Shown: positions 1-64,000, counted from the stretch's first letter. The stretch is DNA of 64,000 nt from Thermohalobacter berrensis (GCF_003609645.1 NZ_MCIB01000006.1:1-64000), one strand, 5' to 3'. Notes: generated from the letters alone by a model not told the origin. Made by a program: numbers and translations.

Positions 1-16
1 TGAATTGATTATTAAA

Positions 17-45
17 GTTACAAAATGAAATAGATGTGGTATAAT
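17..45 (+). promoter_or_regulatory. Candidate sigma-A promoter for the Nudix-whiA-ptsH unit
   Basis: A -10 box TATAAT (40-45) lies 17 bp after a -35-like GTTACA (17-22). It faces the Nudix gene, leaving a leader of about 115 nt in which I see no riboswitch. The -35 is a weak match, so this is an inference from box spacing. Confidence 0.4.
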
Positions 46-170
46 ATTATAAAAAATTATTTATAATGCAGTATACAAGAGATATTGAAATAATATTTTG
101 ATAAATTAATTTATTTTATTTATTAAATTAGTATATATTAAATATATAGTATAGTAGGAGCGTGGCTACA

Positions 171-575
171 GTGAAGGAAGAGATAAGCTCGGGAGGTGTG
201 GTTGTCTTTGGAAATGCCATCTTACTATTAAGAAAATATAATGGTGACTGGGTACTTCCTAAAGGTAAGGTGGAAGAAGGAGAAACTCTTAGACAAACAG
301 CAGCTAGGGAAGTATATGAAGAAGGTGGAGTAAAAGCTAAGATAATAAAATATCTAGGAAAGATCCAGTATACATTTAGAAATAATAGAGACGAAGAAGA
401 ACTAATCCAAAAAACAGTCCATTGGTTTTTAATGGAAGCTAAAAATATGGAATGTATTCCATTAAAAGAAGAGGGCTTTATTGATGCTAAATTTATACAT
501 GTAAACAGGGTAGTTGAATTGGCAAAATATGTTGATGAAAAAAGAATAATAGAAAAGGCTATTAATGAAATATAG
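171..575 (+). CDS. Nudix hydrolase
   Basis: A small cytoplasmic Nudix (MutT-like) pyrophosphohydrolase of about 134 aa. The Nudix box is complete: the Gly of GKVEEGET, the REVYEEGG core and the spacing GX5EX7REUXEEXGU are all visible near residues 33-57. The substrate cannot be read from sequence; relatives act on nucleoside diphosphate derivatives. A GTG at 162 is also open, but AGGAG at 156-160 abuts it, while GTG at 171 sits 10 nt after it and gives the usual MKEEIS N-terminus. The gene is 42 nt upstream of whiA, a position where many Clostridia have rapZ/yvcK instead, so it probably shares that transcript. Family is certain, substrate unknown. Confidence 0.87.
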   Translation: MKEEISSGGVVVFGNAILLLRKYNGDWVLPKGKVEEGETLRQTAAREVYEEGGVKAKIIKYLGKIQYTFRNNRDEEELIQKTVHWFLMEAKNMECIPLKEEGFIDAKFIHVNRVVELAKYVDEKRIIEKAINEI

Positions 576-617
576 ATAATTTTATTTAAGTCTATTTAGG
601 CAAGGAGTAGATGTAGG

Positions 618-1610
618 ATGTCTTTTTCATCAAAAACTAAAAATGAACTTTCAAGAATAGAAGTAGAGGATAAATGTTGTCAAATTGCTGAACTTTCAGC
701 CCTTATTCGAATGAGTGGTTCAATACAAATAAGTGGTCTTGGAAAAATAAGTATTAAGTTTACTACAGAAAATGCTGCAATAGCAAGAAGAATTTTTAGT
801 TTATTGAAAAAAATATATGATATTCATACTGAAGTAAGGGTTAGAAAAAATAGACAACTAAAAAAGAATAATAACTATTTAATGATCATTAATAATCCTA
901 TTGTTACAAATAAAGTACTTGCAGATACAGGGATTTATGAAAAAGATAAAGAACAATATTTTAATATAAATTATGGTATTCCTGAAAGATTAATTGATAA
1001 AAGATGCTGTAGACGATCTTATATAAGGGGGGCTTTCTTAGGAGGTGGCTCCTTAAGTGACCCTGAAAAGACCTATCACCTTGAATTTGTAACACATAGC
1101 AGTAAACATGCAAAAGATTTATCAAATTTGATTAATTCCTTTGATTTGAATTCAAAAATTGTTACACGAAAAGAAAATTATGTTGTATACTTAAAAGAAG
1201 GAGAACAAATTGTAGACTTGTTAAATATAATAGGTGCTCACTCAGCATTATTGAAATTAGAGAATATTCGTGTATTAAAAGAAGTTAGAAATAATATAAA
1301 TAGAATAGTGAACTGTGAAACTGCAAACTTAAGTAAAACTATTAATGCTGCATTAAGACAAATAAAAAATATTCAATATATAGATGAAGTCATGGGGATT
1401 GAAAACCTTTCCAAAGGTTTAGCTGATATAGCTAGATTAAGATTACAAAATAGAGAAGCAAGTTTAAAAGAGTTAGGGCAAATGTTAAGTCCGCCCGTAG
1501 GAAAATCAGGAGTAAATCACAGACTAAGAAAAATAGAAGAGATTGCAGATAAATTAAGAATGGAGAGGGGGGAATACGATGCAATCAAAGAAGATAGTAA
1601 TAAAAAATGA
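618..1610 (+). CDS. whiA: DNA-binding protein WhiA
   Basis: WhiA (330 aa, normal family length) combines an N-terminal degenerate LAGLIDADG homing-endonuclease fold with a C-terminal helix-turn-helix. The N-terminal MSFSSKTKNEL, the central YIRGAFLGGGSLSDPEK (around residue 140) and the C-terminal LGQMLSPPVGKSGVNHR HTH segment are typical. In actinobacteria it controls sporulation genes; in Bacillus it affects division and chromosome segregation. Its last 32 nt overlap the start of ptsH in another frame, and the whiA-HPr adjacency is common in Firmicutes. The start ATG follows AAGGAG with normal spacing. Confidence 0.96.
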   Translation: MSFSSKTKNELSRIEVEDKCCQIAELSALIRMSGSIQISGLGKISIKFTTENAAIARRIFSLLKKIYDIHTEVRVRKNRQLKKNNNYLMIINNPIVTNKVLADTGIYEKDKEQYFNINYGIPERLIDKRCCRRSYIRGAFLGGGSLSDPEKTYHLEFVTHSSKHAKDLSNLINSFDLNSKIVTRKENYVVYLKEGEQIVDLLNIIGAHSALLKLENIRVLKEVRNNINRIVNCETANLSKTINAALRQIKNIQYIDEVMGIENLSKGLADIARLRLQNREASLKELGQMLSPPVGKSGVNHRLRKIEEIADKLRMERGEYDAIKEDSNKK

Positions 1611-1845
1611 AGCAGGGTTACATGCTAGACCGGCTGCTTTATTTGTTCAAACAGCAGGCAAATTTATTAGTGATATTAAGGTTAAAAAAGATAATAAAGA
1701 GGCAGACGCTAAGAGTATTATGGGAATAATGGCCTTAGGTGTATCAAAAGGTGATGAAGTTCAAATAATAACACGTGGAGAAGATGAAAAAGAGGCTTTA
1801 GAGGCTTTAATAGATTTATTAGAAAATAAATTGAAAGGAGAGTAG
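1579..1845 (+). CDS. ptsH: Phosphocarrier protein HPr
   Basis: HPr (88 aa), the general phosphocarrier of the sugar phosphotransferase system, passes phosphate from enzyme I to the EIIA proteins. The active-site His is His15 in AGLHARPAA, so this is HPr and not Crh. The regulatory Ser is Ser46 in AKSIMGIM, the target of HPr kinase for CcpA-linked catabolite control. The start lies inside the whiA end after an AGGGGGG stretch, implying translational coupling. It would serve the PTS locus at 18.9-21.5 kb. The stop codon lies inside the terminator stem. Confidence 0.95.
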   Translation: MQSKKIVIKNEAGLHARPAALFVQTAGKFISDIKVKKDNKEADAKSIMGIMALGVSKGDEVQIITRGEDEKEALEALIDLLENKLKGE

Positions 1846-1866
1846 GAAATTCCTACTCTTTTTTAT
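1837..1866 (+). terminator. Intrinsic terminator after ptsH
   Basis: The arms AGAGTAGGA (1839-1847) and TCCTACTCT (1851-1859) form a 9-bp stem followed by a T-run. The stem includes the ptsH stop codon. Confidence 0.85.
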
Positions 1867-1878
1867 TGTTTTATTGCT

Positions 1879-1908
1879 AGCAAAGTATAACGAGCTTTGC
1901 TCGCTTTT
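1879..1908 (+). terminator. Second hairpin with T-run
   Basis: AGCAAAG (1879-1885) pairs with CTTTGCT (1895-1901), followed by CGCTTTTTTT. It looks like a backup terminator behind ptsH. Confidence 0.5.
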
Positions 1909-2052
1909 TTTAATTTTTTGTCAAAAAAGATGGGAATGGAGTCCTAAATTCACGAAAAATGAAAAAAATACCTTTACAGATGAAAAAAAAGGAAGAATTT
2001 GTATTATAATAAATAGTGTAGAAACAAAATTAAATAAAAAGGTTGATTGTAC

Positions 2053-3009
2053 ATGAAACACCTACCGATGAGTAAACTTAATAAAAGTATAGGATTACAT
2101 AAAATTAAATATAAAGGCAGTGTAAATATGGAAATGAAAATTTCACAAGAAATAATAAAAGAAGCAGAAACACTTATAGATAGTATGATTAGTAATTTAT
2201 CATTTGCAGATAATATACCAGAAGATGAAGTAAAGGATATAGTAAAGGAAGTTGTTAATTATATTTTACAAAATAATGAAATTATAAATAGACTTTATGA
2301 AATAAAGAGTATCGATAAATATACATTTAAACATAGTATAAATGTTTGTGTATTATCTATAATAACAGGAATATATTTAGATTATGGAATATATGAACTG
2401 ATAGACCTTGGTATAGGTGCTATTCTTCACGATATAGGTAAAACTAAAATACCAAATAGTATTTTAAATAAGCCTGGTAAACTTACAGACGATGAATATG
2501 AAATGATAAAAAAACATTCATCATATGGTTACGAAATATTAAAATATAATATTGGATTAGATGAAAAAATAAGCAGAGTTGCATTACATCATCATGAAAA
2601 AGTAAATGGTAGAGGTTATCCATATGGGAAAAGGGAAAATGAGATAGATACATACTCTAAAATAGTAGCAATAACTGATGTATATGACGCTTTAACCTCT
2701 AATAGGATTTATAGAAAGAAAATGAAGACCTTTCATGCAGTTGACTATATTATTTCCATGGCTGGATATCAATTTAACAAAAGACTGGTTCAAACCTTTG
2801 CAAAAAATATACCAATTTATTCAAAGTCTAAAGGTGTAATGTTAAGTAATGGTCATAAAGGGATTGTAATAGATGTTAGAGAAGAGTTTCCAACAAAACC
2901 AGTAGTTAAGGTATTGTATGATAGAGACTGTAAATTAAAAAATCCTTACAATATAGATTTACTTGAAAGTAAAGTTATAACAGTAGTAGATACCCTAGAT
3001 GATATATAA
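2053..3009 (+). CDS. HD-GYP domain phosphodiesterase-like protein
   Basis: A soluble HD-GYP protein of about 318 aa, of a family that hydrolyses c-di-GMP. The HD pair is in ILHDIGKTKIP, the later metal ligand His in the HHHEKVNGRGYP segment (the GYP motif is intact), and TDVYDALTS follows. No transmembrane segment or receiver domain is seen; the roughly 80 residues before the HD domain are helical. A C-terminal segment of about 60 aa resembles the small barrel found after some HD-GYP domains. ATG 2053 has AAAAAGG upstream; ATG 2128 (MEMKIS) has AAAGG and may be the true start. It stands alone between two terminators. Confidence 0.87.
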   Translation: MKHLPMSKLNKSIGLHKIKYKGSVNMEMKISQEIIKEAETLIDSMISNLSFADNIPEDEVKDIVKEVVNYILQNNEIINRLYEIKSIDKYTFKHSINVCVLSIITGIYLDYGIYELIDLGIGAILHDIGKTKIPNSILNKPGKLTDDEYEMIKKHSSYGYEILKYNIGLDEKISRVALHHHEKVNGRGYPYGKRENEIDTYSKIVAITDVYDALTSNRIYRKKMKTFHAVDYIISMAGYQFNKRLVQTFAKNIPIYSKSKGVMLSNGHKGIVIDVREEFPTKPVVKVLYDRDCKLKNPYNIDLLESKVITVVDTLDDI

Positions 3010-3027
3010 TATTACTTTTGTTATAAT

Positions 3028-3059
3028 AAAGATAGTGATATATTCACTATCTTTTTCTC
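3028..3059 (+). terminator. Intrinsic terminator after the HD-GYP gene
   Basis: AAAGATAGTGA (3028-3038) and TCACTATCTTT (3044-3054) form an 11-bp stem with a TATAT loop, followed by a T-rich tail. Confidence 0.85.
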
Positions 3060-3095
3060 ATTTTTGTGGGATACCACTATTAGGAGTGTATAATA

Positions 3096-4394
3096 ATGAC
3101 GAAGCATGAAAAAATTCTTAAGTATATTGAAAACCTAGAAGTTGGAACTAAAATATCCGTAAGAAGTGTAGCTAACAAATTAAATGTTAGTGAAGGAACT
3201 GCTTATAGAGCCATAAAAGAGGCAGAAAGTATGGAACTTGTAAAGACTATGCCGAGGGTTGGAACTGTAAGGATAGAGAAAACAGAAAAAGGAAATATAG
3301 AAAAGCTTTCTTTTGCAGAAGTAGTTAATATAGTAGAAGGAACTATATTAGGTGGCTCAGAAGGACTTCATAAGATGCTCAATAAGTTTATAATAGGGGC
3401 TATGACCGTAAATGAAATGAAAAAATATTTATCACCAGGGAGTTTACTTATAGTAGGAGACAGAGAAGAGGCCTATGATATGGCACTAGATAATGGATGT
3501 GCAGTTTTAATAACTGGTGGATTTGATTGTAGTGACTATATAAAAAATAAAGCAAACAAAAAGAAATTACCAATTATATCTACTTCCTATGATACCTTTA
3601 CAATAGCAACAATTATTAATAAAGCAATATTTGATAGAATGATAAAAAAAGAAATACTACTTGTGGAAAACATTATGAATAATAATCCGCCATATTTACA
3701 CGAAAATCAATCTATAGGACATTGGAAAAACTACGTTATGAATAAAAAGACAAGCAATTTTCCTGTAGTAGATAGACAATTATCAGTAGTAGGAATTGTT
3801 ACTCCTAAAGAAGTAGCAGGTTATGATGATGAGGTGTTTATAAAGGATGTTATGATTAAAAATCCTATAACAGTTGCTAAAACTACTTCAGTAGCTTATG
3901 TTTCTCATCTAATGATATGGGAAAATATCGAAATACTTCCTGTAGTTGAAAACAAAAAATTAGTAGGAATTGTAACTAGACAGGATGTTATAAAGGCATT
4001 AAGACATTTTAAAAGCCAACCACATTTAGGAGAAACTGTTGAAGATTTAGTTATAGATAATTTTGAAGTAGAAATAATGAATAATGGGTTAAAATTTAAA
4101 GGTAAAGTAGTACCACTCATGCTAGACCAGCTAGGTGCAGCTAGCTGTGGAAATCTAAGCTTATTAATGACAACAGCAGGTACAATTACTATTAAAGAGA
4201 AAAAGCATTTAGATGTATTTCCTGATAGTCTTATGGTATACTTTTTAAAACCACTGCAAGTAGATAGTGAAATTGAAATTGTAACTAATATAATTGATAT
4301 AGGAAGAAGTTTTTGTAAAGTTGACATTGAAGTAATACATCAAAAGAAAGTTGTTGCTAAAGCAATGATGTCAACTAAAATATTGAAAAAGTAA
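3096..4394 (+). CDS. HTH-DRTGG-CBS-hotdog regulatory protein (YtoI family)
   Basis: A 432-aa multidomain protein with the architecture of Bacillus YtoI: N-terminal winged HTH (residues about 1-65, with SEGTAYRAIKEAE), DRTGG domain (about 70-185), two CBS motifs (about 190-310, which usually bind adenine nucleotides) and a C-terminal hotdog/thioesterase-like domain (about 320-430). It is probably a ligand-responsive regulator; neither ligand nor targets are known for the family. It sits 40 nt upstream of dnaE with no terminator between them, a linkage common in Clostridia. The domain order is clear from sequence, the function is inference. Confidence 0.85.
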   Translation: MTKHEKILKYIENLEVGTKISVRSVANKLNVSEGTAYRAIKEAESMELVKTMPRVGTVRIEKTEKGNIEKLSFAEVVNIVEGTILGGSEGLHKMLNKFIIGAMTVNEMKKYLSPGSLLIVGDREEAYDMALDNGCAVLITGGFDCSDYIKNKANKKKLPIISTSYDTFTIATIINKAIFDRMIKKEILLVENIMNNNPPYLHENQSIGHWKNYVMNKKTSNFPVVDRQLSVVGIVTPKEVAGYDDEVFIKDVMIKNPITVAKTTSVAYVSHLMIWENIEILPVVENKKLVGIVTRQDVIKALRHFKSQPHLGETVEDLVIDNFEVEIMNNGLKFKGKVVPLMLDQLGAASCGNLSLLMTTAGTITIKEKKHLDVFPDSLMVYFLKPLQVDSEIEIVTNIIDIGRSFCKVDIEVIHQKKVVAKAMMSTKILKK

Positions 4395-4434
4395 AAACTA
4401 GACTTCTAAATATAACAAAACAGGAAGTGATGTT

Positions 4435-7400
4435 ATGTCTAAAGATAAGTTTGTTCATTTACATGTCCATACTGAATATAGTCTTTTAGATGGAGCTTCA
4501 AGAATAAAAAATCTTATATCTAGGGTAAAAGAGCTAGGAATGGATAGTGTGGCTATTACTGACCATGGTGCTATGTTTGGTATAGTACAGTTTTATAAAG
4601 AGGCTGTGCGCCAAGGGATAAAGCCAATTATTGGCTGTGAAGTATATATATCTAAAGGCAAGTATACTGAAAAAGACCCTAAAAGAGATAAGAACCAATA
4701 CCATTTAGTCTTACTAGCCGAAAATCAAAAAGGGTATTCTAATCTTATAAAAATTGTTTCTGAAGGATATGTAAATGGATTTTATTATAAACCTAGAGTA
4801 GATAGTTCTGTTTTAGAAAAGTATAATGAAGGAATTATTGCATTAAGTGCATGTCTTGCAGGTGAAGTTCAACATCATTTACTAAATAATAATTATAAAA
4901 AGGCAAAGGAAGTGGCACTAAGATATAATAATATCTTTGGTCAAGGAAATTTCTATCTTGAACTACAAGACCATGGAATAAGGGAACAAAAAATTATAAA
5001 CCAAGAACTTATTAAGCTTAGTAGAGAAACTAATATTCCACTTGTAGCAACAAATGATGTTCACTATATTAACAAAGAAGATGCAAAAGTACATGATGTT
5101 TTACTTTGCATACAGACAGGAAAAACAATAGATGAAGAAGATAGAATGAAATTTCCTACATCAGAATTTTATTTAAAATCTCTAGATGAGATGGAGAAGC
5201 TATTTCCTAAAGAAGCTATAGAAAATACAGTTAAAATAGCAGAAAGATGTAATGTTGATTTTGATTTTAATACATTACATTTGCCTGAATATAAGGTACC
5301 TGAAGGTTATACTAACTCCGAGTATCTAAGGAAATTATGCTATGAAGGCTTAGAAAAAAGATATGAAACAGTGACTGAAGAAGCCAAAAAAAGACTTGAA
5401 CATGAGCTAAATGTAATTGAGAGCATGGGCTATGTTGATTACTTCCTAATAGTTTGGGATTTTATCAAGTATGCTAAAGATAATAACATAATGGTAGGTC
5501 CAGGAAGGGGCTCAGCTGCTGGAAGTCTTGTATCATATTGCCTTGGTATTATAGATATAGATCCTTTAAAATATGGTCTTATCTTTGAAAGATTTCTAAA
5601 CCCTGAAAGGGTAACTATGCCAGATATAGATATAGATTTCTGCTATGAGAGAAGAGAGGAAGTTATAGATTACGTTGTTAGAAAATACGGAGAAGATAGG
5701 GTTGCCCAAATAGCAACTTTTGGTACCATGGCAGCTAGAGGAGCAATTAGAGATGTGGGAAGGGCCCTTAATATTTCATATGGAAAAGTAGATTTAATTG
5801 CTAAGCAAATCCCTATGGAATTGGGAATGACTATAGATAAAGCCTTGGGAATAAATAATAAGTTAAAAGAAATGTATGAGGAAGATGAAGAAGTAAAGGA
5901 ATTAATTGATTTATCTAGGGCAGTAGAAGGTCTGCCAAGACATACTTCCACACATGCAGCAGGAGTTGTTATATCTAAGCTTCCTGTAACAGACTATGTA
6001 CCATTATCTAGAAATAATGATTGTATTACAACACAGTTTACTATGACTGAACTAGAAGAGCTTGGATTACTAAAAATGGACTTTTTAGGATTAAGAACCC
6101 TTACTGTAATAAGGAATGCAATAAATTTAGTAGAACAAAATCATGGTATAAAAATAGATTTTTCAAATTCTAATTATGATGATCCAAATGTGTACAAACT
6201 ATTTAGCAAAGGAGATACACTAGGGATATTCCAGTTTGAAAGTAGTGGTATGAGACAGTTTCTTAAGGAACTAAAACCTACATCTTTTGAGAATATAGTT
6301 GCAGCAAACTCATTATTTAGACCCGGTCCAATGAAACAAATCCCAACATATATTGAAAATAAAAATAATCCAGAGAAAATAAAATATCTACACCCTAAGC
6401 TTGAACCTATATTAAGTGTAACATATGGTTGTATGGTGTATCAGGAACAGGTTATGCAAATTGTAAGGGATATTGGCGGATTTTCCATGGGCCGTTCTGA
6501 TTTAGTTAGAAGAGCCATGGGTAAAAAGAAAATGGATGTAATGGAGAAGGAAAGAAGACATTTTATTTACGGTAAAAAGAATGAAAGTGGAGAAATTGAA
6601 ATATCAGGAGCTATAAGAAATGGTGTCGATGAAGAAATTGCTAATAAGATTTATGACCAAATGATAGATTTCGCAAAATATGCTTTTAATAAATCTCATT
6701 CAGCTGCATATGCAGTATTGGCATATCAAACAGCTTGGCTTAAATATTATTATCCAGTAGAATTTTTTGCTGCTTTAATATCTAGTGTAATGGGAAATTC
6801 TAATTCAGTATCATTATATATTCAAGAGTGTAAAAGGTTAAGAATTAAAATACTTCCCCCTGATATTAATGAAAGCTATAGAGATTTTACTGTTTCTGAT
6901 GGTAAAATAAGATTTGGTCTTGCGGCAGTAAAGAATGTTGGAGATTCAGCTATTGATGCAATAGTTAAGGAAAGGGAAGAAAATGGAAAGTTTATAAGCT
7001 TTACAGAATTCTGCCAAAGAGTAGATATAAAACATCTAAACAAAAGAACAGTAGAAAGCTTAATAAAATGTGGTGCCTTTGATTCACTAGGTGTATATAG
7101 ATCTCAACTTCTAGCTATATACGAAAAACTGTTAGATGGAATACATCAAGATAAAAAGAGAAATATAGATGGACAATTTTCTTTATTTGATTCTTTAGAT
7201 ATTTCAAATGGTCCGAATATGATAGAAGATGATTTACCAGATATAAAAGAATTTCCAGAAAGAACCCTTCTAGCCATGGAAAAAGAAATGCTTGGAGTAT
7301 ATATAAGTGGCCATCCACTTTCTTCCTATAGTAGTGAATTAAAAAGAATATCTACTGTAAATAGTAGTGAAATAAATGAAATTAGTGAAAATGTTGAAGA

Positions 7401-7914
7401 AAAAAATCATGCTTCTACCCTTAAAGATGGTAGTCGAGTTATTATGGGAGGAATAATTGTTGAGAAAAAGAACAAAATAACAAAGAATAATAATATGATG
7501 GCCTTTGCAACATTTGAAGATTTATACGGGACTGTAGATTTAATTATATTTCCAGCAACATATGATAAATATTCCAAGTATATTGAAGAAGACAATATTG
7601 TGGTAGTAGAAGGAAGATTAAGTATAAGTGAGGAAGAAAATCCTAAAATTATTTGTGAAAAAATAACCCCACTTGTAAAAACAAATAAAGAAAAATTATA
7701 CTTGAAGGTGCCAAGAAATAAATCCCTTAATTTATTAAATAACTTAAAAGTAATATTATCTAGACACTCAGGAAATATTCCTGTATATGTATATATAGAA
7801 AAGGATAAGAAAACAATAATGGCTGATAGAAATTACTGGGTTAATGTTGAAGATGAAAACTTAATAAGAGAATTAGAAAAAATATTAGGTAAAGATTGTA
7901 TAAAAGTATGTTAA
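4435..7914 (+). CDS. dnaE: DNA polymerase III subunit alpha (DnaE)
   Basis: DnaE-type replicative polymerase of 1159 aa. The PHP domain is N-terminal (HLHVHTEYSLLDG, AITDHGAMFG). The catalytic aspartates are in MPDIDIDF (about 395-402) and KMDFLGLRTL (about 545). The fingers region, helix-hairpin-helix and a C-terminal OB-fold (about 990-1070) follow. There is no embedded 3'-5' exonuclease domain, so it is DnaE rather than PolC. AGGAAG precedes the ATG. Its stop codon overlaps that of the convergent pgpA gene, with no terminator hairpin between them. Confidence 0.97.
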   Translation: MSKDKFVHLHVHTEYSLLDGASRIKNLISRVKELGMDSVAITDHGAMFGIVQFYKEAVRQGIKPIIGCEVYISKGKYTEKDPKRDKNQYHLVLLAENQKGYSNLIKIVSEGYVNGFYYKPRVDSSVLEKYNEGIIALSACLAGEVQHHLLNNNYKKAKEVALRYNNIFGQGNFYLELQDHGIREQKIINQELIKLSRETNIPLVATNDVHYINKEDAKVHDVLLCIQTGKTIDEEDRMKFPTSEFYLKSLDEMEKLFPKEAIENTVKIAERCNVDFDFNTLHLPEYKVPEGYTNSEYLRKLCYEGLEKRYETVTEEAKKRLEHELNVIESMGYVDYFLIVWDFIKYAKDNNIMVGPGRGSAAGSLVSYCLGIIDIDPLKYGLIFERFLNPERVTMPDIDIDFCYERREEVIDYVVRKYGEDRVAQIATFGTMAARGAIRDVGRALNISYGKVDLIAKQIPMELGMTIDKALGINNKLKEMYEEDEEVKELIDLSRAVEGLPRHTSTHAAGVVISKLPVTDYVPLSRNNDCITTQFTMTELEELGLLKMDFLGLRTLTVIRNAINLVEQNHGIKIDFSNSNYDDPNVYKLFSKGDTLGIFQFESSGMRQFLKELKPTSFENIVAANSLFRPGPMKQIPTYIENKNNPEKIKYLHPKLEPILSVTYGCMVYQEQVMQIVRDIGGFSMGRSDLVRRAMGKKKMDVMEKERRHFIYGKKNESGEIEISGAIRNGVDEEIANKIYDQMIDFAKYAFNKSHSAAYAVLAYQTAWLKYYYPVEFFAALISSVMGNSNSVSLYIQECKRLRIKILPPDINESYRDFTVSDGKIRFGLAAVKNVGDSAIDAIVKEREENGKFISFTEFCQRVDIKHLNKRTVESLIKCGAFDSLGVYRSQLLAIYEKLLDGIHQDKKRNIDGQFSLFDSLDISNGPNMIEDDLPDIKEFPERTLLAMEKEMLGVYISGHPLSSYSSELKRISTVNSSEINEISENVEEKNHASTLKDGSRVIMGGIIVEKKNKITKNNNMMAFATFEDLYGTVDLIIFPATYDKYSKYIEEDNIVVVEGRLSISEEENPKIICEKITPLVKTNKEKLYLKVPRNKSLNLLNNLKVILSRHSGNIPVYVYIEKDKKTIMADRNYWVNVEDENLIRELEKILGKDCIKVC

Positions 7915-8354
7915 TATATATCTATAGAAGCTGTTGCTGCTATAACACATACTATATCATCTAAAAAAGTATTAACTTTATTTTTAGAAAGCATTTTTCT
8001 TATCATATCTATTTTTTCTTTTTGCAAATAAGAATAATATATTATTGCTTCAGGTGTAAATTCATATAAAATACTAATTGCTAATACTTTGTCTAAATCA
8101 AAATATGTATTTTTATCACCTATTAATTGCTGAAGGGGGTCCGGTAGCAAATTATTTTCTGCATAAATATCTAGAATGACTCCTAAATGAATAAAATCTT
8201 GAATTACTTTAATTGATAAAACATTAGAAACTAGTTCTTTGTATTTTGCTTTATTCTTTTCTTCTTCATCATTTTTGAGTATACTAATTAGGGAATATAT
8301 TTTACTTAATGATACTCCCCTATCATTAAGTAATTTGTTAACAAGATTATTCAT
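7911..8354 (-). CDS. pgpA: Phosphatidylglycerophosphatase A family protein (YutG-like)
   Basis: About 147 aa, matching the PgpA/YutG family: NKLLNDRGVSLSKI near the N-terminus, an LGVILDIYAE segment and the C-terminal signature TFLDDIVCVIAATAS. Family members dephosphorylate phosphatidylglycerophosphate; the Bacillus type has no clear membrane span, as here. The frame is open to 8417, but TGGAGGA (8361-8367, minus strand) sits 6 nt before ATG 8354 and abuts the ATG at 8360, so 8354 is the start. It converges on dnaE with a 4-nt overlap of the two stops. Confidence 0.82.
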   Translation of the reverse strand: MNNLVNKLLNDRGVSLSKIYSLISILKNDEEEKNKAKYKELVSNVLSIKVIQDFIHLGVILDIYAENNLLPDPLQQLIGDKNTYFDLDKVLAISILYEFTPEAIIYYSYLQKEKIDMIRKMLSKNKVNTFLDDIVCVIAATASIDIY

Positions 8355-8511
8355 GTACATTCCTCCAAAAATTAATATATTTTTTGCTCTTATGTTATAA
8401 TATGCAAGAAGGAACAATTTTGTTAATTATTCTGTATTAAAATGTTGAAATTAATTTTTTTTTAAGTTAGAATTATAAATTATAGAAAGACTGTATTGCG
8501 GGGGGCAGAAA

Positions 8512-8703
8512 ATGTGGACTGCTGTACATGTAGTTGAAGGAAAAAAGACTGCTAAAGAAATAGAAAAAAGGCTGATTGAAGAAGGATTTTTAGTAAAAGT
8601 AGAGCCCTTCAGCAAGGATGGAAACAGAGAGTTATATAAGGTATTAGCGCCTGAGTTTGAAGCTGAGGAAGTTCAATCAGTTATTCTAGATTTAGGTTTT
8701 TAA
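8512..8703 (+). CDS. Small conserved protein upstream of pfkA
   Basis: A 63-aa soluble protein that starts MWTAVHVVEGKKTAKEI and ends EEVQSVILDLGF, with a GCGGGGGG-like ribosome binding site. Alternating charged and hydrophobic residues suggest a small alpha/beta fold; the pattern recalls proteins of the putative signal-transducing DUF2007 type, but I cannot assign it. Clostridia often carry a gene like this just before pfkA. It is probably co-transcribed with pfkA and pyk unless the palindrome in the gap terminates or regulates transcription. No function is claimed. Confidence 0.7.
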   Translation: MWTAVHVVEGKKTAKEIEKRLIEEGFLVKVEPFSKDGNRELYKVLAPEFEAEEVQSVILDLGF

Positions 8704-8735
8704 GTAATCTATTTTACAATAGGAAATAAATTTTT

Positions 8736-8764
8736 TTGGACAAATCGGGACATAACATGTCCAA
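8736..8764. promoter_or_regulatory. Nested palindrome (candidate operator) before pfkA
   Basis: GGACAT-AAC-ATGTCC (8748-8762) is a perfect interrupted palindrome. An outer pair, TTGGACA (8736-8742) and TGTCCAA (8758-8764), overlaps it. It lies 28 nt upstream of the pfkA start and has no T-run, so it is more like a protein-binding site than a terminator. The regulator is unknown. Confidence 0.45.
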
Positions 8765-8780
8765 CATGGCAAAAAAATAA

Positions 8781-9752
<972 letters not shown>

Positions 9753-9765
9753 GAGTGAGGGGAAA

Positions 9766-11523
9766 ATGAAAAAAACTAAGATAGTTTGTACAATAGGTCC
9801 TGCTTCTGAAAAAGAAGAAGTATTGAGAGATCTTATAAAAAATGGTCTTAATGTAACAAGATTAAACTTTTCACATGGAGATTTTCAAGAACATAAAAGT
9901 AGAATTGAATCAGTAAAAAAGCTAAGAGAAGAATTGAATAAACCTGTCGCTATTATGTTAGATACTAAAGGACCTGAGATTAGAACAGGAAAGTTTAAAA
10001 ATGGAGAAGCTGAGCTTAAGGAAGGTCAAGAGTTCACTCTAACAACTAGAGATGTTTTAGGAAATGAGGAGATATGTAATATTACATACAAAGGGTTACC
10101 TAATGATGTAAAAGAGGGTGACACAATACTAATTGATGACGGACTAATAGCTTTAAAGGTAAAAGAAATTGTTGATGGTACAGATATAAAGTGTATTGTT
10201 GAAAATCCAGGAGTAGTTAAGAACAAAAAAGGTGTAAATGTTCCAGGAGTAAAAATTAATTTACCTGCTATAACAGAAAAGGACAAAAATGATATTGAAT
10301 TTGGAATAGAAAATGGAGTAGATTTTATAGCAGCTTCATTCATTAGAAAGGCTGCAGACGTATTAGAAATAAGAAAGATTTTAGAAGATAATAATGCAGA
10401 TGATATTCAGATAATATCAAAGATTGAGAACCAAGAAGGTGTTGACAATATAGATGAAATTATAGAAGTGTCAGATGGTATAATGGTAGCTAGAGGGGAT
10501 TTAGGTGTTGAAATACCAACTGAAGAAGTACCTCTAGTGCAGAAAATGATAATAAAGAAATGTAATGAGGCAGGAAAGCCAGTTATTACAGCAACACAAA
10601 TGTTAGATTCAATGATAAGAAACCCAAGACCTACAAGGGCAGAGGTTACAGATGTTGCAAATGCAATTCTTGATGGTACAGATGCAATAATGCTTTCAGG
10701 AGAAACTGCAGCTGGTAAATACCCAGTTGATGCAGTAAGAACAATGGCAAATATTGCAGAAAGAACGGAGTCTTCATTAGATTATGAAGATATATTAAGG
10801 TCTAAGAAAGTTGGAAAAGATATTACAATAACAAATGCTATAAGTCATGCTACTTGTGAAACAGCAAAAGATTTAGGTGCTGCAGCTATTATAACTGCTA
10901 CATCATCTGGTTATACAGCTAAAGCAGTATCTAAATTTAGACCAGAATCACCAATTGTAGCAGCAACAGCAAGTGAAAAAGTTGCAAGAAGATTAGCGTT
11001 AGTTTGGGGAGTTTATCCTGTTATTACAGAACAAAGTGGTTCTACTGATGAAGTTATAGATATTTCTGTAAAGAAAGCCTTAGAAAAAGGACTAATAAAT
11101 AATGGTGATTTAGTAGTTATTACTGCAGGAGTACCAGTTGGAGTTTCAGGAACTACTAACCTAATTAAGGTTCATATAGTAGGAGAGGTACTAATTAAAG
11201 GTACAGGTATAGGTAAAAAATCTGCAGTAGGAAAAGTTTGTGTTGCATTGAATGCTAAAGAGGTAGAGGAAAAATTCAATGAAGGAGATATTCTAGTAAC
11301 TACTTCAACTGATAAAGACATGGTAAAATATATGGAAAAGGCATCAGCAATAATAACTGAAAAGGGAGGATTAACTTCCCATGCAGCTATAGTTGGTTTA
11401 AATCTAGGTAAACCAACTATAGTAGGAGCAGAAGGTGCAACTGAAGAATTAAAAGATGGAGAAACTGTTACTGTAGATAGTATAAGAGGATTAGTATATA
11501 GAGGAGAAACAAAAGTATTATAA
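9766..11523 (+). CDS. pyk: Pyruvate kinase
   Basis: Pyruvate kinase of 585 aa, converting phosphoenolpyruvate and ADP to pyruvate and ATP. It starts [20 protein letters not shown], the [10 protein letters not shown] active-site region and TATQMLDSM with the catalytic Lys in ISKIENQEG are intact. Residues about 475-585 form the extra C-terminal PEP-utilising-enzyme-like mobile domain ([14 protein letters not shown]) found in Bacillus and Clostridia, which explains the length above 470 aa. It is the second gene of the pfkA-pyk operon and is closed by a strong terminator. Confidence 0.97.
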
Positions 11524-11552
11524 AAAAGAGGCCAATTTGGCCTCTTTTTTAT
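11522..11552 (+). terminator. Strong terminator after pyk
   Basis: AAAAAAGAGGCCAA and TTGGCCTCTTTTTT form a long A/T-flanked hairpin directly after the stop codon. It is symmetric enough to work in both directions. Confidence 0.9.
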
Positions 11553-11662
11553 AATATATTAGGATTATATTTATTGTTATTTTACTTTTTTTACATAAAA
11601 ATTTATAATAATATTAAAGTTTTACCTGTTTTAACAATAAACATATTATTGGAGGGGACAAA

Positions 11663-12076
11663 ATGGTAAGTGAAACTAATATAAGAGCAAGGTATTCAGA
11701 AACAGACCAAATGGGGGTTATATATCATGCTAATTATTTAAATTGGTTTGAAATTGGAAGAACAGAGTTTTTTAGAAAACTAGGAAAGGATTATAGGGAA
11801 CTAGAAGAAGAAAATGTATTACTTCCTGTAATAGATGTAGGATGTAAATATATAAAAGCTGCAAAATATGATGATGAAATAATAATTAAGACTAAATTAG
11901 TAAAACTTAAAGGAGTAAGGTTAGAGTTTAATTATGAAATAATTAGAAAAGAAGATAATGTTCTTTTAGCAGAAGGATATACAAAACATGCCTTTGTAGA
12001 TAAACAGTTAAAGCCAATAAATTTCAGAAAGAAGTATAAAGATATATGGAATAAGCTTAAAGAAGTTTTAGAATAG
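11663..12076 (+). CDS. Acyl-CoA thioesterase, YbgC/FadM family
   Basis: A 137-aa hotdog-fold thioesterase. The family signature YSETDQMGVIYHANYLNWFEIGR (positions about 9-31) contains the catalytic Asp and the start of the hotdog helix. Relatives hydrolyse short or aromatic acyl-CoA, or acyl-ACP; the substrate is not readable. GGAGGGG precedes the ATG. It heads a tight three-gene unit with fxsA (10 nt) and an aldo/keto reductase (4 nt); a TATAAT at 11604-11609 may be its promoter. Confidence 0.9.
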   Translation: MVSETNIRARYSETDQMGVIYHANYLNWFEIGRTEFFRKLGKDYRELEEENVLLPVIDVGCKYIKAAKYDDEIIIKTKLVKLKGVRLEFNYEIIRKEDNVLLAEGYTKHAFVDKQLKPINFRKKYKDIWNKLKEVLE

Positions 12077-12086
12077 GAGGTAGCTA

Positions 12087-12482
12087 ATGTTATTAAAATT
12101 AATTCTTCTCTTTACATTAACTCCTTTAGTTGAATTATTTTTCCTAATAAAGCTTGCCCAGATTACAAGTACATGGACAACTATTGGAATAGTATTTTTA
12201 ACAGGGATTGTAGGGGCTTATCTAGCAAAAAGTCAAGGAAAATTAATTTTAACTAGAATAAAAATAGAATTAAATGAAGGAAGAATACCAGGTAACCAAT
12301 TACTCAATGGATTATGTGTATTAATTGGAGGGGCATTACTTTTAACCCCTGGAATTATAACTGATGTTTTTGGTTTTATGTTAGTTATTCCAGGAACAAG
12401 AGAAATATTTAAAACAATTATAAGAAGGAAATTTAAGAAAATGATAGAAACAGGTAATATAAACATTTATTTTAGGAGGTAA
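12087..12482 (+). CDS. fxsA: FxsA family membrane protein
   Basis: A 131-aa cytoplasmic-membrane protein with the FxsA pattern: an N-terminal hydrophobic helix (LLFTLTPLVELFFLI), a second (TIGIVFLTGIVGAYLA), the conserved GRIPGNQLLNG loop, then a GGALLLTPGIITDVFG helix and a basic C-terminal tail. E. coli FxsA overproduction reduces phage T7 exclusion by F; the general role is unknown. It lies between a thioesterase and a reductase in one operon. Confidence 0.9.
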   Translation: MLLKLILLFTLTPLVELFFLIKLAQITSTWTTIGIVFLTGIVGAYLAKSQGKLILTRIKIELNEGRIPGNQLLNGLCVLIGGALLLTPGIITDVFGFMLVIPGTREIFKTIIRRKFKKMIETGNINIYFRR

Positions 12483-12486
12483 TTAA

Positions 12487-13497
12487 ATGGAAAAGAGGAG
12501 ACTGGGAAGGACTAATTTTGAGATTTCTGTAATAGGTTTTGGGGGAATTCCTATTCAAAGAGTAGATAAAAAAACAGCTATAGCTTTAATAAAAAAAGCA
12601 AAGGAAGAAGGAATTAACTTTATAGATACTGCAAGGGTATACGGAAAAAGTGAAGAACTTATTGGATATGCCCTAGAAGAATGTGGAAGGGATAATTTTA
12701 TATTAGCAACAAAGTCCATGGAAAGAGATTATGAAGGAATGAAAAAGGAAATTGAAATTAGCTTAAAGAATTTAAAGACAGATGTAATTGACCTATACCA
12801 AATACATAATGTAAAAAGTAAAGAGGAATACAAAAAAATAATGTCTGAAGATGGAGCATACAAAGCATTATTAGAGGCTAAGGAAAAGGGATTAATTAGG
12901 GAGATAGGAATAACAAGTCATAAGCTACATATTTTAGAAGAAGCAATTGAAACAGGTAAATTCTCTACAATACAGTTTCCATATAGCCCTGTTGAAAGAC
13001 AAGCAGAGGATTTATTTAAAAGAGCTAAAGAATTAGATATTGGGGTTATAGTAATGAAGCCTTTAGCTGGTGGTGCTATTAAAAATGCAGAGTTATCTTT
13101 AAGGTTTATAGTTGAGAACTCCAATGTATCAGTAGTAATACCTGGAATGGCTAAAATAGAGGAAATAGTAGAAAACTCTTCTGTTGGTAATAATTATAGA
13201 CCATTAAGTGAAGAAGAAAGGGAGATTATATTAAAGGAAGCTGAAGAATTAGGAAGTGAATTTTGTAGAAGATGTGGCTACTGTGGACCATGTCCACAGG
13301 GAATAGATATTCCACTACAATTTATTATGGAAGGATATTATTTAAGATATGACCTTAAAGATTGGGCATTAGAAAGGTATAAGACACTTAAGGCAAAGGC
13401 AAGTGATTGTATAGAGTGTGGAAAATGTGAACCAAAATGTCCATATGACCTACCTATTAGAAAAATGTTAAAAAGGGTAAGTAAAAACTTAGGATAA
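12487..13497 (+). CDS. Aldo/keto reductase with C-terminal 4Fe-4S domain
   Basis: A 336-aa NAD(P)H-dependent reductase. The AKR barrel covers residues 1-260: the Asp/Tyr pair in IDTARVYGKSEE, the Lys in LATKSM and the His in YQIHNVK. The C-terminus carries two ferredoxin-like cysteine sets, CRRCGYCGPCPQGIDIP and CIECGKCEPKCPYDLP, fit for two 4Fe-4S clusters. Such fusions are common in anaerobes; the substrate is unknown. It is the last gene of the thioesterase-fxsA-AKR unit. Confidence 0.92.
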   Translation: MEKRRLGRTNFEISVIGFGGIPIQRVDKKTAIALIKKAKEEGINFIDTARVYGKSEELIGYALEECGRDNFILATKSMERDYEGMKKEIEISLKNLKTDVIDLYQIHNVKSKEEYKKIMSEDGAYKALLEAKEKGLIREIGITSHKLHILEEAIETGKFSTIQFPYSPVERQAEDLFKRAKELDIGVIVMKPLAGGAIKNAELSLRFIVENSNVSVVIPGMAKIEEIVENSSVGNNYRPLSEEEREIILKEAEELGSEFCRRCGYCGPCPQGIDIPLQFIMEGYYLRYDLKDWALERYKTLKAKASDCIECGKCEPKCPYDLPIRKMLKRVSKNLG

Positions 13498-13540
13498 GGT
13501 ATAACATTAAATTTAATGTTAATAATACATAATAAAATTT

Positions 13541-13602
13541 GATATAATAAGGGCAGACTGATTCTAATTTATGTGGCACACCTTTGGTGTGTCTTCTTTT
13601 TT
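13541..13602 (+). promoter_or_regulatory. Promoter and terminator-containing leader of rlmD
   Basis: TATAAT (13543-13548) is followed by GGGCAGACTG and then a hairpin, CACACC-TTT-GGTGTG (13577-13591), with TCTTCTTTTTT after it. The terminator sits between the promoter and rlmD, so it must be read through for expression. The arrangement recalls the 23S-methyl RNA motif described upstream of rRNA methyltransferase genes in Firmicutes; that match is my inference and not verified. Confidence 0.5.
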
Positions 13603-13635
13603 GAATAAGCAAAAGAAGAATAGAGGTGAATGATA

Positions 13636-15000
13636 ATGGATTTACCAGTTAAGAAAAATAATATATATGATGTTGAGATTACAGATCTAAATCATAGAGG
13701 CCAAGGAGTAGCTAAAATAGAAGGTTTTACTATATTTATAGACAACGGAACTATTGGAGATAAGGGTAAGGTAAAAATAGTTGAACTAAAGAAAAATTAC
13801 GGGATAGGTGAAATGATTAGTATTACAGAACCATCAAAGGATAGAATACAGCCAAAGTGTCCAATTTCATTTACCTGTGGAGGGTGTCAACTTCAAGATT
13901 TAGATTATAGGTCCCAACTTAATATAAAGACAAATAAAGTCAAAAAGGATATTGAGAAAATAGCTGGATTTGAGGATGTAATAATACATGATACTTTAGG
14001 AATGGATAGTCCATATAGATATAGGAATAAAGCACAGTTTCCTGTAGGTTTAAAGGGTAAAAAAATATCAATAGGTTTCTATAGAAGGGGTACCCATGAG
14101 ATAGTTGATACAAAGTCATGTATTATTCAGCATGAAATTAATGATGAAGTAATTAAGATAGTAAAAGATTATATGAAAAAGTTTAATATAAAGCCTTATA
14201 ATGAAAAAACAGGTAAAGGGATAATAAGGCATATATTAACTAAAACAGCTTTTAAAACTGGAGATGTTATGGTAGTAGTAATAACTAATGGTAATAAATT
14301 ACCCTACAAAGACGAGTTAATAAAAGAGCTAAAGGATAAGGTAAAAAATTTAAAAACAGTAGTACAAAATATAAACACCAAAAGAACAAATGTTATATTA
14401 GGACCTAAAAGTAGAGTATTATATGGTGATGGAAGAATAGTAGATTATATAGAAAATCTTAAATTTAATATTTCAGCAGAATCGTTCTTTCAAGTAAACC
14501 CTATGCAGACAGAAGTATTATATAATAAAGCATTAGATTATGCTAACCTAAAAGGAGATGAAACAGTATTTGACTTATACTGTGGTATAGGAACCATATC
14601 ATTATTCCTTGCAAGAAAAGCTAAAAAAGTCCATGGAATAGAAGTTGTAGAACAGGCAATTCTTGATGCAAGGGAAAATGCCAAGATGAATAATATAGAT
14701 AATGTTGAATTTTACACAGGTAAAGCAGAGGATATTTTCCCTAAATTATACAAACAGGGTATAAAAGCAGATGTAGTTGTTGTAGACCCACCAAGAAAGG
14801 GATGTGATGAGTCGGTTTTAGATACAATAGCAAAAATGCAGCCGAAAAGGATAGTATATGTATCCTGTAACCCATCAACTTTAGCAAGGGATTTAAAATA
14901 CTTAGATGAGAAGGGATACAAAACATTAGAAATACAGCCTGTAGACATGTTCCCTCATACTATGCACGTTGAGTGCTGTGTGTTGATAACTAAAAAATAA
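13636..15000 (+). CDS. rlmD: 23S rRNA (uracil-5-)-methyltransferase RlmD-like
   Basis: A TrmA/RlmD-family SAM-dependent RNA m5U methyltransferase of about 454 aa. It has an N-terminal TRAM domain (1-60), a four-Cys iron-sulfur set (CPISFTCGGCQLQ, plus CIIQH), the SAM site FDLYCGIGTISLFLA, VVDPPRKGCD and the catalytic Cys in YVSCNPSTLARDL. GAGGTG abuts the ATG at 13630 but sits 7 nt before ATG 13636, so 13636 is chosen. Bacillus relatives (RlmCD) modify U747 and U1939 of 23S rRNA. It is preceded by a terminator-bearing leader that may set its level. Confidence 0.93.
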   Translation: MDLPVKKNNIYDVEITDLNHRGQGVAKIEGFTIFIDNGTIGDKGKVKIVELKKNYGIGEMISITEPSKDRIQPKCPISFTCGGCQLQDLDYRSQLNIKTNKVKKDIEKIAGFEDVIIHDTLGMDSPYRYRNKAQFPVGLKGKKISIGFYRRGTHEIVDTKSCIIQHEINDEVIKIVKDYMKKFNIKPYNEKTGKGIIRHILTKTAFKTGDVMVVVITNGNKLPYKDELIKELKDKVKNLKTVVQNINTKRTNVILGPKSRVLYGDGRIVDYIENLKFNISAESFFQVNPMQTEVLYNKALDYANLKGDETVFDLYCGIGTISLFLARKAKKVHGIEVVEQAILDARENAKMNNIDNVEFYTGKAEDIFPKLYKQGIKADVVVVDPPRKGCDESVLDTIAKMQPKRIVYVSCNPSTLARDLKYLDEKGYKTLEIQPVDMFPHTMHVECCVLITKK

Positions 15001-15079
15001 ATTTTAAATAGTTTTTATAAATCAATTTGTTCTAGAAGTAATCCATTAGTAAATTCCATAACTATCAGATTATTACAAA

Positions 15080-15117
15080 GTCTTGCTAACGTATTACGCA
15101 AGGCTTTTTTTATTTTT
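15080..15117 (+). terminator. Intrinsic terminator downstream of rlmD
   Basis: GTCTTGC (15080-15086) pairs with GCAAGGC (15098-15104), followed by TTTTTTTATTTTT. Confidence 0.8.
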
Positions 15118-15446
15118 CAGGGTTGTTTTTACCACTCTAACACCGCTAGGGAATGAAGGTTGATGAACTTCCACCTTTCCTAAAATAAAACTGACTATTT
15201 ATTAAGAGTAGTATCTTAAAGGGTACTTATAAGACCGATTATGTAAAGAGAGTAGAAACACCTAAGACCGAAATTCTTCCTAGGGTCTTCTTCAGATTCT
15301 ATCTCAACATGGATACTCTGGCTTTGGCTAGGGATTCCTACTACTAATCCCATATTGGACTTTAACTGTCAAGTTATCGCCCATTCTAGTTGCATTTTAA
15401 AAATTTTGTCATTATACAAAGATGACGAAATTACCATTTCTTTAAG
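15118..15446. other. ORF-free stretch with several hairpins
   Basis: I see no supported gene here, yet it is less AT-rich than other gaps. Visible pairings include GGGATT (15330-15335) with AATCCC (15346-15351), GAAG/CTTC around 15157-15171, and on the minus strand AAGACC...GGTCTT across 15264-15290. Minus-strand TATAAT lies at 15411-15416. It could encode a small RNA or be the end of a lost mobile element such as an IS200/IS605 type; neither can be shown. Confidence 0.35.
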
Positions 15447-15476
15447 TTGAAATATTCCTAAAATTCATAATACAAT
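15447..15476 (+). promoter_or_regulatory. Candidate promoter of the PTS locus
   Basis: TTGAAA (15447-15452), an 18-bp spacer and TACAAT (15471-15476) lie 37 nt before the ATG of the PPi-type phosphofructokinase gene, which has AAAGGAGTG as its ribosome binding site. Confidence 0.5.
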
Positions 15477-15513
15477 AAATTCATAAGATCCAAAAAGGAG
15501 TGATTGTACAATT

Positions 15514-16733
15514 ATGAGGAACAATTTACTTATAGCCCAATCAGGAGGGCCAACCTCTGCAATTAATGCAACACTATCTGGAATATTAAAACTAGCAAGT
15601 ATTAGTGATAAAGTAGATAATATATACGGTGCAAAAAACGGTATAGAAGGTGTTCTCAAGGAAAAGTTTATAGACCTAAATGATTTAACAAAGGATGTAA
15701 ATAATCTTAATAAACTATCACTTACACCAGGAGCAGCCCTTGGATCTTGTAGATATAAACTAAAGGATATTAATAATAGCCATGAAGAATGTAAAAAAAT
15801 TATAGATATATTTACCAAATACAATATTTCATACTTTATATACATTGGTGGAAACGATTCAATGGACACAGTTATGAAGTTATCTCTGTATTGCAAGAAA
15901 AACAACATAGATACTATAAAAATAATAGGAGCTCCTAAAACAATAGACAACGACCTAGAAGAAATAGATCATACCCCTGGATTTGGATCAGCTGCAAAAT
16001 ATATTGCAACTACATTTGCTGAACTTGAAAGAGATATTTCGGTATATGAATTAAATAGTGTAACAATAGTTGAGGTAATGGGTAGAAATGCAGGCTGGTT
16101 AACAGCTGCATCAGCACTTTCAAGAATTAACGGAAATAGTGGACCAAGTTTGATTTATTTATGTGAAAATGTATTTGATGAAAATAAATTTGTAGAAGAT
16201 ATTAAAGAAAAACTAAAGACAAAAAAAATATAATAATTGCAATAAGTGAAGGATTAAAAACTAAAGATGGAAATTACTTATCATTTAAAAATAAAACTAA
16301 TAAAATAACTGACGTATTTGGACATGCATATATTTCAGGTGCTGGAAAATATTTAGAACAATTAGTAGAAAAAGAAATAGGTTGTAAAGTAAGGTCAATA
16401 GAACTAAACCTTATGCAAAGATGTTCCATGCATATTGCAAGTGCAACGGATATTAGAGAATCTTCAATGCTTGGAATGAAGGCCATTCAATTGGCATTGG
16501 AAGGAAATACCGGTCAAATGGCATCTCTAAAAAGAGTGAAAGCTAATGATTACAAAATAGAGTATACATCAGTTCCCATAGAAAAAGTAGCAAACAGGGA
16601 AAGAAAAATTCCAAAAGAGTGGATAACTCGAAATTATATTAAGGATGAATTATTTAATTATCTTTTACCCCTTATTCAAGGAGAAGTAGATATTAATTAT
16701 TATAAAGGTATACCAAGTCAATTTATATTTTAA
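15514..16733 (+). pseudogene. PPi-type 6-phosphofructokinase, interrupted by a -1 frameshift
   Basis: Two reading frames together make a phosphofructokinase of about 406 aa. The first (15514-16233) carries LIAQSGGPTSAINA, YIGGNDSMDT, GAPKTIDNDLEEIDHTPGFGSA and VEVMGRNAGW; GGNDS and PKTIDND are the pattern of pyrophosphate-dependent enzymes, unlike pfkA at 8.8 kb. The frame stops after an A8 run (16221-16228). The family sequence continues one frame back (IIIAISEGLKTKDG, then LMQRCSMHIASATD) to 16733. One extra A would restore a full gene. It could be a true pseudogene, a slippage-expressed gene or a sequencing error. It heads the PTS locus and could supply glycolytic flux from the imported sugar. 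Confidence 0.85.
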
Positions 16734-16850
16734 AACCTTGTCTGTTTTAAAATTGTCCATATTTAATAATGACAATAATGATTATTTTTAAGTTAAAATA
16801 ATGAGTTAAATGTAATATTATTAAAGAATAAGGAAGGGAGGGTAGGTATT

Positions 16851-18871
16851 GTGAAGTATTCAGCAAGATTAATTCAAATATTGTTGCTTCTACTTAGTTC
16901 AGACAAACCTATTTCCTCTGGAATTCTTGCGGAAAGTATACAAACGAGTAAACGGACTGTATTTAGAGAATTGGAAAAAGCAGATGAATACTTAAAAGAA
17001 TACAATCTTAGACTAGAAACAAAACCCAAAATAGGGATTAGTATTTTGGGGAGTGAATCTGATAAAAACAAATTACTAGCTGAATTAAATAAACTAGAGT
17101 ATAGTGATCCCCACGATAAAGAAGAACGCCATAATAGACTAATTTTAGAATTATTAAAACAAGAGGAACCACAAAAGACATATTATTATTCAAGTTTATT
17201 AAAAGTTAGCAATGGAACTATTAATAATGACTTAAATATTATAGAAAAGTGGTTTTTAGAGAACAATATAACTTTAGTTAGAAAGCCTGGACTTGGAATT
17301 TATCTAGATTATAAAGAAGAAGACTATAGAAAAGCATGTATAAGATACGTATATCAAGATACACATGACCCGATTAATAAACTAACCCATTTAATAGAAC
17401 CTAGCATTGTAAATAAGGTAATCGCATCAATAAAAAAATAAAAAACAATAGACTAAAAGATATTTCTGAAAGTTCTTATAAAGAACTGATAATATATATA
17501 TCTATAGTGACAAAGAGGATATTAATAGGAAAGAAAAATACGAAAGAAAAAAATATAAACTTAGATATCAAAAGTATGAAGGACTATGAGCTTGCAATAC
17601 AGTTAATTTCATTGCTTAGTGAACAGTTCTCAATAGAGTATAACACTACAGAAATAATAGATTTATATATATACATTAAAGGTTCTAAATCACAACATAT
17701 AAATGAAGATATATTTGACACAGACCATGACCTTAAATACATGATATATGAGATGATTAACCAATATGACAGTACTATTGCGTATCAACTTAAACAAGAC
17801 AAAGATTTTATAAAAGGACTAATAGCTCATTTAAAACCTACAATTGTACGTTTGAAACATGGGATTGAAATTCAAAATAGATTTTTGAAAGAGATAAAAA
17901 GCATGTATCCTAAGATATACGAAAAAGCTCAAAAAGTTGCAAAGGTAATAGAAGATAGGTTTAACTTTAAAGTTCCTGAGCAAGAGATAGGTTTTCTTGC
18001 TATACACTTTGGAGGAGCTGAGGTGAAGCTAAAAAGAGATTTAAGATTTACTAGGAAAGTAGATGTAGGGGTTATTTGCTCTAGTGGAATAGGGATATCT
18101 ACTTTATTATCTTCAAGAATATCTCATATTTTCCACGAAAAAGTAAGGGTGGAAACTCTTTCAACTAGTGATTTATCATCTGAGAAAATGCAAGGTATTG
18201 AAATATTAGTATCTACCTTTGATTTGAATAACTCTAAATACAAATATATTAAAGTAAATCCAATGCTTAGAGAAGAAGATGTTTTGTTAATTGCAAAAAA
18301 AATAGAAGAAGTATCCCAAAACAATAAGTTAGACATAGATGCTGACAAACCAGATATACTTAATAAGATAGATGAAATAACTTTAATAAGCAAGGAAATA
18401 AGCTCTATTCTCAAAAGTTTCAATTTATATACTGTAGATTCACATATTAAATTTGACAAAGTTATGAAGTTTGTAAGTTCAGTAATTGGAGAAGATGAAA
18501 AAAGCAAAAATTATATATACAATGATTTAAAGAAAAGGGAAGAATTATCTACTGAAGTTATACCAGAGTTTGAATTTGTACTACTACATGCAAAGACAAA
18601 AGGAGTAGATGAATCAAAATTTATATTAATAAAACCTCAGGCGTCAAGTTACTTTAAAGATGAATACTTCTCAAAATCAAAGGTAGTTGTAGTTATGTTA
18701 ATACCAAAGAATGACCCAAGAAGGGTACCTGCAATTTCAAGAATAAGTAATGCTTTATTTGAAGACGAATTTTTTTTAGAAGATGTAAAAAATGGAATAA
18801 AAGAATCTGTAAAAAGCTATATAGAAACAATATTAACAGAATATCTTGCAGAGCAGATAAAAAACCTATAG
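16851..18871 (+). pseudogene. PRD-containing PTS transcriptional regulator (MtlR/BglG-like), frameshifted
   Basis: Starting at GTG 16851 after GGGAGGG, the protein has two HTH segments (residues about 1-60, SSGILAESIQTSKRTVFREL; and about 85-150), two PRDs with phosphorylatable His (IAHLKP, FLAIHFGG), an EIIB-like domain with the Cys in VICSSGIGISTLL and a C-terminal EIIA-like domain with the His in LLHAKTKGVDES. The frame breaks at a stop after an A7 run (17432-17438) and resumes one frame back (NNRLKDISESSYKEL), then runs to 18871. One extra A would make it whole, about 673 aa. Such proteins activate PTS operons in response to EIIB/HPr phosphorylation, fitting the EIIA and EIICB genes downstream. 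Confidence 0.85.
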
Positions 18872-18892
18872 ACATAAAGGAGGGGATGTAAA

Positions 18893-19321
18893 ATGCTAAA
18901 AAAAATGTTAGAAAACAACATAAATGTGGTAAAAGAGGTATCAAATTGGGAAGAAGCTATTAAAATAGCAGCTATTCCTCTAAAAGAAGGTGGATTTATA
19001 AAAGAAGAATACATTGATGCTATGATAGAAAATATAGTTAAAAATGGTCCATATGTAGTTATTATGCCAGGACTTGCTATACCACACTCAAGACCTGAAG
19101 ATGGGGTATTAAAAACAGGAATATCACTTTTAAAGTTACATCAAAGTGTAAAATTTCCTGAAGGTAAAGATGTAGAGTTACTTATTGTACTAGCGGCAAA
19201 CGATTCCCACATGCATTTACAGCTAATATCTGAGTTAACTAATTTACTTATGGAAGATGATGTAATGGAAAAACTATCTTGTGCAAAATCAAAAGAAGAG
19301 GTATTAAGATGCATATGCTAG
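18893..19321 (+). CDS. PTS EIIA component (Fru/Mtl/Asc superfamily)
   Basis: A 142-aa cytoplasmic EIIA. The phosphorylated His is in GLAIPHSRPEDGV (around residue 66), a context closer to ascorbate/galactitol-type EIIA than to the mannitol EIIA of E. coli. The C-terminal part holds LIVLAANDSHMHLQLISELTNLL. AAAGGAGGGG precedes the ATG. It provides the IIA function missing from the EIICB encoded 0.75 kb downstream and overlaps the next gene by 13 nt. Confidence 0.9.
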   Translation: MLKKMLENNINVVKEVSNWEEAIKIAAIPLKEGGFIKEEYIDAMIENIVKNGPYVVIMPGLAIPHSRPEDGVLKTGISLLKLHQSVKFPEGKDVELLIVLAANDSHMHLQLISELTNLLMEDDVMEKLSCAKSKEEVLRCIC

Positions 19322-20076
19322 ATAAAATAAAATCATATAAATTTTTAGTTAACTCACTTGAAGTAAATGCAATTTATTATGAAAAAGATATAGAAAATAT
19401 ATTTATACCTTTACTTAAAAAATTAACAGATATGAAAAAAAATAAATCTAAGAGACTTTTAGTTTATTTAGCAGCACCACCTGGAGTTGGTAAAAGTACA
19501 ATATCTTCATTTTTAGAATATCTTTCAAAAGAAAGTGAAGAAGTTGAAGAGATCCAAGCAATTGGACTTGATGGGTTTCACTATCATCAAGAATACATTA
19601 AAAACAATAAAGCAGTAGTAAATGGAGTAGAAGTGCCTATGGTAGAAGTTAAAGGATGTCCAGAGACATTTGATTTAGATAAATTAAAGTCAAAAATAAA
19701 AGCTTTAAGAAATGGAAACGTTAAGTGGCCAATATATGATAGAAGCTTACATGATGTAGTGGAAGATCAAATACTAGTTACTAAAGATATTGTGTTAATT
19801 GAAGGCAATTGGCTTTTATTAAATGAAGATGGATGGAGGGATTTGAAAGACTACTGTGATTATAGTATTTTCATAAAAGCAGATGAATTTATGGTGAAGG
19901 ATAGGTTGATAAATAGAAAAATAAAAGGTGGATCATCAAAAGAGGATGCAACTAAGTTTTATGAAAAAAGCGATAGTAAAAATGTAAAAAGGGTACTAAA
20001 TAATAGTCTAGATGCTGATTTAGAGCTAGAATTATTAAACAATGGAAAATATATAATAAGGGGGCAATTTAATTGA
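19309..20076 (+). CDS. P-loop kinase of the uridine kinase/phosphoribulokinase superfamily
   Basis: A cytoplasmic kinase of about 255 aa. The Walker A is AAPPGVGKSTIS (residues about 55), followed by GLDGFHYHQEY and YDRSLHDVVEDQI (a Walker B-like YDRS segment) and LIEGNWLLL, as in the nucleoside/nucleotide kinase family that includes fructose-associated FrcK-type proteins. A TTG at 19279 is open, but AGAGG lies 8 nt before ATG 19309. It overlaps the EIIA gene and the EIICB gene, so it is translationally coupled to transport. The likely substrate is the imported sugar or its phosphate; that is inference from context. Confidence 0.82.
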   Translation: MHMLDKIKSYKFLVNSLEVNAIYYEKDIENIFIPLLKKLTDMKKNKSKRLLVYLAAPPGVGKSTISSFLEYLSKESEEVEEIQAIGLDGFHYHQEYIKNNKAVVNGVEVPMVEVKGCPETFDLDKLKSKIKALRNGNVKWPIYDRSLHDVVEDQILVTKDIVLIEGNWLLLNEDGWRDLKDYCDYSIFIKADEFMVKDRLINRKIKGGSSKEDATKFYEKSDSKNVKRVLNNSLDADLELELLNNGKYIIRGQFN

Positions 20077-21488
20077 AAAAGAAAAACATGAGATCAAAAG
20101 TTCAAGCTTTCGGAGGATTTTTAACAGGAATGGTTATTCCAAATATGGGTGCATTTATTGCATGGGGATTTATAACAGCACTATTCATACCAACAGGATG
20201 GGTTCCTAATGAGTACTTTAGTAAGTTAGTCGGACCTATGATAAATTACTTACTTCCACTGTTACTTGCATATACAGGTGGTAAACTTGTAGCAGGACAA
20301 AGAGGTGGAGTAGCAGGAGCTATTGGTACATTTGGATTAATAGTAGGCGCAGAGATACCAATGTTTCTAGGGGCTATGATTATGGGGCCATTTAGTGCAT
20401 ATATAGTAAAGAAATTTGATGAAATGATTGAAGATAGAATACCAACTGGATTTGAAATGGTTATAAACAACTTTTCACTAGGTATAATTGGATTATTACT
20501 TTGTCTGTTCTCTTATTCATTAATAGGTCCAGTAATACTTCAAGCAAATAAAGCAGTAACTGTAGCTATAGAAGGATTAGTAAAAACAGGATTCTTACCA
20601 CTTTTATCAGTTATTAACGAACCAGCAAAGGTATTATTCTTAAATAACGTAATTGACCAAGGTATTTATTATCCATTAGGAATGCAAAATACTTTAGAAG
20701 CTGGGAAATCGATTTACTTCATGGTTGCTTCTAACCCAGGACCAGGTTTAGGTTTATTACTTGCATATTCTTTATTTGGAAAAGGAACATCTAAGAAAAC
20801 TGCTCCAGGAGCAATAATAATACACTTTTTAGGTGGTATACATGAAATGTACTTCCCTTATGTATTAATGAAGCCAATACTAATAATAAGTATGATACTT
20901 GGTGGAGCTTCTGGTATATTAACATTTAGTCTATTCAATGTAGGTTTAGTTGCAGGACCAAGCCCAGGATCAATATTTGCATATTTAGCATTAACACCAA
21001 AAGGAAACTTCATAGGAGTTATAGCTGGGGTATTAGTAGCTACAGCAGTGAGTTTCTCAATAACATCATTAATATTAAAATCATCTAAACAAACAGAAGA
21101 AGAGTTTGAAGAATCAGTTAAAAAGTCAAAAGAAATGAAGCAAGAAGGAAAAAAATTATTAAACCCAGCGTTAGTACAAAAAGAAGTTAGTAATTCTCCA
21201 ATAAATTTTGTAGCATTTGCTTGTGATGCAGGGCTTGGAAGTAGTGCAATGGGGGCTAGTGCATTTAGAAAAAGAGTAGAAAAAGAAGGTCTTTCAATAA
21301 CAGTTAAAAACTTTGCTATTGAAAAAGTACCACAAGAAGTCGATGTAATAGTAACTCATAAAAGCTTGTTAGATAGAGCAAAACTTGCTTGGCCAAACAA
21401 GAGAATAGTTACTATAGAAAACTTTATGAAAGATAGCAATATAGAACAATTATTAGAAGAATTATTAGCACAAAAGCAAAATGCTTAA
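20073..21488 (+). CDS. mtlA: PTS EIICB, mannitol family (MtlA-like)
   Basis: A 471-aa membrane permease of the mannitol PTS family. The IIC domain (about 1-345) has multiple hydrophobic segments, with MVIPNMGAFIAWGFITALF, GAEIPMFLGAM and the GGIHEMYFPYVLMKP loop conserved. The IIB domain (about 375-471) has the phosphorylated Cys in FACDAGLGSSAMGA. There is no fused IIA; the separate IIA gene lies upstream. The start appears to be TTG 20073, overlapping the previous stop, with GGGGG at 20060-20064. Family assignment is strong, but without mtlD in the locus the true substrate may not be mannitol. Confidence 0.92.
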   Translation: MKKKNMRSKVQAFGGFLTGMVIPNMGAFIAWGFITALFIPTGWVPNEYFSKLVGPMINYLLPLLLAYTGGKLVAGQRGGVAGAIGTFGLIVGAEIPMFLGAMIMGPFSAYIVKKFDEMIEDRIPTGFEMVINNFSLGIIGLLLCLFSYSLIGPVILQANKAVTVAIEGLVKTGFLPLLSVINEPAKVLFLNNVIDQGIYYPLGMQNTLEAGKSIYFMVASNPGPGLGLLLAYSLFGKGTSKKTAPGAIIIHFLGGIHEMYFPYVLMKPILIISMILGGASGILTFSLFNVGLVAGPSPGSIFAYLALTPKGNFIGVIAGVLVATAVSFSITSLILKSSKQTEEEFEESVKKSKEMKQEGKKLLNPALVQKEVSNSPINFVAFACDAGLGSSAMGASAFRKRVEKEGLSITVKNFAIEKVPQEVDVIVTHKSLLDRAKLAWPNKRIVTIENFMKDSNIEQLLEELLAQKQNA

Positions 21489-21505
21489 AAGGGAGATGTT
21501 GACTA

Positions 21506-22762
21506 ATGAAAACTAGGGCAGCAGTTTTAGCAGGTAAAAACAATATATATATAAGAGAGTTTGAATTACCAGAAATAAATGAAGATGAACTACTTGTAAA
21601 GATAGTATCAAATAGTATTTGTTTATCAACATATAAAGCCTTAATTAGGGGAGAAGAACATAAAAGAGTTCCAGAAAATGTTTCAAAACATCCTGCAATT
21701 ACAGGACATGAATTTGCTGGAATTATAGAAAAAGTAGGAAGTAATTTAAAAGACAAATTTAAAGAAGGTCAAAGATTTGTACTTCAACCAGCTATGGGAC
21801 TTGAATCAGGTTATTCAGCAGGATATAGCTACGAGTATTTTGGCGGAAATGCAACATATTGTATTATTCCCAAAATAGCAATTGACTTAGGTTGTGTACT
21901 TCCTCTTAATGGAACATACTTTGCAAATGCATCATTGTCAGAACCTATGTCCTGTATAATAGGAGCATTCCACGCAAGTTATCATACAAAGCCATATGTT
22001 TATAAACACGATATGGGAATAAAAGAAGGTGGAAAATTAGCACTTTTAGGTTGTGCTGGTCCTATGGGATTAGGTGCTATAGAATATGCTATTAATGGAC
22101 CTGTAAAACCAAAATTAGTTGTAGTTGTAGATATAGATGAAGAAAGACTAAATAGAGCAGCTAGCTTAATAACAGTTGAAGGAGCAAAGGAAAAAGGGGT
22201 TGAATTAATATATTTAAATAATAAGGATATAGATGCAGTAAGTGAGTTAAGAAAATTATCAGGTGGGAAGGGATATGACGATGTATTTGTATTTGCACCT
22301 GTTAAGCAATTAATAGAAGTCGCTGATGATATATTAGGTAATGATGGTTGCTTAAACTTCTTTGCTGGCCCAACAGATAATAACTTTAAGGTGCCATTTA
22401 ACTTCTACAATGTTCACTATGAGGGAACTCATATAGTTGGAACATCAGGTGGATCTACTGGAGATATGTTAGAGTCTATAGAATTATCTGAAGAGGGATT
22501 AATAAATCCATCATTTATGGTAACACATATAGGGGGATTAAATGCAGTTCCAGAAACTATAAGAAACTTACCTAATATTCCAGGTGGAAAAAAACTAATT
22601 TATCCTCATATAGAAATGGAATTAACAGCTATTAAGGATTTTGAAAAATTAGGTGAAAATGACGAGTTATTTAGGGAGTTAGCAAAAATATGTAAGAAAA
22701 ACAACAATGTTTGGTGCGAAGAAGCAGAAAAGTTTTTATTAGAATTCTTTGAAAATAAATAA
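21506..22762 (+). CDS. Zinc-type dehydrogenase, L-sorbose-1-phosphate reductase-like
   Basis: A 418-aa medium-chain zinc-type dehydrogenase. MKTRAAVLAG, ITGHEFAGII, LSEPMSCIIGAFHASYH, LLGCAGPMGLGAIEYA (nucleotide-binding loop), YDDVFVFAP and IPGGKKLIYPH match SorE-type sorbose-1-phosphate reductases, which interconvert L-sorbose 1-phosphate and D-glucitol 6-phosphate. In this locus it would reduce or oxidise the sugar phosphate made by the PTS. It lies 17 nt after the EIICB gene and ends before a strong terminator. The SorE-like family call comes from memory of the motif order; exact substrate is inference. Confidence 0.83.
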   Translation: MKTRAAVLAGKNNIYIREFELPEINEDELLVKIVSNSICLSTYKALIRGEEHKRVPENVSKHPAITGHEFAGIIEKVGSNLKDKFKEGQRFVLQPAMGLESGYSAGYSYEYFGGNATYCIIPKIAIDLGCVLPLNGTYFANASLSEPMSCIIGAFHASYHTKPYVYKHDMGIKEGGKLALLGCAGPMGLGAIEYAINGPVKPKLVVVVDIDEERLNRAASLITVEGAKEKGVELIYLNNKDIDAVSELRKLSGGKGYDDVFVFAPVKQLIEVADDILGNDGCLNFFAGPTDNNFKVPFNFYNVHYEGTHIVGTSGGSTGDMLESIELSEEGLINPSFMVTHIGGLNAVPETIRNLPNIPGGKKLIYPHIEMELTAIKDFEKLGENDELFRELAKICKKNNNVWCEEAEKFLLEFFENK

Positions 22763-22835
22763 TAATGGGATGTCTAAAAATAGAAAATAGATTCTAGGGC
22801 TGAGAAACCCTTTTAGCTCTTTGTCAATAATTGGC

Positions 22836-22869
22836 GGTGGGTATTCTAATAGAATACCTGCCTTTTTTT
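22836..22869 (+). terminator. Terminator closing the PTS locus
   Basis: GGTGGGTATTCT (22836-22847) and AGAATACCTGCC (22851-22862) form a stem with two wobble pairs, followed by TTTTTTTA. Confidence 0.88.
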
Positions 22870-22872
22870 ATT

Positions 22873-22914
22873 AGGACACAAAGGGACGGTTCTAGGACAC
22901 AAAGGGACGGTTCT
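22873..22914. repeat. Tandem copy of dispersed repeat R1
   Basis: The 21-bp unit AGGACACAAAGGGACGGTTCT occurs twice, back to back (22873-22893, 22894-22914). A related, inverted copy lies at 24961-24983. The unit resembles short GGACACAAAGGGAC repeats I know from other Clostridia genomes. Confidence 0.85.
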
Positions 22915-23029
22915 AGTGTGTTACTTTAAGTTGTTATCACCTTTAACCATCACAAGGGTAATAAGGAGACTTTTTGATTATCACAAATTAAAAGGAATGT
23001 AATTATTATATGTAGAGGAGTTAATTAAA

Positions 23030-23230
23030 ATGAAAAAGAGTGAAAAAATAAAGAAGTTGTTGATACTATAGATAATCAAAATAGTAACGTAAATTTTTAT
23101 TATATAGCTAATAGATTTCCTTATGGTATAATCATAGAAAGAAGCTATTGAATAAGTAGTAGTGGAAGAAGCTATTCTAAACGATGATGAATATACCATT
23201 TTAATAAAAAAGGATGATAAAATAAAATGA
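23030..23230 (+). pseudogene. Decayed small gene ahead of the SWIM gene
   Basis: ATG 23030 follows GAGGAG. The frame stops early, but one missing A in an A6 run (23043-23048) would let it read KEVVDTIDNQNSNVNFYYI and on to FPYGIIIERSY. A second break near 23145 is followed by EEAILNDDEYTILIKKDD, which ends in an ATGA overlap with the next gene. The two breaks flank a repeated AAGAAGCTATT. I do not recognise the family. Confidence 0.5.
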
Positions 23231-24911
23231 ATATAAATAATTTTGAGAAATACGTTAATGAAATAATTTTAGATAGGGGATATAATTACTATACTTATGG
23301 AAATGTACTAGAAAAGTATGAGAAGGAAAATAATGAATATATTTTTATAGTTGCAGGAAGTCAAATTTATGAAGTAATAGTTCAGTTGGATGAAAATGGT
23401 GAAATTCTTTCTTCATATTGTAATTGTCCGTATGATTTTGGACCTATATGTAAGCATCAAGTAGCAGCTTATTTTGAAATACGCAACCATTTAAAAAGCC
23501 AACCAAACAATGAAAAAGTAAAAGATGAGGTAATGAAACAGCCAGAAATAGAAGATGTACTAAATAGTCTTTCTAAAGAAGAGTTAATAAATATTATTTT
23601 AGATATAGTTAAAAGGGATGAAACTATAAAAGATAATATTGTTTTTAGATATTCAGATAATTCTAAATTAAACCTGCCTGGTCAATGTAAAAAAATAATT
23701 AATTCAATTGTTAGAAAATATACAAGGAATGAAGGTTTTATACTATATAGAGAAGCTTATGGATTTGCAAGTGAAATGAAAGATTTACTAGAACAGATTG
23801 GAGAAATATACCAAGCTAATGATAATCCTGTATCAATATTAGATGCTACTCTTATAGTGTTGGAAGAGTCTATAAAAGCCCTTGGTTATGCAGATGATTC
23901 AGATGGATATATAGGTAGCCTAATATCAGAGATATTTGAGTATATACAAGAAATTGCATATGATTCAAAAAAATTAGATACAAATTTAAGAAGAAAAATG
24001 TTTAAAAAGATATTAAACCAAGCTGATAAAGAAATTTTTCATGATTGGGATGATTACTATATTGATATAATTAATATATGTTCAGAGTTTGCAGATATTG
24101 AAGAGTTAAGAAATGATTTAAGAAGAAAAATAGAATATTTTGTTAATGAAAATATTAATGATAGATATTCCGAATATAGTATAGAAAGAATGCTTTTAAT
24201 ATTGTATAACATAATAAGGGAATATGGACCTAAAGAAGAAGCAGAGAAATTTATAAAGAAAAACATGAAATTTACATCATTTAGAGAGTTAGTTATAAAT
24301 AAGTTTATGAAAGAAAAGGACTATTCAAAAGTTATAGAATTGGCGTTAGAAGGAGAAAGAAAGGATAAAAAATATAAAGGGTTAGTGGTAAAGTGGAAAA
24401 AATAAGATATAAGGCTTATAAAGAACTTTCACTTAAAAAAGAACAAGAAAAGCTAGCAAAAGAACTATTATTTAGTGATAGTTTTGAGTATTATAGAGAA
24501 TTAAAAGAATTACACAAAGAGGATTGGGAAATTTTTTATACTAAACTAAAAGAAGAATTAAAAAGCCATAACAGTTGGTATTTTAGGGATAAATATCTAA
24601 AGGTTATAACTTTTGAAAGGGACTTACCTGAATTAATGGAATTTGTACGGGAAAATCCCAGATCTATAGAAGAATATGCAAATATGTTAGTTGATAAGTA
24701 TAAAAATGAGGTTATAGATATCTATAAAAAAAGTATAATGTTAGAAGCAAGCTCATCTTCAAAGAGAAGCCATTATAGACAAGTATGTAGAATGCTTGAA
24801 AAATTTAAAAAGATAGCAGGAAAGAAAAAGCAAGGAGAAATGATAAATGAATTAAGTATTAAATATAAAAGAAGACCAGCATTTTTAGATGAGTTAGAAA
24901 AAATTAAATAA
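23227..24911 (+). pseudogene. SWIM zinc-finger protein, frameshifted near residue 390
   Basis: The N-terminal part (23227-24405) carries a SWIM zinc finger, CNCPYDFGPICKHQVA (CxC...CxH, residues about 68-83), a domain thought to bind DNA or protein and often found with SNF2 helicases. The remainder is helical and charged. The frame stops right after an A6 run (24397-24402); the other frame continues with IRYKAYKELSLKKEQEKLA to 24911, and one extra A would give a single protein of about 561 aa. No SNF2 helicase gene is next to it. The upstream remnant overlaps its start codon. Confidence 0.8.
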
Positions 24912-24960
24912 TTGAAAAAAGTAAATTTTTAACATGCAGAGGGATAGTGAAAAGAATATA

Positions 24961-24983
24961 AGGGGACTGTCCCTTTGTGTTCT
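24961..24983. repeat. Dispersed repeat R1, inverted copy
   Basis: AGGGGACTGTCCCTTTGTGTTCT is the reverse complement of an R1 unit (ACACAAAGGGAC core) with an internal GGGAC-T-GTCCC palindrome. The rest of the 320-nt gap (24912-25231) shows no gene. Confidence 0.7.
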
Positions 24984-25231
24984 TTTATGGGGGAATTTCA
25001 TTAAAAAAATCTATTAAGCACAAAAAAATAAGGGAAGAGGGTAAAAGGATCAGGCTTCACAAATTCACATAACATGAAAGGTAGTAGAAATCTTGGTTAT
25101 AAATTTTATATGATAGTCTATGCGATATTTTTTAATCTAAAATATAATAACCATGCATGTTGAGTACATGGCCCTTATAAAGAATGCTACAGTTTAAAAT
25201 AATATTAATTAAATAGGGAGGTAGATACTTA

Positions 25232-25594
25232 ATGAAATTTTGTTGGGGCACAATAAAAGTTAATGACATGGAGGAGTCTCTAAAATTTTATAAGGAAATA
25301 GTTGGTTTAAAGGAAAATAGAAGGTTTAATGCTGGACCAGGAGTAGAAATTGCTTTTTTAGGAGAAGGTGAGACTCAAGTTGAATTAATATGTGATGAAA
25401 AAAATAAACAAGTTAATATTGGACCAGATATTTCTTTAGGCTTTAAAGTAAACTCAGTTGATGAAATGATGACATTTGTGAAAGAAAAAGGTATAGATAT
25501 TCACAGCGGCCCATTTCAGCCTAACCCACACATAAAGTTTTTTTATGTATTAGACCCAAATGGATTAAAAATTCAATTTGTAGAATTTATTTAA
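25232..25594 (+). CDS. VOC family protein (glyoxalase/bleomycin-resistance fold)
   Basis: A 120-aa single-unit vicinal-oxygen-chelate protein. It starts MKFCWGTIKVNDMEESLKFY, with the conserved SLKFYKEIVGL helix, and ends in FYVLDPNGLKIQFVE. The usual metal ligands can be placed at Glu/His positions, but the reaction cannot be predicted. GGGAGGT precedes the ATG. It is alone, between repeat-rich sequence and a membrane-protein gene. Confidence 0.88.
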   Translation: MKFCWGTIKVNDMEESLKFYKEIVGLKENRRFNAGPGVEIAFLGEGETQVELICDEKNKQVNIGPDISLGFKVNSVDEMMTFVKEKGIDIHSGPFQPNPHIKFFYVLDPNGLKIQFVEFI

Positions 25595-25732
25595 CATGAC
25601 AAGGGACATATTTATTGTAAGTAATTCAATTTTTAGGCCTGAACCTACAATGATGCTTTTAGATATATTGCTAGTTTTTCAGAACAATGGAAAAGGAAAA
25701 TAATTTTTTGGAGGTGAAACAATATATTTGTT

Positions 25733-26047
25733 TTGCGAATAATTTTGATTTTAATAGGTTTGACATTTATGGGTTTTGGATATGCAATCTATTTTAAAGG
25801 AAAATATAATTTAATTAATAGTTTTAAAAATGATAAGAAAAGTGGAAAATTAGATGATTCCTTTGCTAAAAGAGTTGGTATAATCGAGTTTATAGGCGGT
25901 ATAACTTGTGTTGCTATAGGAATAATTAATATGTTCTTGGAGGATAGTTTTACATTGATATCGTTTGTTTTTTCCATAGTAATTATTATTACAGCATTAA
26001 TCTTTAATCAAGTAAAATCTACTAAGAAAAATAATAGAGCATCATAA
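25733..26047 (+). CDS. DUF3784-like small membrane protein, start codon uncertain
   Basis: A protein of about 104 aa with three hydrophobic segments (residues about 1-20, 48-67 and 72-92) and the GKYNLINSF segment typical of DUF3784 membrane proteins. The only standard start in frame is TTG 25733, which is 16 nt from GGAGGTG (25710-25716). An ATA codon at 25724 sits 7 nt after that ribosome binding site and would add FVL. The start may therefore be ATA, derived from ATG. Function is unknown. Confidence 0.6.
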   Translation: MRIILILIGLTFMGFGYAIYFKGKYNLINSFKNDKKSGKLDDSFAKRVGIIEFIGGITCVAIGIINMFLEDSFTLISFVFSIVIIITALIFNQVKSTKKNNRAS

Positions 26048-26152
26048 CTGAAAATATTTCATAATTTCAAATCATGAATTGTAGACAAAAATCAACTTTT
26101 TATGAATTTGTGAAGCCATCCCCTATGCTTTCAAGAAAAGTTATTACATAAT

Positions 26153-26371
26153 ATGAAATTAGTCGATAATAGTTTGAAATCTGCTTTAGATAATATTAAT
26201 AAAAACAAGCAGATAGGATGGTTTGGTGAGAAACAGTTGTTACCATATCATCTTTCAGCAATGATAGCACATGAAACTATGCATATTGGGCAAATTATTG
26301 CTTTCTGTTATACATTAGATATTGATATACCTGACTATGTAAAGGAAAGTTGGGCATTATCAGGTAAATAA
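26153..26371 (+). pseudogene. 3' remnant of a DinB-family gene
   Basis: The 72-aa frame begins MKLVDNSLKSALDNI without a ribosome binding site and includes LPYHLSAMIAHETMHIGQI, which looks like the C-terminal half of a DinB-superfamily (four-helix, metal-binding His) protein; full members are about 150 aa. The upstream 100 nt shows no matching N-terminal part. It is probably a truncated gene. Confidence 0.5.
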
Positions 26372-26418
26372 TCAGTAAAAAACAAGATAATTATTGTAAA
26401 GTACCTTGTTTTTTAGGG

Positions 26419-26479
26419 AACAATGGGATGTTTTGTTTGTCACTTAACTTTTGTGACAAACGAAACGTCCCATTGTCAT
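26419..26479. repeat. Dispersed repeat R2 as a large imperfect palindrome
   Basis: AACAATGGGATGTTTTGTTT... (from 26419) is nearly the reverse complement of GTGACAAACGAAACGTCCCA... (from 26453), making a stem of about 24 bp with a short loop. The right arm recurs at 38737-38763. It lies between two convergent genes and may act as a bidirectional terminator. Confidence 0.75.
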
Positions 26480-26483
26480 ATTT

Positions 26484-27032
26484 TTAGTAGCTATAATTCC
26501 TTTCATCAGCTTCTGCATCTTCTTTGGTTTTATGAATAGTACCACGTGGATGCTCAGGTGGTGCATATATAGCGTATAATTTAAGTGGTTTACTACCTGT
26601 ATTGATTAAATTGTGCCATTTACCAGCAGGTATCATGATCGCATAGTCATCATAAACCCTTGCTTCAAAATCTAAATTATCTTTACTATCTCCCATTCTT
26701 ACGATTCCTTGACCTTCCTCAATACGTATGAATTGATCAACTGTAGGATGAATTTCTAAACCTATATCTCCTCCTACTTTGATACTCATTAAGGTAACTT
26801 GCAAATTCTCTCCTGTCCATAAAGCAGTACGATAATTAGTATTCTGCTTAGTAGCTTCATCAATATTAACTACAAATGGTTCTGGACCATAATCTTTTAA
26901 TTCAATTGGTTGTTTCCAAAAGTCTGAATTATACATTGGTGTATTAAACCAATAAGGATATGGACATCTTCTATAATATAAGTTATACATTGGTGTGTAA
27001 GGACATGGATACGGTCTATAAAAATTATACAT
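26484..27032 (-). CDS. Cupin protein with Tyr/Pro-rich N-terminal extension
   Basis: About 182 aa. Residues 1-35 are rich in Tyr, Pro and Cys (MYNFYRPYPCPYTPMYN), like spore-coat proteins. A cupin barrel follows: LEIHPTVDQFIRIEEGQG holds the first motif with His/Glu ligands and PAGKWHNLINTG the second. Related stand-alone cupins occur in spore formers. AAAGGA is well placed (9 nt) for the third ATG, 27032, rather than for 27050. A coat location is inference from composition. Confidence 0.8.
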   Translation of the reverse strand: MYNFYRPYPCPYTPMYNLYYRRCPYPYWFNTPMYNSDFWKQPIELKDYGPEPFVVNIDEATKQNTNYRTALWTGENLQVTLMSIKVGGDIGLEIHPTVDQFIRIEEGQGIVRMGDSKDNLDFEARVYDDYAIMIPAGKWHNLINTGSKPLKLYAIYAPPEHPRGTIHKTKEDAEADERNYSY

Positions 27033-27262
27033 ATTGCTCATTCCTTTCATAGGTTTTATAACATAATATGCTCTATGTTTAGAGAAGGTGATTTAATTCA
27101 TAATTGTTTAGACCTAACCCTGTTGATTATATTCTGGTTTAATTAGATAAATATTATTTGATAATTTAGAAATTAAATTTTCTTGATATTTCTATACTCA
27201 ATATGTTAAAATAAAAAGCGATATTCATTTTCAAAAAATATAAATTAAAAGGAGGCATTTAC

Positions 27263-27781
27263 ATGAGAGTAAAAGCACTAGCATTAGTATTAGTATTAGT
27301 TGTTGCTTTAATGGCTGGTTGTACATCAAATGAGGAGACATCATCAACAAATGAACCAGCAGACACAGTTTCAGCAGCTTCAGTAGTAACAGATGAGGCT
27401 TCATTATTAAAGGCAATGAGTAAAGATGGAACATGGATCATTATATTCGAAGATGATTTTACAACTGATAAAGAGCTTGTATTAGAAGGTGAATTCACAA
27501 ACAAAGATAAACCAGCACGTAAAATAGCTCTTTATACTCAAGATGAAAACAGAAATATAACTGCTTCTTATACTTTAACTGCTCCAAAGTTAACTATAAA
27601 GAGTGAAAATACTACAATTAAAGGTGGTACTTTTGTAGGAGACGTTTATGTTGAAGCTAATGGATTTACATTAACAGAAGCAACAATAGAAGGTAATGTA
27701 TATTTTGCTAATGAAGAAGTTAAATCCACATTTAAACTTGGAGAAAATGCTACTGTAACTGGAGCTACTGAAGTAAAATAA
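27263..27781 (+). CDS. Lipoprotein of unknown function
   Basis: A 172-aa lipoprotein with a lipobox LMAGC (Cys20) after a hydrophobic signal (ALVLVLVVALMAG), then a Ser/Thr-rich linker. The mature part has short repeating beta-like segments (LTIKSENTTIKGGTFVGDVYV, NVYFANEEV) that suggest a small right-handed beta-helix, but no catalytic motif is seen. AAAGGAGG precedes the ATG and a long terminator follows. It is monocistronic. Confidence 0.78.
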   Translation: MRVKALALVLVLVVALMAGCTSNEETSSTNEPADTVSAASVVTDEASLLKAMSKDGTWIIIFEDDFTTDKELVLEGEFTNKDKPARKIALYTQDENRNITASYTLTAPKLTIKSENTTIKGGTFVGDVYVEANGFTLTEATIEGNVYFANEEVKSTFKLGENATVTGATEVK

Positions 27782-27813
27782 TTGAAATTTCTATAATTTT
27801 AGAATAGATATGT

Positions 27814-27860
27814 AAAAAAGCAGTTAATCAGTTGTTTAACAACTGATTAACTGCTTTTTT
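27814..27860 (+). terminator. Long terminator after the lipoprotein gene
   Basis: A 23-bp inverted repeat (27814-27836 with 27838-27860), centred on TTTAA, ends in a T-run. Confidence 0.9.
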
Positions 27861-27935
27861 TATGTGACAGGAGGACGTTTCCTTTAAAAGAAGTCAATTA
27901 CAGACCTTACCCCATTATTTTATAGGGGTAATCTA

Positions 27936-28433
27936 TTAAGTTTTAGGACACATAACAATAATTTTGTATGGTGTAGTTTGGGCAGGAATACTCCTAGTAG
28001 TTGGACCATATACAACGATTAGATTACGGTTTGCAGGATTTCCAGTAAACACCTGATCATTTTCCAGTATTATCTGAGTGAATGGACTAATGTTTAACTT
28101 CAATGTACCATCACTACTTACCAACTGTTCATTAAAATAGTCTACTTTAACATTATGACCTGGTATAAGTTTTGATATAACAATTGCTCGAAATTGAGGT
28201 GGGAAAATTAAAGGGACAGGGGCATTTATATCATAAAATCCAATTACTGCATCACCTACTGCCATTGTTACATGGTCTACAAAGTAAGTAGTCGGGGTAA
28301 TTTCAAAGTTTACAATACTACCATCTCTTTTCTGAACAGTCATTAGTTTATAACATCCTATTGATTCTCCAGTTCTTACCCTAAAATCATCAATTCTAGT
28401 AATAATTCCGTAGAATGAACCGAAAGTTGTCAT
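27936..28433 (-). CDS. Conserved protein of unknown function
   Basis: About 165 aa starting MTTFGSFYGIITRID, with no signal peptide or transmembrane segment. It is beta-rich; VNFEITPTTYFVDH and MAVGDAVIGFYD suggest an OB-like or beta-barrel fold. GGAGG sits 7 nt before ATG 28433, better than the upstream ATGs at 28439 and 28481. It is divergent from the next gene. I do not recognise the family; similar proteins I associate with spore-forming Clostridia. Confidence 0.65.
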   Translation of the reverse strand: MTTFGSFYGIITRIDDFRVRTGESIGCYKLMTVQKRDGSIVNFEITPTTYFVDHVTMAVGDAVIGFYDINAPVPLIFPPQFRAIVISKLIPGHNVKVDYFNEQLVSSDGTLKLNISPFTQIILENDQVFTGNPANRNLIVVYGPTTRSIPAQTTPYKIIVMCPKT

Positions 28434-28639
28434 TTCCATTCCTCCACATTCACCTAAACTTTTTCTATATAGATTATTCATACTTTGGGCGTTATGTTAC
28501 TTAGATATATTCCATATTGTATATTGTATATTTCAAATAGGTCCAGGATTTAGTCTAGACCCTAAAATATCTATGGGATACACATGTTAAAAGCCCCTGC
28601 ATATACTAATTCTAGAATGGAGATAAAAGGGGTTATAGT

Positions 28640-29407
28640 ATGTGGGATAATAGATATTTAGTGGGCATAATGAAATCATTTATACCACCTTTTGCTAAGG
28701 TTATAGTATTGGACACACCTTTTAAAAGACCAGCAGTAAAAATGGTAGACTTAGATGGAGATGGTGTATTAGAATTAGTTGGTGCTTACAATTGGCAAAG
28801 TGAAAATTATATTATTGTACTAAAATATAGTTATGGGATTTGGCAAGTGATAGATATCATTAAAGGAAAGGGATATAATATCACTTATTTTGGCGTTGCA
28901 CCAATTACTAGTAGATATAAAAATAACCTAGTAGTGGGATGGCAAGTTGGGGCAATGTGGTCAGATCTTAGTGTTTATGAATGGACAAATATGGGAATGA
29001 AAGATTTAATTGAGGGTAATAAATACTATAGCATGATAGAAGTAAAAGATATTAAAAGTACACAAGGAAGAGATGGGATATATGAACTAGCCCTATGGAT
29101 TCATGATACTGGAGAGGCTTATAAGGTAGAGATATATAGATGGGTAGATAGTAAGTTCACATTGGCATTAGATGTTTATCCCTATTATTTTAAAAAGGTA
29201 GCCAATTATTATAAAAAACTTTTGAAAGAAAAGGATTCGACCACCTATTGGTATTATTTAGCAGATGCCCAAATTAAAATAGGTAATACTCAAGAAGCAC
29301 TTAAGTCTATTGATAGGGCTTTAGACTTTGAATATCCCTATCCATCTAGAGAAGAATTAATGCAATTAAGGGATCAGTTATGTGAGTATGAACCTTTTTC
29401 TATTTAG
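28640..29407 (+). CDS. FG-GAP/VCBS-like repeat protein with C-terminal TPR-like helices
   Basis: A 255-aa protein with no evident signal peptide. VDLDGDGVLELVGAY (about 31-45) is a calcium-binding FG-GAP/VCBS motif and repeats of the GxxxxVLKYxxGxW type indicate a beta-propeller-like N-terminal part. The last 60 residues (YYLADAQIKIGNTQEALKSI) look like a TPR helix pair. The role is unknown; it is monocistronic between coat-like and membrane-protein genes and ends with a clear terminator. Confidence 0.68.
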   Translation: MWDNRYLVGIMKSFIPPFAKVIVLDTPFKRPAVKMVDLDGDGVLELVGAYNWQSENYIIVLKYSYGIWQVIDIIKGKGYNITYFGVAPITSRYKNNLVVGWQVGAMWSDLSVYEWTNMGMKDLIEGNKYYSMIEVKDIKSTQGRDGIYELALWIHDTGEAYKVEIYRWVDSKFTLALDVYPYYFKKVANYYKKLLKEKDSTTYWYYLADAQIKIGNTQEALKSIDRALDFEYPYPSREELMQLRDQLCEYEPFSI

Positions 29408-29428
29408 GCCTACCTTCTAAAGCTTAAT

Positions 29429-29456
29429 AACCTGCATTAATTTGCAGGTTTTTTCT
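29429..29456 (+). terminator. Intrinsic terminator
   Basis: AACCTGCA (29429-29436) and TGCAGGTT (29443-29450), then TTTTCTTC. Confidence 0.85.
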
Positions 29457-29660
29457 TCATTTTATAGTTATTTAACCAAAATATAATATATTTGTAAATA
29501 ATCAAAGGGAAGAAAAGATTAATAATTTAAATTGTCAAGGATGAATCAATATAAAATATATTTAATAGTAAAATAATTGCGATTAAATTATACATGTTCT
29601 AGGGTATAATCAATAAAGAAAGGAGGAATTAGTATCAATTTCAAAACTAAAGAAATTTTA

Positions 29661-30179
29661 TTGATGGGTTTAACTGCTTCTTTAATGTTTGTAGTAGGAT
29701 ATTTTTTATTTATAAGTGGAACTGTTTTAGGAATTCCGGGTGCTAAGTTTTTTATGTTTGCTCCTTTTTTTAGCTTTATGTTAACTGTAATAGTTAGTTG
29801 TTTAAGAAAGATAGGGGTTGTTTCATTAATAAGTTGTGTATTTGCTTTTATTATGTCTTTTATATCTATATTTATGGGATTAGCTATCCTTGTAAGCGGA
29901 ATTTTTACAGATATTATAGCTTTAATTCTATTTAAAGGATACACTACTAAAAAGAAAATCGTTTTTGCTATACCTTTTTATCCGTTTTTTTCTTTTATCA
30001 CAGCTTCTATAGTAGTTAACTATGTAACTGGAAATAAGTTATTTATGTTAGCGCCTAACCCTTTAACTTTAATTGCACTTTCTATAATAATATATACTCT
30101 AGGGTTTATAGGTTCTAATGTTGCCACGAAAGTTGTGGTTTCACGTATATTACAAGTTAAAAATAGAAAAACAATTTAA
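29661..30179 (+). CDS. Membrane protein, ECF-transporter S-component-like (MptD type)
   Basis: About 172 aa with five to six hydrophobic segments (for example ASLMFVVGYFLFISGTVLGI and LISCVFAFIMSFISIFMG). The layout resembles MptD-type substrate-binding (S) components of ECF vitamin/metal transporters; the ligand is not predictable. TTG 29661 and ATG 29664 have no ribosome binding site; AGGAGG (29621-29626) faces ATC 29634 at 7-nt spacing, which would add the natural-looking INFKTKEIL start. The true start may be that ATC. Confidence 0.62.
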   Translation: MMGLTASLMFVVGYFLFISGTVLGIPGAKFFMFAPFFSFMLTVIVSCLRKIGVVSLISCVFAFIMSFISIFMGLAILVSGIFTDIIALILFKGYTTKKKIVFAIPFYPFFSFITASIVVNYVTGNKLFMLAPNPLTLIALSIIIYTLGFIGSNVATKVVVSRILQVKNRKTI

Positions 30180-30345
30180 AGTTAGACTATTAAGCATAGA
30201 AATTTTTATATGAATAGTGATATCATTAATTTTACTTATATATTATATTAGAAAAGAATTATTTATATAAAGGACATATCATATTTTATTTCTATACCAT
30301 AACTCAAGTAATCATAAAATAATAAAAAGAATAGGGGAATTTATT

Positions 30346-31158
30346 ATGAATATAAGTATAAACAATTTGCTATTAGCTTTTGGCCTTACATTATTTGCAG
30401 GATTATCTACGGGAATAGGAAGTGCCTTAGCCTTTTACACTAAACAAACAAATAAAAAGTTTCTATCAGCAGCTTTGGGATTTTCTGCAGGGGTAATGAT
30501 TTATGTTTCTATGATTGAAATTTTTGCAAAAGCAAGGACATCATTAGAAGCGGTTTATGGCTCAACAAAAGGATACTGGATTACTACAATTGGATTTTTT
30601 GCAGGGATTGCTTTAATTGCAATAATAGATAAATTTGTACCAAGTGTTGAGAATCCCCATGAAATGCGTGATGTGAATGATATGACAGAGGAGAAAACAA
30701 ATGATGTTGACTTACTGAGAATGGGATTATTTTCAGCTTTAGCTATAGCAATTCATAACTTTCCTGAAGGATTAGCTACCTTTACAAGTACTTTACAGGA
30801 TACAACTTTAGGGATTAGTATAGCTGTTGCTGTTGCAATACATAACATACCTGAAGGGGTTGCAGTTTCAGTACCAATCTATTATGCTACTGGTAATCGG
30901 AAAAAAGCGTTTTTATATTCCTTTCTTTCTGGATTATCTGAGCCAATAGGTGCAATTGTAGGGTATTTAATATTAATGAGATTTTTTAATGATACTATGT
31001 CTGGCTTAATATTTGCCGGAGTTGCGGGAATCATGGTTTATATTTCATTAGATGAATTATTACCTACTGCAGAGAAATATGGTGAACATCATATCACAAT
31101 TTATGGACTTGTTTCTGGAATGGCTGTAATGGCATTAAGTTTATTAATGTTTGCATAA
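30346..31158 (+). CDS. zupT: ZIP family zinc transporter ZupT
   Basis: A 270-aa inner-membrane divalent metal importer (zinc, also iron or manganese in relatives). Eight membrane segments are expected; the metal-binding repeats in helices 4 and 5 are intact as [10 protein letters not shown] and [10 protein letters not shown]. Length and the start [17 protein letters not shown] are normal for the family. AGGGGAA precedes the ATG. No Zur-like operator was recognised in the preceding gap, and it is monocistronic. Confidence 0.95.
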
Positions 31159-31201
31159 GTATGAAATAGTCAGATATTTGCCTTTTATACTATAAAGAAA
31201 G

Positions 31202-31231
31202 ACCCTACATTAAACTTGTAGAGTTTTTCTT
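31202..31231 (+). terminator. Intrinsic terminator after zupT
   Basis: ACCCTACA (31202-31209) pairs with TGTAGAGT (31217-31224), with one mismatch, then TTTTCTTTTT. Confidence 0.7.
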
Positions 31232-31330
31232 TTTAACATAACTAAAGGTAGAACTAATTATGCTTACACATAATACAATATATGGTATAATATAACAAAA
31301 ATGAAATTATTTAAAAGACAGGAGTTGTTA

Positions 31331-31513
31331 ATGAATAAAAGGCTTAAAGTATTTATTTTATTTTTAACTATAATAGTTGGTTTTACGTACTATATTCAAT
31401 ATAAGAATAAAATAAAAGTTAAAGAAAAGCTAGAGAATAAATACGATTATTCATTAGAGAAAAAAGAAACTGCTAAAAAAGTCCTTGAGGCCTATCAAAA
31501 TTATGAAATTTAA
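31331..31513 (+). CDS. Small membrane-anchored protein
   Basis: About 60 aa: one N-terminal transmembrane helix (VFILFLTIIVGFTYYI) and a basic/acidic helical tail (LEKKETAKKVLEAYQNYEI). CAGGAG precedes ATG 31331, so the in-frame upstream ATG 31301 is not needed. Unrecognised; probably in a small unit with the next gene. Confidence 0.55.
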   Translation: MNKRLKVFILFLTIIVGFTYYIQYKNKIKVKEKLENKYDYSLEKKETAKKVLEAYQNYEI

Positions 31514-31556
31514 GTGTTTAAAATTATTATAGAGTTTATTAAAGGTGGTTACAAGA

Positions 31557-32015
31557 ATGAATAAAAAGTGGATTTATTTGTTATGTATTGTTGTATTAAT
31601 ATCATTTATATTTTATAAACAATATTTTGGTAAAGACAATCTTATAAAACCTCCTCAAATAAGTGTAAAATCAAGCTTTGGAGAAGTAAAACCTGTATTA
31701 GGGCCTTATTCATGGGAATATAGGTCTTTATTGGGTGGTAAAAAGTATGTTCAAGCCAGTTCACCAATACCACCAGAATTAGTAAAGGATAGAAATCCAC
31801 TAATAGTTAAATCTGGAGGAGAGTTAGAAATTATCACTATTTATAAGCCTGCTAGACTTAGTGTAAGCATATGGCAAAACAATAATAAAATGTCCCCAAA
31901 ATTAAATGGAAATAAGATAGTAGCACCAAAGGAAAAAGGAAAATATGTTTATAGTGTATCTATAAAATGGAAACAGGGTATAGCTAATTATGCTTTTCTA
32001 GTGGAAGTAAAATAG
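31557..32015 (+). CDS. Membrane-anchored extracytoplasmic protein, unknown function
   Basis: About 152 aa with an uncleaved N-terminal hydrophobic segment (WIYLLCIVVLISFIFY) and a beta-rich outer part that begins near ISVKSSFGEVKPVLGPYSW. AAAGGTGG lies 8 nt before ATG 31557 (an in-frame GTG at 31545 overlaps that site). I see no catalytic motif. It is 43 nt after another single-span protein gene and is probably co-expressed with it. Confidence 0.62.
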   Translation: MNKKWIYLLCIVVLISFIFYKQYFGKDNLIKPPQISVKSSFGEVKPVLGPYSWEYRSLLGGKKYVQASSPIPPELVKDRNPLIVKSGGELEIITIYKPARLSVSIWQNNNKMSPKLNGNKIVAPKEKGKYVYSVSIKWKQGIANYAFLVEVK

Positions 32016-32102
32016 TTATAATGTTTTTTTGCATTTTAATATATGGTATTGATAAGGACATTTATATTATAATTTCAATAAATTAAGAAAGAAGGGATTA
32101 AG

Positions 32103-32723
32103 ATGAAAAAACTTATATTAATATTTACAATCTCTATTTTAATTTTAAGTATAGCAGGCTGTTCTGTTAAAGATAATGAAGTATTTATTAAAGATTTTAA
32201 AGAAACATCATTACATGAGTTTTCAATGACAAAGTTTATTAAAGATATAGCTAAAATACCACTATCAAATTCTAATAAGAATCTAATAATAGAAGAATTT
32301 AAAATGGGACTTACTAAAGACAAAAAAATTAGACTTATGATAATTAAAATAGCTGAAGAATCAAAATTTCAAAATAAAAGATATTCTATTTTTTATAACA
32401 AAGATAATAATTATTTAAAGGTAAAAGAAAATAAAATTGACAAAAATGAAGCAAGAGGAAGATTATTAGCAAAGAATTTTTTTATGAAATTTGACAGAGC
32501 AAAAAATTTTATGAGATTCCCCGAAGGTGATTATAAATACTATAGTATTGATTTAATGGGTTATAATATAAATTTGGAAAATGGCAAAAATAAAGATCTT
32601 TTTGTGATAGATAGTAAAGGTGTTTATAAACCAAAAGCTAAAGAAGTAGAAGGAATTTGCATTTTTGTATATGGTGAGCCATTAGAAAGAACAGATAGAC
32701 CAAAGTTTTATGTAATAAAATAA
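32103..32723 (+). CDS. Lipoprotein of unknown function
   Basis: 206 aa with a lipoprotein signal (LILIFTISILILSIAGC, lipobox SIAGC). The mature part is Lys-rich and includes EARGRLLAKNFFMKFDRA and a C-terminal EGICIFVYGEPLE segment; no known domain is seen. AGAAGGG precedes the ATG. It may sit in the same expression region as the two membrane proteins before it. Confidence 0.68.
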   Translation: MKKLILIFTISILILSIAGCSVKDNEVFIKDFKETSLHEFSMTKFIKDIAKIPLSNSNKNLIIEEFKMGLTKDKKIRLMIIKIAEESKFQNKRYSIFYNKDNNYLKVKENKIDKNEARGRLLAKNFFMKFDRAKNFMRFPEGDYKYYSIDLMGYNINLENGKNKDLFVIDSKGVYKPKAKEVEGICIFVYGEPLERTDRPKFYVIK

Positions 32724-32938
32724 GAAATTACTAAATATAAGCTTATTCTGATATAATGAAATAAATTAAGATTTCTACAAAATATATGTAATTGACGAAG
32801 CAATGTATAGATAAAAAATGAAAGGAATAAGTTTTTGTAATGACTTAATTGGAAGTTAGTAGTTTTAAAGAGTTAAAATCCCTATAAAACTGGGTAAGTT
32901 TAAAGTGAGGATAGTTTTAAATGAAGGGGAATTATATT

Positions 32939-35497
32939 ATGCTTAAGAAGAAATTCTATGAACAGATTATAGAACTTATACCTGACCCAATTTTTGGTAT
33001 AGACAAAGAGAGAAAAATTATTTTATGGAATAAGGCTATGGAAGGGTTAACAGGAGTTAAAAAAGAAGAAATATTAGGAAAAGGTGATTATTCCATCTGT
33101 ATTTATGGAGAAAAGCGACCTACTCTTGCCGATTTAGTATTAGAACCTAATCCTGAAATAGAAAAAGAATATGTAAATTTTAAGAGAAATGAAGATGGAA
33201 GTGTAGAAGGAGAAGCATATAGTAAAAAACTTGATTATTATGACTGGGGAAAAGCCGTACCTCTGTATAATAAGAATAAACAAATTATAGGTGCAGTGGT
33301 TATATCAAGGGATATTAGTGAGAAAATAAAGTATCAGAAAAAAATAGATAAAATACATAAAAGGTATGAAATCCTTTTTAAGAAAAGTCCTGATGCTATA
33401 TCATATTTTGATAGAAACCATAAAATACTAGATGTTAATGATACTTTCCTTGAAAGTTTTGGTTATACAAAAGAAGAATGTCTTGGTAAAAATTTAGATG
33501 ATGTTGTAGTACCAAAGGAAAAGAAAGATGAGGCAGTTGCAAAAACTAATGAGCTTTTTGAAAAGGGAGAATTAGACATAGAAGCAATTCGATATACAAA
33601 ATCACGGAAACCAATTTATGTCAACATTAGAGCTATGTTAGTAATAATAGATAATGAAATAATTGGTGGATATGGAATTTATACAGATATAACAGAAAGA
33701 GAGAATTATAAAAAAGATTTAGAAACTACAAATGATGAATTAGAAGCTACTATTGAGCAGCTATTAGCAGGAGAAGAAGAATTAAAGATTCAGTATGATG
33801 AAATACAAAAGTACGCTGAGAGGTTAGAAGAATTAAAACAAAAATATGAAATTGCTGTTGAAGGAACCGATAGTGCTATTTGGGAAATAACTGTTGAAGA
33901 TGAAGTTATACATTTTTCAGAAAATTTCGCAAAAATTATAGATATTGATTTTAAAGAAAAAAACATATATGAAGTTATAGATAAAATAGTTTATTTAGAA
34001 GATAAAAAAGAGCTTTTAAGTGAGCTTGAGAAATATAAAAAGGGTGAAAAAGAAAAAATTTATTCTCAAATACGTATTATAGATAAAGATGGACAAGTTA
34101 GATGGTATTTAATAAGTGGAAAAGGTGTAATGGATAGGGAAGGAAAAATGAAAAGTATAAACGGAGTTTTAGTAGAAATTTCCCAACTAAAAAAACAAGA
34201 ACAATATATTGAATTTTTAGCTGAGCATGATCCATTAACCCATCTTCCTAACAGAAGAAAGTTTATGAAAATATTAAATGAAGAGATTGAAAAAGGCAGA
34301 AAGGGAGCTCTCTTTTTGTTAGACCTAGATAATTTTAAAAATATCAATGATACATTAGGACATGTATATGGGGACAAGCTATTAAGAAAAATAGCTGAAA
34401 TATTAGAGGATATATCCTGTGAAAGGGTAACCATTTTTCGCTTTGGAGGAGATGAATTTTTAGTACTTCTTAGAAATAATGAAAACCCTTTAGAGATAGA
34501 AGGATATGCAGACAAAATTTTAAAGAGTTTTAAAGAAAAAATTGTATTAGATGGAATAGAAAACCCTATAACAGCAAGTATGGGAATAGTTCGATTTCCA
34601 TATGATGGATTTCAGATGGATGATCTTTTAATGAAGGCGGATATTGCTATGTATAATGCAAAAGAATCAGGTAAAAATAAATACCTTTTCTTTAATGAAG
34701 AAATGACTTTAGCCTTTAAAGAAAAGATAAAAATTGAAAATATTTTAAGAAAAGCAATAAAAGAGGAAGGTTTTACATTACTATATCAGCCTATTATAGA
34801 AGCAAAGACTGGTGAAATAGCATACTATGAAGCATTGTTAAGGTTAAAGGATACAAACATTTCTCCAGGTATCTTTATACCTATAGCAGAGGAAACAGAC
34901 TTAATTTTAACTATAGGAAGATGGGTTATAAAACAAGCTATAAATCAATTAATTAAATGGAAAGGTGAAGGCTATAAAACTAAACCTATAGCCATCAATC
35001 TTTCACCAAAACAGCTGTATGATGACAATCTTTTTAAATTTTTACAACAAATCTTAAAAGAAAATAATATTGACCCTTCTATGTTAGAAATTGAGATTAC
35101 TGAAAATGTACTTATAGAAAATAGAGAAGAAACTATAAAAATCTTAGAAAAACTAAAGAAATTAGGCTTAACAATTGCCCTAGATGATTTTGGAACAGGA
35201 TATTCCTCACTAAATTACTTAACATTTATTCCTGTTGATAAAATTAAGCTTGATAAATCTTTAAATGATAAGTTTTTAGAATATGAAAATATTGAAGTTT
35301 TAGATAGTTTAATATCCCTTACACATGCTTTAAACTTAAAGGTTGTAGCTGAGGGAATAGAAGAAATAGACCAATATAAAAGATTAGAAAAAGGGGAATG
35401 TGACTATGTACAAGGATATCTTTTTAGTAAACCTTTAAGTGAAGAAGAAGTAAGTAAAATGTACGATAAAAATTATTTGAATTTAATTAAAGGATGA
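32939..35497 (+). CDS. PAS-PAS-PAS-GGDEF-EAL c-di-GMP signalling protein
   Basis: About 852 aa and cytoplasmic, with no transmembrane segments. PAS1 (about 8-125, LIPDPIFGIDKERKII), PAS2 (about 145-260), a coiled coil (NDELEATIEQLLAGEEEL), PAS3 (about 300-410), GGDEF (about 425-580, RFGGDEFLVLL intact) and EAL (about 605-845, YEALLRLK and ALDDFGTGYSSLNYL intact). Both a cyclase and a phosphodiesterase signature are present, so the net activity is not predictable. PAS1-PAS2 are closely similar to PAS3-PAS4 of the protein at 52.4-55.1 kb. AAGGGG precedes ATG 32939; an upstream in-frame ATG at 32921 lacks a site. Confidence 0.92.
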   Translation: MLKKKFYEQIIELIPDPIFGIDKERKIILWNKAMEGLTGVKKEEILGKGDYSICIYGEKRPTLADLVLEPNPEIEKEYVNFKRNEDGSVEGEAYSKKLDYYDWGKAVPLYNKNKQIIGAVVISRDISEKIKYQKKIDKIHKRYEILFKKSPDAISYFDRNHKILDVNDTFLESFGYTKEECLGKNLDDVVVPKEKKDEAVAKTNELFEKGELDIEAIRYTKSRKPIYVNIRAMLVIIDNEIIGGYGIYTDITERENYKKDLETTNDELEATIEQLLAGEEELKIQYDEIQKYAERLEELKQKYEIAVEGTDSAIWEITVEDEVIHFSENFAKIIDIDFKEKNIYEVIDKIVYLEDKKELLSELEKYKKGEKEKIYSQIRIIDKDGQVRWYLISGKGVMDREGKMKSINGVLVEISQLKKQEQYIEFLAEHDPLTHLPNRRKFMKILNEEIEKGRKGALFLLDLDNFKNINDTLGHVYGDKLLRKIAEILEDISCERVTIFRFGGDEFLVLLRNNENPLEIEGYADKILKSFKEKIVLDGIENPITASMGIVRFPYDGFQMDDLLMKADIAMYNAKESGKNKYLFFNEEMTLAFKEKIKIENILRKAIKEEGFTLLYQPIIEAKTGEIAYYEALLRLKDTNISPGIFIPIAEETDLILTIGRWVIKQAINQLIKWKGEGYKTKPIAINLSPKQLYDDNLFKFLQQILKENNIDPSMLEIEITENVLIENREETIKILEKLKKLGLTIALDDFGTGYSSLNYLTFIPVDKIKLDKSLNDKFLEYENIEVLDSLISLTHALNLKVVAEGIEEIDQYKRLEKGECDYVQGYLFSKPLSEEEVSKMYDKNYLNLIKG

Positions 35498-35580
35498 AAC
35501 AATAGCTAAGTTAGATAAATATTTAAGTATAAATTGAGGTTATTTTTTTTACATATTACTTAAAAGAAAATACAAAAATA

Positions 35581-35613
35581 ACTCCCTCTGCATTGTTAGC
35601 AGGGGTTTTTTAT
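35581..35613 (+). terminator. Intrinsic terminator
   Basis: CCCTCTGC (35584-35591) pairs with GCAGGGG (35599-35605), then TTTTTTATTT. Confidence 0.75.
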
Positions 35614-35777
35614 TTATCTATTTTTAATCTAAACTACTTAAGAAATACTTGGAAAATATTACTGCTAAAACAATGTAGAAAAAAACAGGAAAATGTCGAA
35701 AAACATAGAATACCATAAGTAATGATTATATAAAATTGTTGATTCTTATAGCACAAAATATAAGGGGGCAAAAATTT

Positions 35778-37034
35778 ATGTTCAGTAATAAAAATCTAAA
35801 ATCTATAAATAGAGTTTTAGATGAATATTTTATGAATAATTTTACCCAAAAAGAATACAAACAAATTTCAAAAAAAAACATATTAAATAAGGTTGAATAT
35901 TTAATTTTTAATGCACAAAAAAATAAAGCAAAAGTACAAGATATTTTAAAAGCTATGCCAAATCCAGTTTTTGTTAGAGATAATGATAGAAATATAGTCT
36001 TTTGGAGTAAGTCTATGGAAGAACTTACAGGATATACAGAAGAGGAAGCAATAGGAAAGAAGTGTAATGAAATTTTTCAAGCATCTATTTGTGAAAATTG
36101 TGCAGTGGAAAAGTGTATAAGAATGAGAGAATGTATTAAGAAAGAAGAAATTACCATAAAAAATAAAAATGGTAAAAAGATTAATGTATTAGCATCTGCA
36201 TCAGGATTATATGATAGTGAAGGAAACCCAGAGGGAGGTTTGGAAATTCTTAGGGATATAACAAGTGAAAAAGAACTTTTAAACAGTATTAGAGAAGCAG
36301 CATTAAATGTAAGTGCAGCCTCGCAACAACTTTCTGCATCGTCAGAAGAATCAACTAGTTCTATAGAGGAATTAGCTAGTTATACTAATCAAGTTCTAGA
36401 CATAACTATGGCTGGAAAGAAAATAAGCGATAATACAAGTAAAATGGCTAAGAAAGGACAGGAAGCATCTAATATAGCTATTGAGAAAATAGATATGATT
36501 GAAAAAGCAGTACAGAAATCCAATAACACAGTATTAGAGATGAATGAATATGGAAAAGAGATACAAAAGATATTAGGTTTAATTACGGGAATAACAGAAC
36601 AAACCAACTTATTAGCATTAAATGCAGCTATAGAGGCAGCTAGAGCAGGAGAATCAGGAAGAGGCTTTGCAGTTGTAGCTGAACAAATAAGAAAATTAGC
36701 TGAAGAGTCGAAAAATGCAACTAGTCAAGTACAAACTATTATTGAGCAGGTATTACAAGGAGCTGATAGTTCCTATAAATCGATGAATGCAGTAAACAAC
36801 TCAGTTAAAGAAGGAATAGAAGCATTACATAATACAGTAAAGCAATTAAAAAATATTAAGGATGGGGTAGGAAAAACTGAAAAATACATGGAGGATATTG
36901 CAAAAAGTGCAGATAGAATAAATGCATCTACCCAAGAGCAATCTGCAGCAATGGAAGAGATAGCAGGGTCAGCAGAAGATTTATCAAGACTATCTGAGAA
37001 CTTAAATAAGGAAATAGAAAATTTTGAATTATAA
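35778..37034 (+). CDS. Soluble PAS-containing methyl-accepting chemotaxis-type protein
   Basis: About 418 aa and no membrane segment, so a cytoplasmic sensor. PAS domain about 50-165 ([18 protein letters not shown]) containing a cysteine cluster [15 protein letters not shown]; a signalling coiled coil follows with [19 protein letters not shown] and [16 protein letters not shown] (the hairpin tip). It probably signals to CheA or regulates another pathway. AAGGGGG precedes ATG 35778; the longer frame from 35736 lacks a site. No cheA or flagellar genes are nearby. Confidence 0.92.
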
Positions 37035-37072
37035 TTAACCTGATAATAGACTTATCAAGAGCTAACTGAAGG

Positions 37073-37105
37073 AAAAGATACTCTAATTAAGGGTATCTTT
37101 TTTTT
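37073..37105 (+). terminator. Intrinsic terminator
   Basis: AAAAGATAC (37073-37081) pairs with GTATCTTTT (37093-37101), followed by more T. Confidence 0.85.
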
Positions 37106-37304
37106 ATTGCAAAAGAAAGTATATTTATCGTGGCTTATAATACCGGAGATGAATAGGTTACAATAGTGGATTAAGCTTTATCAATATTTATAATATTAAT
37201 GGAAATAAAAGGATATAATTAATAAATATAGAAAAACATATAGAAGTCAACTAAATATTGTTGCAAATAAAAATACTAAAAATAAAAAGGAGATGGTTTA
37301 TTGT

Positions 37305-37784
37305 ATGAAAGCATTAGTTATATATTATTCACTAGAAGGAAATACAAAAATGATTGCTGATGCCATTAAAGAAGAGATAGATTGTGACATAGCAAGATTA
37401 ATTCCTAGAAAAGATATACCTAAAAAAGGGTTCCTAAAATATTTCTTTGGTGGAAAACAAGTATTATTACGTCAAAAGCCTAAATTAAAATCATTTAATA
37501 ATAATTTTGAAGCTTACGATTTAATTATTTTTGGAAGTCCTGTTTGGGCAGGTTCATATGTACCAGCATTTAATACTTTGTTTTCACAAGCAAATATTAT
37601 AAATAAAAAAATTGCATTATTTTGTACCTATAGAGGAAATGAAGGAAAAATATTTAAACGATTTAATAATAAATTAATAGGAAACGAAATAATAGGACAA
37701 ATTGGATTTGTAAGTCCTTTAGAAAATAATGCAGTAAAAAATAGTAATAAGGCTAAACAATGGATACGTCAATTTATAAAATAA
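37305..37784 (+). CDS. Flavodoxin family protein
   Basis: A 159-aa flavodoxin-fold protein. YYSLEGNTKMIADAI near the start is the FMN phosphate-binding loop, IIFGSPVWAGSYVPAFN is the second flavin-contact loop. It is longer than classic flavodoxins and may be a flavin reductase or quinone-like protein. The ATG 37293 overlaps AAGGAG; ATG 37305 (MKALVIYY) is the normal start, 12 nt from it. A decayed gene follows. Confidence 0.88.
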   Translation: MKALVIYYSLEGNTKMIADAIKEEIDCDIARLIPRKDIPKKGFLKYFFGGKQVLLRQKPKLKSFNNNFEAYDLIIFGSPVWAGSYVPAFNTLFSQANIINKKIALFCTYRGNEGKIFKRFNNKLIGNEIIGQIGFVSPLENNAVKNSNKAKQWIRQFIK

Positions 37785-37825
37785 ATAAGTCATGGGAAAT
37801 CTAGGATTAATTATAAAACATTATA

Positions 37826-38011
37826 GAATTAATAAATCAAGCACTAGAAAAATATTCAAACACAGATTTATTAAACTTTTTTATTGTTGGAGGTTCAAAT
37901 TCAGACATTGAATTAGGAAATTATTTTAATTTTAAATCATTTGGAATTAAACTTAGTAGTGATAGTTGAATAAAAGTAGAAACATTAAAAGATGTAATAA
38001 AATATATTTAA
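37826..38011 (+). pseudogene. Gene remnant without a start codon
   Basis: An open frame with codon use like its neighbours reads LINQALEKYSNTDLLNFFIV and GGSNSDIELGNYFNF, has a TGA at 37967 (IKVETLKDVIKYI continues after it) and ends at 38011. There is no initiator or ribosome binding site; a stop precedes it. It looks like the end of a lost gene. Family unknown. Confidence 0.45.
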
Positions 38012-38026
38012 TATAAAGGGGGAATT

Positions 38027-38695
38027 ATGTTGAAAAAGTGGTTTGTATTTATTTTTGTTTTAATAATAAGTTTATCAGGATGTCAACAAGAGATAAGTCT
38101 TAATAAAAAGCTATCAGAAAAAGTTAAAATTGTTGAAGAAAAAGATTATTTATTTTCTAAATTAGAAGTAACATATGAAGATTATAAAGAAGCAACGAAA
38201 GATATCATTTCAGATTCTTGTTCATATATAGAGAATAAGTTGATATATGGTTATACAGATAATGGGAAGAAAATAGAGGTTAGAGGAATAGATTTGAAAG
38301 GTTTATCAAAGGAAGAATTTAAAAAGCATAAACAAAAATGGAATGAATTAGTTAAAAAGTTTAACTTAAAATTAGATGACGATAAAGTTACAATAAGAAT
38401 ATCTGGTTCATATGATGCAAATGTTAATGATAAGGATTATAAGTATGTTTATTCTCAACAAATAAGAGAAAGTAATGATAAAGAAAATTCAGTTTATATA
38501 ATTAATAAGAGATATACTTTTGAAAAACAAGATGATTCATGGAAAATAATAAATATTGATTCTTATATATCATCATATTCAGATAAATTAAAGGAAAGTG
38601 GGCTTTCTAAAAATGAGTTAATTAGCAAAATGAAGTATGGTACACATAACAATAAAGCAGTTGAATACATCCTATCTTTTGCTTTAAAAGAATAA
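38027..38695 (+). CDS. Lipoprotein of unknown function
   Basis: 222 aa with a lipoprotein signal (LISLSGC, Cys19). The mature part is charged and hydrophilic (KLSEKVKIVEEKDYLFSKLE; RGIDLKGLSKEEFKKH), consistent with an extracytoplasmic substrate or stress-sensing role, but no domain is recognised. AAAGGGGG precedes the ATG. A repeat-containing region with a terminator follows. Confidence 0.7.
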   Translation: MLKKWFVFIFVLIISLSGCQQEISLNKKLSEKVKIVEEKDYLFSKLEVTYEDYKEATKDIISDSCSYIENKLIYGYTDNGKKIEVRGIDLKGLSKEEFKKHKQKWNELVKKFNLKLDDDKVTIRISGSYDANVNDKDYKYVYSQQIRESNDKENSVYIINKRYTFEKQDDSWKIINIDSYISSYSDKLKESGLSKNELISKMKYGTHNNKAVEYILSFALKE

Positions 38696-38734
38696 TTATA
38701 TGAACAAAAGTGGTCCTGGATTATATGCTTAATA

Positions 38735-38778
38735 GTGTGACAAACGAAACGTCCCTATGTCATTCGTCCCTATGTCAT
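38735..38778. repeat. Dispersed repeat R2, second locus
   Basis: GTGACAAACGAAACGTCCCTATGTCAT (38737-38763) is followed by a partial duplicate, CGTCCCTATGTCAT (38765-38778). It matches the right arm of the palindrome at 26453-26479. Confidence 0.75.
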
Positions 38779-38783
38779 TAAAC

Positions 38784-38812
38784 AAGGTGCTGAATAAATA
38801 TCAGCACCTTTT
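38784..38812. terminator. Bidirectional terminator
   Basis: AAGGTGCTGA (38784-38793) pairs with TCAGCACCTT (38801-38810) between two convergent genes. Confidence 0.75.
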
Positions 38813-38820
38813 AAAGTTAA

Positions 38821-39012
38821 CTATTTTATTATATTTCCCGTCTCAACTAAATTTTTAGTATTTACTTCAATAGATGTATTGTTATTTAACATTTTAACAT
38901 TTGCTGTTCCTTTTTCACTATTAATTTTTTCTATCCATACTGGGGTGTTATTGTAAAGTACTTCAATATTATTAGGAGAATTTAATATCTCATTAGCTCT
39001 TTGTACATCCAT
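38821..39012 (-). CDS. sspH: Small acid-soluble spore protein, H-type
   Basis: A 63-aa protein starting MDVQRANEILNSPNNIEV, with NTPVWIEKIN and a hydrophilic C-terminus, matching the SspH family. These minor spore proteins accumulate in the forespore and bind DNA or core components. GGGAGGT lies upstream of ATG 39012 on the minus strand. It is the clearest direct sporulation marker in the window. It is probably transcribed by a forespore sigma factor, but no promoter was assigned. Confidence 0.88.
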   Translation of the reverse strand: MDVQRANEILNSPNNIEVLYNNTPVWIEKINSEKGTANVKMLNNNTSIEVNTKNLVETGNIIK

Positions 39013-39183
39013 AAAATTACCTCCCTTCAAGGATATTATTTATTAAAATACCAATAAATATGTGGATGTAAAATGGATTATATTAAACAAATTTTATGTA
39101 GTTATTATAGAAAAAAGGACAATAGATTCTTTTAGAGAATTTGTTATGTAGAAGATATTAAAATATAAAAAGGAGAAATAGCT

Positions 39184-39555
39184 ATGGATAGATTAATATT
39201 ATTTTTACTATTTTTGAAGCTTTAAGATACATTTATAATTCCGCATACAATAATGAATTCTGTAAATATAATTATTTTTGGTAATGAGATAAGCTTTTAT
39301 TTAAATTATTTAGTTTTATTTTTAGCAGTATTATACTTAATATCTGTAATAGGAAGTATTAAAAAAAATAAAAAGTTTATGAAAATGACTTTATTATTTG
39401 TACTAGTAGAGTTTATATATATTATTTGTGTATTAATGTATGTAATAATAAAAAAATGGACTATTGGTGTTGCTATAATACTTGTGATATATCTGCTAAT
39501 TAATCTTTATATAATGAAATATATAAAAAGAAATTGGCTAAGTAATAATTTTTGA
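39184..39555 (+). pseudogene. Membrane-protein gene with an early in-frame stop
   Basis: ATG 39184 has a good AAGGAG site and reads MDRLILFLLFLKL, then TAA at 39223, then the same frame continues (DTFIIPHTIMNSVNIIIFGN) to 39555. From ATG 39253, which has no ribosome binding site, the product has 100 aa and three or four hydrophobic segments (LNYLVLFLAVLYLISVIG, MTLLFVLVEFIYIICVLMYV, IGVAIILVIYLLINLYIM). Either the gene is broken or a shorter product is made. Family unknown. Confidence 0.55.
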
Positions 39556-39659
39556 CAATGAAATTACAATAATATACAATTTTTTCTGCAAGTTTTTGGT
39601 AGGTTGGGAATCTTTATGTATAAAAATCACTATACATATCCTTTAATAGGAGGTGTTAT

Positions 39660-40019
39660 ATGGAAAAGATAAATAAAAAATCTCTTGTAAACGGGATATT
39701 AATGATAATATTATTTTTATGCATTATTACAGGGATTTACTATATCAGATATTCATCTTATCCCGATATTAAATTTATTAAACTTTATTTTGCCATAGGA
39801 ATTTTAGGAAGTATTCCACTAATATTTAAGCTTTATAGATTTGGTAGTATTTTTTTACTTGCCTCTATTGTTGGATTTATTGCAGATTGTATTCTTTCTT
39901 ATAGAAATCTATTAACACCAAATATGAAAGCTGGCTTTTACAATTTTTTTATTATTGTTATAGGATTTATAGCAGGTATTTTTGTAGAAATTATATATAA
40001 AAAGCAAAATAAATATTAA
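39660..40019 (+). CDS. Small membrane protein
   Basis: 119 aa with four hydrophobic segments (GILMIILFLCIITGIYYI, FIKLYFAIGILGSIPLIF, GSIFLLASIVGFIADCI, FFIIVIGFIAGIFVEII). AGGAGGTG precedes the ATG. No family is recognised. It borders a stretch of decayed genes. Confidence 0.65.
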   Translation: MEKINKKSLVNGILMIILFLCIITGIYYIRYSSYPDIKFIKLYFAIGILGSIPLIFKLYRFGSIFLLASIVGFIADCILSYRNLLTPNMKAGFYNFFIIVIGFIAGIFVEIIYKKQNKY

Positions 40020-40078
40020 AAATAGATATGATATAAGATGAAAGATTTAAATTATTTAGCTTCTTAGGGGGAAGTAGG

Positions 40079-40447
40079 ATGTTTAATATAATAGACACTT
40101 TTCCTAAGTTTAAAAAAACTTTGAAAAAAATTTGGATGCAAATATAGATAAGAAAATTGAGTTGTGGGAAAAGGATTATATTAATTATATGAAGTTAGAA
40201 AAATAACTATCATAATGGAATATTAAGGTTATATCAAGAAGGTTTTGCCCAATACTTTCAGCATATTTTATTAAGTAAAAGAACGTATTCAAGGGGTAAA
40301 AGCTGGATAGAAAAATGCTTAGAAAAGGAAAGAGACTTAAAGAAGTTATTTTTAAGTAAACTAAATGAAATTTACTCTATGGAAGATATAGCAAAATTGG
40401 ATTATAGGATAATTGAAAAGAGATTACTTGATTTTTTACAAAGTTAA
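40079..40447 (+). pseudogene. Decayed gene of about 120 codons
   Basis: ATG 40079 follows AGGGGGAAG and starts MFNIIDTFPKFKKTLKK. The frame ends early, but one extra A in the A7 run at 40124-40130 would continue it as NLDANIDKKIELWEKDY; a further break near 40202 leads to NYHNGILRLYQEGFAQYF and a run to 40447. At least two lesions are needed. I do not recognise the family. Confidence 0.5.
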
Positions 40448-40482
40448 TAGAAAGCATTATTTTAAATATGTTTTTGTATTTA

Positions 40483-40518
40483 AAAAAGGCTTTTGCAATA
40501 ATGTGAAAGTCTTTTTTT
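40483..40518 (+). terminator. Candidate terminator
   Basis: AAAAAGGCTTT (40483-40493) pairs with AAAGTCTTTTT (40506-40516) with a wobble, followed by TTATTT. Confidence 0.55.
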
Positions 40519-40554
40519 ATTTATAAAGAAAAATAAAAGGGAATACATAAATAA

Positions 40555-40708
40555 ATGGATGGTGAGAATTTTAAGATAATACCTAAATTTTGGGATGAAG
40601 TTTGTGGAAGCTATGAGGGAAGATGCTCCTGAATTAGAGTTAGGGGATCCTACTAAAGATGACTACAAGTGTGAAGTATGGATACCAATAGTTGAGAAGG
40701 TAGAATAA
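40555..40708 (+). pseudogene. Remnant of a GyrI-like effector-binding domain
   Basis: ATG 40555 reads MDGENFKIIPKFWDEV, which with the following GSYEG resembles the GyrI/AraC effector-binding domain. The frame stops at TGA, while another frame gives LGDPTKDDYKCEVWIPIVEK, the familiar YECEVWIPV end of that domain, to 40708. The middle of the domain is missing. It is a decayed and internally deleted gene. Confidence 0.6.
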
Positions 40709-40885
40709 CAAATAGAGGAGAAGCTCATTACAAAAGAATATTGACAAAAATTTCCACAAGTGATACAATTATGTTATAAGATTAACGATAATATAATAAC
40801 AATAAAATATTCGTTATTGTGTTAATTTATGTATAAAAAAAATTGAGGGAATATATCCCTCAAATTGTAGATAAAAAATAAGTTT

Positions 40886-42037
40886 TTACATTGCATTTTT
40901 AAATATTTGGATTACTTGTTCTAATGTCGCAGTACGTGGATTAGTTAATTGGCAAGCATCTGCCATTGCATTTTTAGCCATAACTTCAAAATCTTCTTCT
41001 TTAACGCCTAAAGCTTTTAGGCCTGATGGAATACCGATTGAACTAGAGAGCTTTTTAATAGAATCAATAGCTTTTTGAGCTGCATCATAAACAGATAAAC
41101 CTTCAACATTTTCTCCCATAGCAATTGCAACATCTCGTAATTTGTCAGCACAGCCAATTAAATTAAATTGTTCTACATGAGGTAAAAGAATAGCATTACA
41201 TACACCATGTGGCAGGTCATAATATCCCCCTAATTGATGGGCCATGGCATGAACATATCCTAAACTGGCATTATTAAATGCCATTCCAGCTAGGAACTGA
41301 GCATAAGCCATTTTTTCTCTTGCTTCCATGTTCATACCGTTGGCAACTGCAACAGGTAAATATTTGGATATTAATTCAATTGCCATCAGAGCAGCTGAAT
41401 CTGTGAGAGGAGTTGCAGCTGTTGAAACATAGGCTTCTATTGCATGGGTTAAAGCATCCATGCCTGTAGCAGCCGTTAATGCTGGTGGCATTCCTGCCAT
41501 AAGGTCAGGATCATTAATTGATATTTTTGGAGTTACTCTCCAGTCTACAATTGCCATTTTAACTTTTCTATTAGTATCAGTAATTATACAAAAACGAGTC
41601 ATTTCAGAGGCAGTTCCAGCAGTTGTATTTACTGCAATAAGAGGAACCATTGGATTAGTTGATTTGTCTATGCCTTCATAATCATGAATTTTACCACCAT
41701 TAGATGCTAATAATCCAACTCCCTTTGCACAATCATGGGAGGAACCTCCACCTAATGAAACTATTGTATCACATTTTTCTTCCTTCCATACTTTAAAGCC
41801 TGCTTCAACGTTTTTATCAGTAGGATTAGGTTGTACCCCTCCAAAAATTACAGCTTCTAAGCCTGAATCCTCTAGAATATTTTTAACTTTATCAGCCATA
41901 CCAAGTTTAACTAAACCAGAATCGGTTACTATTAATACTTTTTTTCCACCTAAAGTTTTTACTTTATCGCCTATCTCATTAATAGTTCCCCTTCCAAGTA
42001 AATTTACAGTTGGAATATAATAAGCACTTATTGTCAT
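40886..42037 (-). CDS. Iron-containing alcohol dehydrogenase
   Basis: A class III iron-dependent alcohol dehydrogenase of 383 aa, similar to 1,3-propanediol or butanol dehydrogenases. GGGSSHDCAKGVG binds NAD(P); the iron ligands are in TGMDALTHAIEAYVS, YVHAMAHQLGG and LPHGVCNAILL. It reduces aldehydes to alcohols in fermentation. AAAGGGGG lies before the ATG on the minus strand. The 320-nt upstream region has a -24/-12 promoter and inverted repeats, so expression is probably sigma-54 and activator dependent; the activator gene is not in this window. Confidence 0.95.
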   Translation of the reverse strand: MTISAYYIPTVNLLGRGTINEIGDKVKTLGGKKVLIVTDSGLVKLGMADKVKNILEDSGLEAVIFGGVQPNPTDKNVEAGFKVWKEEKCDTIVSLGGGSSHDCAKGVGLLASNGGKIHDYEGIDKSTNPMVPLIAVNTTAGTASEMTRFCIITDTNRKVKMAIVDWRVTPKISINDPDLMAGMPPALTAATGMDALTHAIEAYVSTAATPLTDSAALMAIELISKYLPVAVANGMNMEAREKMAYAQFLAGMAFNNASLGYVHAMAHQLGGYYDLPHGVCNAILLPHVEQFNLIGCADKLRDVAIAMGENVEGLSVYDAAQKAIDSIKKLSSSIGIPSGLKALGVKEEDFEVMAKNAMADACQLTNPRTATLEQVIQIFKNAM

Positions 42038-42190
42038 ATAAATCCCCCTTTATAATATAGAAAATTAATAGATTATAAATAAGACTTTCCTTTTATGTAT
42101 CCTTAATATAGTAATTAATTGTATTCACCTCCTTGTAAAATAGAGTAATTGTAAAGTGTTAGAGATATCATATTTTAACTATTATATATC

Positions 42191-42206
42191 TGCAAAAAAT
42201 ATGCCG
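42191..42206 (-). promoter_or_regulatory. Candidate sigma-54 (-24/-12) promoter of the iron alcohol dehydrogenase
   Basis: On the minus strand the sequence is CGGCATATTTTTTGCA. GG and GC are separated by exactly ten bases, as in the TGGCAC-N5-TTGCA consensus. It lies about 155 nt before the start codon. Confidence 0.65.
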
Positions 42207-42267
42207 ATTATTATATACTTCAAATAGTCGGAATAGTCAGAAAATTAACAAGTTAAGTGTTCACTTC

Positions 42268-42316
42268 TGGAACAAAATCTATAAAATATAGTGTTCTAAA
42301 ATGTTACGATGTTCCA
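42268..42316. promoter_or_regulatory. Candidate enhancer-binding-protein site
   Basis: TGGAACA (42268-42274) and TGTTCCA (42310-42316) are perfect inverted 7-mers, with a further TGTTCTA (42292-42298) between them. They lie about 62-110 nt upstream of the -24 element, a usual place for an activator. Confidence 0.5.
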
Positions 42317-42324
42317 TAATTGAA

Positions 42325-42362
42325 CTAAAAAAAGTGAGTCAAAGGATAATATCCTGACTCAC
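42325..42362 (-). terminator. Terminator of the zinc-ribbon gene
   Basis: Minus-strand GTGAGTCA (42362-42355) pairs with TGACTCAC (42341-42334), with an inner GGAT/ATCC stem, followed by TTTTTTT. Confidence 0.85.
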
Positions 42363-42589
42363 TGACTTTTTTCTTCCATAAATTCAATTTTACCCTCATT
42401 TATAAAATGTTTAATTGATTTAATTGGAACTCCAGTTTCTAAGTATATATCCATTATGCTAGCTTGTCTATTTTTAAATATATACTTTTTTACTATGTCA
42501 TACTCATTCTGACATTTATCACAGAGGGATTGTGTTTTAAACTTTTTTATAAAAAAATTCTCACATAATTGGCATATACCCCGTTGCAC
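42359..42589 (-). CDS. YvyF-like zinc-ribbon protein with MerR-type HTH
   Basis: About 76 aa with two CxxC knuckles (CQLCEN, CDKCQN) and a C-terminal helix-turn-helix-like segment (SIMDIYLETGVPIKSIKHFINEGKI). The layout matches the YvyF family found near flagellar genes in Bacillus, although no flagellar genes are here. GTG 42598 lies inside the AGAGGTG site; GTG 42589, 8 nt after it, is the better start. Role unknown. Confidence 0.72.
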   Translation of the reverse strand: MQRGICQLCENFFIKKFKTQSLCDKCQNEYDIVKKYIFKNRQASIMDIYLETGVPIKSIKHFINEGKIEFMEEKSQ

Positions 42590-42788
42590 CTTTATCACCT
42601 CTTTTATATTTTACATCGGTGCCATTTAATTTATATTTTTATAAAGATAACTTATTTTAATAAAAGGTTTTTTACTATTAGTTTATATTATTTTATTTCT
42701 AAAATCTATAGGTATTGGAACTTATTTGAAATGATACTATATATCTAATTTAGTAAAATTTATCCGACTGGTGGTTTATAAGAGTCCT

Positions 42789-43376
42789 TTACAATACTTT
42801 TCCTAAATAGAACCCACCAAGGAAGATGGTTACAATTAAGATAAAATGTAATATAAACCAACCTGTCCTATCATATCTTAATATATCATAATCTAAAGGC
42901 TTTCGTTTTTCATCTGGAATAATGTAAATACTAACCCACTCAAAGACTAATAAAAAAATCCACCACCATGTATAAGAATCCCAGAAATCCCACTTTGCAT
43001 TATACTCAATTAGATCCGTAAAATTTGCTGCCAATGTTTCAAATAGCATTCCAATGTGTATTAATGCCCAGTAAAAAGGAATTTTCCATACAAAAGGTTT
43101 TGGACTATAATAAATTCCTAATATTACGTAAAAGGGAAATATAGTTAAAATAACATAAAAAGGCATTATCGATATAGTAGGGAATAATCTGTATGGAAAT
43201 GAATATAAACCTATTCTAACAAAAATATAACATAAAATATTTCCTACAATACCGGAAATAATAAATATCAAACCATATCTTTTCCAATCGACTCTTAATA
43301 TGAAATAAGAACCAATTAAAGATAGGGCTAAAGTTATAAGGGTTATATAAGTTTCAATATTGGGTTGTATATTCAA
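42789..43376 (-). CDS. CBO0543-family membrane protein
   Basis: 195 aa with five to six hydrophobic segments and the WDFWDSYTWWWIFLLVFEW signature of the CBO0543 family, which is widespread in sporeformers and has no known function. The start is probably TTG 43376, 7 nt after GGAGAGG. It is alone between two minus-strand units with gaps of about 200 nt that show no gene. Confidence 0.82.
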   Translation of the reverse strand: MNIQPNIETYITLITLALSLIGSYFILRVDWKRYGLIFIISGIVGNILCYIFVRIGLYSFPYRLFPTISIMPFYVILTIFPFYVILGIYYSPKPFVWKIPFYWALIHIGMLFETLAANFTDLIEYNAKWDFWDSYTWWWIFLLVFEWVSIYIIPDEKRKPLDYDILRYDRTGWFILHFILIVTIFLGGFYLGKVL

Positions 43377-43555
43377 GAGAAATCCTCTCCCCTAACATTG
43401 GTTTTAAAATTATTTCTAATTAAAAAACTTATTTTAAAATAAGTATAAGCTAATCCAAATTTTTTATGCAGTTTTATTATTAGCTATATATTTGTTAACT
43501 TATAAAACTAAATAAAATGACCATATATCTATTATTTCACTTTGGTAAAAATATA

Positions 43556-43581
43556 TAAAAAAACTGAGGCAAAACCTCAGT
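43556..43581 (-). terminator. Terminator of the DUF3298 gene
   Basis: ACTGAGG (43563-43569) pairs with CCTCAGT (43575-43581); on the minus strand it is followed by TTTTTTTATAT. Confidence 0.85.
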
Positions 43582-43592
43582 AATAAAAAAAA

Positions 43593-44324
43593 TCATGCTA
43601 GAAGATATGGTTTTAGGTAACCTCTAAATTCAGAAAGTGGGATTTTAATTATTGGAAGTTTAGCTTCAGTAGGAGCAACTTCATGGAAACCAAAAAACAA
43701 ACCAATATATCCATTTTCTAAGAAAAATGGCTGGTCTGGTGCAATACCTTTAAATTCTTCAATTGTTTCAGGAAAATATCTTGTAGGGTTTGCCAATAAA
43801 TAACGTCTTATTACATTATTTATTAAGGAGATATAGTCGACACCTTCCTTAAATAAATCATTTAAGCTTAAAGATCTTCCAGTTTTAATATTATAATTAT
43901 AGGTTGTTCTAATATAGGAATCATTTCCATTTATATATTCGTGATATACTATTGATAAGCTTATTATGTTATTTTTATTATAAGTTAACTCATATATATT
44001 TGAGATTATTATAGGATCAAATGGCCTTCCTTCCTCTTTAGCCTTTTCATATTCTTCTTTAGCAGCTACTTCCATTTGGTTTTTAAATTCTAATATATCA
44101 CTGGATATAGAATTATTTATATTATCTTGTATATTTTTATCTTTAATTCCCTTTAAAATAGGAATTCTTAAACGTTCAATAATATATTCATTTTCAAAAT
44201 TTATATTTTTAGTTTGTATATTCAAGGGATTTGAATAGCGTTGAAGATGTGGTCTATAATTGGGATAATATCTTTTATAGTTTAAATGATTATAGGGATA
44301 AGATATATATAAATTATTTTTCAT
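43593..44324 (-). CDS. DUF4163/DUF3298 protein with Tyr-rich N-terminus
   Basis: 243 aa. Residues 1-35 are rich in Tyr, Asn and Pro (MKNNLYISYPYNHLNYKRYY) and carry no signal peptide. The rest matches the DUF4163-DUF3298 pair, the accessory domains of PdaC-type and anti-sigma RsiV-type proteins (YNYNIKTGRSLSLNDLF; QPFFLENGYIGLFF). The Tyr-rich leader and absence of an export signal suggest a spore-coat or crust protein; that is inference from composition. Confidence 0.78.
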   Translation of the reverse strand: MKNNLYISYPYNHLNYKRYYPNYRPHLQRYSNPLNIQTKNINFENEYIIERLRIPILKGIKDKNIQDNINNSISSDILEFKNQMEVAAKEEYEKAKEEGRPFDPIIISNIYELTYNKNNIISLSIVYHEYINGNDSYIRTTYNYNIKTGRSLSLNDLFKEGVDYISLINNVIRRYLLANPTRYFPETIEEFKGIAPDQPFFLENGYIGLFFGFHEVAPTEAKLPIIKIPLSEFRGYLKPYLLA

Positions 44325-44420
44325 AATTACCCTCCTATTATATAAATAAAGATGTTATAATTTAATATATGATTTTTAAGTTTATAAGGTTAATTTAGCT
44401 AAAATAGGGTGATCAAAAAA

Positions 44421-44455
44421 TAAAAACTGGAAGCTGAAATTATTCAGCTTCCAGT
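44421..44455 (-). terminator. Terminator of the MFS gene
   Basis: ACTGGAAGCTGAA (44427-44439) pairs with TTCAGCTTCCAGT (44443-44455); the minus-strand T-run follows the stem, which includes the stop codon region. Confidence 0.85.
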
Positions 44456-45645
44456 CTTACTTTATTTATGGTAGTGATAACGTATATATTTACAATAACA
44501 AGGAATGAACCTAATGTTGCTAGTAGTTTAAAAGCAAAATTAAGAGAAAACAAATCCCCTATATGCCCAACTAAAGGGAATATAGTAATCATAAAAAAGC
44601 TAAAAATCATACTAGCTACAGAGAGTATTGTAGCTCTATTCTTACTAGGTATTTGTTTGTTTATATAATCACTTACAGCAACAAAAATTATACTTTCTAC
44701 AATAGTGATTAATATAAAGAAAATATAGGAATAATTTGTAAGGACTATTCCCCATATACAACCTATCGATATTATAGGCATAAATAGTAATATACCCTTT
44801 TCCTTTATTAATTTTTCTAACCTATAGACTTGAGTTGAAACACCTGCACTAAGTAAAGAAGCAACAGCAAACATAATTCCTATTTGAAGTTCACTATATC
44901 CATTACCTTTAAGATAGTTTTGAATATAATAAAATAGACAGGTTCCAAAGGTTAATATGATTTCACAGAAAATAATTAAAAAGCTTAATCTATTGTTGTT
45001 TTTTATAAGGTTATAACTCTCTACAAACTGATTTTTTATATATTTAAAGAGATTTATTTTTTTATAATTATTGTCTTTAATATCAGGTTCTGTAAAAGTT
45101 AAAGACTGAATAAGTGAAATTACACCTATAAAAATTGTCAACAGGAAAACTAAAGTATAACTCATAGTTGCTAAATATCCTCCAGCTAGATATGCTACTA
45201 ATTTACCAACTTGAAAGAAGACTTCTTGCATTCCTTGTACTTTCATATAAATATTTTCCTTATTAATCTCTTTAAGAGAGTCATATACAAGGGCATCTCC
45301 TGCTCCAGATTCTAAATTATATGATAAAGCACAAAATACAAAGGAAAGAGCAAATAAATAAAAATTGTTTGCCAAAAGCAATATAGAAACACTTATAATT
45401 AAAAATAATCTACCTAATATTCTACTTGTTTTTCTACCATATAAGTCTGCAATCATGCCAGTAGGTACTTCCATAAGGAATGAAGTTATATGGAAAACAG
45501 CCTCAATAATTCCCAGTTGCAACAAAGACATTCCCTTTGCTCCTAAATATATCATCCATACCTCTTGAGCTAGATCAAGTGTTTTTAAAAAAGTAAATAT
45601 ATAGTTAAAAGGTATATTTCTTTTTAATTTACTTATATAACTCAT
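44440..45645 (-). CDS. MFS transporter
   Basis: A 401-aa major-facilitator permease with about 12 hydrophobic segments. The cytoplasmic loop 2-3 motif is present as GMIADLYGRKTSRILGR, and GAGDALVYDSL follows transmembrane helix 4. The family includes drug and sugar exporters; no substrate can be deduced. AAGGGAG lies before the ATG on the minus strand. It is a single-gene unit. Confidence 0.9.
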   Translation of the reverse strand: MSYISKLKRNIPFNYIFTFLKTLDLAQEVWMIYLGAKGMSLLQLGIIEAVFHITSFLMEVPTGMIADLYGRKTSRILGRLFLIISVSILLLANNFYLFALSFVFCALSYNLESGAGDALVYDSLKEINKENIYMKVQGMQEVFFQVGKLVAYLAGGYLATMSYTLVFLLTIFIGVISLIQSLTFTEPDIKDNNYKKINLFKYIKNQFVESYNLIKNNNRLSFLIIFCEIILTFGTCLFYYIQNYLKGNGYSELQIGIMFAVASLLSAGVSTQVYRLEKLIKEKGILLFMPIISIGCIWGIVLTNYSYIFFILITIVESIIFVAVSDYINKQIPSKNRATILSVASMIFSFFMITIFPLVGHIGDLFSLNFAFKLLATLGSFLVIVNIYVITTINKVRLEAE

Positions 45646-45676
45646 TTTAAATATTCTCCCTTCTCAAAAAACATAG

Positions 45677-45708
45677 AAAGCCCCAAGTAAATCAATACTT
45701 AGGGCTTT
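45677..45708 (-). terminator. Hairpin before the MFS gene
   Basis: AAAGCCCCAAGTA (45677-45689) pairs with TACTTAGGGCTTT (45696-45708), with one mismatch; a T-rich tail occurs on the minus strand. Confidence 0.6.
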
Positions 45709-45753
45709 TATTACATAAAAATAATTATCTAATTATTAAGGTTAGATGAATGA

Positions 45754-45895
45754 GTAAAGATTTACTTAGCAGTGGTTGACATAATTCATGTTTTTAGACA
45801 TACTTTCCCTATTAAGTCTAAAAACATGAATAATAGATTCAACAAAATGCAGATAGCTTAATAAGGCAACCTTTACTGCTAAGTCCAAATCTTAC
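45754..45895. repeat. Nested inverted repeat of about 140 nt
   Basis: An inner perfect 16-bp inverted repeat, ATTCATGTTTTTAGAC (45784-45799) with its complement (45816-45831), sits inside an imperfect outer one: GTAAAGATTTACTTAGCAGT at the left and ACTGCTAAGTCCAAATCTTAC at the right (45875-45895). It could be a structured RNA or a miniature inverted-repeat element. A 40-codon minus-strand frame (45888-45766, TTG start behind GGAGGTG) overlaps it. Confidence 0.7.
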
Positions 45896-45955
45896 ACCTC
45901 CATAAAATACTATATACATTATATAATATTTAGAAAACATATACAACTTGTGGAA

Positions 45956-46855
45956 TTATTTCAATATATAATCATATTTTTCTAAAACCCATTTTGGCAA
46001 TTCCATCCTGGCAGTTTTAAGTGGGTCAACTACTTGACAAACCTTTAAATCACCTAAAAGGGATAAAAGCATGCCTGCCTCATGGAGGTCTATTCCAACT
46101 TCTTCATTTAAAAATTTATGCATATTTTTAGTAGCTAGATTTCCTGCTTCATCTAGTGTTTCTGCTGATGCAATAGTCATAATGTCACTACCTTCTATTA
46201 ACATAGGTAATGGGTAGTTAACATCCTTTAATACAGTTACTTTTATAGTGACTTCTCCAGAAATCTCAAGACCACAAATTACTACTTCACCATCACCCAT
46301 TACTCCATGAAGGTCACCCATTGCAAGTAGTCCACCCTTAACATTAACTGGTAAATATAGAGTAGAACCTTTAACTATCCTTTTACAGTCCATATTTCCA
46401 CCATGTTCACCTGGAGTACCTGTTGGGATTTCATCTTCTTTTGGTGCTGTACCAATTACGCCTATCATAGGCTTTATTGAGATTCTAATTTTGTCATTAA
46501 ATATTGCCTTTCCATTTTCAATTGAAATTATTTTAGTTTTTTCTTCTGGAATAATATCACCTAGTACTCCATGATTAGGAGCAGTTGTCATTACACCTTT
46601 TTCATCAACTTTAATATCTAATACTTCTACTTTTAAAACATCACCTGGTTTTGCATCTTCAATATATAAAGGTCCAGTTGCTGGATTTATTAAATCCCAT
46701 CCTACAGAACTAAAAAGCTGTTCCTCTTTTTGGATTGAATTACTAAAACAATCATATGTTTTAAAAACGACTTTTTCTCCAGATTTAATAGTTTCCACAG
46801 GTTCATTATTAGGTGACATTTTTAAAACTGTTGTTTTGGTTGAAATTTTTTTCAA
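45956..46855 (-). CDS. Acetamidase/formamidase family amidohydrolase
   Basis: A 299-aa FmdA/AmdA-type amidase that releases ammonia from short amides. PATGPLYIEDAKPGDVL, NHGVLGD and the GEHGGNMDCKR and GDLHGVMGDGEV segments with clustered His, Asp and Glu are typical. The start is TTG 46855 (MKKISTKTTVLK) after AGGGGGAG. It is followed by the nested inverted repeat. Substrate range is unknown. Confidence 0.92.
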   Translation of the reverse strand: MKKISTKTTVLKMSPNNEPVETIKSGEKVVFKTYDCFSNSIQKEEQLFSSVGWDLINPATGPLYIEDAKPGDVLKVEVLDIKVDEKGVMTTAPNHGVLGDIIPEEKTKIISIENGKAIFNDKIRISIKPMIGVIGTAPKEDEIPTGTPGEHGGNMDCKRIVKGSTLYLPVNVKGGLLAMGDLHGVMGDGEVVICGLEISGEVTIKVTVLKDVNYPLPMLIEGSDIMTIASAETLDEAGNLATKNMHKFLNEEVGIDLHEAGMLLSLLGDLKVCQVVDPLKTARMELPKWVLEKYDYILK

Positions 46856-47112
46856 AATACATCTCCCCCTATGAAATACTTTTATAATTATCTGTTATAT
46901 AGATATATTCTAGAAATATCAATAAATTCCTTGAATCACAGGAGATTAATGAGTTTCCTTGTCATACATCAATAAATGTTAATTAATTAACGCAAAAGCA
47001 ATAGAAAATTGACACAAATTGATAAAAATTACGTGATGTTGAAAAAGTAAGTTATTTTAAAAGCAAAACATTTTCCTGTGTTATATATTTGATTTTCAAT
47101 AATAGATTGGAT

Positions 47113-47141
47113 TTGACCAAACAATAATACATTGTTAAACT
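47113..47141 (+). promoter_or_regulatory. Candidate adhE promoter
   Basis: TTGACC (47113-47118), 17 bp, then TAAACT (47136-47141). The -10 lies inside the first Rex box, consistent with repression. Confidence 0.5.
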
Positions 47142-47149
47142 ATAAACAA
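47132..47149. promoter_or_regulatory. Rex operator 1
   Basis: TTGTTAAACTATAAACAA fits the Rex consensus TTGTTAANNNNTTAACAA with one mismatch. Confidence 0.78.
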
Positions 47150-47153
47150 GCAA

Positions 47154-47171
47154 TTGTTAAAATAATAACAA
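47154..47171. promoter_or_regulatory. Rex operator 2
   Basis: TTGTTAAAATAATAACAA fits the Rex consensus with one mismatch. Its centre is 22 bp from that of operator 1, and it lies just upstream of the ribosome binding site. Confidence 0.8.
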
Positions 47172-47187
47172 ATTAGGAGGGCTGCAG

Positions 47188-49791
47188 ATGTCAAAGAAAG
47201 TACAACAGAAAAAAGATGTTAAATCTAAAATCGATGAACTAGTTGCTAGAGCCAATAAAGCCAGAGAAAGGTTTATGGAGTTAAACCAAGAACAGGTTGA
47301 TACTATTGTTAAAGAAATGGCACTTGCAGGCTTAGATAAACATATGGAATTGGCTAAAATGGCTGTAGAAGAGACTAAAAGGGGAGTTTATGAAGATAAG
47401 GCTACTAAAAATATATTTGCAACTGAGTATATATACCATAGCATAAAATATAACAAAACAGTAGGAGTAATTGAAGAAAACAAAGAAGAGGGATATTTAT
47501 TAGTTGCAGAACAAATAGGTGTTATAGCTGGAGTTACTCCTGTAACAAATCCTACTTCTACTACTATGTTTAAGGCTATAATTGCAATGAAAACTAGAAA
47601 CCCAATTATATTTAGTTTTCATCCTTCTGCACAAAAGTGTTCAGTAGAGGCTGCAAAAATAGTTAAGGATGCTGCTATAAAGGCTGGGGCACCTGAGGAT
47701 TGTATTCAATGGATAGAAGAGCCTTCAATTGAAGCAACTAACCATCTTATGAAGCATGAAGGTGTATCCTTAATATTAGCTACAGGTGGGCCAGGAATGG
47801 TTAAGGCAGCTTATTCGTCCGGAAAACCAGCACTAGGAGTTGGAGCAGGAAATGTACCTTGTTACATAGAGAAAACAGCAGATATTAGACAGGCTGTAAC
47901 AGATTTAATACTTTCAAAAACTTTTGACAATGGAATGATTTGTGCTTCAGAACAAGCTGTAATAATAGATGAAGCAATATATCATAATGTAGTACACTTA
48001 ATGAAAGATTACAATTGCTATTTCTTAAATAAAGATGAGATTAAAAAACTAGAGAAGTTAGCAGTTAATAAAGAGAAATGTGCTATAAATCCGCAAATAG
48101 TTGGTCAAAGTGCATATGAAATAGCAAAATTGGCAGGTATAAACGTTCCAAAGGACACAAAAATATTAATTGCAGAACTAGAAGGGGTGGGATCTAAGTA
48201 TCCATTATCTATGGAAAAGTTAAGTCCAATATTAGCTTGTTATAAAGTTAAAGACTATAAAGAAGGTATAAAGAGATCAATAGAAATGACAGAGTTTGGT
48301 GGACTAGGCCATTCAGCAGTTATTCACTCAAATGATGATGATGTTATTGCTAAGTTTGCTAAAAAAGTGAAGGCAGGTAGATTAATAGTAAATGCACCTT
48401 CGACACATGGTGCTATTGGAGATATATATAATAGCAATATACCATCACTAACATTAGGATGTGGAACTATGGGTAATAATTCAACTACAGATAATGTATC
48501 AGCAGTAAATCTTATAAACGTAAAAAGAGTTGCAAAAAGAAGAGTAAACATGCAGTGGTTTAAGGTACCACATAAAATATACCATGAATTTGGGTCTATA
48601 CAATATTTAACTAAGATGCCTAATATAAATAGGGCAATAATAGTTACAGATAAAGTAATGGTACAACTAGGATATGTTGATAAGGTTATGTATCATTTAA
48701 AGAAGAGAATGAATACTGTTGCAGTAGAGGTATTTACAGATGTAGAACCAGATCCTTCAGTTGAAACTGTGATTAAAGGTGCTGAATTGATGAGGGATTT
48801 CAAGCCAGATACAATAATTGCCCTTGGAGGAGGATCAGCTATTGATGCTGCTAAGGGTATGTGGCTATTCTATGAACATCCAGGGCTAGATTTCAATGCA
48901 TTAAAGCTTAAGTTTATGGATATAAGAAAGAGAACTTTCAAATTCCCTAAACTTGGTAAGCTTGCTAAAATGGTAGCTATACCAACTACATCTGGTACAG
49001 GTTCAGAGGTAACAGCATTTACTGTAATAACAGATAAGAAGAATAATGTTAAGTATCCTTTAGCTGATTATGAATTAACTCCAGATGTTGCTATATTAGA
49101 TCCGGACTTTGTTATGACAGTACCACCAAATGTTACAGCAGATACTGGTATGGATGTATTAACACATGCTATAGAGGCCTATGTTTCTGTTATGGCTACT
49201 GACTTTACAGACGCATTAGCTTTAAAGGCAATTAAGTTAGTATTTGAATATTTACCTAAGGCATATAAAAATGGAAAAGATAAAGTTGCAAGGGAAAAGA
49301 TGCATAACGCATCCTGTATGGCAGGAATGGCATTTACTAATGCATTCCTAGGTATAAATCACTCATTGGCACATAAATTAGGAGGGGAATTCCATATACC
49401 ACACGGTAGAGCAAATGCTATTTTATTACCACATGTAATAGAATACAATGGAACTAAGCCAAGTAAGTTTACTGCATTCCCTAAATACAAAGAATATATA
49501 GCAGATAAGAAGTATGCTGAAATTGCTAAAGTATTAGGACTTAAGGCAGATACAGTTGAGCAAGGGGTTAAATCTTTAATCGAAGCTGTAAAAGGCTTAA
49601 TGAAAGAATTAAATATGCCGATGTCAGTAAAAGAGTGTGGAATAGATGAAAAAGAATATTTTGCAAAGCTAGATGAGCTTGCAGATAGAGCCTTTGAAGA
49701 CCAATGTACAACTGCAAATCCAAGGTTACCATTAGTATCAGAGTTAGCTGATATATATAGAAAAGCCTATGGAAAAGTAGATAAAAAATAA
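47188..49791 (+). CDS. adhE: Bifunctional acetaldehyde-CoA/alcohol dehydrogenase
   Basis: AdhE of 867 aa, making ethanol from acetyl-CoA with two NADH. The N-terminal CoA-acylating aldehyde dehydrogenase part (1-about 430) has the catalytic Cys in FDNGMICASEQ. A short linker leads to the iron-dependent alcohol dehydrogenase (about 460-867): GGGSAIDAAKGMW, the ligands in TGMDVLTHAIEAYVS, HSLAHKLGGEFHIPHGR. AGGAGGG precedes the ATG. Two Rex boxes overlap the promoter, so expression should follow NADH/NAD+. It ends in a terminator. Confidence 0.97.
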   Translation: MSKKVQQKKDVKSKIDELVARANKARERFMELNQEQVDTIVKEMALAGLDKHMELAKMAVEETKRGVYEDKATKNIFATEYIYHSIKYNKTVGVIEENKEEGYLLVAEQIGVIAGVTPVTNPTSTTMFKAIIAMKTRNPIIFSFHPSAQKCSVEAAKIVKDAAIKAGAPEDCIQWIEEPSIEATNHLMKHEGVSLILATGGPGMVKAAYSSGKPALGVGAGNVPCYIEKTADIRQAVTDLILSKTFDNGMICASEQAVIIDEAIYHNVVHLMKDYNCYFLNKDEIKKLEKLAVNKEKCAINPQIVGQSAYEIAKLAGINVPKDTKILIAELEGVGSKYPLSMEKLSPILACYKVKDYKEGIKRSIEMTEFGGLGHSAVIHSNDDDVIAKFAKKVKAGRLIVNAPSTHGAIGDIYNSNIPSLTLGCGTMGNNSTTDNVSAVNLINVKRVAKRRVNMQWFKVPHKIYHEFGSIQYLTKMPNINRAIIVTDKVMVQLGYVDKVMYHLKKRMNTVAVEVFTDVEPDPSVETVIKGAELMRDFKPDTIIALGGGSAIDAAKGMWLFYEHPGLDFNALKLKFMDIRKRTFKFPKLGKLAKMVAIPTTSGTGSEVTAFTVITDKKNNVKYPLADYELTPDVAILDPDFVMTVPPNVTADTGMDVLTHAIEAYVSVMATDFTDALALKAIKLVFEYLPKAYKNGKDKVAREKMHNASCMAGMAFTNAFLGINHSLAHKLGGEFHIPHGRANAILLPHVIEYNGTKPSKFTAFPKYKEYIADKKYAEIAKVLGLKADTVEQGVKSLIEAVKGLMKELNMPMSVKECGIDEKEYFAKLDELADRAFEDQCTTANPRLPLVSELADIYRKAYGKVDKK

Positions 49792-49824
49792 TTAAGCAGC
49801 CTTTTGGCTGCTTAATTATTTTTA
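49789..49824 (+). terminator. Terminator after adhE
   Basis: TAATTAAGCAGCC (49789-49801) pairs with GGCTGCTTAATTA (49806-49818), then TTTTTTAT. The stop codon starts the stem. Confidence 0.9.
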
Positions 49825-49825
49825 T

Positions 49826-50107
49826 ACTTTAAATAAAATCAAAAAAGCATTAAAGACCAATGGTTTTTCATACTATATATTAAATAAACCAGATTATAAA
49901 AGGGATTTATACTCAATTGATATTAAATTATCTGATAATAAGCATTATATTTTGGTAACCAATAGTTCTACATTAGAATCAGATAGTATATTTTATGGCT
50001 ATATACAAAGGGGAGATAGTATAAAAGGAGAAAAAATAAAATGGTTTATATACAAAAACCCTAAATTATCAGAAGTCTTTAAAGAAATACGTATAAAGGA
50101 TTTATAG
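49826..50107 (+). pseudogene. 5'-truncated gene remnant
   Basis: A frame without an initiator or ribosome binding site reads KTNGFSYYILNKPDYKRDL, DIKLSDNKHYILVTNS and GYIQRGDSIKGEKIKWFIY, ending at TAG 50105-50107. The codon use is like that of real genes. It starts right after the adhE terminator, so the 5' part has been lost. Family unknown. Confidence 0.5.
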
Positions 50108-50112
50108 TAAGT

Positions 50113-50146
50113 AAAAAAGAGCTTAAATATTTAAGCTCTTTTTTAA
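50113..50146. terminator. Bidirectional terminator
   Basis: AAAAAAGAGCTTAAATA and its complement form a near-perfect palindrome between two convergent frames. Confidence 0.85.
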
Positions 50147-50166
50147 AAATGAATGTATTATTGTAT

Positions 50167-51108
50167 TTAGTTATTTAATACTTTTTCTTCTTGCCTATTA
50201 ATTAAAAGGAAACTAGTGTACTTAAATAAAACATATAGTACAATTAAAACAGCTAATGTTTCCTCGAAAGCTACAATATATTTAAAGAAAGATATTTTAT
50301 TATTTATACTAATAAAAAAAGCATTTGTCTTTTTTATTGCTATAGCACTTATTACACATGGAAATGTAAAAGCTGAATAACTTGGATAAAACTTAGTTTT
50401 TAGCATTTTAGGCATATATATAAGAACAGAAAATAACATAACTAAAGATAACAATGTAAGTAAGTTAACTATAATCATATTTTTTTCTTGAAAGGAACTC
50501 ATATATCCAGCTAGACATAGGCTAGCAGGTGCAGCAAAAATTGTAATTGTAGGTAAAGCTGGTTCTTTAATAGATTTAATTAAAAATACTCTATATATTA
50601 CTATAGGTAATAAAATTAAATAGGATATAAAACCAAACCAAAAGATAGGTTTGCCAAGGTTTATAGCATTATAAGCTGGTGCAGTTACACTACCTACAAC
50701 AATCCCAACATATACTACAAAATAGCTTGGAAAAACTTTTTTTATATCAAACTTCAAAATAAATTTTTTTGTAAAATAGATTATTAATATACTATGAATA
50801 ACAAGACCTAAAACCCAAGCTAAATAAGCTATAGAAGGTATAGATGTTTTTATATATGTTGATAATATCATTATTCCCATAGAAAAAGTAGGAGAAACAC
50901 TGGCAACAACGGGATTTTCTAAGCTTTTAATGACTGTTTTAGTATCAAAAGATAGTTTTAAAATAAGGAGTATAAAAATTACAAATGAAATATATCCGAA
51001 AATATTTTTATAATTATTACCATATGATGCTACTAAATTTCCAGTTGCCGCTAAAGCTAACATTAATCCAGCTATAGGTATAGGGGTTTTCTTAATTATT
51101 TCCACCAT
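50167..51108 (-). CDS. TDT/SLAC1-family transporter
   Basis: A 313-aa membrane protein with nine to ten hydrophobic segments. TPIPIAGLMLALAATGNLV, VVGSVTAPAYNAINL and LWVLGLVIH-type segments resemble the tellurite-resistance/dicarboxylate (TehA, SLAC1) family of anion channels. Substrate is unknown. It starts 12 nt after a C_GCAxxG_C_C gene and is probably translated from the same transcript. Confidence 0.85.
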   Translation of the reverse strand: MVEIIKKTPIPIAGLMLALAATGNLVASYGNNYKNIFGYISFVIFILLILKLSFDTKTVIKSLENPVVASVSPTFSMGIMILSTYIKTSIPSIAYLAWVLGLVIHSILIIYFTKKFILKFDIKKVFPSYFVVYVGIVVGSVTAPAYNAINLGKPIFWFGFISYLILLPIVIYRVFLIKSIKEPALPTITIFAAPASLCLAGYMSSFQEKNMIIVNLLTLLSLVMLFSVLIYMPKMLKTKFYPSYSAFTFPCVISAIAIKKTNAFFISINNKISFFKYIVAFEETLAVLIVLYVLFKYTSFLLINRQEEKVLNN

Positions 51109-51120
51109 GTTTTCACCCCA

Positions 51121-51585
51121 TTATTCATCAATATTTTCCAATTCTAATTCACGTACGATTATTTCAGCTGCTTTTTCAGCCACTTCACCTGTAAAGGAAA
51201 TACACTGTTTTTTATGTTCTCCTGAAGCCATATCCATCCCTTTAGTATGTACATGACAGCATAAACAACCGTGGTTATCTCTAAAGCTTTGTTGAAGTTC
51301 ATTGGCTAATTTAAGGGTTTTTTCAACCTTTGGATCGCCACCTTTTGTCCTTCCAAAGAAATAGCCTAATGACAATATCCCTCCAGATACAGCACCACAG
51401 ACACATTTAGATTTTCCAATTCCTACTGGGAAACCAGATGCCATAGCTATCATTTCATCAGGCATATTAATTTCAAAATTATTTTTTATTGAACTAACAA
51501 TAGCTTCTGAACAATAAAAATCTCCTTTTCTAAATAAATTTTCAGCATCATTTCTGATTTTTTTAATACTTACTCTTTTTTTCAC
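51121..51585 (-). CDS. C_GCAxxG_C_C family protein
   Basis: A 154-aa cytoplasmic protein with the family's conserved cysteines: FYCSEAIV, KSKCVCGAVSGG (the CxCGAxxG core), CLCCHVHTKG and KKQCISF. Such proteins may carry a metal or act in redox, but the function has not been established. It is the first gene of a two-gene unit with the TDT transporter. AGGGGG lies before the ATG. Confidence 0.85.
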   Translation of the reverse strand: MKKRVSIKKIRNDAENLFRKGDFYCSEAIVSSIKNNFEINMPDEMIAMASGFPVGIGKSKCVCGAVSGGILSLGYFFGRTKGGDPKVEKTLKLANELQQSFRDNHGCLCCHVHTKGMDMASGEHKKQCISFTGEVAEKAAEIIVRELELENIDE

Positions 51586-51714
51586 TATAATTCCCCCTTT
51601 AAATTACTACAACTTAATATATACCATATAATTAAGAATAATAGAAATAGAATATATCAATATTAGAAACTACTAGTATTTAAATTGTCTATACAAAAAT
51701 AAAAAAGGCTTAAG

Positions 51715-51742
51715 TATAATAAATTTATTATACTTAAGCCTT
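51715..51742 (-). terminator. Terminator hairpin (28-bp perfect palindrome)
   Basis: AAGGCTTAAGTATAATAAAT... (51715-51742) is a perfect palindrome; on the minus strand it is followed by TTTTTATTTTTG. Confidence 0.88.
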
Positions 51743-51759
51743 ATCTACATTTATAAAAG

Positions 51760-52083
51760 TTAAGCTATATTAGCGGGAATATATGTCTTCAAGTCGTAAA
51801 CATGGTATTCTATTGGTAAAGAGTCAGTTACGATTTTACCTAGAAGAGTTTTATTTTCTTTTATCTTTTGTTTCAAGCCTTGAAAATCTACATTAGATAG
51901 AGTTAAATATCCTGTTTGGTTATCTTTTTTATTTACAATTAATTTTTCTTTACCAGTTAACTGACATTTAATTACGATATTTCCTTCATTATTTAATATC
52001 ATTTTTCCAAGGATGTTTTTTGATTGATTGATAAGCTCTCCACAAAAAAAGCTTCCATCATTTAAAAGTAAGTAGTTTTGCAT
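51760..52083 (-). CDS. Unrecognised small protein, faintly like the N-domain of CarA
   Basis: 107 aa, soluble. It starts MQNYLLLNDGSFFCGELI, which recalls the first strand-turn of carbamoyl-phosphate synthase small subunit (LLEDGTVFEGE), and has the following KKDNQTGYLTLSNVD segment. There is no glutaminase domain, so it is not a functional CarA. AGGAGG precedes the ATG; a strong terminator follows. The CarA link is weak inference. Confidence 0.55.
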   Translation of the reverse strand: MQNYLLLNDGSFFCGELINQSKNILGKMILNNEGNIVIKCQLTGKEKLIVNKKDNQTGYLTLSNVDFQGLKQKIKENKTLLGKIVTDSLPIEYHVYDLKTYIPANIA

Positions 52084-52255
52084 TTTAATACCTCCTTATT
52101 TTTGCCTCACTGGACAAAATTAATAAGTTAAACAATGGTGAATAAATATCCAGCGTTTTGTATATTATATCACATTCTACTATATTTTCAAGAGTTTTTA
52201 AAAATTTTTGTATAAAAATATCCATATTTAGGAGTAGCACAGTGCTCGAAATTTG

Positions 52256-52285
52256 TTGAAAAATTGTGAAATTTTATTGTATAAT
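52256..52285 (+). promoter_or_regulatory. Candidate promoter of the PAS-GGDEF-HD-GYP gene
   Basis: TTGAAA (52256-52261), an 18-bp spacer and TATAAT (52280-52285) lie about 80 nt before the ATG. No riboswitch was recognised in the leader. Confidence 0.6.
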
Positions 52286-52368
52286 TATTCTAACAAGTAA
52301 TAGATAATTTATTGGGAATATCCTAGATTGGAGTTATTTTCCTTTAAATTGGAAGGGGCGTACTTATC

Positions 52369-55074
52369 ATGGGAAAATCAAGGGATGAAAAAACATCTAC
52401 GAGAAAAAATCCTAATTCTCATATTAATAAGAAAAAAACTGACGATACTGAAATAAATTGTGTTTTATCTTCAAAAATAAAAAAAATAAATGATACGATT
52501 CAGAAATATCAACAAAAGGTAAATGAAATAGAACATAAGTATAAATGTTTTATTGAAAATACTCATGAAGGAATTGTTGTAAGCTAAGATGGTATAATTA
52601 AATTTGTTAACTCTGCAGTGTTACAAAATACAGGATATTCTAAAACAGAGGTCACTGGAATTTCAATTGCAAAATTTGTTCATCCTGATGATAAAAAAAG
52701 AGTAATTGAATCCCATCAAAAAAGGATTGCAGGAGTAGAAACTGAAAAAATGTATTCAGTTAGGGTAATAAAAAAAGATGGGAATATTATGTGGGTATCT
52801 ATAAACTCAGCTAGAATTGAATGGGAAGGTAAGCCTGCTGTATTAAGCTTTCTACATGACATAACAGAGGCTAAAATACTGGAGGAAAAAGTTAAGCAGA
52901 ATGAGCAATTTTTTAGGGCTGTTTTTGAACAATCTCCATCAGGAATTTTCATGTTTGATAATAATTATATTGTAACTCAATGCAATAATAGATTAGCACA
53001 GATATTAAATAGTTCAATTGAAAAAATAGTTGGTTTAAATTTAAAAAGATTAAAATATAAAGAGGTTATACCTTATTTTGATAGAGCTTTAAATGGAGAA
53101 GAGGTTATCTATGAAGGGCCATATTATTCCACAACAGGAGATTCGAAAATATGGATATTTATAAGAATATTTCCTATAAAAGATGAAAAAGATAATATAA
53201 TAAGTGGAGTTGGAATAGTTGAGGATTTTACAGGTTTTAAAGAAACTCAAAAAGCACTGACAGAATCTAAGCAACGTTTTAGTCAGATTATTAATTTTCT
53301 TCCAGATCCTACCTTTGCTATAGATAAAAATGGCAAAGTTATTATGTGGAATAAAGAGATGGAAGAGATTACTGGTATTAAATCTGAAGAAATGTTAGGT
53401 AAGGATAACTATGAATATGCTTTACCCTTTTATGGAAAAAAAAGACCTATATTAATTAATCTGGTTTTAAATTCAAAAGAAGATATCGAAGATAATTATA
53501 TTAGCTTTCAAAGGACAACACAAAATACACTTATTGGGGAATCCTATAGTCCTAAACTAGATATATATCTATGGGGAAAAGCTAGACCACTCTATGGTGT
53601 AAATGGAAATATTGTGGGAGCTATTGAATCTATTCGTGATATAACGACAATAAAGGATACCGAAAGAAAATTAACTTATCAGAAGAAATGTTTTGAAGCA
53701 TTATTTAAAAACTCTACAGATGCTATTGTGTTTTTTGATACTAATCATAGGGTAATAGATATAAACTCAAGATTTACAGAATTATTTGGTTATACTTCTG
53801 AAGAATGTATAGGTAAAGATGTTGATAGACTTGTTGCTAATAAAGAAAATTACTTAGAGGCAAGAAAACTGACTGAAACAGTATTTAAAGGAAATATGGT
53901 GGAAACTCAATCAGTTCGTTATAATAAAGAAGGGAAACCAATTGATGTTAGAATAAAGTCTGTTCTTGTGGTGGTAAATGGAGAAGTAGTAGGTGGATAT
54001 GGAATATACTCAGATATAAGGGAACAGAAAAAGTATGAAAGAAAGCTTAAGATTTTAAGTATACATGACCAATTAACAGGATTATATAATAGGACCTATT
54101 ATGAACAAATAATTGAGAATCTTTCACATAGCAATCAATTTCCAATAACTATTGTTTCAACTGATATGGATGGTTTAAAACTTGTGAATGATACTTTAGG
54201 TCACAGTAAAGGAGATGAAATATTAAAAAATTATGCAAAGGTACTAAAGAGGTCTGTACGTCAATCAGACATATTGGCTAGAATAGGTGGAGATGAATTT
54301 GTTATAATACTACCTTATACAGATGAAGAATCTGGAGAAAAAGTTTTAAAACGTATTCGTGAAAATATAAAAGATTATAATAAAAAACATCCTAGGTTAC
54401 AATTACACATATCAATGGGTATTGCAACTGCTAGTAATAAAGGAGTTTCTATATTAGAAACCTATAAAAAAGCAGATGACCTTATGTATCGTGATAAGCT
54501 TCAACGTAGAAAAAGTGCTAGAAGTCAAATAATTAGCACTTTAATGGCTGCACTTACTGAAAGAGATTATATAACTTCAGGTCATGTAAAAAGAGTGAAA
54601 AAGCTTTCTATTATCTTAGGTGAAAAACTAAATCTTTCTTCAAAACAGTTGTCTGATTTGACTTTATTGGCTGAATTCCATGATTTAGGTAAAGTAGGTA
54701 TACCTGACAAAATATTATTTAAAGAAGGACCACTTACAGAGGAAGAGTGGGAAATTATGCGTCAACACCCTGAAAAGGGATATAGAATAGCAATGTCATC
54801 ACCTGACCTGTCTGGAGTAGCAGATTTAATCCTTAAGCATCATGAAAGATGGGATGGGAATGGTTACCCATTAGGGCTTAAAGGTTTAGAAATACCTATT
54901 GAATGTAGAATATTATCTATAGTTGATGCCTACGATGCTATGACTAGTGAACGCCCATATAGTAGAAAGAAAAGTAAAGAAGAGGCAATAGAGGAATTAA
55001 AGCGTTGTTCAGGTAGTCAATTTGATCCTAAGTTAGTTAAGATTTTTCTTGATATTATTGGAGATAATAATTAA
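52369..55074 (+). pseudogene. PAS4-GGDEF-HD-GYP c-di-GMP protein with one in-frame stop
   Basis: A 901-codon frame broken by TAA at 52585-52587. Before it: coiled coil and the start of PAS1 (FIENTHEGIVVS); right after: DGIIKFVNSAVLQNTGYSK, the normal continuation of a PAS. A CAA-to-TAA change would explain it. Then PAS2 (about 170-290), PAS3 (about 300-430), PAS4 (about 430-550), GGDEF (RIGGDEFVIIL intact) and HD-GYP (EFHDLGKVGIP, HHERWDGNGYPLGL intact). No membrane segments. PAS3-PAS4 match PAS1-PAS2 of the protein at 32.9 kb. If translation restarts after the stop, a protein of about 818 aa with a clipped PAS1 would result. Confidence 0.85.
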
Positions 55075-55159
55075 ATATATTAACACTATAAATTGTATAG
55101 AATTTAATTTTATTATATAATGATTCTAAATATTTAAATAAGAGAAATGGAGTGTTAGA

Positions 55160-56248
55160 ATGGATATACCAAAACTACAAATAGGAGACCTTACTGCCCC
55201 TGTACCTATTGTTCAAGGGGGAATGGGAATAGGAATTTCACTATCAAATCTAGCAGCAGCTGTAGCTAATTTTGGCGGTATTGGGGTGATTTCAGCAGCA
55301 GAACCAGGATTTAATTTTGATGGCTATAACAGAAATAAGTTGGAAACTAATCTAAAAGCTTTGAAGTACCATATTCAAAGGGCTAGAAAGCTTTCACCTA
55401 AAGGTATTATTGGAGTTAATATAATGACTGCTATTAATCACTTTGAAAAAATGGTAAAGGCTGCTGTTAATGAAGGTGTAGATATTATTTTTTCAGGAGC
55501 AGGACTCCCTATGAATCTTCCAAAGTTTGTAAAAGAATCTAAAACAAAAATTGCTCCAATTGTTTCTTCTGGAAGAGTTGCAAAGTTAATTTGTAGACAA
55601 TGGGATAGAAAATATCAATATCTTCCTGATGCTATTGTAGTAGAGGGACCTGAAGCAGGAGGACATTTAGGCTTTTCAACAGAGCAACTTGAAAATATTA
55701 AAGATTTACCATTAACTAAACTTGTAAAGGAAGTTAAAGATGCCCTTAAAACATTTGAGGAAAAATATCAGCGTAGAGTCCCTATTATTGCAGGAGGAGG
55801 TATCCATGATGGAAAAGATATTGTAAAAATACTTTCAGCTGGTGCCTCAGCCGTTCAAATGGCTACAAGATTTGTTGCTACCTATGAATGTGATGCTGAT
55901 GACAAATTTAAGCAGTCATATATTAATGCTGGTAAAGAAGATGTAATGATAATTAATAGCCCAGTAGGGATGCCTGGTAGAGCTATACGAAATAAATTTG
56001 TTGAAAAAGTCTATAAAAAACAAAAGCCTCAGAATATAAAATGTATAAACTGTCTAAAACCTTGTAATCCACAAAATACTCCCTATTGTATTGCTGATGC
56101 ATTAATTAATGCACAAAAAGGGGAGTTAGATAAAGGTTTTGCATTTGCTGGGGCAAAGGTTTACAAAATAAATAGGATTACTTCTGTGAAAAAACTTATT
56201 GATAAGCTAATGGAGGAAGTAAAGTCTTATAAAAAAGATATGGATTAA
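55160..56248 (+). CDS. Nitronate monooxygenase family protein
   Basis: A 362-aa FMN TIM-barrel enzyme of the NMO/2-nitropropane dioxygenase family. It starts IPKLQIGDLTAPVPIVQGGMG; VIFSGAGLP-, EGPEAGGHLG- and PIIAGGGIHDG-type segments bind flavin. A C-terminal cysteine set, CINCLKPCN...YC, is seen in clostridial members. Relatives include enoyl-ACP reductase FabK, but no fatty-acid genes are nearby. The substrate is not predictable. Confidence 0.9.
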   Translation: MDIPKLQIGDLTAPVPIVQGGMGIGISLSNLAAAVANFGGIGVISAAEPGFNFDGYNRNKLETNLKALKYHIQRARKLSPKGIIGVNIMTAINHFEKMVKAAVNEGVDIIFSGAGLPMNLPKFVKESKTKIAPIVSSGRVAKLICRQWDRKYQYLPDAIVVEGPEAGGHLGFSTEQLENIKDLPLTKLVKEVKDALKTFEEKYQRRVPIIAGGGIHDGKDIVKILSAGASAVQMATRFVATYECDADDKFKQSYINAGKEDVMIINSPVGMPGRAIRNKFVEKVYKKQKPQNIKCINCLKPCNPQNTPYCIADALINAQKGELDKGFAFAGAKVYKINRITSVKKLIDKLMEEVKSYKKDMD

Positions 56249-56286
56249 ATAATTAATAACAATTTCATAATAAAGAGAACTTAATT

Positions 56287-56316
56287 ATAGCAGAGGGTTA
56301 AACCTCTGCTATTTAT
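56287..56316 (+). terminator. Hairpin terminator
   Basis: ATAGCAGAGG (56287-56296) pairs with CCTCTGCTAT (56303-56312), with a weak T tail. Confidence 0.7.
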
Positions 56317-56374
56317 ATGAAACAAATATATCATTTGTCTTTATTATTAAGGATTTTGAAAGGGGACAATAATT

Positions 56375-56551
56375 ATGAAAATAAGATTTGGAATTTGGAT
56401 AGTTTTACTTATAATTGAACTTATATGGTTTTCCAGTAAGCTTGTAGGACCTCATAGTATAGGCGATGTAATATATGTTGCTACTGTTGTTTTGACTACT
56501 TTAGTAGTCGGAGCTACAGGGTTATTTCTATTTAATGAAAATAATAAATAA
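56375..56551 (+). CDS. Small two-span membrane protein
   Basis: 58 aa: hydrophobic segments IWIVLLIIELIWF and VIYVATVVLTTLVVGATGLFLF joined by a short GPHSIGD loop. AAAGGGGA lies upstream of the ATG. No family is recognised. It lies between two hairpins and is probably a single-gene unit. Confidence 0.62.
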   Translation: MKIRFGIWIVLLIIELIWFSSKLVGPHSIGDVIYVATVVLTTLVVGATGLFLFNENNK

Positions 56552-56560
56552 TATGTAAAG

Positions 56561-56584
56561 GGAACTCTGTAATTTCAGAGTTCC
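56561..56584. terminator. Hairpin between convergent genes
   Basis: GGAACTCTG (56561-56569) pairs with CAGAGTTCC (56576-56584). The T-run is poor on both strands. Confidence 0.55.
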
Positions 56585-56606
56585 TTATTAAATCTAATAT
56601 ATAAGA

Positions 56607-56834
56607 TTAAAATGGACCATAGAAGGGTCTTCTAAAGAAACCAAATCCGAAGAAAGGTCTAAATGGGAAAAATGGTCTGAAAGGCCTAAAAGGTCTGAAT
56701 GGATAAAATGGTCTGAAAGGATAAAAAGGTCTACCATAATATCCTGGGAAACGACCGTATCCAAATCTATCATACCCATAGTCTCCAAAATATTGTTGAG
56801 GGGAATATTGTTGTGCATCATATTGATTATTCAT
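56607..56834 (-). CDS. Phe/Arg/Pro-rich repeat protein (coat-like)
   Basis: 75 aa made largely of tandem RPFxPF units: after a Gln/Tyr-rich N-terminus (MNNQYDAQQYSPQQYFG) the sequence runs PFYPFRPFYPFRPFRPF and ends in FFRRPFYGPF. Low complexity with many aromatic and basic residues is typical of spore-coat and crust proteins. GAGAGGTG precedes ATG 56834. The other open frame over the same stretch is a shadow. Coat location is inference. Confidence 0.7.
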   Translation of the reverse strand: MNNQYDAQQYSPQQYFGDYGYDRFGYGRFPGYYGRPFYPFRPFYPFRPFRPFRPFFPFRPFFGFGFFRRPFYGPF

Positions 56835-56935
56835 AAGATCACCTCTCTATTAAAGTATGTATAATAATATATTCAAATTATGAAAAATTGTGACAACCTT
56901 ATGAATTGCCTATTAAAATAAAGTATTATAAAAGT

Positions 56936-56966
56936 AAAGGAATTGGATAAAAAGCCCAATTCCTTT
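56936..56966 (-). terminator. Hairpin after the Pro-rich gene
   Basis: AAAGGAATTGG and CCAATTCCTTT arms lie just past the stop codon on the minus strand, with a TTTA tail. Confidence 0.55.
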
Positions 56967-56974
56967 AAATATAA

Positions 56975-57400
56975 TTAAAAGCACGTAAAGGATTCGATTC
57001 TATCTAGGTCAATTCCAAAATATATCCAATAGAAACCGACCCATCTATAACCAGCTATTGATCTTGGTCCTATAAAAATAGGGAAGAACCAGAAAGATCT
57101 ACCATTATCTAGCCATACATAGGTATATCTATATAAACACTGCCTTATTGCACCTGGGTCAATTCTGTATGGAGTAAATGGTGCCCTTTCAGGAGTAAAT
57201 GATGGAGGTGGTGAAATAGGTGGTCCACCAGGTGTAAATGGAGGTTGTATAGTAGGAGGTCGACCAGGTGTTGGTATGCCAGGTGTTGGAGGTATCCCAG
57301 GTCTTGAAGGTCTGCCAGGTGGTCCAAAAGGCGGTCTTCCAGGACGACCAAATGGAGGTTCTTGTTGTTGTATATAATAATTAGGATAGTAATGATTCAT
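56975..57400 (-). CDS. Pro/Gly-rich protein with aromatic C-terminal domain (coat-like)
   Basis: 141 aa: Tyr/Gln-rich start (MNHYYPNYYIQQQEPPF), a Pro/Gly-rich middle of about 60 residues (PFGRPGRPPFGPPGRP; PPTPGIPTPGRPP), then a folded-looking aromatic C-terminus (CLYRYTYVWLDNGRSFWFF; GYRWVGFYWIYFG). The same aromatic C-terminal block is common in clostridial coat-like proteins. AGGAGT precedes the ATG. Function inferred only from composition and the neighbouring coat-like gene. Confidence 0.7.
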   Translation of the reverse strand: MNHYYPNYYIQQQEPPFGRPGRPPFGPPGRPSRPGIPPTPGIPTPGRPPTIQPPFTPGGPPISPPPSFTPERAPFTPYRIDPGAIRQCLYRYTYVWLDNGRSFWFFPIFIGPRSIAGYRWVGFYWIYFGIDLDRIESFTCF

Positions 57401-57466
57401 AGTAACACTCCTTTTAAAAAAGATACTACATTATATTATTTAAGATATACAAATGTGAGTTTGCAA

Positions 57467-57498
57467 ATAAAAAAACGGTGAATTGATTTCACCGTTTT
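57467..57498 (-). terminator. Terminator of the FAH-family gene
   Basis: AAAACGGTGAA (57472-57482) pairs with TTCACCGTTTT (57488-57498); on the minus strand it is followed by TTTATTTG. Confidence 0.85.
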
Positions 57499-57510
57499 AT
57501 AGATTAGAAA

Positions 57511-58407
57511 CTATTCAATTTTATTAGTCAATGTTCCTATTTTTTCAATATAGCATTCAATTATATCTCCAGATTTTAAGAATTTAGGCGGTTCAAAGCC
57601 TAAACCTACTCCAGATGGTGTACCTGTAAGAATGATATCACCAGCCCTTAATTCCATTCCCTGTGATAAGTCACGAATTATGTAAGGAATATTAAATATC
57701 ATATTTCTAGTATTTGATTTTTGCCTTGTTTCACCATTTACTTTACTTTCTAAGTTAAGTTCAACGGGCCAAGGTATTATACTTTTGTGAACAATATATG
57801 GTCCCATTGGAGAAAAAGTACTAAGACTTTTTCCTTTAAACCACTGCTTTCTTTCTCGTTGAATATCTCTAGCGGTTATATCATTTATTATAGTATAGCC
57901 AAAAATATAGTCTAATGCTTCATCTTCCTTAATGTTCATACCATCTTTTCCTATAATTATAGCTAACTCTACTTCGTAATCTATCTGATTAGTTAAACTA
58001 GAATGGCTTTTAATAATATCTCCGTCTCCAATAGCTGGACTTGCCGCTTTAGAAAAGTATATTGGTGATTCAGGGATATTAGAATCTGCAATAGTTTTTC
58101 CCATAAGCTCTTTTACATGATCAGTATAGTTTTTACCAAGACATATCAAGTTTCTCTTAGGATAAGGAATAGGTGCACATATTTTAATTTTATCTTTAGG
58201 TATTCCATCAAAGTTAGTTGTATCTAGAATTGTTTTAATCCTTTGAATAAGTCTGTCATTTGATAATTGGATAAAATCATTCATTGTTTTCGGGGTTTTT
58301 TTATTTAATTTATGAAAAATTTTTTCCATAGGTATAATATTTTTACTATCATTACTTAGAACTCCTATTTTTTCTTCATTATTATATTTGTAAGTCAAAA
58401 AATACAT
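57511..58407 (-). CDS. Fumarylacetoacetate hydrolase family protein
   Basis: About 298 aa with the FAH fold. IDYEVELAIIIGKDGMNI holds the metal ligand Glu pair and FGYTIINDITARDIQ the third region; GDIILTGTPSGVGLG is the conserved C-terminal loop. Relatives hydrolyse acylpyruvates or decarboxylate oxaloacetate. A GTG at 58416 sits inside AAGGGAGTGG; ATG 58407 has 8-nt spacing and is preferred. Substrate unknown. Confidence 0.9.
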   Translation of the reverse strand: MYFLTYKYNNEEKIGVLSNDSKNIIPMEKIFHKLNKKTPKTMNDFIQLSNDRLIQRIKTILDTTNFDGIPKDKIKICAPIPYPKRNLICLGKNYTDHVKELMGKTIADSNIPESPIYFSKAASPAIGDGDIIKSHSSLTNQIDYEVELAIIIGKDGMNIKEDEALDYIFGYTIINDITARDIQRERKQWFKGKSLSTFSPMGPYIVHKSIIPWPVELNLESKVNGETRQKSNTRNMIFNIPYIIRDLSQGMELRAGDIILTGTPSGVGLGFEPPKFLKSGDIIECYIEKIGTLTNKIE

Positions 58408-58596
58408 AAATCCCACTCCCTTCTTTTGTTCAAAGAATATATTCGATATTTATCACTTTAAATCCTGTTATATTCTATTAATTTAAAAAGAACAAGTAGA
58501 TATTATTAAAAATGAAAAAATTCTTGTTATTTTATAGTTATTATCATATTATACATATATATAGTTAATGGAAATATTATTTTGGGGAGGATTATT

Positions 58597-59118
58597 ATGG
58601 AATTGTTTTTGGGCTATCTTTTTATCTTTTTTGCAAGAATTACTGATGTATCATTAGCAACTATGAGGATGTTAATGATAGTAAAGGGGAAAAGAACTCA
58701 AGCAGCCTTAATAGGTTTTTTTGAAGTAATAATTTATATAACTGCATTGGGAAAGGTAGTTAGTGGTTTAAGTGATATTGGAAATCTTTTGGCTTATGCC
58801 TTAGGGTTTGCAAGTGGTAATTATGTTGGAAGTTATATTGAGGAAAAAATTGCCCTTGGTAATTTAACTGCCCAAATAGTTGTAAATGAAGGAACATATG
58901 ACCTTACTGAAAAATTAAGAAAGTATGGATTTGGAGTTACTATTTTAGAAGGTCAAGGGAAAGATGGAATAAGAAATATTTTAAATATTACTTTAAAACG
59001 TAAGGATTTAAATAAGTTGCATGAAATTATAGAGGGTTATGATGATAAAATCTTTATAACAGTAAGTGAAACTAGATATATTAAGGGAGGATATTTTTCT
59101 AAAATAAAGAAGAAATAA
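58597..59118 (+). CDS. UPF0316 membrane protein (DUF5698-DUF2179, YebE-like)
   Basis: About 173 aa: two to three hydrophobic segments (LGYLFIFFARITDV; ALIGFFEVIIYITALGKV), then a cytoplasmic DUF2179 domain (VTILEGQGKDGIRNILNIT). This is the UPF0316 family, of unknown function. GGGGAGG lies 7 nt before ATG 58597; the longer TTG start is not needed. It is 35 nt upstream of a TSUP gene and may share its transcript. Confidence 0.87.
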   Translation: MELFLGYLFIFFARITDVSLATMRMLMIVKGKRTQAALIGFFEVIIYITALGKVVSGLSDIGNLLAYALGFASGNYVGSYIEEKIALGNLTAQIVVNEGTYDLTEKLRKYGFGVTILEGQGKDGIRNILNITLKRKDLNKLHEIIEGYDDKIFITVSETRYIKGGYFSKIKKK

Positions 59119-59153
59119 AAGAAAACAAAAGAGATAAAATTAGGGGGTAGATT

Positions 59154-59912
59154 ATGTCTGTTAAATATACTTTACTAGTTATTGCTGTTGGTACAATTGC
59201 TGGTTTTTTAAATACTGTAGCAGGTGGAGGTTCACTTTTTACTATGCCAGTATTAATTTTTTTGGGTTTGCCATCAGCTGTTGCTAATGGAACAAATAGA
59301 ATTGCAATAATGATACAAAATATTATTGCAATAACTAACTTTAAAAATAAGGGGTATTTTGATTGGAAGTTAAGCGTTACATTAGCATTGCCAGCAGTTT
59401 TGGGTGCTATAGTAGGTTCAAATATAGCTATATCCCTTCCTGATGATATTTTTAATAAAATATTGGCTGTAGTAATGATAATTATTTTAGGATTAATATT
59501 ATGGAATCCAAAGAAAAGGCTAAAATCAAGGGATTTAGAATTAAACAATAGAAGAAAGATTATAGGGGCTATAGTTTTTTTCTTTGTTGGAATATATGGA
59601 GGACTTATTCAAGCTGGAGTAGGTTTTATAATTATAGCATCACTTACATTAATAACTGGTTTTTCACTTGTGAGAATTAATAGTATGAAGGTTTTAATAG
59701 TAGCAATATATATGATTATATCTCTATTGATTTTTATTATTAATGGGAAAGTAAATTGGCTGTATGGATTATCTTTAGCTATTGGAAATGGACTAGGAGC
59801 ATTTATAGGAAGCAACTTATCAGTAAAAAAGGGTGATAAGTGGATTAAGGTTATATTAACAATTTCAATTTTATTAATGTCAGCAAAATTATTAGGAATA
59901 TTCAGATTATAA
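59154..59912 (+). CDS. TSUP family transporter (TauE/SafE-like)
   Basis: A 252-aa membrane protein with about eight hydrophobic segments and the TSUP pattern: FLNTVAGGGSLFTMPVLIF in the first half and the related GLIQAGVGFIIIASLTLI in the second. Family members export sulfite, sulfoacetate or related anions. Substrate is unknown. A weak AGGGGGT precedes the ATG. Confidence 0.9.
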   Translation: MSVKYTLLVIAVGTIAGFLNTVAGGGSLFTMPVLIFLGLPSAVANGTNRIAIMIQNIIAITNFKNKGYFDWKLSVTLALPAVLGAIVGSNIAISLPDDIFNKILAVVMIIILGLILWNPKKRLKSRDLELNNRRKIIGAIVFFFVGIYGGLIQAGVGFIIIASLTLITGFSLVRINSMKVLIVAIYMIISLLIFIINGKVNWLYGLSLAIGNGLGAFIGSNLSVKKGDKWIKVILTISILLMSAKLLGIFRL

Positions 59913-60037
59913 CAAAGTCTTTCAATAGATAAAATTAGTATTTAGAATAGAGTTTATTTGGAACATGTGATGTATTTATCTACATGTAAGTAATTTTTAT
60001 GTTTTATAAAATTAATATGCAAAAGAGGAGGTATATT

Positions 60038-60829
60038 ATGAAAGACTTAAAAGAGGTACTAAATAATGTAAAGTCATGGGCAAAGGAAGTTGGAAAAATA
60101 CAATTGGAGTATTTAGAAAAGGAAGACCTAAAGATTAATACCAAATCTTCAAAGGTAGATTTAGTAACTGAAGTAGATGAACTATCAGAAAAATATATAT
60201 TAGATAAGATAAAGAAACATTATCCTGATCATAAAATACTATCTGAGGAGTCTGGTGAGATAGATTTAGATTCAGATTATTTGTGGATTATTGATCCTTT
60301 AGATGGAACAACAAATTATGCACAAGGCTTACCTATATTTGCTATATCTATAGCACTACAGCACAAAGGTGAAACATTATTAGGTGTAGTATATTTACCC
60401 AAACTTGATGAAATGTTTGAGGCATTAAAAGATGAAGGGGCATATTTAAATGGTAAAAGAATTAATGTATCAAATAAGAGTAATTTACAAGATTGTGTGT
60501 TAGCTACAGGTTTTCCCTATGATAAAAGAACACATAAAGATAATAACGCTAATTATTTTGCACATTTTGTGCCTAAAGTTAGAGGATTAAGAAGAATGGG
60601 AGCTGCTGCCTATGATTTAGCCAATGTAGCTGCAGGTAGATTAGATGGATTTTGGGAAATAAACTTAAGCCCTTGGGATGTAGCAGCTGGAGTATTAATT
60701 ATAAAGGAAGCGAAAGGAAAAGTGATCTATCTTGATGATAAAAGGGGAATTTCACTAGTTGCAGGGAATAAAATAGTTTGTAAAAAGGTTTTAAATGAAA
60801 TAGAAATGGTTAATAAAAGAAAAATGTAA
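60038..60829 (+). CDS. Inositol monophosphatase family protein
   Basis: About 263 aa with the IMPase/FBPase fold. The metal-binding residues are in ILSEESGEI, WIIDPLDGTTNYAQG and SPWDVAAGVLIIKEAKG. Possible substrates include inositol phosphate, NADP or 3'-phosphoadenosine phosphate. An in-frame ATG at 59999 is open, but GAGGAGG lies before ATG 60038. It is followed by a gap with a weak promoter and then another gene. Confidence 0.93.
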   Translation: MKDLKEVLNNVKSWAKEVGKIQLEYLEKEDLKINTKSSKVDLVTEVDELSEKYILDKIKKHYPDHKILSEESGEIDLDSDYLWIIDPLDGTTNYAQGLPIFAISIALQHKGETLLGVVYLPKLDEMFEALKDEGAYLNGKRINVSNKSNLQDCVLATGFPYDKRTHKDNNANYFAHFVPKVRGLRRMGAAAYDLANVAAGRLDGFWEINLSPWDVAAGVLIIKEAKGKVIYLDDKRGISLVAGNKIVCKKVLNEIEMVNKRKM

Positions 60830-60948
60830 ATGAAAAAAACAAAAAAGATTCACAAAGCTATAGAAAAATTTAGCATATTATAGTAAAATAATATATGACA
60901 GAATACGACAAAATTCTTAAAATAATTGATGGAGCAAAGGTGGTGTAG

Positions 60949-61353
60949 ATGGAGATAAAAGATCCCAAGGGGAAATACATATTAAAGGTAGATAAGGATA
61001 GAAGACTAGTCTATGAAACTCTAAAGGGATATTGGAGACTTGAGGATATGGAAAGGTTTCATAATGATTATGTCTCTAAGATAATACCACTTTTTAATGG
61101 TAAAGAATGGGCAAAGTGTTGTTACATTAATGCTTATGAAGCTGCAATGATAACAGATGATATTAAAAGTCATGTAAAATGGGCAGTATCAAATGGCTTT
61201 AGAAAAGCAGCAATGATATTGGAAGGAAATAATCAATATAACTCTGTTATAGACTTACAGATAAGATTAGCTGTAAAGAATACTAAACTTCATTTAGAAA
61301 AATTTGAAAGTATAAATGAGGCTGATAAATGGTTAAAATCTGAAGGTTTTTAA
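60949..61353 (+). CDS. STAS-like protein of unknown function
   Basis: 134 aa, cytoplasmic. It has a mixed alpha/beta pattern similar to SpoIIAA/STAS-like proteins (YILKVDKDRRLVYETLKGYW; GFRKAAMILEGNNQYNSVI). No binding or catalytic motif is seen. AAAGGTGG precedes the ATG. The family is a guess, and the gene is monocistronic. Confidence 0.6.
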   Translation: MEIKDPKGKYILKVDKDRRLVYETLKGYWRLEDMERFHNDYVSKIIPLFNGKEWAKCCYINAYEAAMITDDIKSHVKWAVSNGFRKAAMILEGNNQYNSVIDLQIRLAVKNTKLHLEKFESINEADKWLKSEGF

Positions 61354-61358
61354 TACAA

Positions 61359-61388
61359 AAGTCAGGAAATTTTTCCTGACTTATTTTA
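61359..61388. terminator. Bidirectional terminator
   Basis: AAGTCAGGAAA (61359-61369) pairs with TTTCCTGACTT (61372-61382). It serves a plus-strand and a minus-strand gene that converge here. Confidence 0.8.
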
Positions 61389-61779
61389 TATCCTTTATTG
61401 TTTCATCTAGGTGTTCAGCAGCCTTTATGATTATTTTATCACATCCAGAAAACAATTTTTTATGTTTTTTCTTTAGAGTTTTGCAGTCTATTGCACCCAT
61501 TTCATTTTCATATTGAGTTAATAGTGTTTTGGTATAATCTCTAACTTTACTTTTATGGGCAGTATCTTCAACTGCTAATTTACTTAAAACCATAATTGCA
61601 GCTGTTAAAGCTCCACAAGTACTTTCAACCCCCATACCTCCACCAAAACCTGCAGAAAGTTTTAGACTTTCTTTATCTAAGTTAAGATTATATACTTCAT
61701 TAGCCCCGTAAAGGATTTTTTCAGCACAGTTTAATTTTCTATCTTTACCATATCCATTTTCGATTAAATCTTTTAGCAT
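61381..61779 (-). CDS. C_GCAxxG_C_C family protein (short)
   Basis: 132 aa. The conserved cysteines are in KLNCAEKIL, GVESTCGALTAAIMVL (the CGAxxA core), GAIDCKTLKKK and FSGCDKIIIKAAE. It is a second, diverged copy of the family at 51.1 kb. GGAGGT lies before the ATG. Function unknown; no redox partner is next to it. Confidence 0.82.
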   Translation of the reverse strand: MLKDLIENGYGKDRKLNCAEKILYGANEVYNLNLDKESLKLSAGFGGGMGVESTCGALTAAIMVLSKLAVEDTAHKSKVRDYTKTLLTQYENEMGAIDCKTLKKKHKKLFSGCDKIIIKAAEHLDETIKDIK

Positions 61780-61927
61780 ATTAAAACCTCCTATCTAATT
61801 AAATTAATTATTATTACTATTTATACAAAAAAAGAAAAAATCCTCTTAGCTTATAGTAGGTTTACAAGTTATGATGAATAATATATCATAGAAATGTTAA
61901 AAAATTAATTATGATGGAGGATAAAAA

Positions 61928-63097
61928 ATGGCAAAGGTAATTTTAAAAAAGCATAAAGATAAAAGGATTCTTGAGGGACATCCATGGGTTTTTGATAACG
62001 AAATTCAAAAAGTAGAGGGAACTTATGAGCCTGGAGATATTGTAGATGTTTATAATAATATTAATCAATTTCTAGGAAGGGGATATATAAACCCTAAGTC
62101 AAAAATAAGAGTACGTATTATGACTAGGAAAAAAGAAGAGATTAATCGAGAGTTTTTTAAGAAGAGAATAGAATCTGCGTGGGAATATAGAAAAAAACTA
62201 GTAGACACTTCAAGTTGTCGAGTTATATTTGGTGAAGCAGATTTTTTGCCTGCACTTATTGTTGATAAATTTGGCGATTATCTTGTTATACAAACACTTG
62301 CACTAGGTATAGACAAATATAAGGATATGATAGTAGATATTTTGGATGAGGTAATTAATCCAAAGGGCATATATGAAAGGAATGATGTGCAAGTTAGAGA
62401 ACTTGAAGGGCTAAAACAGAAAAAAGGATATTTAAAGGGTAACTTTGATACAAATGTAGAGATTATAGAAAATGGTATAAAAATGACTGTAGATATTGAA
62501 AATGGGCAAAAAACAGGTTATTTCCTAGATCAAAGGGAAAATCGTGCAGCTATTAAACCATTTGTTAAAAATGCTAGAGTTTTAGATACCTTTACCCATA
62601 CTGGAGGATTTACTTTACATGCAGCACATTATGGAGCAGATGAAGTTATAGCAGTTGATATTTCTGAACATGCAATTGAATATGTTAAGGAAAATGCAAA
62701 GCTTAATGGATATGAAAATAAAATAAAGACTGTTGTTGGAAATGTATTTGACGTACTTAGAGATTACCACAAAAACAATGAAAAATTTGACGTTATTATA
62801 TTAGATCCACCAGCCTTTTGTAAATCACGTTCTGCTGTAAAAAGAGCCTATAGAGGTTATAAAGAAATAAACTTGCGAGCAATGAAATTATTACGTTCTG
62901 GAGGATTTTTAGTTACTTGTTCATGTTCACATTATATGACTCCTGACTTGTTTATGGATATGATTAAAGATGCAGCTAGGGATGCAAAGAAAAGACTTCG
63001 TCAAGTAGAAGTGAGGACTCAAGCTAAAGACCACCCAATTTTAGTAGGAGATGACCAATCATTATATTTAAAATGTGTAATATTACAGGTGATTTAA
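61928..63097 (+). CDS. rlmI: Class I SAM-dependent 23S rRNA methyltransferase (RlmI/PUA-type)
   Basis: A 389-aa RlmI-like enzyme. N-terminal PUA domain (KHKDKRILEGHPWVFDNEI); methyltransferase domain with the SAM loop VLDTFTHTGGFTLHAAHYGA, VIILDPPAFCKSRSA and CSCSHYMTPDLF. E. coli RlmI makes m5C1962 in 23S rRNA; that exact target is inference for this protein. GGAGGA lies before the ATG. It is a single-gene unit. Confidence 0.9.
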   Translation: MAKVILKKHKDKRILEGHPWVFDNEIQKVEGTYEPGDIVDVYNNINQFLGRGYINPKSKIRVRIMTRKKEEINREFFKKRIESAWEYRKKLVDTSSCRVIFGEADFLPALIVDKFGDYLVIQTLALGIDKYKDMIVDILDEVINPKGIYERNDVQVRELEGLKQKKGYLKGNFDTNVEIIENGIKMTVDIENGQKTGYFLDQRENRAAIKPFVKNARVLDTFTHTGGFTLHAAHYGADEVIAVDISEHAIEYVKENAKLNGYENKIKTVVGNVFDVLRDYHKNNEKFDVIILDPPAFCKSRSAVKRAYRGYKEINLRAMKLLRSGGFLVTCSCSHYMTPDLFMDMIKDAARDAKKRLRQVEVRTQAKDHPILVGDDQSLYLKCVILQVI

Positions 63098-63100
63098 TAA

Positions 63101-63135
63101 ATAAAGCAGCCAATTGGTTGTTTTATTTGTTTTTT
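63101..63135 (+). terminator. Candidate terminator
   Basis: CAGCCAA (63107-63113) pairs with TTGGTTG (63114-63120) with a wobble, followed by TTTTATTTGTTTTTTT. Confidence 0.7.
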
Positions 63136-63252
63136 TATTATTCAGGGTCTGCCCCTCAATTAAAAGTTTTGTTAAGAGTGGGCATATGTAGGGTATTAAA
63201 TATGATAAGATTTAGCATATAATGTAATAAAAGTCTATAAACGGTGATATCC

Positions 63253-63963
63253 ATGTATAATAAGTTAGGAATAATTGGAGGTATGGGGCCTTTAGCAACT
63301 GTTAATCTCTTTAAAAGAATTGTTTTTTTAACAGATGCAAAAAAGGATCAAGAGCACTTAGAAATAATAATTGATAATAATACTTCTATCCCAGATAGAA
63401 CTTCTTATATATTAGGTAAAGGAGAAAATCCTAAAAATGAATTGATAAAATCTGCTAAAACCCTTGAAAAAGCAGGGGCAGAATATTTAGTAATGCCTTG
63501 TAATACTGCCCATTATTTTTACAATGATATTGCTAAAGAAATTAATATTCCCCTTTTAAATATGATTGAGGAAACTACTAATCATGTTATTGAATATTAC
63601 CGGAGTAAAAAAATAGGATTATTATCAACTGAAGGGACTAGTAAGTCTGGAGTTTATGATAAATATTTTAATAAACACCACATTAATTTATATAAACTAG
63701 ATAAAGAAAAACAAAGGTATGTTTCTAAATTTATTTATGACATAAAAGAAGGTTGTGAAGAAAGATCAATTTATAATTTTAAAAATGTTTTAATAGAACT
63801 AAAAAAATCAGATATAGAAGTTTTGATATTAGGTTGTACAGAACTATCAACTGCCTATGATATATATGGATTTAGAGGAAATTTTATAGATCCTTTAGAT
63901 ATAATTGCTAAAAAGGCAATTGAATACTCAGGAAAGAAAATAAGGCAGAACAAACTAAATTAG
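63253..63963 (+). CDS. Aspartate/glutamate racemase family protein
   Basis: About 236 aa. MYNKLGIIGGMGPLATVNLF at the start, the first catalytic Cys in MPCNTAHYF and the second in LILGCTELS are intact, as in PLP-independent amino-acid racemases. Aspartate racemase is likely; hydantoin-type relatives cannot be ruled out. GTG 63244 is open but has no ribosome binding site, and ATG 63253 gives the standard N-terminus. It ends in a terminator. Confidence 0.9.
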   Translation: MYNKLGIIGGMGPLATVNLFKRIVFLTDAKKDQEHLEIIIDNNTSIPDRTSYILGKGENPKNELIKSAKTLEKAGAEYLVMPCNTAHYFYNDIAKEINIPLLNMIEETTNHVIEYYRSKKIGLLSTEGTSKSGVYDKYFNKHHINLYKLDKEKQRYVSKFIYDIKEGCEERSIYNFKNVLIELKKSDIEVLILGCTELSTAYDIYGFRGNFIDPLDIIAKKAIEYSGKKIRQNKLN

Positions 63964-63978
63964 TTTGTTCTGCCTTTT
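63942..63978 (+). terminator. Terminator after the racemase gene
   Basis: AAGGCAGAACAAACTAA (63942-63958) pairs with TTAGTTTGTTCTGCCTT (63960-63976), followed by TTACTTTTT. The stop codon lies in the stem. Confidence 0.88.
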
Positions 63979-64000
63979 ACTTTTTAGTAGCTGTAAAAAA

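Follow-up and report, generated by a model that had tools for sequence, protein, structure and literature searches.

A mannitol-type PTS operon without MtlD in Thermohalobacter berrensis and its kinship with the Escherichia coli cmt/ygg cluster

The genome of Thermohalobacter berrensis contains a PTS operon that lacks MtlD and probably serves a mannitol-like hexitol, which would enter glycolysis by way of a ketose-1-phosphate and a 1,6-bisphosphate. We put the probability of this reading, which is built on gene content and homology, at about 0.6. The operon is part of a stretch of 64,000 nucleotides (GCF_003609645.1 NZ_MCIB01000006.1:1-64000), referred to as the window. Its features, with the basis for each call, are the following:

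15514..16733, + strand: PPi-type 6-phosphofructokinase (PRK14072 family) with one frame break; profile and motif matches
16851..18871, + strand: PTS-controlled activator of the MtlR/LicR type with one frame break; domain matches and an orthologue in Clostridium sp. cel8
18893..19321, + strand: PTS EIIA of the CmtB/mannitol-fructose type; profile match and 44% identity to E. coli CmtB
19309..20076, + strand: P-loop sugar/polyol kinase of the YggC family (PRK09270.1-4); match to NF006745
20073..21488, + strand: EIICB of the MtlA family, CmtA clade; match to TIGR00851, GGIHE motif and phosphocysteine
21506..22762, + strand: zinc-dependent medium-chain dehydrogenase of the YggP/SorE family; identity to YggP and SorE, and tree
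22836..22862, + strand: terminator-like hairpin with a 12-pair stem and a T-run, 3' of the operon

All the genes named in the original prediction are present and run in one direction. EIIA, kinase, EIICB and dehydrogenase have intact reading frames and are almost contiguous. The kinase had been described as overlapping both of its neighbours. It does overlap EIIA by 13 nt, while the overlap of 4 nt with EIICB depends on a TTG start at 20073 and disappears if the ATG at 20088 is used. The EIICB passes the MtlA-type model TIGR00851 (499.3, cut-off 468.4) and has GGIHE at residue 254 and the phosphocysteine at residue 384. The weight of the hairpin is limited by the regional number of terminator-like sites, which is not above chance. 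The promoter region has no CcpA (cre) site (over the whole window their number does not exceed chance either), the matches of a promoter scan were also not above chance, and an Rfam search gave no match. Beyond the terminator there is a tandem 'ggacacaaagggacggttct' motif at 22870-22920. Upstream of the phosphofructokinase gene ≈490 bases (15020-15510) are free of genes; this block was considered as a repeat and rejected, being single copy in the genome.

The composition of the locus was at first thought to be unusual. This is true in comparison with mtlARFD operons. E. coli K-12, however, already has the set as cmtB-cmtA-yggP-yggF-fumE(yggD)-yggC, and it is also found in Clostridium sp. cel8. 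BLASTP identities between the window and E. coli proteins are 63% for EIICB/CmtA, 64% for dehydrogenase/YggP, 44% for EIIA/CmtB and 41% for kinase/YggC. The cel8 cluster (regulator-EIIA-kinase-EIICB-dehydrogenase) has the gene order of the window without the phosphofructokinase, so that the search for this order in Clostridia proposed earlier did recover it. Cel8 was the sole match when genome contigs were searched for the cluster, and among 249 genomes of the order no further YggC clusters were found. In Photobacterium, one replicon carries EIIA-EIICB-dehydrogenase-YggD-like-kinase together with a PHP-domain protein.

The window permease groups with CmtA in the EIICB tree (support 100). The YggC-linked dehydrogenases of the window, cel8, E. 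coli and Photobacterium form a single clade (100/100), which is nested in the MtlA-linked clade and separate from SorE. Since this one clade spans Clostridia and Gammaproteobacteria, kinase and dehydrogenase seem to have moved as a pair. The kinase scores 379.7 bits against NF006745 (cut-off 228). Judged by these three sequence relationships, the locus belongs with the E. coli cmt/ygg cluster, of which it is a Clostridial relative by common ancestry. At least 80% of the cmt/ygg cluster is held by 5338 of 5426 complete E. coli genomes, and this near-universal retention suggests that the cluster is under selection there. No function has been reported for it in the literature searched. YggC has been predicted to be a 'sugar/polyol kinase', a prediction given as work in progress (Gerdes et al., 2011; PMC3223725).

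How MtlA-type permeases are accompanied was read from gene contexts in 398 genomes of the same phylum, 43 of which contain 48 MtlA-type EIICB genes. MtlD adjoins 34 of these genes and a YggP/SorE-type dehydrogenase 13 (in 12 loci), one is next to neither enzyme, and none is next to both. Many relatives of the window dehydrogenase in these genomes follow an MtlA-type PTS and a PRD activator. The permease next to neither enzyme belongs to the MtlA family (44%) and is accompanied by EIIA, a HAD phosphatase, a NanE-like epimerase, a ROK kinase and an RpiR-type regulator (L199, genome G355); this is likely an amino-sugar system with a mannitol-type permease. Other YggP-like dehydrogenases (56–58%) have no PTS beside them; they are divergent from an SDR, and after them come lipoate genes together with a pyruvate/acetoin-dehydrogenase-like E1 (L072, L075-L078, L080, L081 and L092-L094). 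Three more adjoin apparent genes for L-rhamnose isomerase, class II aldolase, an SDR and a sugar kinase (L067, L071 and L074).

The absence of mtlD from the locus, noted in the original prediction, extends to the whole genome, where no PF08125 protein was found despite two MtlA-type dehydrogenase operons; conserved copies of the cluster do not always carry mtlD. PF08125 was also searched in 12 other genomes, namely 11 with dehydrogenase-type permease loci and G288, whose contig ends after a dehydrogenase and FruK before any permease (L079, left out of the counts). Five have no match and seven have matches in frames of ∼480 aa and more. Four of these matches were scanned: three exceed the cut-off for tagaturonate reductase and one is nearest to fructuronate reductase, below the cut-off. 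The best reading of these contexts is that the dehydrogenase would replace MtlD in such MtlA-type operons.

The two types of operon also differ in their kinases. Six of the 12 dehydrogenase-type loci (L065, L066, L068, L069, L070 and L073) have FruK next to the dehydrogenase, whereas none of the 34 MtlD loci has it. With the YggC kinase of the window counted, the figures are 7/12 and 0/34 (Fisher p = 1.5e-5, for genomes that are not independent). Counted by family, FruK is found in 5/7 of the dehydrogenase type and 0/12 of the MtlD type (hypergeometric p ~0.002). The FruK genes scanned (six of seven including that of L079, with L073 left out) all exceed the TIGR03828 cut-off for 1-phosphofructokinase. 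The window operon has no 1-phosphofructokinase gene; one is found in the second copy in the same genome (L065; G000:C36:24000-42000), which sits downstream of glmS and contains an EIICB (470 aa), a PRD regulator, a longer second EIICB (630 aa), FruK and a YggP-like dehydrogenase (66%), with no MtlD. The literature searched does not name mtlA-mtlR-fruK-dehydrogenase operons. Against our reading, 5 of the 12 dehydrogenase-type loci have no adjoining kinase, and the genomes are not independent.

MtlD oxidizes mannitol-1-phosphate at C5 to fructose-6-phosphate, and FruK is not needed. SorE interconverts L-sorbose-1-phosphate and D-glucitol-6-phosphate and thus acts at the carbon beside CH2O-P. If an enzyme of this type acted on mannitol-1-phosphate the product would be fructose-1-phosphate, and FruK would be required. 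As a ketose-1-phosphate kinase is required only with a 1-phosphate product, the distribution of FruK is what C2 oxidation predicts. We therefore propose that the dehydrogenase is a hexitol-1-phosphate 2-dehydrogenase.

The original prediction called this enzyme a SorE-like reductase. The relationship to SorE holds, at 42% identity to the Klebsiella enzyme, but in this operon the protein should run as a dehydrogenase. The reverse direction, in which a phosphorylated ketose (sorbose or fructose) imported by the PTS would be reduced to a hexitol phosphate, can appeal to that identity. It is very improbable, given that the locus is without the SorD-type SDR that SorE loci have and that its permease is of the MtlA type, a family paired with MtlD elsewhere.

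The kinase has kept its P-loop and the DGFH, ETFD, YDR and EGNWLL motifs, and the nearest solved structures are 3c8u, a 'fructokinase', and pantothenate kinases. Taken in its simplest reading, the gene would encode a ketose-1-phosphate 6-kinase in the place of FruK. Its family is otherwise named after uridine kinase and pantothenate kinase, and YggC-like kinases (43–45%) are also found in cobalamin operons with cobQ, cobU, cobD and cobS-like neighbours (L104 and L106; genomes G329 and G087), which counts against our reading and could mean that the window kinase has an unrelated substrate (a nucleoside or a pantothenate-like compound) and is only passively co-located. We consider this quite improbable, because the gene overlaps EIIA and EIICB, the linkage is kept over two phyla with linked dehydrogenases of one clade, and the closest solved structure, 3c8u, is a fructokinase. 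It is possible that the kinases in the cobalamin operons represent an unrecognised step there. Another kinase of the YggC type, ∼60% identical to that of the window, is found by itself close to FruK and a mannose-type PTS (L109, genome G604).

In the pathway that we propose, EIIA and EIICB would import the hexitol as hexitol-1-phosphate, and the zinc dehydrogenase would oxidize the C2 hydroxyl beside the phosphorylated carbon to give a ketose-1-phosphate. With D-mannitol this would be fructose-1-phosphate instead of the fructose-6-phosphate made by MtlD. The YggC-type kinase would then phosphorylate C6 with ATP, which is FruK's role in the sister operon; from there aldolase would lead the 1,6-bisphosphate into glycolysis. 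The operon would be turned on by the PTS-controlled activator. In E. coli, YggF may also convert the 1,6-bisphosphate back to fructose-6-phosphate. Uptake of a hexitol or ketohexose followed by redox and a second phosphorylation had been suggested before; the hexitol version fits the split between MtlD and dehydrogenase, the FruK linkage and the one-clade YggC link over two phyla, and the ketohexose version is less likely.

Mannitol is the favoured substrate. It is a hexitol whose C2 and C5 oxidation both feed straight into glycolysis. One member of the window permease clade is paired with a true MtlD (403.7, cut-off 356; L167 in genome G235), so the clade probably carries mannitol; the partner of another member (G301) scores just below the MtlD cut-off. 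Mannitol leaves it unexplained that a dedicated kinase is kept although FruK exists, and uridine, not a hexitol, was the strongest inducer of the E. coli cmtA promoter in a screen of 198 compounds (PMC12412646). The same scheme could instead serve another polyol, such as D-arabitol via xylulose-1-phosphate and xylulose-1,5-bisphosphate, or a rarer hexitol via psicose-, tagatose- or sorbose-1-phosphate. This would account for a special kinase with FruK left unused and for the FruK-type copy in the same genome, as two operons for one substrate are redundant. It also sits well with tktA, which adjoins cmtB in E. coli, and with the bisphosphate-removing enzyme that accompanies the kinase there (YggF) and perhaps in Photobacterium (the PHP protein). 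We nevertheless regard another polyol as unlikely in view of the same-clade permease with a true MtlD, the lack of an epimerase or isomerase in all four YggC-type clusters, and the activity of YggF on fructose-1,6-bisphosphate, as given where PMC8719807 cites Brown (2009). This activity fits a pathway that passes through a bisphosphate.

The PPi-type phosphofructokinase had been counted as part of the pathway, and this has found no support. We rejected it as a core member of the operon, since the cel8 locus does without it and its contexts elsewhere are mostly unrelated to hexitol genes. In the relatives set of 60 genomes, 13 (own genome counted) have a gene of this type that exceeds the cut-off. 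Its neighbours in 10 other contexts are mostly V-ATPase, aldolase and others, and only in two (L084 and L150) is it loosely near mtl genes. The gene is probably a neighbour, at most accessory (fructose-1,6-bisphosphate to fructose-6-phosphate); a second, normal phosphofructokinase gene is intact at 8793-9752.

As predicted, phosphofructokinase and regulator are each out of frame by one break, both at A-runs. The phosphofructokinase frame breaks after 16233, with an A8 run near 16222-16230, and its second half lies in another frame (16239-16733). The halves match the same NCBIfam family, NF010675, with 324.8 bits (N-terminal) and 157.4 bits (cut-off 273), and the GGNDS and PKTIDND motifs are both found. 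The regulator, with the domain order HTH_11/Mga, two PRD, EIIB-like and EIIA-like, breaks after 17441 (∼17434-17446, flanked by two A-runs), while its orthologue in cel8 is unbroken (674 aa). The two halves diverge from cel8 by 40/35% at third, 26/24% at first and 14/14% at second codon positions, the same pattern as the intact genes of the locus. This selected divergence in both halves makes it likely that the break is a recent lesion or a sequence error. A possible third break near 24393, in a SWIM-domain gene (23227-24911), also lies between A-runs and hints at homopolymer errors in the assembly. Two single-base breaks within one locus could also be the mark of a decaying remnant that no longer works in this strain. 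That the operon is such a remnant seems improbable to us, with EIIA, kinase, EIICB and dehydrogenase unbroken, selected divergence and no other stops in both regulator halves, and an unrelated gene possibly broken at A-runs as well.

A broader proposal is more tentative, at somewhat below even odds: that there is a second bacterial PTS route for mannitol, in which SorE/YggP-type enzymes are mannitol-1-phosphate 2-dehydrogenases yielding fructose-1-phosphate and YggC-type P-loop enzymes constitute a novel class of ketose-1-phosphate kinases that takes the place of FruK. No PTS route from mannitol to fructose-1-phosphate was found in the literature searched. A paper on mannitol use in Defluviitalea abbreviates FRUK in its metabolism figure, and its text gives the MtlD-type reaction (PMC4818487). 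If the proposal is true, yggP and yggC, found in nearly all E. coli, would gain functions, and for genes kept in ∼98% of complete genomes these would be specific and cheaply testable. In the phylum sample about one MtlA-type operon in four (12/47 loci) relies on a dehydrogenase that is not MtlD, and such organisms would be overlooked by annotation pipelines in which mtlD is the sign of mannitol use.

The window operon shares the MtlA-type EIICB, EIIA and PRD activator with the classical mtlA-mtlR-mtlF-mtlD operon, but has a YggP/SorE-type dehydrogenase and a kinase instead of MtlD. With the Bacillota mtlA-mtlR-fruK-dehydrogenase operons it has the permease family, the dehydrogenase clade and an operon kinase in common, although theirs is a PfkB-type FruK and that of the window is of the YggC type. 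The Klebsiella sorbose operon sorCDFBAME resembles it in the SorE-family dehydrogenase, but its SorD SDR, mannose-type PTS and SorC regulator are not seen in the window. In the E. coli cmt/ygg cluster, also called the cryptic mannitol PTS, EIIA, EIICB, zinc dehydrogenase and YggC kinase are all homologous to those of the window. E. coli has in addition the FBPase YggF and a small regulator-like protein, YggD/FumE, neither of which is among the genes of the window or the cel8 cluster. The window, for its part, differs from E. coli in its gene order and in the PRD activator and PPi-type phosphofructokinase that lie upstream.
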